Source of the DNA: Magnetococcales bacterium
Lineage (GTDB): Bacteria > Pseudomonadota > Magnetococcia > Magnetococcales > Magnetaquicoccaceae
DNA: 49,709 bases
Direction: 5' to 3'
Assembly: GCA_015234115.1 (NCBI GenBank)
Contig: JADFWP010000018.1
Span: 1-49,709, forward strand
The position numbers and the translations under genes are program-made. This document shows positions 1 to 49,709 of the stretch, piece after piece (position 1 is the stretch's first letter; the number at the start of each line of letters is the position of its first letter). The notes under the pieces are model-generated. The model saw nothing but the letters and a program-made list of their open reading frames with translations, was not told the origin of the DNA and did no database searches.

Positions 1-8
1 GTCAATAA

Positions 9-1403
9 TCACCTTGTCAAGGCTTGGCACCTTTGTTTCTGATCTGAACGGTTACGTTTGCGCAGCGCCCGATAGCAGAGCACCAGAAACAGGATGCCGC
101 CAATCACGGCAATCAGGCCGCCGGCACCGGTCACCCCCATGGCCACTTTTTTGACCAGGGTCTCCAGTCCCTGAGCCTCTCCTGCGGTTTTGCGTTGCAC
201 TCCCAGCATCCCGGACCAGGCCAATCCGAAGACATGCAACAAGGAACCGCCGCTATAAAGCCACAACTGGCGCGTGGCCCAGGTGGCATCGGGTCGCTGG
301 AAACCCAACGCAGGCAACAGATGATAAGTCAATCCCATATAGGCCACAGTCACCGAAACAATGGATCCATGATAATGCGATGGAATGGTGACGTTGACAC
401 CCTGGATCAAAAAGCCGATTCCACCACCAACCCCGAACAATACCAAAGAGAGCAGCAAAGCCACGCGCAAGGGAGGATAGCTTGCACGATCAGCCTTCTT
501 CCAGGCCAGGAAAGCCGCCAACCCGGTGGGCAACGCTGCGACACCGCCGCCATATTTCATCAGATCGGCAAATCCGACCTGAAAATTGGGATCTCCGGGA
601 GCAAACTGCCCATGCAAAAACGGCGCGACCACAACAGGCAGAGCACCAAGCAGCAATAAAAAGGCCGTCACGCGCGGGGTCAGTGGAACCGCTCCACCTG
701 CAACCGTGGCCAGCCACAACCAGGCGATGATCACCAACTGAGTATGCGTGAATTGCAGGACATGCCCACCTGCCCAGAAAAGTGCTTCGTAGCGGCTCAC
801 CCCTTCCAATCCCTTGGGCAGGGTTGCGTAACTCCATACCCAGAAAAGAAGAGAAAGAATCAGAATCGCCAAACCACTACGCAAACCCAATCGCAATGCC
901 CCGGCACCACTCGACCACCCCTCCGACGGGCGCGCCACCACCAGGGCATAGAGACTCATCACACCGATACCGGCCAGAAACAGAATCAATCCCAGAAAAA
1001 ATGCACCATTTTCCAGCACCGGCACATAATTGTTCATGAATGGCGCATCGATCCCGAGAAACGGCGAAAACGTGATCAACACCGCGCCAGTGGCGGCAAC
1101 CCCCAAGGCCAACAGGCCGATGCGTCCGCTGCCCTCCCGCAGATTGAAGCAGGCCAACAGGCCGGCAAACGACAAAAACCACACCAGCACCGACAGATCC
1201 ACATGAACCACCAATGCGGTCTTGAAAGAACCGGTCCAGGGCATCAGATCGTGAATCACCGGCATGCGGGCGACCAGGATCAGGATCACCACCAGTCCCG
1301 CCCCGATCAACGAATAAAGTGCCAAAGCCAGCCAGCCCACCGCCAGTCTGCGGGCCGAACCTTGCGGCATGGGCAGAGAAAAATCATGGTCCGTCATCGT
1401 CAT
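9..1403 (-). CDS. Heme-copper oxidase subunit I-like membrane protein
   Basis: Polytopic inner-membrane protein of 464 residues with about 12 hydrophobic segments, resembling subunit I of the heme-copper oxidase superfamily (cbb3/NorB type). Visible candidate heme ligands are His67 in helix II (VVHVDLS) and the HYH pair His343/His345 in helix X; His214 in helix VI (GGHVLQF) fits a CuB ligand. The helix VII region shows only one His (PFLHGQF, His264) where classical oxidases have a HH pair, so the CuB site may be incomplete. No subunit II or cytochrome c gene is adjacent on the visible side. The start is set at the first ATG at 1403, which follows AGGATGGC; an in-frame TTG at 1439 is less likely. 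It could be an oxidase, an NO-reductase relative or a non-catalytic heme protein. Confidence 0.7.
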   Translation of the reverse strand: MTMTDHDFSLPMPQGSARRLAVGWLALALYSLIGAGLVVILILVARMPVIHDLMPWTGSFKTALVVHVDLSVLVWFLSFAGLLACFNLREGSGRIGLLALGVAATGAVLITFSPFLGIDAPFMNNYVPVLENGAFFLGLILFLAGIGVMSLYALVVARPSEGWSSGAGALRLGLRSGLAILILSLLFWVWSYATLPKGLEGVSRYEALFWAGGHVLQFTHTQLVIIAWLWLATVAGGAVPLTPRVTAFLLLLGALPVVVAPFLHGQFAPGDPNFQVGFADLMKYGGGVAALPTGLAAFLAWKKADRASYPPLRVALLLSLVLFGVGGGIGFLIQGVNVTIPSHYHGSIVSVTVAYMGLTYHLLPALGFQRPDATWATRQLWLYSGGSLLHVFGLAWSGMLGVQRKTAGEAQGLETLVKKVAMGVTGAGGLIAVIGGILFLVLCYRALRKRNRSDQKQRCQALTR

Positions 1404-1432
1404 GCCATCCTGCTCAAGGGAAGAAAGCGTTA

Positions 1433-1476
1433 TGCGCAAACTGTGCGCAAACTGTGTTCAAACCGCATTCAAACCG
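1433..1476. repeat. Four 11-bp direct repeats upstream of the oxidase-like gene
   Basis: Four consecutive 11-bp units, read on the plus strand as TGCGCAAACTG, TGCGCAAACTG, TGTTCAAACCG and CATTCAAACCG. The period equals about one helical turn. They lie 30-73 bp upstream of the ATG at 1403, which is where an operator would be expected. A further similar CATCAAACCG occurs near 1545. Regulator unknown. Confidence 0.6.
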
Positions 1477-1587
1477 CATCATCGCTGCTCGGCCAAATGG
1501 AATTCATCTTGCACTTTCTCTACTTATCGACCTTTTCAACCTGCATCAAACCGCGAGCATCCCAGAAATGCGTCGTTTGCTGGCATT

Positions 1588-3234
1588 TCACAAGCCGCGT
1601 GCAGGCTGAAACACCACATCCACCGGCACCCCCGCCGCTTCCACACGACGCAGGTCAGCCAGGAGTTCCTCGGAAAGATGGCCATACCGTTTCTCCAAGG
1701 CCCGCACCCCCTCCAGATCTCCATCGCCTTGCAGCATCAGAATCCGCCGGGAGAGTTCACGCACCGCCGCCCGCATGCGTTCCATTTTCAGATGATAGCG
1801 GCCCTGTTCATTGCGGACAAACGCCCCGGCTTCGCGCAAAAAATTGAAACGGATCAGATTGGCACGCGCATGGGCACTGCCGGGACCAAACCGGATGGCG
1901 CGAAACAGCGAGGCGAACTCGGTCACATACCGACTCTCCTCGGCAAGCGTCATTCCCTCGGGCGAAGCGGACCACACCTCCCATTCGGCATCCAGATCCC
2001 CCAGCCACAGGGAAAGCGCATCGGCCTTGCCCTCTTCCATCATCCAGGCATCCTCTTTCAGGGCGTCGTTGACCGTGCCGCCGACTGCCGCACCGCGCAC
2101 CGTCTTTTTGATCCCCAGACCGTGGGCCACCTCGTGAAACAGGGTATTGGCAAACAGCGCCTCGAAGGTGACATGACACCATTGACCCGGATCCAGCAGC
2201 ACCTTGGCCATGGGCAGCAGAATCCGCTCGAATTTGGCGCGCATCACATTGCGCAACTGCAAACGCCGGGAGCCTTTTTCCAGTTGCACCTGCTCGTCGT
2301 TGGGCAGATTGATCGCAATCGGACGGGTGGCTGCGGCATCCCCGGTCATCATCACCACGTCATACACCCCAAGGTTCGACTCGCCGCCCGGTGTCTCGGC
2401 TCGATAGTTTTCCGGAACCGGCAGATGGGCCTGATAGTCGGTCAGACGCCGGGTCTGTTGCGCCAGACGACGCTCCCAGACCGGATCCTTGATCAACAGC
2501 AACGCCTCGTGGGCCGCCTTGATCCCCATCAACCCATCTTCATAGGTTTCGATGGGACCGATGATCAGATCGAGCCGGTTTTCCTTCATCTCCATCCAGG
2601 CGCGATCACTCTCATGATAACGATCGGTGAGCAACGCCTCGGCACGCCGCGCCAGATAACGGGACTGCGCCTCGTCCGTGGTCAGATCGGCGGCACGCCG
2701 CAACCGGTCGGCAGCCAGGGTGTGATAAGGAGCAAACGCCTGATGATAGGGTACAGCCACCAGCGCGCCCGCAGCATCGCGACGCACCAGGGTATAGGGA
2801 TTTTTCAAGGCGGGTTGATCCAGGGCAGCGGTCTCGAAGGCTTCACGGGTCAAATCCGCAGGATAAAAACGGGCCCCTTCCGGCTTGGCCGCGATCCCTG
2901 GCAAAAAGGCCCGATTGTTTTCCATGCGATCCCAGGGACCGAAATGCAGGGCCAGCAACTGGCGGACCGCAGGGGTCCAGGGCATGGAGAACAGCGCTTC
3001 GGGTTCTCCGAAGGTCTGACGCCAGAAGACCGATTCCATGGCCCGCGCCGCCTCGCCCAGCAACGGCACCATCTGCCGCTCCGCATCGGACAGCACGGAG
3101 AGATCGACCTCCAGATTGACGATGACATAACGCTGCAAAGCGGTTTCGGCATCAAAGGCGCGCGCCTCGCACCACGGCAGCAACAGCGACAACCAGACCA
3201 GAAATGGCAGCCCTCTTCTCCAGGATCGCGCCAT
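1588..3234 (-). CDS. Secreted M49-like (dipeptidyl-peptidase III family) zinc peptidase
   Basis: A 548-residue protein with an N-terminal signal peptide (Arg-rich start, hydrophobic core to about residue 20, cleavage near ARA-FD), so it should act in the periplasm or outside. The zinc site is visible as HEVAH (367-371) and, 29 residues later, EEGKAD (400-405). These match the HExx(x)H and EExxAD pair of peptidase family M49. The pentapeptide HExxH replaces the six-residue HELLGH of eukaryotic DPP III, a variant known from some bacterial M49 members. Expected activity is release of dipeptides from short peptides, but the exact substrate cannot be told. It starts 19 bp downstream of cobS on the same strand and may be co-transcribed with the cob genes, though with no obvious functional link. 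Confidence 0.8.
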   Translation of the reverse strand: MARSWRRGLPFLVWLSLLLPWCEARAFDAETALQRYVIVNLEVDLSVLSDAERQMVPLLGEAARAMESVFWRQTFGEPEALFSMPWTPAVRQLLALHFGPWDRMENNRAFLPGIAAKPEGARFYPADLTREAFETAALDQPALKNPYTLVRRDAAGALVAVPYHQAFAPYHTLAADRLRRAADLTTDEAQSRYLARRAEALLTDRYHESDRAWMEMKENRLDLIIGPIETYEDGLMGIKAAHEALLLIKDPVWERRLAQQTRRLTDYQAHLPVPENYRAETPGGESNLGVYDVVMMTGDAAATRPIAINLPNDEQVQLEKGSRRLQLRNVMRAKFERILLPMAKVLLDPGQWCHVTFEALFANTLFHEVAHGLGIKKTVRGAAVGGTVNDALKEDAWMMEEGKADALSLWLGDLDAEWEVWSASPEGMTLAEESRYVTEFASLFRAIRFGPGSAHARANLIRFNFLREAGAFVRNEQGRYHLKMERMRAAVRELSRRILMLQGDGDLEGVRALEKRYGHLSEELLADLRRVEAAGVPVDVVFQPARGL

Positions 3235-3253
3235 GATCGCTCCGCTCCTTGCT

Positions 3254-3997
3254 TCAGAAAGACCACACCGTCATCACCACGGTTTCGAGCAACTCGCAGG
3301 TGGCTCCGGAGATATCCCCGGTGACGCCGCCAAAACGCCGCAACCACGCTGCCCGCAACAGCCACAACACCATGCCCCACACCACCACAACCCACCATGG
3401 AGTCACGACTGACGCCAACCCCACGGCCAGCAGGCAGACCATCACGCCCCATCCCCGAGGCAGCGCCGCCGCCGCTCCGGTACCCATGCCACCCGGTCGG
3501 ACATAAGGCAAGGTCAGAAAAAGCGCCACGATCCCCACCCGGCCCAAAAGCGGAGCGACCAGCAACCACACCCAATCCTGAGTGGACAATAAAAACCGCA
3601 ACAGGTTCCACTTGAGCAGCACAATCAGCACCAGGGCCAACACCCCGAACGGGCCGCACCGGGGATCCTTGAGAATGGCCAGCGCGCGTGTCGCATCCCC
3701 CAGTCCTCCGACCCAGCCATCCGCCGTATCGGCCAACCCCTCCAGATGCATGCCGCCGGTCAGCCAGATCCAGGCGATCAACAACAACGCCGCAGCCACC
3801 CCCGCATCCGGCACACTCCCCGCAAGCTGCGCCAATCCGGCCAACACTCCGCCGATCAGCAGCCCCACCAGAGGATAATACAATACCGAACGCCCCAGTT
3901 CCAAAGGGGTTGCGGGCGTACCGGACCAGACAACCGGAATCCGGGTCAGCAGCCCCAGGGCGATCAGCCAGGAACGCCACACAGTCTGGCCACTCAA
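3254..3997 (-). CDS. cobS: CobS, adenosylcobinamide-GDP ribazoletransferase
   Basis: Integral membrane enzyme (247 residues) that joins adenosylcobinamide-GDP to alpha-ribazole (phosphate) in the last condensation step of cobalamin nucleotide-loop assembly. The family signature GGMHLEGLADTADGW is visible at about residues 80-95, with several hydrophobic segments around it. Length is normal for CobS. The start ATG at 3997 overlaps the TGA of cobT in an ATGA, so the two are translationally coupled. Third gene of a cobU-cobT-cobS run. Confidence 0.93.
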   Translation of the reverse strand: MSGQTVWRSWLIALGLLTRIPVVWSGTPATPLELGRSVLYYPLVGLLIGGVLAGLAQLAGSVPDAGVAAALLLIAWIWLTGGMHLEGLADTADGWVGGLGDATRALAILKDPRCGPFGVLALVLIVLLKWNLLRFLLSTQDWVWLLVAPLLGRVGIVALFLTLPYVRPGGMGTGAAAALPRGWGVMVCLLAVGLASVVTPWWVVVVWGMVLWLLRAAWLRRFGGVTGDISGATCELLETVVMTVWSF

Positions 3998-5043
3998 GCG
4001 CCGGAGATGCCGGCCTCGGCGAAGGTGGCCATCTCCCGATGCAGCGTGCAGGCCAGACGCAGCAACGGAACCGCCACTGCCGCACCGCTGGCCTCGCCGA
4101 GCCGCATGCCCAACTGCAACAACGGCGCCGCCTGCATGGCTTCGAGCACCACCCGATGACCGGGTTCGGCGGATTCGTGCGCAAAGATCAGCCAGGGCGC
4201 CAACTCGGGCCGGATCCGGACAGCCGCCAGGGCCGCCACAGAGACAATGAAACCATCCACAAGCACCGGCAAACGGCGCTGCGCGGCGGCGATCAACGCG
4301 CCCACCAGAGCGACGATTTCAAAACCACCCAAAGCGGTCAGAATCTCGATCGGGGTTTTCAAGGCATGCTGATGACACATCAAGGCCTGCTCGATCACCT
4401 CCACCTTGCGCGCCACCCCCTGCGGATCCAACCCGGCTCCGGGACCGGCGATGATGAATGGCGCCTTGTGAGTCAGGGCGCAGGCCAGAGCCGCCGCCGA
4501 GGTGGTATTGCCAATCCCCATCTCGCCCCCGATGAACAGGTCGCATCCGGCTGCGACGGCCCGTTGCGCCGCCTCGGCCCCAGCCCGCAAGGCTGCCCGC
4601 AGCCCTTCGGGCGTCATGGCCGGTTGGGTGCGGAAATCCTGGGTGCCGGCATCGACCCGTCGGGAGAGCAGACCGGGCAGAATCCCGGGATCGGTGACCG
4701 CACCCACATCGACCACCTCCAGGGAGGCCTGAATCGCCCGCGCCAGGACATTGATCGCGGCTCCGCCACGGGAAAAATTGCGCATCATCTCCACGGTCAC
4801 GGATTGGGGATACGGCGAAATCCCGGCCACGGTCACCCCGTGATCCGCCGCAAAGACCACAATGCGCACCCGTTCGACGGTCGGCAATGGCCGATCCTGC
4901 AATCCGGCCAGGCGAATCGCCAACTCTTCCAGCCGGCCCAGGGAGCCACGCGGTTTGGTCAGTTGTTCCTGACGGTTGCGCGCCTCCTCCATGCGGGCAG
5001 ACGATGGTGCGGGAATGGATTCGGACAACCAGGAGGGCATCAT
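3994..5043 (-). CDS. cobT: CobT, nicotinate-nucleotide-dimethylbenzimidazole phosphoribosyltransferase
   Basis: A 349-residue enzyme that makes alpha-ribazole phosphate from nicotinate mononucleotide and the lower-ligand base. Canonical family features are present: PRGSLGRLEELA near the N-terminus, FAADHGVTVAG with the following YPQSVT base-pocket segment, the phosphate-binding GEMGIGNTT, and RLGEASGA near the C-terminus, whose Glu corresponds to the catalytic Glu of Salmonella CobT. I chose the ATGATG start at 5043 because it overlaps the cobU stop and gives the usual length; an in-frame start at 5103 would add 20 unrelated residues. A second, divergent copy lies at 14257-15285. Confidence 0.93.
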   Translation of the reverse strand: MMPSWLSESIPAPSSARMEEARNRQEQLTKPRGSLGRLEELAIRLAGLQDRPLPTVERVRIVVFAADHGVTVAGISPYPQSVTVEMMRNFSRGGAAINVLARAIQASLEVVDVGAVTDPGILPGLLSRRVDAGTQDFRTQPAMTPEGLRAALRAGAEAAQRAVAAGCDLFIGGEMGIGNTTSAAALACALTHKAPFIIAGPGAGLDPQGVARKVEVIEQALMCHQHALKTPIEILTALGGFEIVALVGALIAAAQRRLPVLVDGFIVSVAALAAVRIRPELAPWLIFAHESAEPGHRVVLEAMQAAPLLQLGMRLGEASGAAVAVPLLRLACTLHREMATFAEAGISGA

Positions 5044-5567
5044 GCGGCAGATCCTTTGAGGGTCAGGGGAAGACCGGCCACCATCAAGCTCACCCGATCG
5101 CATGAGCGGGCCAGATCTTGATGCAACCAGCCACTTTCATCCACGAAACGGCGGTTGATCTCTCCCATGGGAATCACCCCGAGACCGGTTTCATTGCTCA
5201 CCAGGACCACGGGTCCGGACAAGCGGGGCACGGTCTCCAGCAGTGCATGCCGCTCGTCCGCAAATCGTGCGGCGTGATCCGGAGCGAGCAGCAGATTGGC
5301 CAGCCACAAGGTGAGACAATCCACCACCACGAACCGTTGCGGATTCGCATGCGTCGTCAGAGCCTGCGCCAGGGCGACCGGCTCTTCGATCAACGTCCAC
5401 CCACTGGGACGCTCGGCCTGATGACGGGCGATCCGTGCCGCCATCTCCGCATCCCGAGCCTGGGCCGTGGCAATGAACACGACGGGCAGACCGCTCTCTT
5501 CTGCCAGACGGGTTGCCAGGGCGCTCTTGCCGGAACGCGCTCCTCCGAGAATCAAATGAGCCGACAC
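5040..5567 (-). CDS. cobU: CobU/CobP, adenosylcobinamide kinase / guanylyltransferase
   Basis: A 175-residue cytoplasmic enzyme that phosphorylates adenosylcobinamide and transfers GMP to give adenosylcobinamide-GDP. Visible motifs are the N-terminal P-loop GGARSGKS, the RIARHQAERP segment that holds the His guanylylated in this family, and the SNETGLGVIP and GEINRRF blocks near the C-terminus. I place the start at the GTG at 5567, preceded by AAGGA 11 nt upstream, because this gives the normal length. The in-frame ATG at 5687 would add 40 residues translated from a G-rich hairpin repeat that looks like a terminator. Overlaps cobT by ATGA. Confidence 0.92.
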   Translation of the reverse strand: MSAHLILGGARSGKSALATRLAEESGLPVVFIATAQARDAEMAARIARHQAERPSGWTLIEEPVALAQALTTHANPQRFVVVDCLTLWLANLLLAPDHAARFADERHALLETVPRLSGPVVLVSNETGLGVIPMGEINRRFVDESGWLHQDLARSCDRVSLMVAGLPLTLKGSAA

Positions 5568-5612
5568 GTTGCCAGGATTCCTTATGATCACGCCCCATCC
5601 GGTCGTCGCACA

Positions 5613-5663
5613 CTTTTGAAAAATAAAGAGGGGGATCTGGGGGATTCTTCCCCCAGACCCCTT
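5613..5663 (-). terminator. Rho-independent terminator of the adenylation/MBOAT/ACP operon
   Basis: On the minus strand a G-rich stem (GGGGTCTGGGGGA, loop AGAA, complementary arm with one bulged T) is followed by CCTCTTTATTTTT. It lies 87 bp past the adenylation gene stop and 46 bp before the cobU GTG. It is part of a dispersed repeat (see 5651-5730). Confidence 0.75.
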
Positions 5664-5730
5664 CTTTTCTTTCAATAATGTCACCATGACCTGTTCGTAC
5701 CCAGAAAATGCACTTTCCAGGCTGGTCGCG
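5651..5730. repeat. Dispersed intergenic repeat, copy A
   Basis: About 80 bp running from CCCCAGACCCCTTCTTTTC through the ATGTCACCATGACC core to TTTCCAGG. It matches 10726-10805 with roughly ten differences. Both copies follow a G/C-run hairpin and both sit between genes. Probably one family of a multicopy extragenic element. Confidence 0.75.
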
Positions 5731-5749
5731 GGTTAACACCAAAAAAGAA

Positions 5750-7363
5750 TCAGGATGGCTGGCCAGGAATGACCACCAGACTGCCCAGTGTGCGCAAATC
5801 GGTTTTCCCGTTGGCGTTGAGCGGCAGTTGGGGCAGCCGTTGCAGATGGCGGGGCACCATGTAAGGGGGCAACCGTCCCGCGCATTCGGCCAGAATCGCC
5901 TCATCGCTCTGCCTGGAACCGCAGATGAAGCCAACCACACTGGTGACGTTTTCTCCAGAGACGGGCCAGCCGACCACAGCCACCTGATCGGAACCGGCGG
6001 CCTGACGCAAAACGTGTTCGATCTCGGACAACTCCACCCGATACCCACGGATCTTCACCTGCCGGTCCACCCGGTCCAGATGATGATACCCCACCCCGGC
6101 CTGCCAGAGCACCAGATCCCCGGTTTTGTACCAGCGTTCGCTGTTCCCGGAGGCATCCACCCGCAGGAAATAACGCCGCCCGGTTTCCGCCGGATTGTTC
6201 CAATAGCCGGGCGTGACCTGCGATCCGGCCAGACAGAGTTCCCCCTTGAGCCCCTCTTGCGCCATCACCAGTTCGCCATCGACCAGCAAAGCCGCCGCTT
6301 GTCCCGGATAAGGCTCCCCGATGGGAACGATCCCGTTGAGACATTCGCCCGGCGAACGCTCGGCCTGCCAAAGATAACCGGTCACGCAGATGGTCCCTTC
6401 GGTCGGGCCATAGCTGTTGTCGATCGTGGCATGCGGAGCAGCGCGCTGCCACAATTGCGCCGCTTCGCCGGTGAGCCGTTCACCGCCGAACACGCACCAG
6501 CGCAAAGAGGGAAAAGAGCCTGGACGCAGTTGATAAAGTTTTTGCATGAAGGTGATCACCGCAGGCACCGATTCCCAGAAGGTCAAGGCATGTTCCTGGA
6601 TGAAACGGGCCGGCGCCATACGTTGCGCCTCCGGAACCGGATAAAGCGTCGCTCCAGCCGCCCAGCAGACAAACTGGTCATAGACCGAGGCATCAAAGGT
6701 GAGGTCGCTGTGCTGGGAAAAACGATCCTCGGGACCGGGCTGATAACGCGCCATCATGCCGGTGACAAACGCCTGAACGTTTTCGTGCGTCACCATCACC
6801 CCCTTGGGCACTCCGGTGCTGCCCGAGGTGAACAGCAGATAGGCGATGGTGTGTTCCGACGCCTTGGGCGCCGTCAGATGGGAAGGATGGGCGAAAAGCT
6901 CCCTTTGCGAATGAAACCGATGCCGGGGCAAGGTTTGGGTCCAATCGGGAAGCGTCTCATGATCGGGCAGCAACACGGTCAACCCGTCGGCAACCTGCGC
7001 CAGCAACTCCCGCGCCTCTTCGGTGGCGCAACGGCCATCGAGAATCAGCAGTTTCACGCCGGAAAGATCGGTGATGTGCTGGTTGCGCGCGACCGGGAAA
7101 TGGGGATTCAAGGGAACATACCCCTTGCCCGCATAGAGAATCCCCAGCACTCCGGCATAGGCGGTCACCGAACGATAGCCGAACAGACCCACCGTGGGAT
7201 GGTGTGGCGCGGGATCGAGACGGTCGATGGCCGAGGCGATTTTCAACACCTGTTCCAGCAGTTGCGCATAAGTATAACTGGCACTGTCAATGAACAAGGC
7301 GGGACGGTCGCCCTGGACACGGGCGCTGTGGTGGAATCCGTGGGCAATGGAAGGGGTGGCCAT
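5750..7363 (-). CDS. Amino-acid adenylation enzyme (DltA/NRPS A-domain type)
   Basis: A 537-residue stand-alone adenylation enzyme expected to activate an amino acid with ATP and load it on the carrier protein encoded upstream. Core motifs are clear: LLFTSGSTGVPKG (177-188 region), FDASVYD with Asp224 at the position that binds the substrate alpha-amino group in amino-acid-activating domains, YGPTEGT, GELCLAGSQVTPGYW, YKTGDL, VKIRGYRVE and the C-terminal NANGKTDL with the catalytic Lys. No fused carrier or condensation domain. Its ATG overlaps the MBOAT stop (TGATG), and it is the last gene before a terminator. The substrate cannot be read with confidence; D-alanine activation as in DltA is possible but not shown. 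Confidence 0.87.
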   Translation of the reverse strand: MATPSIAHGFHHSARVQGDRPALFIDSASYTYAQLLEQVLKIASAIDRLDPAPHHPTVGLFGYRSVTAYAGVLGILYAGKGYVPLNPHFPVARNQHITDLSGVKLLILDGRCATEEARELLAQVADGLTVLLPDHETLPDWTQTLPRHRFHSQRELFAHPSHLTAPKASEHTIAYLLFTSGSTGVPKGVMVTHENVQAFVTGMMARYQPGPEDRFSQHSDLTFDASVYDQFVCWAAGATLYPVPEAQRMAPARFIQEHALTFWESVPAVITFMQKLYQLRPGSFPSLRWCVFGGERLTGEAAQLWQRAAPHATIDNSYGPTEGTICVTGYLWQAERSPGECLNGIVPIGEPYPGQAAALLVDGELVMAQEGLKGELCLAGSQVTPGYWNNPAETGRRYFLRVDASGNSERWYKTGDLVLWQAGVGYHHLDRVDRQVKIRGYRVELSEIEHVLRQAAGSDQVAVVGWPVSGENVTSVVGFICGSRQSDEAILAECAGRLPPYMVPRHLQRLPQLPLNANGKTDLRTLGSLVVIPGQPS

Positions 7364-8799
7364 CAGAGTTGGATGCCGAACAGCGAAAAGAAAAACCGGG
7401 TATCGAGCATGAAGGCGGAATCGGTGTGATCCCAGATGCGCAACAAGGCAAAAAAGATCCAGACACCGGCGATCTTGCGCGCCGTGACCAGCGTCGAACA
7501 GGTGACCGCCGGTTTGCCGCGCTGACTCTGCTCACGCAGGATACTGACAAAAATGGCAATACCAAGGACAAAACAATAAAACAAATAGGAAGAAAACTTC
7601 ACAAAAGAGGGCATCTTCCCGGTAATGATCAATTGATCGAAATTTTGCAGCAAATGATAGTAAAAGTTCCCGAGAAAGGCCGAAGCCATGGTGGCCGCAA
7701 AAATGCGCCACTTCGGATGGTGCTTGAAAAAGGAGAGATAGACCGGAAAAAAGAAGAAATCAACCAACAATTCCTTGAAGTAAAAATAATACCGGTTCCA
7801 GAAATCGATCAAGGTCTTGGAAAGCAACGGTTTGTAGGTGTTGCGGAACAGATTGAAACCAAACAGCCGCAGACATCCGATGATCAGATGACCGGTAATG
7901 GCCAGTTGGGTGGTCTCGTAGACCATATCCACGATCAGACTGGTCCAGACCGTGATCGCGCCCGGCATTTGCGAAGTGCTGATCAGGATCAACTCGTTGA
8001 TATGATGCAGCCTGAACAGCGGTTGGGCATCCACGGCCGTGCTGAAAAAGGCCCAGTCGAGCAGGTCGAGCGCGACCTCCCAGAGCGAAGCCAGCACCAG
8101 CAGTTTGAGACCGGACAATTGCACCTTGGCCAGGTCGAGCCGTTCGGTGGCCCGTTTGGAATAAAAATAATCCAGCCCCTTGCCATAGGGAACCTGGCTG
8201 GCGCCCAGATAGGGCAGGCAGTAGATCAGATGATCCACAAAACCGTTTTGTTTGATCGTTCCCCGTTTGCCGGAATAGAGCAGAAAACCGATGCGCCAGA
8301 TCAGAAACGCGAAAAAGACCAGACACACGGTCAGGTTGGCAGCCAACTCCCAGGATGGATCACGACGGAAATTGGCCGGAAACAACAGAACGATCAGGAT
8401 CCACAGCCAGAGCAGGCCATGAAGAAAAAACTGCGGATGGTTGCGGACCATCCTGGGCAGTTTTGCGAATCCTTTCGCAATATAAAAAAACGAATAAAGT
8501 AATCCGACAATCAAGACCCCATCGACCATGAACCAAAACGGATCCACCACATTCAATTGATTGAGTTTCTTGAAGAGGAACAACCCCCCTCCTCCCACGG
8601 CCATGATCCAGGCCCGGTGGCTGGGGAAACGCTGGGTCAGAATCATCAGCGGGACCAGAAAGAGGTATTCCGTGGCATACAAAACGAGCGAAACAATAAT
8701 CCAGAGAGAAAAGTTTCCAGCCGGAGAAACAGAAAATTCATGCAGGCGTGTGCTTTCGTGAAACTGGGTAATCTTATGATAATAATCTTTCAGAATCAT
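7363..8799 (-). CDS. MBOAT-family membrane acyltransferase (divergent DltB/AlgI type)
   Basis: A 478-residue polytopic membrane protein with about 10-12 hydrophobic segments. The C-terminal half resembles membrane-bound O-acyltransferases: FWNRYY at 333-338 followed by a long aromatic stretch, and GNFYYH ending in His382, at the places of the FWRHWH and GxWHG motifs of DltB/AlgI. The first motif has lost its histidines (NRYY for RHWH) while the last His remains, so this is a divergent branch. By context it should take an aminoacyl group from the carrier protein across or at the membrane and pass it to an unknown acceptor. Translationally coupled to both neighbours (ATGA with the ACP gene, TGATG with the adenylation gene). 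Confidence 0.72.
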   Translation of the reverse strand: MILKDYYHKITQFHESTRLHEFSVSPAGNFSLWIIVSLVLYATEYLFLVPLMILTQRFPSHRAWIMAVGGGGLFLFKKLNQLNVVDPFWFMVDGVLIVGLLYSFFYIAKGFAKLPRMVRNHPQFFLHGLLWLWILIVLLFPANFRRDPSWELAANLTVCLVFFAFLIWRIGFLLYSGKRGTIKQNGFVDHLIYCLPYLGASQVPYGKGLDYFYSKRATERLDLAKVQLSGLKLLVLASLWEVALDLLDWAFFSTAVDAQPLFRLHHINELILISTSQMPGAITVWTSLIVDMVYETTQLAITGHLIIGCLRLFGFNLFRNTYKPLLSKTLIDFWNRYYFYFKELLVDFFFFPVYLSFFKHHPKWRIFAATMASAFLGNFYYHLLQNFDQLIITGKMPSFVKFSSYLFYCFVLGIAIFVSILREQSQRGKPAVTCSTLVTARKIAGVWIFFALLRIWDHTDSAFMLDTRFFFSLFGIQL

Positions 8800-9050
8800 T
8801 TCGAATGTCTGTCGATCAGATCAAGAATTTTATGAATGGATTCGAGTTCCACGGGATCGACGCCGGTTTCGGAAAAGTCGATGGCAAAGCGTGATTCCAG
8901 GAAAGCGATGATTTCCAGCATGGCCAGGGAGTCGATCAAACCGGATTTGATCAAGCCGTCGTCGTCCGTGATGCTCTCCATGGGCAGGTCTGGCCGTTTG
9001 ATGGTGGCCAGAAACCGGATCAGTTGTTCTCGATTGGACTGCGTATCCAT
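8796..9050 (-). CDS. Acyl/aminoacyl carrier protein (DltC-like)
   Basis: An 84-residue acidic, helical protein with the carrier-protein motif GLIDSLAML; Ser41 is the expected 4'-phosphopantetheine attachment site. Start set at the ATG at 9050 (AGGTG four bases upstream); a longer in-frame form would begin in non-conserved sequence. First gene of the ACP-MBOAT-adenylation operon, whose arrangement points to an aminoacyl relay: adenylation enzyme loads the carrier, the MBOAT unloads it. Confidence 0.85.
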   Translation of the reverse strand: MDTQSNREQLIRFLATIKRPDLPMESITDDDGLIKSGLIDSLAMLEIIAFLESRFAIDFSETGVDPVELESIHKILDLIDRHSK

Positions 9051-9227
9051 GTGGCACCTGTGCGTGTTTGAATTGTGCAGGCAGTGAAACCGCATGGTGG
9101 AAGAATCCACCGGCGGAATTTTGCCCTCAAGTGGCATTCCGGGATCAGACGGCTGGCCACCCCTTCAAAATGCCCTATTTTTTTCACCAGTTCAAGAGAA
9201 CACGCGCGTGATTCCGAACGCAGGCAG

Positions 9228-10565
9228 TCATTTTTCGGTCGGGATTGGCGGGGAGAGGTGTCCGGTGCGTCTGCTGCGGTCCAGAATCTCCAGACTGACC
9301 GCCAAAAAAGGCAGAACATTGTCGAGCAGGGTCTGCGCAGCCTGACCATGCGGGACGAGTGTGGCCAGTTCCAGCACTGCCAGCAGTCGCTTGTTGCGCT
9401 GCACGGGCAGAATGGCGATGGTACACGGTACGCTCGCCGCCAGGGTGGAACGGATGCGGAGATAGCTGGCCGGTGGATCGTGAATCAGAATGGCCTGACC
9501 TTCCAGAGCGCATTGCCCCACCAGTCCCGCTCCGAAAGCGATTTCCGGTTGCGGATCGGCCAACTCCAAATGGGCATACCCTCCCAGCAGGTACAACCGT
9601 TGCTCCGCCTCTTCGACGCGATAGAGCGCGCCATATCCCAGATGAATCAGCGGCGCCACCCCGGAGAAAAATTTCTGGGAAAGTTCGGAAAAGGTGGCCG
9701 CCATTTGCAGATCACCCGAAACCGTGGCGCTGTGGGTTTTGATCCAGCGCTGGGTCTCCATCTGGCGCGCCCCGGTTTGCAGCACCGTGATGGCGCGAGC
9801 CAACTCCCCGAGTTCATTCGGATCTTCGGCATGGGGGACCGGATGGTCCAGATTGCCGGTCGAAAGTTGCACCACCGCCGCGCGCAGCCGGTCGAGGGGC
9901 TGACGGATCGCCCGGCTGACCAGCACGCCGAACAACATGCCCAGCATCAACCCGCTGCCCACCAGCAGCGACGTAAGCCACAAGGCGCGATCGGCGATCT
10001 GCTGGGCCTCCATGGCCATCTCCCTGGCGGCCTGTTCCTTGATGCGGATCACCTCGACCAATCGACGGGTGGCCTCGACGCCAATCTCCTGAAACCGCTT
10101 CGAAGCCACCAGGGTCTGCGCCTCCGGGGTCTGATCGCGGTTCATCAACTGGAGCGCCTCATCCACCCGTTGCAGGTAGATGGCCAGAGCCTCTTCGAAA
10201 CTGGCCAGATGGACCTGGGTCTCCTCCCGGACCAGTCGCGCGCGCAGCTCATTGATATGGATAGGCAACTGCTCACGCGCCTTGGACAATTGCTTCAGGG
10301 CGGACTCGCGACCTTCGGCATCGGTGGCGATGATCGCCTGGCGCAAGGTGCGACCGATCAGGGTATAGTCAAGCTGAACATCCTTGCCACGGGCCAGTCC
10401 AAGCAGTTCCTGATTGTAAATCAACTGGATGGTTTCGTTGAGCATCCGCTGATTGTAAAGGCTCTCCAGCCCGATGCCGAACGCGATGAGCAACAGACTG
10501 GTAAACCCCAGGACCAGCTTGACCTTGAGGGTCTGTTTTTCCAGTGCGGCAAAGAGAGTCGGCAT
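9228..10565 (-). CDS. Membrane sensor with HAMP and GAF domains, no output domain
   Basis: A 445-residue protein: TM helix at about 14-35, a helical periplasmic sensor region resembling 4-helix-bundle MCP sensors, TM helix at about 193-212, a HAMP segment (RAIRQPLDRLRAAV onward), then a GAF-like domain at about 280-425. No kinase, cyclase or methyl-accepting domain follows, so it must signal through a partner or be a regulatory remnant. Preceded by AGGAAAACACC. The upstream region holds repeat copy B and an AT-rich inverted repeat. The next plus-strand gene is a PilZ protein, which hints at c-di-GMP-related signalling but proves nothing. Confidence 0.72.
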   Translation of the reverse strand: MPTLFAALEKQTLKVKLVLGFTSLLLIAFGIGLESLYNQRMLNETIQLIYNQELLGLARGKDVQLDYTLIGRTLRQAIIATDAEGRESALKQLSKAREQLPIHINELRARLVREETQVHLASFEEALAIYLQRVDEALQLMNRDQTPEAQTLVASKRFQEIGVEATRRLVEVIRIKEQAAREMAMEAQQIADRALWLTSLLVGSGLMLGMLFGVLVSRAIRQPLDRLRAAVVQLSTGNLDHPVPHAEDPNELGELARAITVLQTGARQMETQRWIKTHSATVSGDLQMAATFSELSQKFFSGVAPLIHLGYGALYRVEEAEQRLYLLGGYAHLELADPQPEIAFGAGLVGQCALEGQAILIHDPPASYLRIRSTLAASVPCTIAILPVQRNKRLLAVLELATLVPHGQAAQTLLDNVLPFLAVSLEILDRSRRTGHLSPPIPTEK

Positions 10566-10679
10566 GGTGTTTTCCTATGATCATGCGATACACACTTTGA
10601 TTAAGATGAAAAAGATGACAAGAAATATAGAAAGCATTATTTGTTCTTCATTAAAATTCTTATTTTACAAACAAAACAC

Positions 10680-10701
10680 CTTTAAATTTTTTTATTTAAA
10701 G
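10680..10701. repeat. AT-rich inverted repeat CTTTAAAT/ATTTAAAG
   Basis: Perfect 8-bp arms (10680-10687 and 10694-10701) around a T-only loop, in the divergent region between the HAMP-GAF sensor and the PilZ gene. This 332-bp intergenic stretch (10566-10897) otherwise holds repeat copy B and no gene that I can see. Could be an operator or a weak hairpin. Confidence 0.45.
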
Positions 10702-10725
10702 TCAAAATCCTGGGGGAAGCCCCCC

Positions 10726-10805
10726 CCCCAGACCCCTTCTTTTCTTTCAATCATGTCACCATGACCGGTTCGTGCCCGGAAAATGCCCTTTCCAGGAGGG
10801 CTGCG
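10726..10805. repeat. Dispersed intergenic repeat, copy B
   Basis: Matches copy A at 5651-5730 from CCCCAGACCCCTTCTTTTC through ATGTCACCATGACC to TTTCCAGG. Preceded, as in copy A, by a G-run/C-run hairpin (CTGGGGGAAGCCCCCCC at about 10709-10725). Confidence 0.75.
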
Positions 10806-10897
10806 ACTTAAACTGGAAAAAATTGCAAACCATTCAAATTTTATGATGGATTTTCGAACAGGAATCCCCTATCGTGACAGGTCGATTCTCTTAACAA

Positions 10898-11239
10898 ATG
10901 ATTGTCCATCGCACTCGGAGAATGTGGTCCATGGCGCCGAACCGGGCAGAACGTTTCCAGGTTATGACGCGGGTATTGCTGGAATTGAGTAACCGACGGG
11001 CCTACATTGGCAACACGGTCAATGTCAGTGCCTCCGGGGTCTATTTCGAGATCGGCTATCCGCCCAACCAGCTTGAAATCGAGGAGATCGGGCTGTTTCA
11101 TCTCATGCCCTTGATCATGCGTAACGTGCTGCCCTGCCAGGTGGCCCGTCTGACGCCAACCGGCATTGCGGTCCATTTTCTGGACACTCCCCCCGCCGGG
11201 CTGACCTCGAAATTGATCGTGCAGCCATTTCCGACATGA
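10898..11239 (+). CDS. Small PilZ-domain protein
   Basis: A 113-residue single-domain protein. The PilZ signature (D/N)xSxxG is present as NVSASG (42-47), followed by beta-strand-rich sequence ending in AVHFLD. The arginine motif upstream reads RAERFQVMTR rather than a clean RxxxR, so c-di-GMP binding is likely but not certain. The start is uncertain: in-frame ATGs at 10898, 10922 and 10931 are possible and none has a strong ribosome-binding site. Converges with the SPOR gene 14 bp away. Confidence 0.72.
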   Translation: MIVHRTRRMWSMAPNRAERFQVMTRVLLELSNRRAYIGNTVNVSASGVYFEIGYPPNQLEIEEIGLFHLMPLIMRNVLPCQVARLTPTGIAVHFLDTPPAGLTSKLIVQPFPT

Positions 11240-11252
11240 CCCGGCAGGGGAA

Positions 11253-12299
11253 TTACCCTTCATTATCCTGGAAAATCAACGTAGTCCCGCCGCCAAGCTT
11301 CCACTGGGTCACCGAGCGGGTTGCCTCGGCGTGGGTGGGAAACGGACCCAGACGAATCCGGTAAAGATTGCCGTCCTTGCTTCTGACCACACGAGCCGGA
11401 ACGCCCCGCTTCTGGAGATCGCCAGCCATGGCCGCGGCGCGCTGGGAATCGTTGAACACCGCCAACTGCACCACAAAATTGCCTGTGCGCGCCCCACTCT
11501 TTTCCGCAGTCGCCGCCGGACGTTGCGCCGCATCCGCCTGGGTCGCGCCCGATTTCCCGCTCCCCTCCACCGGCTCTTCCAACGGCACGATCACCTTGCG
11601 CTTGGGCAGTTCCCGGTAAAAAGTCATGTCCAGATCGGGTGGCTTGGCCTTGGGCGCCAACTCTCTGGGGGCCGAAGGCATGGGCGGATCTTCCGGCTCC
11701 TTGGCCGGTTTGGCCTCTGCTTCCGCCGTGACCGCACGGGCCGGGGCCGACTCCGGGGCCGACTTGCGACCCGCATCCCCCGCCTTGGACGCAGCCGCCG
11801 CAGCTTTGCCGGAATCGCCCCCCTTGGCGGATTCACTCCCTTTGGCACTCTCCGCAGGTTTCCTGGCCTGGGCCGCAACCGGAGTGAAATGTTTCGCGGG
11901 AGGCACCGTGGTGGTCGCAACGCTCTCCGCAGGCACCGGCGTCTCCGGTGCCTCCAGCCGACCCGTGGGATCGGTCAGGGAGGGAGGATCGATCACCGCC
12001 AGTTTGCGTCCATCGCTGGCAGAACCGCTCCCCTTCTCCGGACGGGTTGCCGGTTCGACAACCGCGGCAGGAGCACCAGGAGCCGGTTGCGTGGTCTTGA
12101 GATGCGCGGCAATCTCCTCTTCCAGGGCGCGACTCTCTGCCGCCGATGGCACCTCGGCTTTGCGGGGCGGCGTCGGCGAAGAGGAAAAAATCCAATACAG
12201 CACCACGCCCGCCATCACACCCAATGCGATCAGGGGGCGACCCAGATTCCGGCTGCGATGGCGCCGGAACTGCTTGGATGTGGGATAACGAGGGTTCAC
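11253..12299 (-). CDS. SPOR-domain membrane protein
   Basis: A 348-residue protein: short basic cytoplasmic N-terminus, one TM helix at about 22-39, a long Pro/Ala/Lys-rich low-complexity periplasmic linker (about 45-260), and a C-terminal SPOR domain from about 272 (NFVVQLAVF to RIRLGPFPTHAEA). SPOR domains bind denuded septal glycan strands, so a role at the division site, as for FtsN or DedD, is likely. Its start overlaps the argS stop in an ATGA, an argS-SPOR pairing common in proteobacteria. Confidence 0.85.
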   Translation of the reverse strand: MNPRYPTSKQFRRHRSRNLGRPLIALGVMAGVVLYWIFSSSPTPPRKAEVPSAAESRALEEEIAAHLKTTQPAPGAPAAVVEPATRPEKGSGSASDGRKLAVIDPPSLTDPTGRLEAPETPVPAESVATTTVPPAKHFTPVAAQARKPAESAKGSESAKGGDSGKAAAAASKAGDAGRKSAPESAPARAVTAEAEAKPAKEPEDPPMPSAPRELAPKAKPPDLDMTFYRELPKRKVIVPLEEPVEGSGKSGATQADAAQRPAATAEKSGARTGNFVVQLAVFNDSQRAAAMAGDLQKRGVPARVVRSKDGNLYRIRLGPFPTHAEATRSVTQWKLGGGTTLIFQDNEG

Positions 12300-14053
12300 A
12301 TCGATACCGGAGCAGTCACACCCAACAAAGACAACCCGTTGGCGATCACCCGCCCTGCCGCGCGGACCAGAGCCATTCGGGCACCACGCACCTCTGGATC
12401 CTCATCCAGAATGCGGTAATTATTATAATAGCCATGAAACGCCGCCGCCAGATCCGACAGATAATAGGTCACCCGATGCGGCTCCCGACTCAAGGCCGCT
12501 CCTTCGACCATCTCCGGGAACATGCCGAGCAGCCGGATCAGGTCCAACTCTTCCGCAGCGGTGAGACGGGCCAGATCCCCGGCCACCTCGGGCAACTCCC
12601 GTTCCTTGAGCTTGACCTCCAGCGAACAGGCCCGCGCATGGGCATACTGCACATAAAAGACCGGATTGTCGTTGCTTTTCGATTTGGCCAGATCAAGATC
12701 AAAATCCAGCCCCGCACCCGAAGAGCGCATCAGAAACCAGTAGCGCACCGCATCGGAGCCGGTCTCGTCCAGCACATCGCGCAGGGTGACGAAGGTGCCG
12801 GCCCGCTTGGACATGCGCACCTGTTTGCCGCCCTGGGTCAGATTGACCATCTGGGTCAAGACCACATCCAGCAGATCCTTTTCGCCGGTCATCGCCTCCA
12901 GAGCGGCCTGGACCCGCTTGACATAGCCCCCATGATCCGCGCCCCACACATCCACCAGCCGGGTGAAACCCCGTCGCGCCTTGTCGAAATGATAGGCGAT
13001 GTCTGCGGCGAAATAGGTCGGCGTGCCGTCGGCCTTCAGCAGGGGGCGATCCGAATCATCCCCGAGCCGGGTGGAACGAAACAGCAGATGGGTGCGACCA
13101 TCCGCCTCTTCGGGCGTCACCTCCCGTCCCTTGGGCGGCTCCAGCACCCCCTCGTAGAGCCAGTCATGGGCCGACAGATGGGCCAGAGCGCGTTCGATGC
13201 CGCCGCCGGCGTGCAGGGTGCGCTCCGAAAACCACGAGTCGAAATGGATGTGCATCGCCTCCAGATCGGTGCGAATCTCCCGCATCACCCATTCGATGGC
13301 AAAGTCGATCACTCCGACGGGCGGTTTTGGCAATTCGCCCGGCACCGCCTGACGCAGGGATTCCGCGGCTGGCAACCACGCCTCGCCATCCCGTTCGATC
13401 AGGGCGCGGGCGATTTCGATCACATATTCGCCGGGATAATAATCCTCCGGCGCCACGGCATCCCGCCCCAGACACTCCAGGTAGCGATACAACACCGAAC
13501 GACCCAGCACATCGATCTGGGCACCGGCGTCGTTGATGTAGTATTCCCGCGCAACCGTGCAGCCGATGGCATCCAGCAGACGGGCGATGACATCGCCGGT
13601 CACCGCGCCCCGGCCATGCCCCACATGCATCGGACCTGTGGGGTTGGCCGAGACAAACTCCACCAGCACCCGTTGTCCCGCCCCCACCCGGGAACGGCCA
13701 TAGTCCGCACCACGCTGCCGGATTTCCGGGATCAGGCCACGCAGCCGATCCTCGGAGAAATGAAAATTGATGAATCCCGGACCGGCGATCTCGCAGCGCA
13801 CCCCGACATCCTCCCCTCCGGGCATGGCCGCCAGCAGCCGCTGGGCCAAATCCCTGGGTTTCATCCCGACCATGCGGGCCAGCACCAGAGCCGCATTGGT
13901 GGAAAAGTCCCCATGGGACTTCTCACGCGGACGCTCCACCTTGAAATCCGCGCTGCGCTGCGCAAAGGCCGTAGCCAATTCACCGGGCAACAGCCCCTCC
14001 CCGGCCAGCCGTTCCAGCCCTTGGGTCACGAGTCCGACAACAATCTCCCGCAT
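12296..14053 (-). CDS. argS: Arginyl-tRNA synthetase
   Basis: Class I synthetase of 585 residues that charges tRNA-Arg. Motifs: N-terminal Add-1-type domain, the HIGH-type signature ANPTGPMHVGHGRG, the KMSKS counterpart VRMSKRAGTFV, and the C-terminal DALR anticodon-binding region (QYAHARACSL onward). Start chosen at the ATG at 14053, which follows GAGGGAG seven bases upstream; a longer in-frame form from 14140 would add 29 residues not seen in ArgS. Coupled to the downstream SPOR gene. A tRNA-Arg(ACG) gene lies at 20.8 kb. Confidence 0.95.
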   Translation of the reverse strand: MREIVVGLVTQGLERLAGEGLLPGELATAFAQRSADFKVERPREKSHGDFSTNAALVLARMVGMKPRDLAQRLLAAMPGGEDVGVRCEIAGPGFINFHFSEDRLRGLIPEIRQRGADYGRSRVGAGQRVLVEFVSANPTGPMHVGHGRGAVTGDVIARLLDAIGCTVAREYYINDAGAQIDVLGRSVLYRYLECLGRDAVAPEDYYPGEYVIEIARALIERDGEAWLPAAESLRQAVPGELPKPPVGVIDFAIEWVMREIRTDLEAMHIHFDSWFSERTLHAGGGIERALAHLSAHDWLYEGVLEPPKGREVTPEEADGRTHLLFRSTRLGDDSDRPLLKADGTPTYFAADIAYHFDKARRGFTRLVDVWGADHGGYVKRVQAALEAMTGEKDLLDVVLTQMVNLTQGGKQVRMSKRAGTFVTLRDVLDETGSDAVRYWFLMRSSGAGLDFDLDLAKSKSNDNPVFYVQYAHARACSLEVKLKERELPEVAGDLARLTAAEELDLIRLLGMFPEMVEGAALSREPHRVTYYLSDLAAAFHGYYNNYRILDEDPEVRGARMALVRAAGRVIANGLSLLGVTAPVSM

Positions 14054-14256
14054 GGCGACTCCCTCGCGCGGTTCATGGACGATCAACGATCCATTCAGTT
14101 TACCCGTTTGCCACCACCCATGGCAACCGACCGAGCGCACCCTGAAAAAAAATCACCCTTCGCACCTTGTCTGGCCTTTTGTCGCGCATGACGGTAACAT
14201 ATGCTGACAAGGATCCCATTCATCATGATAGCAAGCGGACTGCTGGAGTTTCTTTT

Positions 14257-15285
14257 GTGACCACCTCCTGGCTGCACCAACCGATCAAACCGATTTCCGA
14301 CGCCATGGCGCAGACGGCCCGCGACCATTTTGCCCGACTTTCCGGACCTCCTGGCGCCCTGGGCACCCTGGAAGATCTGGCCGCCCGCCTGGCCGGCATG
14401 CAACATCGCGCCGATCCCGACGCCGATCCCAGTCAGATCACCCTCTTTTTCGCCGATCACGGCGTGGCCAATGCCGGCGTGGCCGGCATGTCGGTGGACT
14501 CCACGCCAGGATGGCTGCGCAACTGCCTGCATGGCACCAGCGCCAGCGCCATCATGGCGCGTACCCTCGGCGTGCGGTACGAAGTGGTCGATCTGGGGCT
14601 GGTCCACGACCCCGGCCCGTTGCCCGGCCTGATCCGCCAACGAATCGAACACGGCACCACGGATTTCCGCACCACCCCGGCCATGAGCGAACACCAACTC
14701 ACCGCCGCCCTGACCGCAGGCCGCGAGGCCGTGGAACGGGCCGTCCGGGCCGGTTGCCGCCTCTTCATCGGCGGCGAGGTGGGCGCGGGCAAAACCACCT
14801 CGGCCGGCGCCGTCACCTGCGCGCTGCTGGGCATCCCGCCGGAAACCATTGCCGGGCCAGGCTCCGGCATCCCGCCCGAAACTCTGGCCATCAAGGCCAA
14901 GGTGATGCAGAACGCGGTGGATCACCATCAACGCTTTTTCTCGACGCCGCTGGATGTGATGCGCCGTCTGGGAGGCTTTGAAACCGCCGCCTTGTGCGGC
15001 GCCTATGTCACCTGCGGTCAACTCGGCCTGACCGCCATCGTGGATGGATTCTGCGCCTCGGTCTCCGCCCTGGTGGCCATCACCCTCCATCCGCCGCTCA
15101 AACCCTGGCTGATCTTCGGACATCGCGCTGCCGAACCCGGTCAATACGCCATCTTCCGCAGTCTCGACACCCGCCCGCTCCTCAACCTGGACCTGCGTCT
15201 GGGTGAAGGAACCGGCGCCCTGGCCGCGCTGCCTCTGATACGCACGGCCTGCTCGCTCCTCAAGACGACACCGCCCGACCCATGA
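14257..15285 (+). CDS. Second, divergent CobT-family phosphoribosyltransferase
   Basis: A 342-residue CobT paralog. It keeps PPGALGTLEDLAARLAG, FFADHGVANAG, TDFRTTPAM, the GPGSGIPPETLA block and the C-terminal RLGEGTGAL with the catalytic Glu. It differs in substrate-facing segments: GEMGIGNTT of the 4 kb copy is GEVGAGKTT here, and the YPQSVT base-pocket segment is replaced by VDSTPG. I take the GTG at 14257 as start (GGAG eight bases upstream); an ATG at 14188 is the alternative. It overlaps the phosphatase gene by ATGA, matching a cobT-cobC pair. It may activate a different lower-ligand base than the first CobT. Confidence 0.85.
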   Translation: MTTSWLHQPIKPISDAMAQTARDHFARLSGPPGALGTLEDLAARLAGMQHRADPDADPSQITLFFADHGVANAGVAGMSVDSTPGWLRNCLHGTSASAIMARTLGVRYEVVDLGLVHDPGPLPGLIRQRIEHGTTDFRTTPAMSEHQLTAALTAGREAVERAVRAGCRLFIGGEVGAGKTTSAGAVTCALLGIPPETIAGPGSGIPPETLAIKAKVMQNAVDHHQRFFSTPLDVMRRLGGFETAALCGAYVTCGQLGLTAIVDGFCASVSALVAITLHPPLKPWLIFGHRAAEPGQYAIFRSLDTRPLLNLDLRLGEGTGALAALPLIRTACSLLKTTPPDP

Positions 15286-15929
15286 TTCCACCCGACTACA
15301 AAAACCGTTCCGGCGAAACCGGCCTGGTCATCGATCTGCTCCGCCACGGCGCGCCCGTGGGCGGAGTCAAGTATCGCGGCACCCTCGACGATCCCCTGGC
15401 CCCGGAAGGATGGGAGGCCATGTGGGCCGCCACCCGGGATCATGGCCCCTGGGACCGGATCTGCGCCTCCCCCCTGCGCCGCTGCGCCGAATTCGCCACC
15501 ACCCTGGGCCAGAAACTCGCGGTTCCGACCACGATCCATCCCGCCCTGCGGGAGATGAGCTTCGGCGCGTGGGAAGGCAAAACCTCTGCCGAAATCATGG
15601 CCGAAGACCCGGAGCAACTCACCCGTTTCTGGAAAAATCCCCTGGAAAATCCCCCACCGGGCGGTGAACCGCTGCGAGAGGTGCGAACCCGGCTGCAAAC
15701 CTTCTGGGGCCAGTTGATCGCCGAGGCCAATGGAGACCGCATCCTGCTGGTCGCCCATGGCGGGGTGATCCGCGTGCTGCTCAGTCTGGTGCTGCTCACC
15801 CCGCTCGAACATCTGTCGCGCATCACCGTGCCCTATGCCTCCCTGGCCCGCATCCGGGTGGATGTCATCGGCTCCACGGTCATGCCCAGATTGGTCTTTT
15901 GCGGCGTCACCAGTTCACGCAAGGGGTGA
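15282..15929 (+). CDS. CobC-type histidine phosphatase (alpha-ribazole phosphatase)
   Basis: A 215-residue member of the histidine phosphatase (phosphoglycerate mutase-like) superfamily. The nucleophile motif LLRHGAP, the conserved SPLRRCAEFA, EMSFGAWEGK and the second catalytic His in VAHGGVIR are all visible. Translational coupling to a CobT paralog supports alpha-ribazole-5'-phosphate as substrate, the CobC role in nucleotide-loop assembly. Its 3' end overlaps the convergent receiver-ATPase gene by 15 bp. Confidence 0.85.
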   Translation: MIPPDYKNRSGETGLVIDLLRHGAPVGGVKYRGTLDDPLAPEGWEAMWAATRDHGPWDRICASPLRRCAEFATTLGQKLAVPTTIHPALREMSFGAWEGKTSAEIMAEDPEQLTRFWKNPLENPPPGGEPLREVRTRLQTFWGQLIAEANGDRILLVAHGGVIRVLLSLVLLTPLEHLSRITVPYASLARIRVDVIGSTVMPRLVFCGVTSSRKG

Positions 15930-16853
15930 TCCGCACGCCCCGAGCGCCGGATCAAGCTGGAGCCTGGCCATCACTTCGTTGCCACGCCCCAGATAACGCA
16001 CCTCATCGAAACTGAACATGTTGGCCATGGCAATGCCCCGTCCATGGGAGTCGAAAGCGCGCTCCGGATCGATCTTCATGAAGGAACGCCAGTCGAAGCC
16101 CTGCCCCTGATCGCTGATCTTGAAACGAATCTCCCCGTCGCTGCGCTCGAACTCGATCGTGGCGCTGCGTCGGGCATACTCGGGCAGGGTCAAACGCCGT
16201 TCGATCTCCGCGACCCACTCCCCCCGTTTGTGCAAGGCACTCTTCTCCTGATAACTGATCGCCAGATTGCCATGCTCAATCGCATTCACCATCAGTTCGG
16301 TCAGACCCAATACCCGTTTCTCCGGCTCCGGGCAGGCCTTGGCCAGCAGCACGGCCAGCGCGCGCGCCTCCTCGATGGTGCGAAACCGGAACCGGCAAAG
16401 CTCCAGCATGCCGAAAGTGCTGGCCGTCTTGTTGACTTCGGCCTGCAACGCGCAATGGGTCGCGTATTCGTGCAGCGCAGCGGCCACCACGGCCTGAATG
16501 GCCGGGGGATCCACCGGCTTGGTCAGATAATAATAGGCTCCCAGCCGCAACCCTTCGACAATATCCTCCTTGCTGCACATCGCGGTCACGAAGACCACCG
16601 GAATCGCATGGGTGCGGTCATCAGCCTTCAGGCGACGACACACCTCGTGTCCGTCCATCACCGGCATCATGATGTCGAGCAGAATCAGATCCGGCGCCTG
16701 CGCAATCGCCATCTCCAGCGCCATGCGGCCATGCGTGGCAAACAACACCACATAATCCCGCCGCAAGATCTCGTCCATCACTTCGATGTTGATCGGTTCG
16801 TCATCCACGACCAGCACATGCGGTCGATCACGATTGGTATTCATCGGTTGCAC
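15915..16853 (-). CDS. Response regulator with RsbW-type ATPase output
   Basis: A 312-residue protein: receiver domain (about 11-125, phospho-acceptor Asp60 in LLDIMMP, TKP Lys near 112) joined to a GHKL ATPase of the anti-sigma/serine-kinase type ([17 protein letters not shown]-box near 184-199, DQGQGF and HGRGIAMAN boxes). Such domains phosphorylate STAS anti-sigma antagonists or bind partner proteins. Start at 16853 (an ATG at 16844 is also possible), overlapping the hybrid kinase gene end by 26 bp, so the two are almost certainly co-expressed and the kinase is the likely phosphate source. Confidence 0.83.
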
Positions 16854-19800
16854 CTGTGGCCAGATTTAACGCGAATGCGCGGGCAATCGCCTCCAAAGGC
16901 AAAAGCGCGGCAGTGAAATCAAGTCGTTGGACACACGCCTCCAGTTCGCCAAGCTCCCGCTCGAAACGCGCGCCCGGTAACGCCTCGCGGATCGCCGGCA
17001 CCATGCGTCTGGCCGCCAGATTGTTGGCCCGCAGCTGACGCATGATCTGAGTGAGCAGAGGAGCGAGTACCGCCGGATCGATCAACGACGGGTCCGGCGA
17101 CCTCTCTGCATGGGCCTGCGATTCCGCAGCCAACCTCTCTTCCAGGAGAAAAGCCGATTCCCGCACAATACGCAAGTGTTGATCATAACGATCCAGCAAC
17201 CCGTCGATGGAATCGTTCGACTCCTGCTTGACGACGCTTCTCAGGGCGAGGATGGTTGCGTGGAGTTCGCGGGCCGAAAGATTGCCCGCCATGCCACCCA
17301 GCGTATGCAACAGACGGCGCGCCCCTTCGGTATCGCCCTGGGCCAGGGCTGCGCGCAACATCGTGCCGGAACGCCCGTATTTCCGACAGAAATCGACCAG
17401 CAACCGGGTGAAAAGCGCACGATTGTTCGCCACCCGCTTCAATCCCTCCTCCAGATCGATCCCCGGCACAGAGGTCGGCAGCGCGGATTCCGGCTGGACG
17501 GGAGCAACCGGAACCGCTTCTTCCGGCGATGGCTCCTCCCCCGCCTCTCCTGCTGACTCTACCGGCTCGACCCAGCGCAACACGCACGCCTTGAGCAGCT
17601 CCACGTCGATGGGTTTGATCAGATGATCGTTCATCCCCTCGGCCAGACTGCGCTCCCGGTCGCCGGACATGGCATTGGCAGTCATGGCGACCACCGGCAA
17701 CGCCTGGCCGATGGGCAAGGCGCGAATGGCACGGGTGGCCTGATACCCATCCATGATCGGCATCTGCACATCCATGAAAACCGCCGCGAAGGGAGGATCG
17801 GCCTGTTCCACCGCAGCGATCGCCGCCCGGCCATCCCCGACCACCGTCACCACCAGCCCCATCTGCTGGAGAATCTCCATGGCGACCTGCTGGTTGATTT
17901 CATTGTCCTCGACCACCAGAATCCGGGCACCCCGCACCTTTTCCAGCGGACGTTTCGGTACGACGGTCAATGGCTCCAGCGGTTGCCGTTGCACGGCAGC
18001 GGCCCCCTCCTCCTGACGCCAGAAAGCCGCCGTGAACGCAAACAGACTGCCCTGATTCGGCTGACTCTCGACCCAGATCCTGCCACCCATCATGCGCACC
18101 AGTTGACGACAGATGGCCAATCCCAATCCGGTGCCGCCAAAACGACGGGTGGTGGACAGATCCGCCTGACTGAAGGCCTGAAACAGCCGTGACAGCTCGT
18201 CCGGAGTCAGACCGATGCCGGTATCCTGGACCGAAAAACAGTGCACCACAAAACTCTCGGAATGATAATAAGGCTGCACCCGGACCACAATCTCCCCGGA
18301 TTCGGTAAACTTGACCGCATTGCCGATCAGATTGGTCAGAACCTGCCCAAGACGCAAAGGATCGCCCTGCAAGGCGCGCGGCAGATCGTGCGGCATGGAA
18401 AGCAGAATCTCCAGCCCCTTTTCCCGCGCCTTGTGTTCCACCAGCCCGATCACATGTCCCAGAATCTCTTCCAATTGAAACGGCACCGACTCCAGGGCGA
18501 GCTTGCCCGCCTCGATCTTGGAGAAGTCAAGGATATCGTTGATGATGTTCAACAGCGACTGGGAGGAAAAACGGATCTTGCGCAGATAATCCAGTTGTTG
18601 CCCGGACAGGGAGGTCTGCTCCAGCAGATGGCCCAGGCCAAGAATGGCGTTGATGGGCGTGCGGATTTCATGGCTCATGTTGGCCAAAAAGGCACTTTTG
18701 GCACGGGTGCCCTCTTCGGCGCGACGTTTGGCCTCGGCCAGTTGTTCGTCCTGTTCGGCCCGGACGATGATCCCGGCCAGAGTGCTGGTGACCGCACGCA
18801 GAAAATTGGCCTCTTCGGAGGTGGGATGATGGTTGTGTCCCACATAAAGATTCAACACCCCGAGCAGCCGCTCTCCGGTGAGGATGGGCAGACAGTAATG
18901 GCCATGCTCCTCCATGCCGTCGAAGCGGGTGGCATGGCGCTCGTCCACATGACTGGTGAAAATCACCTGACGGGACTGGGCCGCCTGCCCGCACAGACAG
19001 TGGCCGATCGGCACCCGGGCGCAAAGCGTGAGCAGAGGATCCGAAAGCTTGTGATGGACCGCCAGGATCAATTCATTGTTGGCCTCGTCCAACAGAAAAA
19101 TCGAGCCTCGGGGCTGAATGCCGAACCAGGGCGTGGAGGTGATGAGAAACATCGCCTCTTCCAGATGCTCCATGAGGGAGAGTGGCTCCAGGGCATCGAT
19201 GAGCAGACGGTTGGTGACCGCGCGAATCTGGCCCAGGAGTTCCAGTTCCTTGTTCTGTTTGGCCAGTTTGGTCGATTTTTGCAACAGTTGCCCGAGCAGT
19301 TCGCTTTTTTCGCGGGTGGCGGTTTCGGCGGAACTTTTCTCCAGCAGCAAGGCCTGGCGGCTGTATTCGAGCAAATGGATCTGCCGGTCGCGGTATTTGC
19401 GGAAATAGAAAAACACTGCCAGACCCAAGACCCAGACCACGCCATGATAGAGGCCCCAGGTCAAACGGGCGGTCCGCAGGGATGAAATCGCGCCCCAACC
19501 CGGAATGGTCAACGCCAGCCCGCCGAGCATCTCACCCGCGTCCCGCTTCTCGCTGGCATGACATTTCAGGCAGGAGTCATGGGCGACCAGAGGCCGCATG
19601 TAACGAAAATTCGAAGAGTCCGGCAACAGTTCGAGCCGTTCATCCTCTGGATGGACAAACGACAGCAGGGTACGCCTCTCCCAGCCATCCGGGGTGTTGG
19701 CCGGACGAATGGGATGCAGTGCGGTAAAATGATGGCTCACCTTCTGATCGGACCGAACGATGTCTGCGATTTGTCGGGACATCTGGGTCGGCGGGATCAG

Positions 19801-20073
19801 GGTGAGACGGACCCCACGATTGGTGACCAGCTCACGGTCTGAATGGTCCAGGTAGGGATTGGGTTGCATTTCTGCCGTGATCGGCACATAGACCCCGCCC
19901 TGGCGGGCATTCCAAAGATGGGTGGCAAGGAGTTGTTCGCTGAAGGAGCGGGCAAAAGCGATGATCTGGGCCTCCTGATCACGCACAAGGATCAAGAGGT
20001 TCCACGCCAAAGATGCAGCGAGCAGCAGGGTCCAAAGGAGAGACGGCAGGGCCGTGAACAACCGATCTTTCAT
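16828..20073 (-). CDS. Hybrid histidine kinase with c-heme-type periplasmic sensor, GAF, REC and HPt
   Basis: A 1081-residue membrane kinase. TM helix at about 10-30; periplasmic domain of the DUF3365/Tll0287 type ending in CLKCH (168-172), a covalent c-heme attachment motif; TM helix near 209-224; coiled coil; GAF (about 290-440, rich in His and Cys); HisKA with His468 in the NMSHEIRTP box; HATPase ([15 protein letters not shown]); receiver with Asp768 in MDVQMP; and an HPt domain with His923 in [10 protein letters not shown]. Start at the ATG at 20073 with GGGGAGGGG directly upstream. Expected to sense redox state or a small ligand through heme. Output is probably the overlapping receiver-ATPase protein. 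Confidence 0.88.
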
Positions 20074-20482
20074 CCCCTCCCCATTCGGTGGAATCGGCCT
20101 TGGAGGCAGGCACAAAGGTCATGAGCCAATGGAGGTCTGGTGCCCGACAAGGGAGTCGAAAAAGATGCGCAACCAAACCGCGCCCATTTCGGGATATGTA
20201 ACTTGTCAGTGGGGTCCAGGGACGAAGCCCTTGGGACTCTGGATTTTGGCGCGCTTTGCCGCAGGCGACGCCTTTGAGCCAAAAACTCATCATCCCGAAC
20301 TGGTTGCAGTTTAACTGTTTTAGAAAAAAAATTACATTCGCCGCCTGAAAGCATACCAACAAAAGCACCAACAAAATTTCTTGCTGTATCTCGTTCCAAC
20401 CGCCCCACCTGCCCATGCAATCCTGCCGACTCTCCCGACTCTCCCCTTGGCCATGACAGCGTGTCCGTTCATGGGCTGATAC

Positions 20483-20529
20483 ACTATCGATCAGTTTTGA
20501 TCTTTGGTCAAGAGCGTTACAGGTAACGC
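20483..20529 (-). promoter_or_regulatory. Promoter candidate with two dyads, about 410 bp upstream of the hybrid kinase
   Basis: Read on the minus strand: a perfect dyad GCGTTAC-CT-GTAACGC (20514-20529), then a -35 TTGACC (20506-20511), a 17-bp spacer containing a second dyad GATCA-AAAC-TGATC (20489-20502), and a -10 GATAGT (20483-20488). The dyads are where an activator and a repressor would sit. It could give the kinase a long leader or drive a small RNA. Confidence 0.45.
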
Positions 20530-20746
20530 CCTCTACAGATGCAGACTGTAGATTGAGAAAACACCACCCCCCTCCCGCCTGGGGATTTTCAGAATCCCTG
20601 CATGCCCATCCATAAAAGGGTTGTCGGGGAAATCCGTGCTGTCGTGGGCGCAAGGCTGTCCTTGCCAGGAATGCAACAAGATCAGCTTGGCGCGGTTTCT
20701 CATTCTGCCTGGCGCGCTACACAAAGTGACCCCCGCGTTACCCCCC

Positions 20747-20777
20747 AAAAAAAAACGCCAACCTCATCGGTTGGCGT
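20747..20777 (-). terminator. Intrinsic terminator of tRNA-Arg
   Basis: Minus-strand hairpin with 9-bp arms ACGCCAACC/GGTTGGCGT (loop GATGA) followed by a run of nine T, 18 bp past the tRNA 3' end. Confidence 0.9.
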
Positions 20778-20794
20778 AAGTTCCTGATTTCTTT

Positions 20795-20872
20795 TGGCGC
20801 GCTCGGAAGGATTCGAACCTCCGGCCTATTGGTTCGTAGCCAATTGCTCTATCCGGGCTGAGCTACGAGCGC
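20795..20872 (-). tRNA. tRNA-Arg (anticodon ACG)
   Basis: Folds into a complete cloverleaf on the minus strand: acceptor GCGCTCG/CGAGCGC, D-arm with GG, anticodon stem ATTGG/CCAAT around the loop CTACGAA (anticodon ACG, read as ICG), T-arm GGAGG-TTCGAAT-CCTTC, discriminator G and an encoded CCA (20795-20797). It has its own promoter and terminator. No integrated element is seen next to it. Confidence 0.96.
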
Positions 20873-20893
20873 ATACGGTGGAACTGGGGGTGA

Positions 20894-20922
20894 TTTATAA
20901 TCCGTGACGTGGGAAACGTCAA
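20894..20922 (-). promoter_or_regulatory. Sigma-70 promoter of tRNA-Arg
   Basis: TTGACG (20917-20922), a 17-bp spacer and TATAAA (20894-20899) on the minus strand, 22 bp from the tRNA 5' end. A C-rich stretch after the -10 resembles the GC-rich discriminator of stringently controlled stable-RNA promoters. Confidence 0.75.
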
Positions 20923-20994
20923 GCGGCAAAATTCAAGAATCGGGCATCCAGGAAAAAATCATGGCATCACATGGGAAAAGAGGCGGATTTTTTT

Positions 20995-23484
20995 ATGAAA
21001 AAAACCATCTGGATCATTGCATTGCGCGGGATGCGCGGAGCACGTCGGGATTTTCTGCTCCTTGGCCTGGCAATCCTGCTGATCGTGGCCCTGGCCACCG
21101 GCATGGCCGCCACCGCCCATATTCTGCGTACCGGGATTGACCTGGAAACCCGCAGCATGCTGGCGGCTGACCTCCGTCTGGAATCGGCCACACCATTCCC
21201 GGAGTCGATTCAATCCCTGCTGCGCCGTCCCGACTGGCAGGTGGCGGAAAATCTGGAGTTCACCGCGATGGTGCGGCTGCCCGATTCCGAACGCACCGTG
21301 CTGGTCGAAGTGTTGGCCGCCGCTCCGGAACACCCCCTGCGAGGCACAATCGATCTGCGATCCGGACGCTCCGCCCAAGCCGCCCTGCAAAACGACGGGG
21401 CGATTCTCGAACCTGCCCTTTTCGACCGGCTCGGCATCACGCCCGACGCCTGGTTTCAGCTTGGCCAGGCCCGTTTTCACGCCGCCGACACGCTGGTACG
21501 GGAACCGGACCGGGTACTGCGCTTTTTCCGCTGGGGACCACGCCTGATCATCCCCAAAGCCCGCGCCCAGGAGACCGGCCTGCTGGGTTTCGGCAGTCGC
21601 ATCCAATATGTGGCCCTGATCCGCCTGCCTGCGGGAGAAGATCCGGCAACCCTGGCCAAAACCCTGGAACAGACGACCCTCGGCCTGGGCATCCGGGTGC
21701 TGACCCCGGCTGAAGGACAACCTTCGGCCCGCCGTTTCATCGACCGCTTCACCATTTTTCTGCACTTTCTGACCCTGCTGACCCTGCTGACCGCAACCCA
21801 GGCGATCAGCGACGCCATGGCGGCCCATGCCCGTGAAAACCGTACCCAGATCGCCATTCTCAAATCATTGGGCGCAAGCCACGGCACCGTGATGGCGATC
21901 CTGCTGACCCGCATGCTGATCATGGCCGTGCCGGGAGCCGTGGCCGGATCGGCCCTTGGCACCAGCCTGCCCTGGCTGATCGGCGGCGCCTCCTCCGGAC
22001 AGATGCCCTGGCTGCTCTCTCTTTTTCTGATCGGCGCCGGAGCGGGCAGCGGACTCGGGGTGTTTTTCTCGCTTGGCGCGCTGTGGAGTACCCGACAGGT
22101 CTCCCCGGCCACCCTCTTTCGGGCCATTGCCTGGGAAGGAGGCAGCGGACTGCTGGCCTGGCCGTGGCGCTGGGGAATTCCGCTGGGTGTGACGCTTCTG
22201 CTGACCTTCCTGCTGGGTCTTCAGGCAGGCTGGAAAAGCGGCTTGCTCTTCTGCACCGGTCTGATAGCCGGTTTTGCCCTGCTCGGACTGCTGGCCAAAG
22301 GAGGAGTGGCCGCCTTGCGCCGGTGGCATCCCGCCTCCCCCACCTGGCGTCTGGCGGTGCGCGCCCTCACCGCCCCGGACTCCGGCACCTCGCACGCCAT
22401 CTTTGCCGTGGGACTCGGCATCGGCGTACTCTGCGCCATCCTCCTGGTGGAACAGAACCTGGATCATCAAATGGTCGCACGACTGCCAACACGCATGCCC
22501 GGTTTTTTCCTGATCGATCTCCAACCCGATCAGGAGGCCCCTCTGCGCCAACTGGCCAGCCGGTTCGCCTTGACCGGGGATGATCTGCGGGTCACGCCGG
22601 TGGTGCGGGGACGACTCCAGGCGCTCAAGGGCGTGGCCGTCACCCCGGAAATGGTGCAGACCCACCCCCAGGCATGGCGCTTCCAACGGGATTACGTCAT
22701 GACCTGGGCCCAGACCCTCCCCCCCGGCAACCATCTGACCGCCGGGCAATGGTGGCAGGATCCGCAAGCCCGCGAGGCGAGCGTGGAGCGGGAAATGGCC
22801 AAAGCCTTGGGACTCGACCTGGGCGACACCCTCTCCTTCGATATCCTGGGAGAGACCGTCACCGCGCCGATCACCAGCATCCGCGAATTGCGCTGGTCCG
22901 ACATGGGATTGAATTTCTTCGTCGTCTTCTCCCCCGGCGTGCTGGCCGGAGCGCCTTTTTCCAACCTGGCCAGCGCCATGGTCGCCCCGGAGCGGGAAGA
23001 GGCGTTCCGGACCGCTGTGGTGAACGCCTTTCCCAATGTCTCCCTGATTGCCGCCCGCGAGGTGCTGCAACGGGCCAGGGAGATGCTGGACAGGTTGATC
23101 GCCTCGGTACGCTTTGCCGGGGCCATGGCTGCGGCTTCGGGACTGACGGCACTGGCGGTGACCGTCTCCCTGCTCCGTCGTCGTCGCGCCCGTGAGGCAG
23201 CCATTCATCGACTGCTCGGGGCCGTGCGCCAGGATTTGCTCAAACGGGCTGGGGTGGAATTCCTGCTGATCGGCCTGATCGCCGCCCTGGCCGGCGTGCT
23301 GGCAGGTCAGGGGGTGAATGCCGGGGTGATGGAGGTCTTGTTCGAGGATGCTCCGGAATGGCTGCCGCTGACCACCTTGGCTGCCCTGATCGGCGGGACC
23401 GCGCTGGTGGTGCTCACCGGCCATCTGGCGACGCGCCAGGATCTGGGACAATCGATCCCCGAGGCGCTGCGGCGGACCCCCTGA
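20995..23484 (+). CDS. FtsX/YbbP-type ABC transporter permease
   Basis: An 829-residue inner-membrane protein with the layout of YbbP/FtsX-like permeases: N-terminal TM helix (about 20-40), a large extracytoplasmic domain, three TM helices near 250-360, further TM helices near 390-430 and 460-490, a second periplasmic domain, and a final TM block (about 705-820). Start set at the ATG at 20995 (GAGGCGG upstream); 20971 is an in-frame alternative. These permeases normally pair with a YbbA/LolD-like ATPase, often immediately upstream and overlapping, yet here a tRNA gene precedes it, so the ATPase must be elsewhere. Confidence 0.85.
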   Translation: MKKTIWIIALRGMRGARRDFLLLGLAILLIVALATGMAATAHILRTGIDLETRSMLAADLRLESATPFPESIQSLLRRPDWQVAENLEFTAMVRLPDSERTVLVEVLAAAPEHPLRGTIDLRSGRSAQAALQNDGAILEPALFDRLGITPDAWFQLGQARFHAADTLVREPDRVLRFFRWGPRLIIPKARAQETGLLGFGSRIQYVALIRLPAGEDPATLAKTLEQTTLGLGIRVLTPAEGQPSARRFIDRFTIFLHFLTLLTLLTATQAISDAMAAHARENRTQIAILKSLGASHGTVMAILLTRMLIMAVPGAVAGSALGTSLPWLIGGASSGQMPWLLSLFLIGAGAGSGLGVFFSLGALWSTRQVSPATLFRAIAWEGGSGLLAWPWRWGIPLGVTLLLTFLLGLQAGWKSGLLFCTGLIAGFALLGLLAKGGVAALRRWHPASPTWRLAVRALTAPDSGTSHAIFAVGLGIGVLCAILLVEQNLDHQMVARLPTRMPGFFLIDLQPDQEAPLRQLASRFALTGDDLRVTPVVRGRLQALKGVAVTPEMVQTHPQAWRFQRDYVMTWAQTLPPGNHLTAGQWWQDPQAREASVEREMAKALGLDLGDTLSFDILGETVTAPITSIRELRWSDMGLNFFVVFSPGVLAGAPFSNLASAMVAPEREEAFRTAVVNAFPNVSLIAAREVLQRAREMLDRLIASVRFAGAMAAASGLTALAVTVSLLRRRRAREAAIHRLLGAVRQDLLKRAGVEFLLIGLIAALAGVLAGQGVNAGVMEVLFEDAPEWLPLTTLAALIGGTALVVLTGHLATRQDLGQSIPEALRRTP

Positions 23485-23499
23485 CCGCCCTGACAGCAA

Positions 23500-23973
23500 T
23501 CAGCTCGGCGCCGCCTTTTTCATCATGATGGTCCCCTCTTCGGTATTGAAGATGATTTTGCGGCTGTAGTCCCCCCCCATATCCGAAGCGACGATGGGAA
23601 TATTCTCCCGCGCCAGGTAGTCCACCGCCACCTCGATATTGCGCTCGCCGACGTTGAGCAGTCCGGAGGTGCTTTTGATCACCGCCCCGCCTCCGAACAC
23701 CTTGGCCACGATGTTGCGACGCAAACAACCCATCTCGTCCATGCGTTCGATCAGCTTGGCAATGGCAATGTTGCCATATTTGGGCGAAGGCAAGCCATCG
23801 CCGTTCCACAAAGGCAATTTGTAATGGTTCATGCCGCCCTCTTTGCGCATGCGGTCCCACAGGCAGACCGCGATGCAGGAACCCAGAACCGTGGTGATGA
23901 CATACACCCCGTTCTGCGCAAAAAGAGCGCCGGGCATCAGGAAGGGCTTGGAAGGATCGCTGCCGGTGGTCAT
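23500..23973 (-). CDS. cheD: CheD, chemoreceptor glutamine deamidase
   Basis: A 157-residue enzyme that deamidates or demethylates glutamyl sites in chemoreceptors. The catalytic Cys33 is in TTVLGSCIAVCLWD and the His50 in GGMNHYKLP; GGGAVI and NVGERN blocks follow. Starts 3 bp after the stop of the kinase-like gene, so the two form one operon. It sits 15 kb from the che operon, which lacks cheD, and probably serves the same receptors. Confidence 0.93.
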   Translation of the reverse strand: MTTGSDPSKPFLMPGALFAQNGVYVITTVLGSCIAVCLWDRMRKEGGMNHYKLPLWNGDGLPSPKYGNIAIAKLIERMDEMGCLRRNIVAKVFGGGAVIKSTSGLLNVGERNIEVAVDYLARENIPIVASDMGGDYSRKIIFNTEEGTIMMKKAAPS

Positions 23974-23976
23974 GGA

Positions 23977-24879
23977 TCAGAACGCCTCGACTCCATCGTC
24001 GTCCCCGAACAGAAATTCGTTGCCATCGACCGAAAAGGCATCGGCCTCGGCATCCGAAGAGAGTTCCGGAATCGAAATGGTGAAAGTGGCCCCCTGCCCT
24101 TCCGGAGAGTTGACCGAAACCGATCCTTGCATCAGGTCCAGCACCGCCTGGGTGATCGAAAGCCCCAATCCATGCCCCTTGTGGCTCTTGCGCATGCCCG
24201 ATTCTCCCTGGACAAAACGATCGAAGAGGCGATGCAGTTGCGACATGTCGATCCCGATCCCGGTATCGGCCACGGTAATTGTGAGCAGGTCATCGAGCAC
24301 TTCGGCGCGAATGGTGATGATGCCTTCATCCTTGTTGAACTCAATGGCATTGGAAATCAGGTTGGAGAACACCAGTCCCAACCGCTCGGCATCGGTCTTG
24401 AAAAGCAGGCGTCCCCGTTCATCCCCGTGGGGGGCGAAATCGACCGTGAGCCGTTTGTCCTGGATCAGGTGCTGAAACGATTCCAGGGTACTGGCAATCA
24501 GGGTATTGATCTCCACCATCGAGACCTGAAGCGCGGTATCACCGGATTCGAGTTCGGCAGCCGCAAAGATGTTGCGCAACTGGAAATCCAGGCTGAAGGC
24601 TTCGTTGTGGATCAGGGAGGCGGCACCGGACACCATGTCCGGATCGTGACTGGACGATACTAATTGTTGAGAAAGACCCAAAATGCAGGATAATGGATTG
24701 TTTATTTCGTTCTTCATATGAGAAACGAAATTGCTTTTGACTTGTTCGGACAACTGAAGTTTATGGTTGACATCCTCCAGTTTTTTACTGATCATCTTGA
24801 CATCATACAGCGCCTGTTTGGTCTGGTCGAACCGTTTCTTCAATTCGGCGATAAGTTCATCGTCGCTCAATATGTCCAT
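23977..24879 (-). CDS. Histidine-kinase-like protein lacking the phospho-acceptor His
   Basis: A 300-residue soluble protein: coiled coil (about 10-48), a HisKA-like dimerization segment, then a well-kept HATPase domain (FSNLISNAIEFN N-box, ADTGIGID, GHGLGLSIT). The H-box reads FVSHMKNEINNPL; against the usual [13 protein letters not shown] the acceptor His is Asn57, while Glu58, Pro and Leu are kept. It should bind ATP but not autophosphorylate in the usual way. Start at the ATG at 24879 (CCGGAG nine bases upstream). An upstream in-frame ATG at 25041 would overlap the divergent gene's start. Operon partner of cheD. Confidence 0.8.
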   Translation of the reverse strand: MDILSDDELIAELKKRFDQTKQALYDVKMISKKLEDVNHKLQLSEQVKSNFVSHMKNEINNPLSCILGLSQQLVSSSHDPDMVSGAASLIHNEAFSLDFQLRNIFAAAELESGDTALQVSMVEINTLIASTLESFQHLIQDKRLTVDFAPHGDERGRLLFKTDAERLGLVFSNLISNAIEFNKDEGIITIRAEVLDDLLTITVADTGIGIDMSQLHRLFDRFVQGESGMRKSHKGHGLGLSITQAVLDLMQGSVSVNSPEGQGATFTISIPELSSDAEADAFSVDGNEFLFGDDDGVEAF

Positions 24880-25030
24880 GATGCGGATCTCCGGCAAGTT
24901 TTTTTTGGGAAAGCAACCAAGCGCAACATGATACACCAAAAAAACGACCAGGGCCAGCACAGACGGACTTGAAAAAAGTTTGAGGTTGATGCATGCTCTG
25001 GAGAATTTTTCCATCCAGGATGAGGACGCT

Positions 25031-25588
25031 ATGTTTGACAAGATTATTTCAGGTGGTCAGACCGGGGTAGATCGGGCAGCGTTGGATTTTGCACGCTCCA
25101 ACGACATTCCCGCAGGTGGTTGGTGCCCCAAAGGGCGCAGGGCCGACGATGGCCCCATCGAGATGTATTATCCGCTGCAAGAAACCCCGAAACCGGATTA
25201 TCGCCAAAGAACCCTCTGGAATATGCGGGATTGCGATGGCGCCCTGATTTTCCATCGCGGTCAACTGACCGGAGGCACTCTGCTCACCGCCCAGTTGGCC
25301 CGCTCCATGAGAAAACCCCATCGCCTGATCCCGATCCATCGGGAAGTCAACCTGGATGAAATCCGCCGTTGGTTGTACGAAGAATGCATCCGGATCCTGA
25401 ATGTCGCCGGCCCCCGGGAACGGGGCAATTGGGGCATCTATGACCTGACCCTCTCCTTCCTGGAAAGCCTGCAAGGCGACCAGCCACTCTGGACCCCATT
25501 GGGGTTGTGCACCACCGTCGAGATGGAACACAGCCTGATCAGCCCATTGATGCACTTCAAATCATGCAACCTGTCGTTGCCATCCTGA
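25031..25588 (+). CDS. SLOG-fold protein of the putative molybdenum-carrier family
   Basis: A 185-residue protein with the N-terminal nucleotide-binding pattern IISGGQTGVDRAALDFA and downstream GWCPKGRRADDGPI, typical of the Rossmann-like SLOG family annotated as putative molybdenum cofactor carrier (related to YpsA). Such proteins bind nucleotides or cofactors; the actual ligand here is unknown. Start at the ATG at 25031 behind GAGGACGCT. Divergent from the kinase-like gene, 151 bp apart. Confidence 0.8.
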   Translation: MFDKIISGGQTGVDRAALDFARSNDIPAGGWCPKGRRADDGPIEMYYPLQETPKPDYRQRTLWNMRDCDGALIFHRGQLTGGTLLTAQLARSMRKPHRLIPIHREVNLDEIRRWLYEECIRILNVAGPRERGNWGIYDLTLSFLESLQGDQPLWTPLGLCTTVEMEHSLISPLMHFKSCNLSLPS

Positions 25589-25724
25589 AACAGTCCGCAA
25601 TGCACACTCAACGATGTCACCTTGTGGTTGCGGTGTGACCGGAAAACGGATACAATTGTACCTGAACCATGGCCTTGTCAGTCGGTTGACATCACCTCGA
25701 CGCCAAAATCAATACAGCCTCATC

Positions 25725-26324
25725 ATGAATCAAATCATTCGACCACTTCCAATCCGACCGGAGCCGCCCGTTTCCCGTGCCGAGCACGAACGACTGAACG
25801 GTCACCGCAGTCTCGTCCTCTGGTTTACCGGACTGTCAGGATCCGGCAAATCCACCCTGATCCATACCCTGGAACAACGTCTGCACGCTGCCGGGAAACA
25901 TACCTGCTCCCTGGATGGCGACAATATCCGTCATGGTTTGTGTGGTGATCTGGGTTTCTCGTGTCAGGATCGATCAGAAAACATCCGGCGCGTCGGCGAA
26001 GTATCACAACTGATGCTCAACGCCGGTCTGATCGTGCTGTGCGGTCTCATTTCCCCCTTTCGGGCAGATCGGAACCGGGTACGCGAACTGATGCCTGCCG
26101 GGGATTTTCTGGAGATCTATTGTCAATGCTCTCTGGAAACTTGCGAACAACGGGATGTGAAGGGATTGTATCGCCTGGCCAGAAACGGCCTGGTTCCGGA
26201 GTTCACCGGCATCTCATCCCCTTACGAACCCCCCGAATCCCCTGACATGGTGCTCGATACCGAGAACGAATCGGTGGAAGCCTGCCTGCAAAAGCTCATG
26301 GCGCTGCTGGATGGACGAATCTGA
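25725..26324 (+). CDS. cysC: Adenylylsulfate (APS) kinase
   Basis: A 199-residue enzyme that phosphorylates APS to PAPS. Visible: P-loop GLSGSGKST, the LDGDNIRHGLCGDLGF block, ENIRRVGEV, LISPFRADR (FISPFR in most members) and KGLYRLARNG...FTGISSPYEPPESP. A stand-alone kinase, without fused ATP sulfurylase. No cysD/cysN nearby, so it may supply PAPS for sulfation as well as for assimilation. Start at the ATG at 25725. Confidence 0.92.
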   Translation: MNQIIRPLPIRPEPPVSRAEHERLNGHRSLVLWFTGLSGSGKSTLIHTLEQRLHAAGKHTCSLDGDNIRHGLCGDLGFSCQDRSENIRRVGEVSQLMLNAGLIVLCGLISPFRADRNRVRELMPAGDFLEIYCQCSLETCEQRDVKGLYRLARNGLVPEFTGISSPYEPPESPDMVLDTENESVEACLQKLMALLDGRI

Positions 26325-26365
26325 AGGCCCCGCATCCGACACCCCCTCTCCCCCGGCATCCCGCG

Positions 26366-26662
26366 CTATGGCAGCACCTTCTTGAAGGGTTTGATGACCA
26401 CCCGGGCATACACCCCGGCCTGCACATAGGGATCGGCCTCGGCCCAGGCCTGACATTCGGCCAGAGAGGCGAAATCGGCCACGATCAGACTGCCGGTGAA
26501 ACCCTGCTGGCCATTCTCCCCCTCGTCTGCCGGAAAAGGACCGGCAAGCAACAACCGACCGGCATCCCGCAAGGCTTCCAGACGCGCCACATGCGCTGGC
26601 CGCACCCCGAGACGCAAGGACAGAGAATCCGCAACATCCTCACCAATGATCGCAAAATACAT
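26366..26662 (-). CDS. YciI-like protein
   Basis: A 98-residue protein of the YciI (dimeric alpha-beta barrel) family: [10 protein letters not shown] start, [23 protein letters not shown] with the family's conserved His, and [21 protein letters not shown]. Start at the ATG at 26662 with GGGAG eight bases upstream. Function of the family is poorly known; it converges with cysC. Confidence 0.85.
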
Positions 26663-26713
26663 GCTGGCCGCTCCCTGTGTGCTCACAACCGATACCATCG
26701 ATGATCACCCGCG

Positions 26714-27037
26714 TCACGCCAACGGGACAATCGGCGCCTGACTGACCTCTTCCCGGATCTGTTGGGCGATCTCCTTGAGCAGGGTGCCGTAATCCTCCGG
26801 CGCAGCCTCGCGCAGGGCGTGGAGCGCCTTGCGGTACTCCTCCTGCTGGCTGTCGTATTCGGCCTGAAGTCGAAACAATACCGACTGCGAGGTGGTCTCC
26901 AGCCAGGAGCCGTCGCGGATGGCGTTGATGCGCGCCTCGGAATGTTTGCGAAAGGCCAGATGGGCCTGAATCCCCAACCGGATGGCCCGCTCCATTTGGC
27001 CGTTGATATCCACCTCTGGTGTGTGCTCCATTCCCAT
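26714..27037 (-). CDS. Small helical protein of unknown function
   Basis: About 107 residues, mostly helical and charged, with a likely coiled coil in the second half (YDSQQEEYRKALHALRE) and no domain that I recognise. Start uncertain (ATG at 27037 or 27031; a TTG at 27067 would also fit). Lies 52 bp upstream of the YciI gene on the same strand and downstream of lon. Confidence 0.55.
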   Translation of the reverse strand: MGMEHTPEVDINGQMERAIRLGIQAHLAFRKHSEARINAIRDGSWLETTSQSVLFRLQAEYDSQQEEYRKALHALREAAPEDYGTLLKEIAQQIREEVSQAPIVPLA

Positions 27038-27121
27038 CCAAATCCATGCCTGATGAATTACCTCCAATCAAGCTTACAGGTTCAGGGCTGGCGCGGCAAG
27101 GAATGGAGCAGCGGGCATGGG

Positions 27122-29596
27122 TCAGGAATCGAAAACCAGGTGCGCCACCTGAGGATATTTCCGTACAAAATGAACCGTGAAACCCTCGCGGATATGATCC
27201 GGCACCTCTTCATAACTCTTGCGGCAGGCTTCGGGCACGATCAATTCCCGAATGCCGACGCGCCGCGCCGCGATCACCTTTTCGCGAATCCCCCCCACAG
27301 CCAGCACCTGACCGGTCAGGGTGATCTCTCCGGTCATGGCCAGTCGCCGGTTGATCGGCTGGTTCTTGGCCAGAGACAACAAGGCGGTCGCCATGGTGAT
27401 GCCTGCCGAGGGGCCATCCTTGGGGGTGGCCCCTTCGGGAACGTGCAGATGGATCGGATGATGGGTCAGAATCTTGGCATCGGCGCCCAACTGGGCCGCG
27501 TGGGCGGTGATGTAGCTCAAGGCGATGTGGGCGGATTCCTTCATCACGTCGCCCAAGGCGCCGGTCAGGGTCAGACCGGGTTTCTCCCCGCCGGGGGTGA
27601 TCGCCTCCACATCCAGAGTGGCCCCGCCCATGGCGGTCCAGGCCAATCCGGTCACCACGCCAATCCCGTGAAAAGGCTGCTCGTCGCGGAAACCCGGTTT
27701 GCCCAGAAAGGTTTCCACCTGATCCTTGCCCACGCGAATCGGAATCGGGGCGTTCTCTTCCAGAATTTTCACCGCCGCCTTGCGGACAATGGCGGCAATT
27801 TTCTGTTCCAGACGACGCACCCCAGCCTCGCGGGCATAGCCATCCACGATCACCCGCACCGCGTCGTTGCTGATGCGCAACTGGCCGTACTGCATGCCGT
27901 TCTTTTCGTACTGTTTGGGAATCAGATGATTGCGGGCGATTTTCATCTTCTCTTCGGTGATGTAACCGGAGAGCCGGATCACCTCCATCCGGTCCAGCAG
28001 CGGTTGGGGGATGGTATCCAGTTGGTTGGCCGTGCAGATGAACAGAATCTTGGAAAGATCGAACCGCACATCCAGGTAATGATCCAGAAATTCGCTGTTC
28101 TGTTCCGGGTCCAGCACCTCCAGCAAAGCCGAAGCCGGGTCGCCGTGATAGCTGGCCCCGATCTTGTCCACCTCGTCGAGCATGATGATGGGATTGGCCG
28201 CCTCGGTGCGACGCAACGCCTGAATCATTTTCCCGGGCATGGCGCCGACATAGGTACGACGATGGCCCTTGATTTCGGCCTCGTCGCGCATGCCGCCCAC
28301 CGAAAACCGGAAAAATTTCCGTCCCACGGCCCGCGCCACCGAACGCCCGATCGACGTTTTGCCCACACCAGGCGGACCGACCAGCAAAATGATCGAACCG
28401 CCGATCTCCCCTTTCAGTTTGCCCACTGCCAGGAATTCCAGGATGCGCTCCTTGACATCGCTCAAGGCGTCGTGATCCTTGTTGAGCACCTGCCGGGCAC
28501 GGGCGATATCGAGTTTGTCCTTGGTATGCACCCCCCAGGGCAGACTGGTCAACCAATCCACATAGTTGCGGGTCACGCCGTATTCCGAAGAGCCGGTCTC
28601 CAGGATCGACAGCTTGTCCAGCTCCTCTTCGATCCGCTTTCTGGGTTCATCGCTCAAGGTCAGTTTGGCCACGCGATCCCGGAACCGCTCCATGTCGGCG
28701 GTGCGGTCGTCTTTGGTGATGCCCAGTTCCTTCTGGATCTCCTTCAACTGCTCCCGCAGGAAAAACTGACGCTGATTCTTCGAGATGCCCTCTTCCACCT
28801 GACGGGAAATCTTGTCTTGCAGCTTCACCATTTCCAGCTCTTTTTTCAAAAGAGCCAGCACCTTTTCCAGCCGTTCGCGGATGTTGAGGGTCTCCAGCAC
28901 CTCCTGCAACTCCTCGCGCTTGGAGCTGGTCATGGAGGCGACGAAATCGGCCAGTCGATCCGGTTCGCCGAAATTGTGTCGCGACAGGAACATCTTAACC
29001 TGTTCCTGGTAGAGGGAATCGAACTTCAGAATCTCCTTCAAGACGCTGATCACCGCCATGGTGTAAGGCTTGAGCGCATCCAGATCGAGATTGAGGGAGA
29101 GTTTGTCGTGATGGATCACCCGCGCGACAATCGGCGGGCCTGCTTTGACAATCTCCACGATTTCGAACCGGGAGATGCCCTCGGCGAGGAGTTTGATCTG
29201 CTTGTCTTCGTCGTTGATGGCCGCTTCCATGATGCGGGCCACCGCGCCATAACGATACAACTGGCCCGACTCGAACACCTCGTCTCCATCCTCGGCATGA
29301 CTCAGCACGATACCGAACATCTTGCCCGGCGAATTCAGGGCATATTTGATGGTGTCGTAATAGGGCGAGCCTTCCACCTGAATCGGGGTGAGCATGCCGG
29401 GAAAGAACGGGCGTCCCCCCAAGGGATAAATGACCAGTTCCGCAGGCAGCAGATCCTCTACGCGGGCAGGCGGTGGAGAGTCCCCTTTGCCCTCCGATTT
29501 CTGGGCAACGATCTCTTCCAGCGGCGACTGTACCGCATCCACTGCGGCAGAGGATGGGAAGTTGGGATCATCGTTCTGGGATGCGTCGTCGGCCAT
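27122..29596 (-). CDS. lon: Lon protease (endopeptidase La)
   Basis: ATP-dependent serine protease of 824 residues, slightly longer than E. coli Lon because of an acidic N-terminal extension of about 45 residues. Substrate-binding LON domain (about 52-240), coiled coil, AAA+ module with Walker A GPPGVGKT (407-414) and Walker B IIMLDEVD (470-477), and the C-terminal protease with catalytic Ser730 (KDGPSAGI) and Lys773 (REKVIAA). Degrades misfolded and short-lived regulatory proteins in the cytoplasm. A heat-shock-type promoter candidate lies at 29663-29691. Confidence 0.97.
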   Translation of the reverse strand: MADDASQNDDPNFPSSAAVDAVQSPLEEIVAQKSEGKGDSPPPARVEDLLPAELVIYPLGGRPFFPGMLTPIQVEGSPYYDTIKYALNSPGKMFGIVLSHAEDGDEVFESGQLYRYGAVARIMEAAINDEDKQIKLLAEGISRFEIVEIVKAGPPIVARVIHHDKLSLNLDLDALKPYTMAVISVLKEILKFDSLYQEQVKMFLSRHNFGEPDRLADFVASMTSSKREELQEVLETLNIRERLEKVLALLKKELEMVKLQDKISRQVEEGISKNQRQFFLREQLKEIQKELGITKDDRTADMERFRDRVAKLTLSDEPRKRIEEELDKLSILETGSSEYGVTRNYVDWLTSLPWGVHTKDKLDIARARQVLNKDHDALSDVKERILEFLAVGKLKGEIGGSIILLVGPPGVGKTSIGRSVARAVGRKFFRFSVGGMRDEAEIKGHRRTYVGAMPGKMIQALRRTEAANPIIMLDEVDKIGASYHGDPASALLEVLDPEQNSEFLDHYLDVRFDLSKILFICTANQLDTIPQPLLDRMEVIRLSGYITEEKMKIARNHLIPKQYEKNGMQYGQLRISNDAVRVIVDGYAREAGVRRLEQKIAAIVRKAAVKILEENAPIPIRVGKDQVETFLGKPGFRDEQPFHGIGVVTGLAWTAMGGATLDVEAITPGGEKPGLTLTGALGDVMKESAHIALSYITAHAAQLGADAKILTHHPIHLHVPEGATPKDGPSAGITMATALLSLAKNQPINRRLAMTGEITLTGQVLAVGGIREKVIAARRVGIRELIVPEACRKSYEEVPDHIREGFTVHFVRKYPQVAHLVFDS

Positions 29597-29662
29597 GGTT
29601 TACGCCTGTCAATGGAGAAGCGGATCGGTTTGTATCGGGATCACCCTCATGCATTGGGAATT

Positions 29663-29691
29663 ATATGGGATGGAAAGGGCACGGATGCAAC
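29663..29691 (-). promoter_or_regulatory. Sigma-32-like promoter of lon
   Basis: Minus strand: GTTGCA (29686-29691), a 15-bp spacer and TCCCATAT (29663-29670), close to the heat-shock consensus CTTGAA-N13-15-CCCCATNT. An overlapping exact TATAAT suggests that sigma-70 may also use the site. About 70 bp from the lon ATG. Confidence 0.55.
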
Positions 29692-29731
29692 CAGGAAATA
29701 CCATTTTTCGACAAATCCCGAAAATATTTTT

Positions 29732-29941
29732 ACCGTGGGACTCCCGCAAGGGAGTTCCACGGTTGGGGGGTGAGGGGGGACTCCCCCCATCATGCAAGTT
29801 ACCGTGGAACGTCCGCAAGGGCGATCCACGGTTGGGGGGTGAGGGGGGACTCCCCCCATCATGCAAGTTACCGTGGAACGTCCGCAAGGGCGATCCACGG
29901 TTAGGGGGTGAGGGGGAGACTCCCCCCCCATTATGCAAGTT
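29732..29941. repeat. Three tandem 69-72 bp hairpin repeats between erpA and lon
   Basis: Units at 29732-29800, 29801-29869 and 29870-29941. Each has a 13-bp-arm hairpin closed by a GCAA loop (CCGTGG ... GCAA ... CCACGG), then GGTTGGGGGGTGAGGGGGG, a second G-run/C-run hairpin (GGGGGGACTCCCCCC), and ATGCAAGTT. Units 1 and 2 differ at paired stem positions in a compensatory way. Together with the lon promoter this fills the 374-bp gap 29597-29970, which holds no gene that I trust. Confidence 0.9.
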
Positions 29942-29970
29942 TCATCCGCGCCCAGGGTTGTATGCTGCGA

Positions 29971-30324
29971 TCATGCGTTGGCGCAGCCGCCCATGGTGTT
30001 GGGAGTGAAGGATTGACCGCAACCGCAAGAACTGGCCGCATTGGGATTGCGAATCACAAACTGGGCGCCGGAGAGGTCTTCGACATAATCCACTTCGGCA
30101 CCAGCCAGATAGTTGAGCGAGGTGGGATCGATCAACACCTTGGCGCCATGGGATTCGATCAGGGTGTCGGCCTCTTCCTGGGTGTCATCGAAGGTGAAGC
30201 CATACTTGAAACCCGAGCATCCGCCGCCGGAGACGAAGATGCGCAGTTTGGTTTGCGGGTTGTTCTCTTCCTGAAGCAGTTCGCTCAGCTTGCTGGCCGC
30301 GCTGGAGGTAAGGGTCAGGGACAT
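29971..30324 (-). CDS. ErpA/IscA-type iron-sulfur cluster assembly protein
   Basis: A 117-residue A-type carrier that receives and delivers [2Fe-2S]/[4Fe-4S] clusters. The three ligand cysteines are present: Cys36 in GGGCSGF, and Cys100 and Cys102 in SCGCGQSF. Start at the ATG at 30324 with AAGGAG ten bases upstream. It stands alone, outside an isc or suf operon, which is more typical of ErpA than of IscA. Confidence 0.9.
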
Positions 30325-30384
30325 GGATAAGAGACTCCTTGCGAGATATGTGAATCGATCATGTGGGATCATCAACCTGTGAAT

Positions 30385-30413
30385 ATCATACGCTGCCCAG
30401 ACCAAAGAGTCGA
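30385..30413 (-). promoter_or_regulatory. Promoter candidate for the ErpA/IscA gene
   Basis: Minus strand: TCGACT (30408-30413), 17-bp spacer, TATGAT (30385-30390), 61 bp from the start codon. The arms AAGAGACTC (30329-30337) and GAGTCTCTT (30412-30420) form a long-range inverted repeat around it. Confidence 0.35.
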
Positions 30414-30463
30414 GTCTCTTGACATGACCACCGATGCAGATCGATCCGCAACTCCTGCGGCAC

Positions 30464-33400
30464 TCATGCGACGAGCACGATCTGTTCCGCCCGCAGCGTC
30501 GCAACGCCCTGCAAAGTGGCCAGTGGCACCGCTTCCCCAGAGCCTGTGCCATCGGCATCGTATTTAAGCACCGAGGAGGCGGTACTGAACAGAAACCGCT
30601 GCGCGGGGGTGGTGGCCCGACCGGTTCGGTTGCTGGCAAACCGGGCAGCCTCCAGAGCGCCGACCGGCAGATTGCCGAAGTTCCTGCTGGCGAAAACCAG
30701 TTTGTCTCCCTGATCCGCACTGAAATCGCTCAGGATATCCCCCCCCTCCGCAGGGGCGATGAACCGGAAAAAGTCGGCGCCATCGCCTCCGGTCAACCGA
30801 TCGCGCCCCGCGTTCCCGGAGAGACGATCGTTGCCCGCCCCGCCAATCAACTGATCATCGCCACGCCCCCCGAGCAGACGGTCCATGCCTGCCCCTCCCT
30901 GCAACCGATCATCGCCGACCCCGCCGCTCAACTGGTCATTGCCAGCCCCGCCGCTCAACCGATCATTGCCACCCATGCCAGTCAAGATATCATGCCCCGT
31001 TCCCCCGGTCAGGGAATTGTCGCTGGAGTCGCCTGTGAACGGCTGTGTGAACGCAATGAGCGAAAAATTCTGTTGGATGCTGGTTCCGACCGCCGCCGGA
31101 GGAATCACAAACGACTGAATCGGAGCACCTTCAGAATCGGCCTCCAGTGTGGCGCCGGCAGACGGAATCCAGGTCAGAAAACGACTATTGATCGCCGTAT
31201 TGACAAACAGATTCCCATTCAGGTTGATCTCGACGTTGGCCAGCCCAATGTCACTCAGTGCACTGAAGATCACGCCGTTCAGAATGGCGGCATCATCACC
31301 ATTGGCAAGGTCAAAGACGAACTGCTGCCAGGAGGAATGAGTCACGGCGCCATAGGCATCGACCGCATCGACCCGCCACCAATAGGTGGCGCTTGACAGT
31401 GTATTCGGGGCGTTCAGCAGGTAATGGGAAAGCGGGATGTTCTCCTCGCGGAAAACCGCCTTGGACTCGCTCCGCTCACTGGCGATGACCAGCGTATAAT
31501 GTACCGCGTCCCCCTGCGGATCAACCGCCGAACTCCAGTCAAACAATGCCTGGCGACCATGATTGCGGGTCCTGGAGTGCAACTGAACAGATCCGGGCGC
31601 CTCATTCCCCGGTTTGCTCTTGTAGAGATAACGGGTCTCCGGCGATGAAACCCGGCCACCCTCCTCGCGCATCAGATACTGAAGCTGATATTGTCCCGGC
31701 TCTTTGCACTCCTCAAGAATCTGGCTTGTGGCAAGCTCCCAACGCTGCCGTTCCGCGCTCCAGGTCATCGGATAAGAGTGCGTCTCCAGCGCGATCTGAT
31801 AGTCCCCATCGTCACCCTCTTCCTGGGTCATGGCATCCGGCCCGATGAGGTTGACCCAAACGGCGGCAATCCGGGTATCGCTCGCGCCCGCCACCGTGGC
31901 CGACAAAAGCGCAATCTGATCCACATTGCCCGTTGGTGTGATCTCCTCGAACAGCAACGGACCCCGCCCCCGGCTGATCGGAGCGAAACCCAACGCAAAA
32001 TTCCCGAGCGTTACCCCATCCCCGGTTCCCAAGGCCGTCAATTCGTTGCTGCCCCGACCGTCTCCGTTATCATCCAGCAAAGGATGCTGCCCGGCTCCAT
32101 CCAGGATCCAGGGTTGCGTTGCCAACATCTCCGCACTGAGATTGACCTGGTTGTCAGGCCCGGCTGTATAACGCTCGGTCAATCTGGTCGCCTGGTTGAA
32201 CGCATCGTAGAGCATTTCACCCTCCCCCAACTGTTTAAACAGAGAATCGACAAAAAACTCACCACTCTGAACGCCATCGGGTTCCTGCGCGCCCCGGACC
32301 GAACGCTCATCGCCCGTGGCCGATGAGATGATGATGCGACCAGTAGCCGACAGATCATCGATGAAACTGCCGGAATAACAGGATCCCAGGATGACCACCT
32401 CCCTGGGGGTCTGCATCTGAGGCAATCCCGCTTCGAGATTTCCCAACCACTCGTTGAGATCCGCCGAAGTGACCGCGGCCTCGGTGGGGGAGGTCGCATC
32501 CAGGTAGACCTTTTCCCGTTGTCCATGATCCACCAGAATCAGGTACAAGGGCGCCGGAGTCGCGCTCATCTTGCTCTGCGCCCAAACCTTGATGGCGTTT
32601 TCCAGGTTGCTGCGACTGGATGGCCTGGGCACCACCTCGCGCAGATTGCGGAAATCACCCGCTCCCAACTCCGGCTCAATCGTGCTGGTGTCGGAGTTCA
32701 GATAATAAATATTGTCACTGGTGAAGCCACGCGCCAGCAGGGTTCGATAAATCCGGTTGGTGCTGCGCTTGTGGGACAGCACGCCCTCGGAAAGGCCGGT
32801 TTCCGCATCCTTCAACCCGCCCTGCACCAGGATGACATAGCCTGCCGGAGCGCCCACATGCAACTCCCCTGGAATGCTGCTCCCCCCCTGCACCAGCAAC
32901 GACGGCATGTTGCGCACGACGACATCATACTCCCCGGCGGCAAGACCACTGATGTCATGAAACTGGAAGCGACCCGCATCATTCGGGTTCGTTGTCCATG
33001 TCCGGATGGCGCCATCGGCTGCGGTGATGGTCAACTCGATGATCTGGTTCGAAAAAATCTGATGCCTGGCAGCATCATCCAGGTTGAGGTTCCCGGCGGT
33101 TATCGTCATCTGGCCATTGAAGACCGCAGAGGCCCCAGGAAGGATATCATAACGAGAGCTGTCCGGAGCGGCATTATCCAAAACAATGGAAGCGACAAAG
33201 GGAGTGCCGCCTGGCGTCACGGCAAAAGTGACCGATTTCTCGCTGGCATTGTCTGCCCAGTCCTGCGCCCGGACAGTCACTTCATAGAGATGGCCGACCT
33301 GCCAGGTGCAAAGGATCTCGTCAAAATTCCACCTGTTTCCGGTGGAAGCCACCGCAGCAGCAAACCAAACATCATCGCCATTGGCGACAAGACTGCCGGA

Positions 33401-35281
33401 TCCAGGAATCAGATAGCAATTGCTGGTCACATCTCTTATTTTCATTTTGACTTGACGAACCCCGTCTTCGTTATCATCCCGTGCCGACCCGGTGAATCGA
33501 CTCAGACGGTCGGAATTCAAATCGTAGATCTGATTCACGGGATACGAGATCCCGACAACCGGCGCCTCCGTATCCGCAACCGGAGAGATCGAGATCCTCA
33601 CCTCGGCATCCGCGCCGGAAAACACCTGATCATCCCGCCCTTGCCACCGTATCGCCGTGCTCCCGTTCCAACGGACATCCGGAACAAAGGTCAGATTGGC
33701 AAGATCGGCTGCCGCAATTTCCCAATTCAGACCAACCGGTCGGTCTGACAATCTCAGCACCCCCTGATTGGCAGGAGGCAGAGCCGTGATCTGGATGGCA
33801 GCCAGGGCATCCGCATCGCGATCCGTGAATCTCATGGCAAAGTCTGCCTCCCGGAACCGGAGGATCTCCCCTTGCGTGACGCTCCCGGAAAACCCCGTGA
33901 CGGTTGGCTGGTTATTGGGGGGACGTACCGTCACCGCAAGCCCCTCCGAGGTGAAACTGGTCCGATTGGCGCCATCGATCTGAATGGCCTTGAGCGTATG
34001 CGTACCCACCTGAAGTTCAATCCTGGTCTGCCACGCCGCACGACGCACCTGCAATCTGGCGAGCCGTTCCCCCGGATCGATCCGGTCATTGTTGTTCCGG
34101 TCATCGAACAGCTCAATCGTGTTCCCGCGCACGCCCCCCTGACCCGTGATGGTCAGCCTGCTCCTGGAGGTGATCTGATCTGAAGGAAGCCCGTCGTCAT
34201 CACGGGTGGCCAGAGCCAGCATGGTGGGCGCAGCGGGCCGCCCGGCACCAGAGGGATCATTGAACAGAACCGATGACGCCAGCACCAGATCCGGATCATG
34301 ATCCTGATTCAGATCCCCGATGGCCACGGAACGGGACTCACCAATCGTCGGATACTGGCTGGCCGACTGAAACGTCCCATCCCCGTTCCCGGAGAACAAC
34401 GCCACCTGATTGGCGCGCATCGCGACCACCAGATCCAACTGCCGGTCCCCATCCAGATCACCCAGCTTGAGATCCGTTGGATTCCAATCGACCTCCAGCG
34501 TTCCTGCCCGCTCGAACGATTCAGGAGTTGTGGCCAACAGCACCGAAACCGAATAGGCAGGCGGGACGAGATCGACCGAATCGGGCGCGTTGGCCACCAC
34601 CAGATCCGGCAGGCCATCCTGATTCAAATCCCCGAGGGCCATGGCTCCGGGGTGCATCACCGTTTGCACCACCGGGGCGCGAAAAGTTCCATCGCCATTG
34701 CCCTGCAACACGGAAACCGTATTGTCCTGATGGCTCGCAACCACAAGATCCACAAAGGAATCACCACTCAGACGACCGGCCACGACAGTGCTGGCCCACC
34801 CTCCTGTCTCCATATGGATCGCATCCTGAAAGTGTCCGTCCCCCCGCCCCAACAGCACGCTCAACCCCTGACTGCCATCACTGCCAACGATCAGATCCAC
34901 ATGTCCATCGTTGTTCAGATCGGTCAACGTCAGGCCATTCGGATTGGGAACCGTCTCAATCACTTCACCTCTCTGGAACGCCCCATTCCCAACACCATTA
35001 TTAATCAATATTCTGCTGCTATTGGCGTCAAAAACCACCACGTCCAACATGTCATCATGATTCAGGTCAGCACAATTCAATCCATTGCTGTTCCAGGCAA
35101 GCAGGATTGAGCGGGATATGAAATGACCATGCCCATCCGATATCATTACCTTGAAATTATTTTCAGAGGTTGATGCAATGATATCAGACACTCCGTTCCC
35201 ATCAACATCGCCAATAACGACCGAATTATTCCCAAAATCCGGAAGAATGGCGGGATCTTCAAAGATTTCTGTAATCGGCAT
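30464..35281 (-). CDS. RTX-secreted giant protein with FG-GAP propeller and caspase/legumain-like protease domain
   Basis: A 1605-residue extracellular protein without a signal peptide. Residues about 15-340 hold seven or so FG-GAP/VCBS repeats ([13 protein letters not shown] type), forming a Ca-binding beta-propeller. Then come Ig/cadherin-like modules (about 370-810). Residues 815-1040 form a clan CD cysteine peptidase-like domain: ILVDHG with His919 and [11 protein letters not shown] with Cys968, the His/Cys dyad pattern of C13/C14 families. FN3-like modules follow, then about nine GGxGxDxLxG RTX nonapeptides (about 1425-1500) and a 100-residue C-terminal type I secretion signal ending in VLVA. 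AGGAGGAGCGTTCG precedes the ATG. No HlyB/HlyD/TolC genes are in the window. Confidence 0.85.
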
Positions 35282-35534
35282 CGAACGCTCCTCCTGTCAA
35301 AGAAAAGGTCTGCATAGCATCCCAGTTCCCGATAAGAAGTCAAGCAAAATTCCATTATGCCAACACATAAAGATGATGATGCGGAAGAATCAAAATTCTG
35401 CTTGACTCATTCCTGTGAGATTATCCATACTCCTCCCCAAGGTGGTTGACCAATCAGAACTGACAGCAGAATCAACCCCTCTTCCTGGTTTGGCGATTGC
35501 CCAGAACAAAACCATTGCGAGGAGTCCAATCCCC

Positions 35535-37838
35535 ATGAAGTCCCTGGCTGCGCTCATCTCGTTGGTCATCCTGCTGTTCCTTCACCCGGCCCAGGCGGCC
35601 CTGACCGCAAACAACGTGTTCCACGACGCTACCTGGAGCGGCCACGGACGAAAAAGTTACCGGATACCCACCAACGCCTTCAACAATTCGGACGGGGGTC
35701 CGCTGACCTTCTCGGCCACACAAAGCAACGGCCTGCCTCTGCCCCCCTGGCTCCAGTGCGATGCGAAAACCGGCTGGCTCGCAGGCAATCCCCCGGATGG
35801 AACCCAACCCCTCACGCTGCGGATCACGGCCAGCAACAACGCCGGGGAGCGCGCAAACGCCACCTTCAAAATCTTCTTCAACGCCACCAACGATGCCCCG
35901 GTCGCAACCCGCAACATTCCCGACCAGAACTGGACCGGTCCGGACACCAAACGATTTACCGTTCCAGCCGACACCTTTTCTGATAACGATGGGGATGCTT
36001 TGACCTTCACCGCCACACAGGAAAACGGTGCCCCTCTCCCGACCTGGCTGCAATTCAACCCCGGAACAAAAACCTTTTCGGGCAATCCCCCTGCCGGAGC
36101 CTCCCCCCTCCGCTTGCGGGTCACGGCCAATGATGGTCACAACGGATCCGCAAACAAAACTTTTATTATCGAATCCAACAACACCAACGATCCGCCAACA
36201 TTGCAGGCCAATCCTGTTGACAGCATCCAATGGAATCATCCCGGACATCAGGCCTTCCAGTTCCCGCACAACCTGTTTGCCGATAACGATCAAAATCCCC
36301 TGAACTATTCGGTGGCGCAGCAGAACGGTGCTCCTTTGCCAGACTGGCTGATCTTCTCAAGCAGCCGACTGACCCTTTCCGGCAACCCCCCTGCGGCCCT
36401 TTCCAACCTTCCTCTGACCATCACGGCCCGGGACACCCTTGGCGATGCGACCGCGCACCCCTTTACACTGATCTTGGGCAATACCAACGATGCGCCCATC
36501 GCCACCCCCCTCCCCGTCCAGCCAACCTGGACGCCCAACGTTCGCAACACCTTCCAACTGCCTGCCACAACGTTCCAGGATCCGGACCGGGATGCACTGA
36601 CCCTGACCGCCCGGATGGCCAACGGGGAACCGCTCCCGGCATGGTTGCAATTTTCATCCGCCTCCCGGACCTTCTCCGGCATACCGCCAGCAGACAGCTC
36701 CGCGCTGACCCTGGAGGTCCGCGCCAGCGACGGCCACGCAGGCACCGCAAGCGTCCAGGTCACGCTCAACATCAATCATCCACCGGTCGCCACCGCAGAT
36801 TCCCTGACCATCACCGGCAACCATCCCATCAGCGACACGTTGCACGCCCAGGACCAGGATGGCGACCCGCTGACCTATCGCCTGATCACCAATGGTTCCA
36901 AAGGGACCGCGACCATCACCAACCCCAGTACCGGGGCCTTCACCTATACCCCCACCGAAAACAACGGCACCGACCGTTTCACCTTTCAAGTGAATGACGG
37001 CACCCAGGATTCCAATATCGCCACGGTGACCGTCAACCTCCCGGTTCCCAACACCGCGCCCGTGGCCAGCAACAGCACCTTGACCGTCACACACAACGCG
37101 CCAGCCACCGGCACCTTGATCGCCAGCGATGCGGAGCACGACGCCCTGACCTTCCAGATCACCGACAATGGTGCCAAGGGCAACGCCATCCTCACCGACA
37201 GCGCAACCGGCGCCTTTCGTTACACCCCCAATGCCGACGCCTCGGGAATCGACCGCTTCGCATTCCAGGTCAATGACGGCAAAACCAATTCCAACACCGC
37301 GACCATCACCATCACCATCGACGCCACCGCCGGATACCCGGCGCCAGTTCCCAGAAGCGGACAAACCGTCAGCTACCGGTCGCGGGACGATGGCGCGCTG
37401 CGCAAAGGAGTGGCCTGGCCCGTGCCGCGTTTCACGGACAACGACGATGGTACGGTCACCGACCATCTGACACGGCTGGTCTGGATGAAAAACACCAACT
37501 GCTGGGGCAACCTGACCTGGGCAGAGGCCTTGACGAAAATCGACCTCCTGAATGGCCGATCCACCCGCTGCATCGGCTATACGGGCACCCACACCGACTG
37601 GCGGTTGCCCAACTTCAAGGAGTTGGAATCCCTGACCGATCCCGGACAACGCTCCCTGGCGTCGTTGCCCTCCGGTCATCCCTTCCTGTTGGTCCAATCA
37701 GGATGGTACTGGTCTGCCACCACCCATGCCGCAACCCCTGCCAATGCCTGGGTGACAGGTTTCGCAGAGGGCCATTTCTTCGGCAATCTCCCCAAAACGA
37801 CTGCCGGCTCTGTCTGGCCGGTGCGGAGCGGACCATGA
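35535..37838 (+). CDS. Secreted Ig-repeat protein with C-terminal DUF1566 (lectin-like) domain
   Basis: A 767-residue exported protein: signal peptide (MKSLAALISLVILLFLHPAQA), four putative Ig/cadherin-like repeats of about 97 residues (DxxLTFxA...NGxPLPxWLxF...FSGNPP...), two cadherin/VCBS-like modules (413-600), and a DUF1566 domain from about 601 (GLVWMKN-like core, DWRLPNFKEL, YWSATTH, VWPVRSG). DUF1566 has a C-type-lectin-like fold. No membrane anchor or RTX signal is visible, so how it is held at the surface is unknown. Start at the ATG at 35535, after GAGGAG. Followed 47 bp later by a second DUF1566 gene that resembles its own C-terminal domain. Confidence 0.85.
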   Translation: MKSLAALISLVILLFLHPAQAALTANNVFHDATWSGHGRKSYRIPTNAFNNSDGGPLTFSATQSNGLPLPPWLQCDAKTGWLAGNPPDGTQPLTLRITASNNAGERANATFKIFFNATNDAPVATRNIPDQNWTGPDTKRFTVPADTFSDNDGDALTFTATQENGAPLPTWLQFNPGTKTFSGNPPAGASPLRLRVTANDGHNGSANKTFIIESNNTNDPPTLQANPVDSIQWNHPGHQAFQFPHNLFADNDQNPLNYSVAQQNGAPLPDWLIFSSSRLTLSGNPPAALSNLPLTITARDTLGDATAHPFTLILGNTNDAPIATPLPVQPTWTPNVRNTFQLPATTFQDPDRDALTLTARMANGEPLPAWLQFSSASRTFSGIPPADSSALTLEVRASDGHAGTASVQVTLNINHPPVATADSLTITGNHPISDTLHAQDQDGDPLTYRLITNGSKGTATITNPSTGAFTYTPTENNGTDRFTFQVNDGTQDSNIATVTVNLPVPNTAPVASNSTLTVTHNAPATGTLIASDAEHDALTFQITDNGAKGNAILTDSATGAFRYTPNADASGIDRFAFQVNDGKTNSNTATITITIDATAGYPAPVPRSGQTVSYRSRDDGALRKGVAWPVPRFTDNDDGTVTDHLTRLVWMKNTNCWGNLTWAEALTKIDLLNGRSTRCIGYTGTHTDWRLPNFKELESLTDPGQRSLASLPSGHPFLLVQSGWYWSATTHAATPANAWVTGFAEGHFFGNLPKTTAGSVWPVRSGP

Positions 37839-37885
37839 AATCCCAAGGCATGCATCATCCGACCACCTTGACAAGGAGAACCGGC

Positions 37886-38491
37886 ATGAATCCATCTCTT
37901 TACCAGCGCGGCGCACGGCTTGCCATGCTCATCCTGTTCGTGCTCGGAGCGTTTTTCCCTTTCCAGGCGGGCCAAGCCGACGACCTCCTGGCACCACTCC
38001 CGCGTACCGGCCAAACCGTGTCATCCCGCAGCGGGGATGATGGCGACCTCGAAAAAGGCGTTGCCTGGCCTGCACCGCGTTTCCTGGATCTGGGCAATGG
38101 AACGGTCCGCGATCAATTGACGGGACTGGTCTGGATCAAACACCCCGATTGTTTCCAGGCACAAAACTGGTTCCAGGCCATGGATAGCGTGATCAATCTG
38201 AACTCGGGGTTGATCGGTTGCACGGACTACATCCGCTCAAGCCATCAGGATTGGCGTCTGCCCAATCGCAAAGAGTTGCTGAGCCTGATCGACTTCAGCC
38301 GCAGCGGGCCTGCCCTGCCAGCGGGCCATCCGTTCTCAACGAACCGATCCGATGATTATTACTGGTCATCAACCACATACAGATCCGATACCGTGTACGC
38401 ATGGGTGATCGATCTCTCCACAGGATTAATCAACCGCCACAATAAAGGAACCCTGCCACACGCCATCTGGCCGGTACGCGGCGGACAATAA
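37886..38491 (+). CDS. Secreted single-domain DUF1566 protein
   Basis: A 201-residue protein: N-terminal signal/hydrophobic segment (about 10-30, ending near GQADD), then one DUF1566 domain with GTVRDQLTGLVWIK, DWRLPNRKELLSLID, YYWSSTTY and a closing IWPVRGGQ. Two Cys pairs suggest disulfides. It is close in sequence to the C-terminal domain of the gene just upstream (both share PRTGQTVSxRSxDDG...KGVAWP), so the pair probably arose by domain duplication. Start at the ATG at 37886 behind AAGGAGAACCGGC. Confidence 0.85.
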   Translation: MNPSLYQRGARLAMLILFVLGAFFPFQAGQADDLLAPLPRTGQTVSSRSGDDGDLEKGVAWPAPRFLDLGNGTVRDQLTGLVWIKHPDCFQAQNWFQAMDSVINLNSGLIGCTDYIRSSHQDWRLPNRKELLSLIDFSRSGPALPAGHPFSTNRSDDYYWSSTTYRSDTVYAWVIDLSTGLINRHNKGTLPHAIWPVRGGQ

Positions 38492-38565
38492 CGCAACCCA
38501 ACCTGCCCAGCATCCACAACTTGCAAAAAAAACATGGACGCCTCCATAAGGAACCGGTAAAATTT

Positions 38566-38594
38566 TTGCAAAATCCATTCAATTGGAATCGAAT
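38566..38594 (+). promoter_or_regulatory. Promoter candidate for the che operon
   Basis: TTGCAA (38566-38571), a 17-bp spacer and TCGAAT (38589-38594), 42 bp upstream of the STAS start codon. Modest match to sigma-70; no flagellar sigma-28 pattern seen. Confidence 0.3.
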
Positions 38595-38636
38595 CCCTGT
38601 ACGTTTGAAAACGGCCACCTTGAGGATTGACACGCC

Positions 38637-38948
38637 ATGGAGGATGCCGCGACAACAGCCGATGCGAACGGCGTGTTGCATCTGCCCCCCAGATCCACCA
38701 TCCGCGAGGTCGCAGCCCTGCGTGACGCCTTGCTGGGCATGATCAACCAGGGAGGACATGTGGTGGTGGACTGCTCTGCCGTGGAACAATCCGACCTCTC
38801 CGTGGTCCAGATGATCATTGCCGCACGCCGCACGACCCATGGCGACGAACTGGCCTTGAGTGTGATTCTGCCGCCCCTTGGTCCCATGGCCGATCAGATC
38901 CGCGCCTGCGGCCTGGAACACGAATTCGAAGAACTCAGGAATACCTGA
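38637..38948 (+). CDS. STAS-domain protein of the che operon
   Basis: A 103-residue single STAS domain (VVVDCSAVEQSDLSVVQMIIAA core). In anti-sigma antagonists the phosphorylated Ser lies in a DSSG-like motif; here the region reads SDLS, so a classical Ser phosphosite is doubtful. Behind GAGGATTGACACGCC. First gene of the che operon; its TGA overlaps the cheY ATG by one base (TGATG). Could regulate CheA/CheY output or interact with the ATPase and SpoIIE proteins in the window. Confidence 0.82.
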   Translation: MEDAATTADANGVLHLPPRSTIREVAALRDALLGMINQGGHVVVDCSAVEQSDLSVVQMIIAARRTTHGDELALSVILPPLGPMADQIRACGLEHEFEELRNT

Positions 38949-39313
38949 TGTCCAGAATCATTCTCTGCGTCGATGATTCTCCCAGCATGCGCCAGTCGAT
39001 CAAGCTGACCCTGGCCGTGCGTGGCTATCGGATCATCGAAGCCGTCGATGGCCTCGACGGCCTGGAAAAAGCCCAAACCACCACCGTGGATCTGGTGATC
39101 ACCGATCTCAACATGCCGCGCATGGGAGGATTGGAGTTCATCGCGGCCTTGCGCAACCTGATGGAATACAAGGGGGTGCCGATCCTGTTCGTCACCACCG
39201 AAAACGACGAGACTTTGCGCGCCCGCGCCAGGGAACTCGGAGCCACCGGGTGGCTCACCAAACCCTTCGCGCCTGAAGTGCTGCTGAAAATCACCAGACG
39301 GCTTTTGGAATGA
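38948..39313 (+). CDS. cheY: CheY, single-domain response regulator
   Basis: A 121-residue receiver: acidic DD pair in CVDDSPSMR, phospho-acceptor Asp in VITDLNMPRM (about residue 54), Thr in FVTTEN and Lys in LTKPF. Overlaps cheA by ATGA. Takes phosphate from CheA and presumably acts on the flagellar switch or another output. Confidence 0.93.
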   Translation: MSRIILCVDDSPSMRQSIKLTLAVRGYRIIEAVDGLDGLEKAQTTTVDLVITDLNMPRMGGLEFIAALRNLMEYKGVPILFVTTENDETLRARARELGATGWLTKPFAPEVLLKITRRLLE

Positions 39314-41394
39314 ATATCCTCTCCGGCGATCCGGCTGACATTTTCCGACAGGAGGCCGACGAGCTGTTCATCCAGCTCGAAACCGCGCTGCTCGATCTGG
39401 AAAACACGCCCGAAGACAAAGAGACCATTGCCTCGGCCTTTCGCGCCCTGCACACCATCAAGGGTTCCGGGGCGATGTTCGGGTTCGAGGCGTTGGCCAA
39501 ATTCACCCATCACATCGAAACCGTCTTCGACCGGGTGCGCAATGGCGAGGTGCCGGTCACCCCGGCCCTGATCGGCGTCACCCTGACGGCCCGCGACCAC
39601 ATGCGCCTGCTGATCGATGCCCCGGAACGGGTGGCGCCAGACGCGGGGAACGCCATTCTGACCGATCTCGACCAGGTGGTCAGCGGCAAGGGAGATGCAG
39701 TCGTCAAACGGATTGCCGCCGCACCGCCTCCACCCCCCCCACCCCCTGCGCCCGTATCGGCCAATCCGTGCTATCGCATCGATTTCGTGCTGCCTGCCAA
39801 TGCCTTTGTCCTGGGCAGCAATCCGGTTGCAATGATTCGGGAAATCCTGGAAATGGGTCAGGGCAAGGTGCGCTGCGATGCCTCCGGCGTGCCGGGACTC
39901 GATGGCCTGGATCCGGAACAGTGCCATCTGCGCTGGGAAATCGAGCTGGTCACCGACCAGCCCACCGACGCCATCGAGGATGTCTTTTTATTCATCCGCA
40001 ACGAAACCCGCCTGACCATTACGCCGCTCTCAGCGCCGCCCCCTCCACAAGCCACACCCGATCCGACCCCGGTTGCGCCGCCCACAGCCAGCGCGCCGCC
40101 TCTGCCGCCACCCCCGTCATCCCCTCCGGATCCGACACCGGCCCAATCCAGCGTCTCTGCGGGCAAATCGACGGTCGAAGCCGTGGTCAAGGTCAACGCC
40201 GACCGCATCAACAGCCTGATGAACCAGGTGGGCGAACTGGTGATCGTGCAATCCCGACTCAAACAGATCGCCCACTCCGGCGAAGAGGAGCTGTCGGTGC
40301 TGTCGTTGCGCGCCGTGGTCGAAGAGATGGGACGTCTGGTTTCCGAACTGCGGGAAACCACCAAGGGAATCCGCATGGTGCCCATCGGCTCGCTGTTCAG
40401 CCGGTTTCGTCGGGTGGTGCGGGATCTTTCCAAAGAGCTGGACAAGCAGGTCCGCCTGGAAACCCGTGGCGAGGAGACCGAACTCGACAAAACCATGGTC
40501 GAAAGCCTGAACGATCCTCTGGTGCATCTGATCCGCAACGCCATGGACCACGGCATCGAACCGATCGCCGATCGCGTCGCCTCCGGCAAATCCGCAGAGG
40601 GCACCCTGCTGCTCACCGCCACCCATGTGGGCGGACAGGTGTTGATCACGGTGGCCGACGACGGCAAGGGGCTGAATCTGGAACGGATCCGCGCCAAGGC
40701 CGCAGAGCGGGGGTTGCTCGCCGCCGGAGCCGATCTCTCCGACGAAGAGTTGGCGCAACTGATCTTTCATCCCGGTTTTTCCACGGCCCAGGCCGTGACC
40801 GGAATTTCGGGTCGCGGCGTCGGCATGGATGTGGTGAAAAAAAACATCGACGCCCTGCGCGGCAATGTGGAGGTCTCCAGTCAGCCGGGCGCGGGATGCC
40901 GCGTGACGCTGCGCCTGCCTTTGACCCTGGCGATCATCGACGGATTGCTTTTGAAAGTGGGCGAAGAACGTTATATCGTGCCGTTGTCCAATGTCGATGC
41001 CATCGTCGAACTGGCCGAGGCCGAACTGGAACATCCGGCTGCGGAAGGCAATCGCTTTTTGTTCATTCGCGATGAACTGGTGCCGTTTCTTCATTTGCGC
41101 GCGCTGTTTGAGGTGCCCGGCACCCCGCCCCCCCACGAAAAGGTGGTGATCGTGGTGGTGGGCAAACGGCGCGTCGGACTGGTGGTGGATCAGATTCTCG
41201 GGGATCACCAGACCGTGATCAAATCCTTGAGCCGCCTGCATGCCGGGGTGAAATCCTTTTCCGGGGCCACCATCCTCGGGGATGGCCGGGTGGCGCTGAT
41301 TCTGGAGATCGACCACCTGATCGAATTCGGACAGCAACGCGAGGAGCGTCTGCGGCGCCCCCCTGGACCCGCAAGCCTGGAGAGCGAAGCATGA
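39310..41394 (+). CDS. cheA: CheA, chemotaxis histidine kinase
   Basis: A 694-residue kinase: P1/HPt domain with His48 in ALHTIKGSGAMFGF, a Pro-rich linker (about 137-150), a P2-like segment, a second Pro-rich linker (about 238-275), P3 dimerization domain (VNADRINSLMNQVGELV), P4 ATPase (HLIRNAMDHGIEP, ADDGKGL, GRGVGMDVVKKNI) and a C-terminal CheW-like P5. Complete and apparently functional. Overlaps cheY and cheW by ATGA. Confidence 0.96.
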   Translation: MNILSGDPADIFRQEADELFIQLETALLDLENTPEDKETIASAFRALHTIKGSGAMFGFEALAKFTHHIETVFDRVRNGEVPVTPALIGVTLTARDHMRLLIDAPERVAPDAGNAILTDLDQVVSGKGDAVVKRIAAAPPPPPPPPAPVSANPCYRIDFVLPANAFVLGSNPVAMIREILEMGQGKVRCDASGVPGLDGLDPEQCHLRWEIELVTDQPTDAIEDVFLFIRNETRLTITPLSAPPPPQATPDPTPVAPPTASAPPLPPPPSSPPDPTPAQSSVSAGKSTVEAVVKVNADRINSLMNQVGELVIVQSRLKQIAHSGEEELSVLSLRAVVEEMGRLVSELRETTKGIRMVPIGSLFSRFRRVVRDLSKELDKQVRLETRGEETELDKTMVESLNDPLVHLIRNAMDHGIEPIADRVASGKSAEGTLLLTATHVGGQVLITVADDGKGLNLERIRAKAAERGLLAAGADLSDEELAQLIFHPGFSTAQAVTGISGRGVGMDVVKKNIDALRGNVEVSSQPGAGCRVTLRLPLTLAIIDGLLLKVGEERYIVPLSNVDAIVELAEAELEHPAAEGNRFLFIRDELVPFLHLRALFEVPGTPPPHEKVVIVVVGKRRVGLVVDQILGDHQTVIKSLSRLHAGVKSFSGATILGDGRVALILEIDHLIEFGQQREERLRRPPGPASLESEA

Positions 41395-41840
41395 AGCCCT
41401 TGTCCGATCACCCGAAAAGCCTGATCATCGCTGTGGCCGGGGATCTCTTCGCCATTCCGGTTCATGTGGTGTGCGACATTCTCGATCTGTTGCCGGTCAC
41501 CGGGGTGCCCACGGCCCGTCCGGATGTCAACGGCCTGATCAACGTGCGCGGTCGCGTGGTCCCCTTGATGGATCTGGGCATGCGGATCGGACTGCCTGCG
41601 GCCACCACCTCGGAGGAGAGTCGGTTCGTGGTGATCGAAATGACCATCGACGGCGAAGAGACCCTGGTTGCCCTGCGGGCCGACAAGGTTCACGAGGTCG
41701 CCGAGTTCGAGTCCCTCCTGTCCGAAGAGGTGCCCCGGATCGGTTTGCGCTGTCGCACGGAATTCATCCGGGCCGTGGGACGACGCCAGGGTCGGTTTGT
41801 CATGGTTCTGGATCTGGAACGGGTCTTCGCCTCGGATTGA
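41391..41840 (+). CDS. cheW: CheW coupling protein (first copy)
   Basis: A 149-residue CheW fold ([16 protein letters not shown] start, [17 protein letters not shown] core, [11 protein letters not shown] near the end). Couples receptors to CheA. Overlaps cheA by ATGA. A second CheW lies after the receptor gene at 44.1 kb. Confidence 0.92.
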
Positions 41841-41892
41841 AAGGACGAAGATCATAATACACATTCAAAATAAACAGTCTGAGGGTATCCCG

Positions 41893-44076
41893 ATGCGTGT
41901 CTTGATCAAATTCAAACTGGCAATGGCGTTCGCGCTGCTGATCGTGATGGCGGCGGGGATCGCCGGGGTGGGGCTGATGCGCCTGGGACAGCTCAATCAT
42001 ACCACCTCCGATCTCGTCAACGTGCAATCGGTGGCCCGCTCCCATGTCAATCAATTGCTGCTTCGTTCCGCCCAGTTCAGCCGGGCAATCCGCGATGTCA
42101 TCATTGCCGATTCGGATGATTCCAAAAGCAATTTCAGTGAACAAATGAAAAAAATCAACCAGGAGATGGAAGATTTCATCCGCCAACTCCCCCCGCTCCT
42201 GAACGAAAAATCCCGCCCAAAACTCGAAGCCTTTGTCGCTTCGTGGAAAAAATACACCGAAATTACCGACCAGGTACGCAAACTGAGCCTGCAAAACAGC
42301 AACAACAAGGCGCGCGCCCAATCCATGGGTGAAGGCCGCAAGGCCGCCGACGAGGTGCTCGCCTCTCTGAACGCGATTCTCTCCTTGAAACAGGATCCCA
42401 AAAGCACGGCGGTCGGGCAGGAAATCATTCTCGCCGGCCGCATCCAGGCGCGGATCTTGATGATCCATCGGGCAGAGAAAAACATCATTCTGCTCGACGA
42501 TGAGCAGGCCATCGCCAAACAGATGCGCGAGGTCGAGGGATGGCGCGAAGAGATCAAACAATTGCTGAACGAACTGCGCCCCCTGCTCAAAGGGGATCAT
42601 GCGCAACTGATCGACAACCTGGTCGAGAATTATCGCAAATTCGATCAGATCGCCGAACAGGTGCGTATCACCGGAGCGATCAACAGCGATTCCAGAGCCT
42701 TCGCACTGCTCAGCAGTGAAGGCGTCCCCACCCGGATGCAGGCGGAAAAAAGCCTGAACGAGTTGATCAACCAGGTGCGCGATGATGTGAAAGTGGTCGA
42801 AACCGCTGCGGAGGAGAGCTATCAGAGCGCCCGCGTCCTCATGCTGCTGCTGCTGATCGGTTCGCTCATCATCGCCATTATCGTGGGCGCCTGGATTGCC
42901 TCGAAGATCAGCACCAACCTCAAACGCGCCGTGGATCTGGCCAATGCCGTGGCCAGGGGGGATCTCTCCACCAATATCAAGGCCACCACCAACGATGAAA
43001 TGCGCGACCTGATCGATGCGCTCAACGTCATGTCGGCCAATCTCCGCACCACCGCCAATCTGGCCGACGAGATTGCCAAAGGCAACCTGACCGTCAAGCC
43101 CCAGCGTCTGTCGGAACAGGATGTCTTGGGCATTGCCCTGGAGACCATGGTCGAGCGCCTGCGCACCGTGGTCACCGACGCCTTCACCGCATCGAGCGCA
43201 GTATCCCTGGGGAGCCAGCAGTTGGCAGCCAGCTCGGAACAACTGAGCCAGGGAGCGAGCGAACAGGCGGCCTCGGCGGAAGAGGCCTCCTCTTCCATGG
43301 AGCAGATGGCTTCCAACATCAAACAGAACGCCGAAAATGCCGGCCAGACCGAACGGATCGCGGCCCAGGCCTCGGAAAGCGCCCAGCAGAGCGGCGAAGC
43401 GGTCGCCAAGGCGGTCTCGGCCATGCAGACCATTGCCGAAAAGATCACCATTGTCCAAGAGATTGCCCGCCAGACCGATCTGCTGGCCCTCAATGCCGCA
43501 GTCGAAGCGGCCCGCGCCGGAGAACACGGCAAGGGGTTCGCGGTGGTGGCCAGCGAAGTGCGCAAACTCGCCGAACGCAGCCAGACCGCCGCCGCCGAAA
43601 TCGGCGCGCTCTCCACCAACACCCTCAAGGTGGCCCAGGCCGCTGGCGACATGCTGACCCGACTGGTCCCGGACATCAAGAAAACCGCCGCCCTGGTGGA
43701 AGAGATCTCCTCGGCCTGCCGCGAACAGGATGTCGGCGCCGCGCAGATCAACAGCGCCATCCAGCAGTTGGACAAGGTGATCCAGATGAATGCCTCGGCC
43801 TCGGAGCAGATGTCCACCACCTCGGAGGAACTGACCGGACAGGCCGAACAGTTGCAGCACACCATCTCCTATTTTCATCTGGAAGAGAGCAGCCACATGC
43901 TGCCCATGCTCTCCCAGCAGGGATGGCGACGCCCCGAAAAGGCGCTGCCTGTCCGCCAGAGTCAGGGCAGACGCGCCAAGGATACGCTGCGCAAACTCCC
44001 GCCGCCCGGTTCCGGGAAATCCAAGGGATTCACGCTCGATCTGGACGATGATGATGAGCATTTCCAGAAATTTTGA
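41893..44076 (+). CDS. Methyl-accepting chemotaxis protein
   Basis: A 727-residue receptor: TM1 at about 7-29, a long helical periplasmic sensor (about 30-312, four-helix-bundle type), TM2 at about 314-336, HAMP, and a cytoplasmic signalling domain with the hairpin tip in [20 protein letters not shown]. The C-terminus ends in an acidic [10 protein letters not shown] tail without the NWETF-type CheR-docking pentapeptide. Start at the ATG at 41893 after GAGGGTATCCCG. Lies between two cheW genes and is the likely dedicated receptor of this array. Confidence 0.94.
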
Positions 44077-44100
44077 ACGGCCTGATTGCGGAAACAGCCC

Positions 44101-44589
44101 ATGAAAGCCACCGGAACCGAGAGTGCCACGCACAGCTATGTCACCCTGGGCATCCAGCAGGATGTCTTTGCGGTGAACGTGACCCTGGTGCGCGAGATTC
44201 TCGACTGCCAGCCGATCGCCCGTCTGCCCCATGCTCCGCCCTATCTGCTGGGGATCATCGACGTGCGCGGCCTGACCGTGCCGGTCATCGATCTGCGCCG
44301 CAAACTGGGATTCGCCGCAACGGACGAAATCAGTCAGACCCGCCGCATCCTGGTGCTGGAGTTTCCGGCCAATGGGCGTCAGGTGGTGCTCGGGCTGTTG
44401 TGCGACCGGGTGTTCGATGTGGCCGAACTGGCCACCGTGGCGCTGGAAGCGGCACCCGATGTGGGGGTGGCCTGGAAATCCGAATACATCCGGGCCATCG
44501 GACGGTGGCGCAACGGCTTCGTGATCATCTTCGACCTGGAACGTCTCTTCACCAGCGATGAATTCGCCTACCTGGACGGGTTGACGTGA
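44101..44589 (+). CDS. cheW: CheW coupling protein (second copy)
   Basis: A 162-residue CheW ([59 protein letters not shown]). Start taken at the ATG at 44101; a TTG at 44086 is possible. Its stop overlaps the cheB ATG (TGATG). It is clearly diverged from the first CheW, so the two may give different receptor contacts. Confidence 0.92.
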
Positions 44590-45674
44590 TGGAATCGAAA
44601 CCAGCCGGGAAAAAGATCCGCGTCCTGATCGTCGATGACTCGGCCAGCGTGCGGGTCACCCTGTCGGAAATTCTCTCCTCCGACCCGGAAATCGAGGTGA
44701 TGGCCACGGCAGCCGACCCCTATGCCGCCGCAGCCCGCATCCAGGAAGAGGTTCCGGATGTCATCACCCTGGATATCGAAATGCCGCGCATGGATGGTCT
44801 CTCCTTTTTGCGCAAGCTCATGGCCCAACGTCCGCTGCCGGTGGTGATGTGCTCCTCCATGGTCGAAGAGGGGTCGCAGGCGCTGCTCGACGCCCTGGAG
44901 GCCGGAGCGGTGGAAGCGATCCTGAAACCGAAACTCGCATCGCGTCAGTATCTGCTCGACTACCGGGTACGAATCTGCGAAGCGGTCAAGGCCGCAGCCG
45001 TCGCGAAAATCGGCCCGCGCCGCGCCCGACCCACGCTCGTGGCCCAACCCAAACTGACCGCCGATGCCGTCCTGCCGCCCCCCACGTCGCAGGGAGTCCG
45101 GGTTGCCACCGAAAAAGTCATCTGCATCGGCGCTTCGACCGGTGGCACCGAGGCGGTACGGGTGGTGCTGGAACGTCTGCCCGCCGATGCGCCGGGCGTG
45201 GTGGTGGTCCAGCATATGCCCGAGAGCTTCACCGCCAGTTTCGCCAAACGACTCGACGGGTTGTGCCAGGTGGATGTCAAGGAGGCCGAAGATGGCGACA
45301 TGGTGTTGAATGGTCGCGTGCTGATCGCACCCGGCAATTTTCACATGATGCTGCACCGCGTCGGCTCCCGGTATCGGGTCGAGGTGCGCGAAGGCCCCCT
45401 GGTGTCGCGCCATCGTCCTTCGGTGGATGTGCTGTTCCGTTCGGCGGCACGGGTGGCCGGCCCCAATGCGATCGGCGTGCTGTTGACCGGCATGGGCGAC
45501 GATGGCGCCCAGGGACTGCTGGAGATGAAACAGGCCGGCGGCGCCACCATGGCCGAGGACGAATCGACCTGCATCGTCTTCGGCATGCCACGGGAGGCGA
45601 TTCGCCGTGGCGCTGCCCAGGGCGTCTTCCCCCTCGACCGGATGGCCGGGGAGATCCTGAAACGATGTGGCTGA
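44589..45674 (+). CDS. cheB: CheB, receptor methylesterase/deamidase
   Basis: A 361-residue response regulator: receiver with Asp62 in [10 protein letters not shown], a linker, and the methylesterase domain with the Ser-His-Asp triad seen in [18 protein letters not shown] and GMGDDGAQG. Removes methyl groups from receptors. No cheR methyltransferase gene is present in the window. Start at the ATG at 44589 (a GTG at 44586 is possible). Confidence 0.95.
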
Positions 45675-45681
45675 AACTCCG

Positions 45682-47007
45682 ATGAGCGACGAAATCTTCC
45701 GCATCGTGGTGATCGACGACAGCCGCAGCGTGCTCACCCTGCTGGCCCGGTTGATCCAGACCGTGAATGACTGCGAACCGATCCCCTTCACCGATCCGCT
45801 CCAGGCCCTGGAGTGGTGCGCCAGGGAAGAGGCCGATCTGGTGATCGTCGATTACATCATGCCGGTGATGAACGGGTTGAATTTCATCACCGCCTTCCGC
45901 GCGCTGCCCGACCGGGGTGAAATTCCCATCGTGATGGTGACCGGCTCGGATGTCCAGAACGTGCGCTACATGGCGCTTCAGGAGGGGGCGACCGACTTTC
46001 TCAACAAACCCATCGACAACGTGGAGTTCGTCACCCGCCTCAAGAATCTGCTGATCATGCGCCAGCACTTCAAGGAGACCCGCAAACGGGCCGAAATTCT
46101 CCGTCAGGCCAAGGAGGAGGTGGACCGGGCCTTCGGGGAGTTGCGCATCACCCACGCCGAACTGGAAAAAACCCGCGACAGCCTGGCCGAAGCCTTTGCG
46201 GTGATCGAGGAGAGCATCCTCTACGCCAGCAACATCCAACGCTCGCTTCTGCCCAATCCGGTCACGCTCCATCAACTCTTCGCGGACCACTTCATTTACT
46301 GGGATCCCCGCGACACGGTGGGAGGCGACATCTACTGGTGCCGCCCCTGGGGAGACGGGATGCTGTTCGCGCTCGGCGATTGCACCGGCCATGGCGTGCC
46401 CGGCGCCTTCATGACCCTGATCGTCACCGGCGCCTTTGACCGGGCGTGCAGCGAAATCCCCCCCGGCGAACTGGGCCGCCTGCTGGCCCGCACCCATCAA
46501 CTGGTCCAGATGACCCTGAAACAAAACTCCGATCAGGGCGAATCGGACGACGGCATGGAACTGGGCATCTGCCTGATCTCCGGGGAGCAAACCCGCATCC
46601 TCTATGCCGGCGCGCGCTTCTCGCTGTTCGTCTGTCCGGCAGGCGGCACCCCCTACGAAGTCAAGGGCGACAAGAAAGGAATCGGTTATCGCCGCGTCCC
46701 CTTTGCCCAGGAGTTCGCCCAGGTGGAAGTGGCCGTATCGCCGGACACCTGTTATTACATGAGTTCCGATGGTCTGATCGATCAGGTGGGCAGCGAAGTC
46801 CGGCGGGGATTCGGCAAGGTGCGACTGCTCGACCTGATCGGTCGCATCGCGGATCAGCCCATGGACGAACAAAAGATCATCATCCACAAACAACTCCAGG
46901 AACATCAAGGCACCGAATCACGCCGCGATGATGTGTCGGTGGTCGGCTTCCGGTTGCGCCTGGAGCCTCCCTGCCACCCACCCGGCGGCACCTCTGCGGA
47001 GGCATGA
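45682..47007 (+). CDS. Receiver-SpoIIE (PP2C) phosphatase
   Basis: A 441-residue protein: receiver domain (Asp57 in IVDYIMPVMNG, Lys in NKPID), a coiled coil (about 120-180), then an RsbU/SpoIIE-type PP2C serine phosphatase with metal-binding Asp in GGDIYWCRPWGDG and ALGDCTGHGVPGAFMTL, and DDVSVVGF near the end. Expected to dephosphorylate a STAS or similar protein when its receiver is phosphorylated. A GTG at 45667 is an alternative start. Last gene of the che operon. Confidence 0.87.
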   Translation: MSDEIFRIVVIDDSRSVLTLLARLIQTVNDCEPIPFTDPLQALEWCAREEADLVIVDYIMPVMNGLNFITAFRALPDRGEIPIVMVTGSDVQNVRYMALQEGATDFLNKPIDNVEFVTRLKNLLIMRQHFKETRKRAEILRQAKEEVDRAFGELRITHAELEKTRDSLAEAFAVIEESILYASNIQRSLLPNPVTLHQLFADHFIYWDPRDTVGGDIYWCRPWGDGMLFALGDCTGHGVPGAFMTLIVTGAFDRACSEIPPGELGRLLARTHQLVQMTLKQNSDQGESDDGMELGICLISGEQTRILYAGARFSLFVCPAGGTPYEVKGDKKGIGYRRVPFAQEFAQVEVAVSPDTCYYMSSDGLIDQVGSEVRRGFGKVRLLDLIGRIADQPMDEQKIIIHKQLQEHQGTESRRDDVSVVGFRLRLEPPCHPPGGTSAEA

Positions 47008-47178
47008 AACCTCCGATCCAATCCCCCCCGGTCAGCCCCCACTGCGGCGCAATGCGGTACGACCGGACGCAATCCAGAGATCATGCAGGATCAAAACACT
47101 TCAGACCTTTATTCCACACGTCGCACAGGGTATTATGGCTGGCGTCATCATCCACCCCTGCCCACGGAGCCATCCGCC

Positions 47179-49422
47179 ATGTTCCAAAGAACCGTTGCGA
47201 GGGCTTTTTTTTCATCCCTGCTTGCAGTCGCCGCGTTCGATGCGCAAGCGGCGGCGCCGACCTGCGCCAATTCGATTCCTGATCAGACGTGGAGCGGGAG
47301 TGGCCCAAAAACGCTGCAAATTCGAGATACCACGTTTCTCGATGCCGATTTCGATGATCTGACCTTCACGGCCAAGCGGTTGACCGGTCTCGCCTTGCCC
47401 GCCTGGTTGAGCTTCAACGCCACCACGCTGACCCTCTCTGGAAATCCTCCGGTTGGAGAGGCGAAACTTTCATTAAAGCTTACCGCCAACGACGGTCACG
47501 ATGGCACGGCGGTTTGCGCCTTCTCTTTGAACCTCTCCAACGTCAACGACGCTCCCACGCTGGCCACGCCGCTTGTGGATCAAAGCTGGAGTCGCGGTTC
47601 GGCCCAGAGTTTCCAGATTCCGGCCACAGCCTTTACCGATGCGGATGGGGATGCTTTGACCTATTCTGCCACCCTGGACGATGGTTCGGCGTTGCCTTCC
47701 TGGCTCACCTTTGCCCCCGCCACCCGGACCTTGAGCGGCACGCCGCCGACCGGGGCGAGTTCGATGATCATCAAGATCACGGCCAGCGATGGTCAATCGG
47801 GTACGGCTTCGGATCAATTCATTTTGTCTTTCACGACCGCCGCCAATCGCGCACCGACCGTGGCCAGTCCGATTGCGGATCGCACCTGGTCGGGGAGTGG
47901 GAGCAAGAGTTTCCGGGTGCCGATTGGCACCTTTGCGGATCGTGACGGGGATACGCTCACCTATTCTGCCACCTTGTCGGATGGATCAGCCTTGCCTTCG
48001 TGGTTGCGTTTTTCACGGACGACGCGCCAGTTCTCCGGCAATCCGCCAAGCGGCCTTACTTCGTTGCGGGTGAAGGTGCGGGCCAGCGATGGCAAGGGTG
48101 GGTCGGCGTCGGATAGTTTTGTTTTGTCGTTCTCGAACACCAATGATGCGCCAACGGTTGCTACGACCATTGCGGACCAAAGCTGGAGTGGTCGTTTCCA
48201 GGTTCCAGCCAGCACATTTTCTGATGGGGACGGGAACAGCCTCACCTACTCGGCGCGTCTTGCCGATGGTTCGGCACTTCCCTCGTGGTTGAGCTTTTCG
48301 CCTGCGACGCGGACTTTTTCCGGCACGGCGCCCTCTTCCGGGGCGGATCTGGAGGTGCGGGTGACGGCGAGCGATGGTCGTGGTGGGAACAACAGCACGA
48401 CGTTCCGGTTGGCTGCGGAGGGGACAAATCAGGCCCCTGTCGCCTCAAACGGGACGTTGACGGTAAGCCGAGATACAGCCGGGACTGGGACGTTGCGCGC
48501 GACGGATGCGGATGCCGAGGATGCCCTGATTTATCGGGTTGTGACCAACGGCACGAAGGGAACCGCCACCATCACCAACGCTTCGACCGGGGAATATCGC
48601 TATACGCCGAACTCCGGAGCTACGGGCACTGACACCTTTACATTCAAGGCCAATGACGGGACGGTGGATTCCAGTCTGGCAACGATCACGGTGACGATCA
48701 ACGCGGTGGCGCAGGAGTTGACCAATACGCTGGGGATGACCTTCAAGCGGATTCCATCAGGCACCTTCACGATGGGTGCGTCATCGGATGATCTGAACAC
48801 GGATTCATGGTTCAGTCATGCAAGACCACAACATCAGGTGACGATCAGTCGTGCTTTTTACATGCAGACGACGGAGATCACGCAGGGTCAGTGGCGTGAG
48901 GTGATGGGAAGCAATCCATCGTATTTTTCAAGTTGCGGGGATACTTGCCCTGTGGAACAGGTCTCCTGGAATGATCTTCAGGATTTCATCTCCCGCTTGA
49001 ATTCCCGTGGTGAGGGTACCTATCGTTTGCCGACCGAGGCGGAATGGGAGTATGCAGCGCGTGCCGGGACGACGACGGCGTATTCGTTCGGGTCGAGTGA
49101 CAGCAATATTAACCAATATGCATGGTCATATAGCAACTCATCCAGCACGACACATCCGGTGGCGCAAAAACTGCCGAACGCGTGGGGTTTGTATGACATG
49201 CACGGCAATGTTTGGGAGTGGGTGGCGGATTATTGGTCCGATTCTTTCACCTCTTCGGCGGTGACAGACCCGCAAGGGCCAAGTTCGGGCTCCGGCCGGG
49301 TCATTCGGGGCGGCGGCTGGGGCAGCGACCCGGTCTACCTCCGCTCCGCGTTTCGCGGCGACTACGACCCGGGCTATCGCAACCTCGACTTCGGCGCCCG
49401 CGTTCTGAGGACTAGCCCTTGA
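47179..49422 (+). CDS. Secreted Ig-repeat protein with C-terminal FGE/C-type-lectin domain and possible variable region
   Basis: A 747-residue exported protein: signal peptide (MFQRTVARAFFSSLLAVAAFDAQA), four Ig/cadherin-like repeats (about 33-417) of the same type as in the 35.5 kb protein, one cadherin/VCBS-like module (418-513), and an FGE-sulfatase domain from about 515 (GMTFKRIPSGTFTMGA, YRLPTEAEWEYAARAG, MHGNVWEWV). The region that holds the catalytic Cys in true formylglycine-generating enzymes has none, so it should bind rather than catalyse. The last 35 codons (RGGGW...LRSA...FGARV) are GC-richer and look like a retroelement-diversified segment. Start at the ATG at 47179 with GGAG nine bases upstream. 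Confidence 0.85.
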   Translation: MFQRTVARAFFSSLLAVAAFDAQAAAPTCANSIPDQTWSGSGPKTLQIRDTTFLDADFDDLTFTAKRLTGLALPAWLSFNATTLTLSGNPPVGEAKLSLKLTANDGHDGTAVCAFSLNLSNVNDAPTLATPLVDQSWSRGSAQSFQIPATAFTDADGDALTYSATLDDGSALPSWLTFAPATRTLSGTPPTGASSMIIKITASDGQSGTASDQFILSFTTAANRAPTVASPIADRTWSGSGSKSFRVPIGTFADRDGDTLTYSATLSDGSALPSWLRFSRTTRQFSGNPPSGLTSLRVKVRASDGKGGSASDSFVLSFSNTNDAPTVATTIADQSWSGRFQVPASTFSDGDGNSLTYSARLADGSALPSWLSFSPATRTFSGTAPSSGADLEVRVTASDGRGGNNSTTFRLAAEGTNQAPVASNGTLTVSRDTAGTGTLRATDADAEDALIYRVVTNGTKGTATITNASTGEYRYTPNSGATGTDTFTFKANDGTVDSSLATITVTINAVAQELTNTLGMTFKRIPSGTFTMGASSDDLNTDSWFSHARPQHQVTISRAFYMQTTEITQGQWREVMGSNPSYFSSCGDTCPVEQVSWNDLQDFISRLNSRGEGTYRLPTEAEWEYAARAGTTTAYSFGSSDSNINQYAWSYSNSSSTTHPVAQKLPNAWGLYDMHGNVWEWVADYWSDSFTSSAVTDPQGPSSGSGRVIRGGGWGSDPVYLRSAFRGDYDPGYRNLDFGARVLRTSP
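49306..49410 (+). other. Candidate variable region (VR) of a diversity-generating retroelement
   Basis: In-frame segment RGGGW-GSDP-VYLRSA-FRGDYDPGYRNLDFGARV. At every position where typical FGE-type template repeats carry Asn (AAY), the codon here is NNC or NNT (GGC, AGC, GAC, GTC, TAC, TTT, GGC, GAC, TAC, GAC, TAT, AAC, CTC, GAC, TTC), as adenine mutagenesis would leave. Framework residues (R, P, LRSA) are unchanged. No template repeat or reverse transcriptase is in the window. Confidence 0.45.
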
Positions 49423-49502
49423 CTCTCTTACGCTTTTTCCCTTGAAGCGCGCAGCGCCATGTTTTGACGTTGACTGTGTTGGGAAATGATTACGGTGGGA
49501 AA

Positions 49503-49553
49503 GGTCGGCGAGAGGGCGGCCCGCGAAGCGGAAGCGCCGCCCGAGAGCCGACC
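49503..49553. terminator. Long GC-rich hairpin between convergent genes
   Basis: Arms GGTCGGC-GAGA-GGGCGGC (49503-49520) and GCCGCCC-GAGA-GCCGACC (49536-49553). The GAGA/GAGA internal loop could close by tandem sheared G-A pairs. The apical part contains CCGC-GAA-GCGG. It lies between the FGE-fold gene and the convergent DUF4351 gene, so a bidirectional terminator is likely, but no T-run follows. Confidence 0.55.
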
Positions 49554-49575
49554 AACCCCAACCCTCCGCCCCCCC

Positions 49576-49709
49576 TCAAAGCGGGGGAATGACCTCTTCC
49601 AGGGTTTGGGCGTCGAGTGTTTTGTCGAACCAAACATCCAATTCGTCGAGCGAAGCCGTGGTGACGCGCTGGCACATCTCCTCCGTCAGCAGACCAAAAC
49701 GAAGCTTGA
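49576..49709 (-). CDS. 3' end of a DUF4351 / Rpn-family nuclease-transposase gene
   Basis: Partial gene, open at the right edge; the last 44 codons are seen, ending in TGA at 49576-49578. The peptide (LRFGLLTEEMCQRVTTAS ... LDELDVWFDKTLDAQTLEEV) matches the DUF4351 tail common at the C-terminus of Rpn/PD-(D/E)XK-type recombination-promoting nucleases. The nuclease domain would lie beyond the window. Confidence 0.65.
   Translation of the reverse strand, partial: KLRFGLLTEEMCQRVTTASLDELDVWFDKTLDAQTLEEVIPPL

Follow-up and report, generated by a model that had tools for sequence, protein, structure and literature searches.

A very probable orphan variable region of a diversity-generating retroelement in an Ig-stalked FGE-type protein of a Magnetococcales bacterium

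The target gene, its product and its neighbourhood

The whole stretch of 49,709 nucleotides analysed here, hereafter the window, corresponds to contig C71 of a MAG from a Magnetococcales bacterium (3,310,492 bases in 161 contigs, 76.94% complete, 2.76% contaminated). Close to its right end, the plus strand carries a gene (47179..49422, from ORF and Pfam analysis) coding for a secreted-type protein with Ig repeats and an FGE head of the C-lectin type, which is very probably the target of a diversity-generating retroelement (DGR). The open reading frame begins further upstream (47083-49422, 779 aa), and position 47179 is the likely start, judging from a homologous stub in G012, a genome of the same family and another genus, which aligns from its own Met with 125 of 174 residues (72%) identical. 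All features of the product lie on the plus strand. A probable Sec signal peptide (MFQRTVARAFFSSLLAVAAFDAQAAA, 47179..47256), recognised by eye from the translation, is followed by a stalk of four He_PIG Ig-type repeats (47260..48402, outer ends approximate; Pfam PF05345, four stretches, E 1.2e-56), a Big_9 or cadherin-like Ig domain (48427..48696; PF17963, residues 449-538 of P0001), and an FGE-sulfatase domain, i.e., the head with the C-lectin fold that bears the variable region (48748..49410; PF03781, E 5.3e-45, residues 556-776 of P0001). The Ig-repeat FGE-fold protein proposed by an earlier sequence-only reading of this DNA was thus recovered by Pfam in all its parts.

The best match by sequence of the FGE head in the PDB is 2y3c, the variable protein 1 of Treponema denticola (E 5.8e-37), with the C-terminal segments of both proteins aligned, while FGE enzymes and PvdO rank below in the same list. 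By homology, the head would be a binding domain of the C-lectin type, presumably displayed at the surface towards a ligand, and the variable region occupies the 3' end of the gene that codes for this fold, as seen from both the Pfam assignment and the match to 2y3c. FGE domains form a multi-copy family in the own genome, with 17 matches to that of the window, and at least one match is present in 56 of the 61 genomes of a wider set. Among at least 80 loci listed from a wider contig collection, FGE relatives do not exceed 59% identity. A plasmid search with the whole protein returned 496 records, every match being below 60% identity, and in the best 10 of these 496 mainly the Ig part was aligned. 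Further copies of DNA matching both the Ig and FGE parts are present elsewhere in the own genome, as well as in two genomes of the same genus, G003 and G009.

With regard to the neighbourhood, six of the eight upstream ORFs scanned are chemosensory (response regulator, CheA-like, CheW, MCP, CheB and RR-SpoIIE), in agreement with the chemosensory operon described from the sequence, and the other two comprise one ORF without match and one with an Lcl_C domain. No functional tie between the operon and the target gene was found here. The C-terminal codons of the Lcl_C protein (37703-38491) display no NNY bias by eye; Lcl_C, the former DUF1566, is a family that also serves as a DGR target head. The sequence-only reading considered an Ig-repeat target next to such an operon unusual; the operon stands, but the rarity of the Ig part is weakened, since DNA matching the gene recurs in G003 and G009 and Ig-like domains in DGR proteins are already in print (PMC4159848, PMC8144416).

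The variable region compared with template repeats of relatives

The variable region (VR) was delimited by alignment to the template repeat (TR) of G012, located on contig C103. Ungapped homology on the plus strand extends over 49288..49409, with a sharp 5' edge at 49288 and a 3' edge fading past 49409. The segment 49306..49410, earlier proposed as VR, was therefore correctly located, but its start was not, as two mutated codons (GGC at 49294 and ATT at 49303) had been missed. Likewise, the VR lies near the end of the gene, but the stop codon does not follow at once, the ORF ending 12 nt after the segment first named, i.e., after three more codons and the stop.

Aligned in register and without gaps over 105 nt, the VR and the G012 TR differ by 24 mismatches, 20 of which fall on a template A. 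Counted by template base, mismatches affect 20 of 31 A, none of 36 C, none of 25 G and 4 of 13 T (hypergeometric p 3.3e-10; p values are uncorrected throughout), and none of the 11 A's of the VR stretch is a non-A base in the TR. The other TRs available give similar proportions of mismatches at A (19/28 for G018, 20/28 for G030, 21/30 for G008 and 21/33 for G004; p from 3.2e-8 to 5.2e-7), all five templates compared originating from genomes other than that of the window. Those of G004 and G008, which are of the same genus, fit the VR worse than that of G012, of the same family but another genus, and the window is also separated from the G012 TR by three differences in and just past the 3' tail. 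On these grounds, the proposal of a DGR variable region is supported by adenine-specific mismatches against TRs of relatives. As a separate observation, two template types were distinguished by their ends, GARLL in G012 and GFRLA or GFRLS in G004, G008, G018 and G030, which do not follow genus lines; the window VR ends in GARVL, closest to the G012 type, though G004 and G008 are nearer relatives.

The 14 Asn codons (AAY) of the template are contained in 49294..49392 of the plus strand, and all 14 read NNY in the window. This bears out the varied NNY residues announced from the sequence, except that the Val residue (GTC) belongs to the template backbone and is not varied; the conserved Leu-Arg-Ser-Ala is part of this backbone, as expected. 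In the 705 codons preceding the VR, 54.5% are of the NNY type, so that 14 out of 14 would arise by chance with a probability of about 2e-4, and the early caveat that C-ending codons are common here was justified. Since 11 to 14 of the 14 codons are NNY in many other FGE C-termini as well, the NNY count alone was rejected as evidence for a VR; unlike NNY content, the adenine bias against the TR is decisive. The segment first named is GC-richer than the FGE domain before it (0.733 versus 0.538), as had been noticed, and the highest value of any earlier 105-nt stretch of the gene is 0.705. The VR ends in a GC-rich 3' tail (49393..49409, plus strand; GGCGCCCGCGTTCTGAG, template GGCGCCCGCCTGCTGAG), aligned where known DGRs have their IMH; by analogy with BPP-1, this tail presumably plays the part of a homing signal. 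A hairpin is also present at 49503-49553, about 80 nt past the stop codon (z -4.1 against shuffles for an 81-nt stretch); owing to this distance and to the weaker value of the C126 stretch folded for comparison (z -1.8), we do not claim it as a homing signal.

To place these values, 154 distinct FGE C-termini parsed by script from the fetched loci were scored against the G012 TR, a set which is not a neutral sample, the loci having been fetched as relatives and several being DGR targets themselves. Within it, the window ranks second by adenine bias, after a gene of G025, takes first place when identity is counted over the non-A sites (73/77), and is followed in the ranking by the G008 target, the C126 paralogue described below and three G003 genes. 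The 11 other FGE paralogues of the own genome that were parsed have backbone identities of 0.47-0.77, four of the 17 own-genome matches not being parsed for this control.

The nearest paralogue in the own genome (C126:194-904) shares 80% protein identity with the window protein, and the DNA is 83% identical over 1003 bases, gene included. Its VR, at about C126:200-330, is one codon shorter. Differences between the two genes at codon positions 1, 2 and 3 number 13, 9 and 3 in the 35 codons of the VR, versus 23, 19 and 58 in 193 codons of the upstream FGE part. The comparison was made with five genes of the same genus, namely, the C126 paralogue, three G003 orthologues and one G009 orthologue. 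Depending on the gene, 19-23 of 29-31 template-A sites differ from the window, against 5-9 of 76-77 other sites and 17-25% of the bases upstream. Upstream, the third position differs in 58-83 of 185-197 codons, against 3-5 of 35-36 in the VR (p 0.0045 to 0.0004 for the contrast). A backbone kept alike in nucleotides while the rest of the gene diverged is what repeated copying from a common kind of template predicts. This A-site-limited pattern is absent from the own-genome paralogues C11, C117:37276 and C135, in which 25, 17 and 31 of the 77 non-A sites differ. C117:21264, which gives the longest match among the Ig/FGE paralogues of the own genome, has 65% backbone identity and carries GAA, CGA and ATA codons in this region. 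The window and C126 VRs are separated by six non-A differences and a one-codon indel, and hence the last copying was not recent, or different templates were involved.

In other respects, Pfam reveals only the FGE domain in the open frame of C126, which has neither signal peptide nor He_PIG repeats and nevertheless ends in a VR of the same type (L002, 191-1096, minus strand). This contig stops about 190 bp past the stop codon, in sequence common with the end of the window.

DGR machinery in the own genome and in related genomes

The sequence-only reading found no RT, Avd or TR in the window, and profile and TR searches of the contig likewise returned no RVT_1, Avd or TR. In the own assembly (3.31 Mb, 77% complete), no TR was detected by pattern or by a DNA search with the G012 TR: pattern and DNA matches were only VRs or another FGE paralogue, the G012 TR search matching C117:37276 alone. 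Avd gave no match in the own genome (G000), and no intact DGR RT was found in this assembly. The single RVT_1 fragment, at the edge of contig C79, was discarded as a DGR RT, as it is 34-43% identical to five RTs of the QGxxxSP type from the order and 22-25% to the five matched of the DGR type. A search with the G008 RT uncovered a C-terminal stub of about 45 aa (45-53 aa, 64% identical) at C95:237-383 (L213 207-449). The roughly 200 bases ahead of it show no RT homology, and the 1.9 kb examined contains no TR-like stretch. The sole HRDC match is a 632-aa open frame with 32% identity, which by its size is like RecQ. Taken together, what remains in this 77%-complete assembly looks like a decayed DGR.

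The near-copy with adenine-only differences beside a DGR RT, envisaged by the sequence-only reading, was not found in the own assembly and has counterparts in relatives, as a near-copy in G012:C103 and as copies of lower backbone identity beside RTs in four genomes of the order. The order set comprises 48 genomes, own included, 30 of which possess an RVT_1 match (E <= 0.001). Twenty stretches were fetched around selected RT matches, and an adenine-bias scan over 23 RT loci, some overlapping, revealed TR/VR pairs in seven (L091, L092, L097, L099, L101, L102 and L103). A motif scan identified RTs with IGNLTSQ or IGALTSQ in the order, (I/V/L)GxxxSQ being described as characteristic of DGR RTs (PMC3521204). 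The window-type TR pattern occurs in five of the 48 genomes: it adjoins an RT in two members of the window's own genus, G004 and G008, and in G018 and G030, and is also present in G012. By DNA search with the G012 TR, 8 of 21 genomes were matched. In the viral collection, neither a match to the TR-type pattern nor a relative of the G008 RT was found. DGRs of another type were also noticed in the order (L097, L099, L101, L102 and L103, in G035, G042, G029 and G036), and L097, L099 and L101 have two TR/VR pairs each.

In the genus set of 11 genomes, which includes that of the window, near-full-length matches to the G008-type RT are confined to G004 and G008, and both combine an intact RT bearing IGNLTSQ with a TR. 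On G008:C154 (3.45 kb), an FGE target ending in its VR comes first, then an HRDC protein, Avd, the RT and the TR; Pfam confirmed RVT_1, bAvd and HRDC in this cassette, its Avd reaches 104.5 bits with the NCBIfam DGR-Avd model (cut-off 80), and its RT, aligned over 79% of the query, shares 39.5% identity with BPP-1 brt. In G004:C120, the motif-bearing RT is followed by the TR, and no Avd match was found in the G004 genome. G012:C103 harbours an intact TR, HRDC and Avd, then an RT that breaks off after 29 codons, where it meets the 5' part of an oppositely oriented Ig gene (L192, 1558-2251), a junction resulting either from a deletion or from a chimeric contig. Over 174 aa, this Ig stub shares 72% identity with the N-terminus of the window protein, and its position beside TR, HRDC and Avd physically links the protein family of the window to a DGR in a sister genus.

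G003 is 98% complete and possesses window-type VRs, yet no TR was detected in it by pattern or DNA search, the DNA matches being the known VRs, a VR fragment at C56:49887 and a chance-like match of 26 bases in C58. The C56 fragment (49887-49983, L230; HIDPVSLRSALRGYDDSGFRSCDPGARLLRTNP) is a further VR-like C-terminus, seen without the preceding RGG part about 3.5 kb from a VR-bearing gene on the same contig. On contig C6, G003 codes for an RT of 510 aa with IGNLTSQ, 33-40% identical to the DGR RTs of the order. We dismissed it as the source of the FGE-type VRs, as it has no TR-like match in the surrounding 9 kb and adjoins an Ig/Lcl_C gene. At this locus (L089, 973-4580), the RT immediately follows an Ig gene of 705 aa with a window-like stalk and an Lcl_C head, and past the RT comes another Lcl_C-like copy with 76% DNA identity. 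As a lead, the locus supports the idea of a stalk common to two kinds of head.

Origin of the variable region and its place among known systems

The adenine-specific substitutions, the TRs and RTs of relatives and the fold family assigned by sequence lead us to conclude that the C-terminal ~120 bp of the gene very probably represent the VR of a DGR target, which is orphan in the assembled genome. A template RNA resembling NRVNRGGSWNNNPVNLRSANRNNNDPGNRNNNIGAR would have been copied by a DGR reverse transcriptase that inserted random bases wherever the template has an adenine, and the resulting cDNA would have replaced the 3' end of the gene, presumably by homing. The C-lectin framework would thereby be kept while as many as 14 positions on the presumed ligand-binding face are re-drawn, which presumably changes what this secreted-type Ig-stalked protein binds.

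The cassette was either lost or resides in the missing quarter of the genome, acting in trans, and loss is slightly favoured. That the DGR disappeared after the last round of diversification, the VR being inherited since then in fixed form, has a chance that we put at about even or just above. The RT remnant in C95, reduced to about 45 aa of its C-terminus with some 200 bases devoid of RT homology ahead and no TR-like stretch in 1.9 kb, argues for such a loss, as do the RT of G012, cut after 29 codons and joined to an Ig gene, and the T. denticola isolates described with target remnants and without RT and TR (PMC4891356); on the other hand, 23% of the genome is missing, and the C95 stub may be a dead copy beside a live one. 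A DGR that is still active, with an intact RT, TR and Avd acting in trans from an unassembled or unbinned part of the genome or a plasmid, is a serious possibility to which we give somewhat less than an even chance. The MAG is only 77% complete, three relatives have their cassettes on contigs as short as 3.8 kb (G004), 3.5 kb (G008) and 4.1 kb (G012), so that such loci may assemble badly, and DGR targets best explained by activity in trans have been reported (PMC10907252). However, the cassette-bearing contigs of G030 (38.5 kb) and G032 (101.7 kb) are longer and indicate that bad assembly is not the rule, the RT stub inside contig C95 without the rest of the gene points to decay, six non-A sites distinguish the VR of C126 from that of the window gene, and G003, despite its 98% completeness, combines such VRs with the lack of a TR by pattern or DNA search.

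Apart from an orphan DGR target, strong diversifying selection on the binding face, acting through point mutations and without reverse transcription, would also produce an excess of changes at codon positions 1 and 2. We regard it as very unlikely, as it leaves unexplained the third positions better conserved than upstream, the concentration of changes on the AAY codons of an RT-adjacent template and the sharp start of homology at 49288. An ordinary FGE protein, taking its VR look from the RGGSW...RSA.R motif and a preference for C-ending codons, is barely credible: NNY is indeed frequent at these codons in FGE proteins, and the 11 other parsed own-genome segments have the motif at 47-77% backbone identity, but the adenine bias (p 3.3e-10) with zero mismatches at C or G, the 65% backbone identity and GAA/CGA/ATA codons of the C117:21264 paralogue, and the reversal of the codon-position pattern inside the VR all speak against it.

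The orphan target resembles several known systems. As in T. denticola TvpA (PDB 2y3c), the window protein has an FGE/C-lectin domain with an aligned C-terminal segment; for this species, the literature describes FGE targets, HRDC accessories, remote or remnant copies of the target and, in strains lacking RT and TR, target remnants (PMC4891356), the HRDC accessory beside the RT being shared with the G008 and G012 cassettes. Unlike TvpA, the window protein carries an N-terminal stalk of four He_PIG repeats and a Big_9 domain, and the cassettes of G008 and G012 also contain Avd. The G008 cassette can be likened to the BPP-1 DGR (brt, avd, mtd) by its RT, 39.5% identical to brt, and its Avd, which passes the DGR-Avd model, but the window target is chromosomal and of the secreted type instead of a phage tail protein, HRDC is present in the relatives, and in the own genome the target lies apart from the machinery, or the machinery is lost. 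The DGRs of Thiohalocapsa PB-PSB1, among which trans-acting and disrupted elements are reported, are alike in having several targets, some apart from an RT or TR, disrupted loci and C-lectin heads of the FGE type; they differ in that diversification was observed in natural populations and that the targets belong to conflict systems, not Ig stalks (PMC10907252). The same source names multicellular magnetotactic bacteria among DGR carriers.

With regard to the Ig part, Big_2 and Big_3 are described in DGR variable proteins (PMC4159848), and rare VRs once tied to Ig folds have been re-read as phage tail fibres (PMC8144416), which may or may not be the proteins of the former study. Such DGR proteins with Ig-like domains are comparable to the window protein as far as the VR lies elsewhere in the protein; the window protein differs by its He_PIG/Big_9 stalk combined with an FGE head and by its location next to a chemosensory operon. 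Cellular DGR targets in general are characterised by a signal peptide or membrane segment together with binding or adhesion domains (PMC8144416), and a secreted-type Ig-stalked protein with a re-drawn face would fit this picture. Earlier publications thus already cover FGE heads that are diversified, DGR variable domains accompanied by Ig-like ones, and targets devoid of machinery, and a name-based literature search found no DGR study of this order.

As a tentative and rather doubtful extension, the Ig-stalked adhesin family of the order might constitute a modular display with either an FGE or an Lcl_C head and a separate DGR for each of the two. Cassettes would have been repeatedly lost and regained, shared template types would re-impose one backbone across genera, and orphan VRs would be the record of past diversification. 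The window gene documents a DGR target without machinery in its assembly, and its VR can be recognised without the cognate TR, a TR from another genus of the family being sufficient. Together with the cassette-carrying sister genomes, it provides a series that could help to date when DGRs were gained, decayed or acted in trans.
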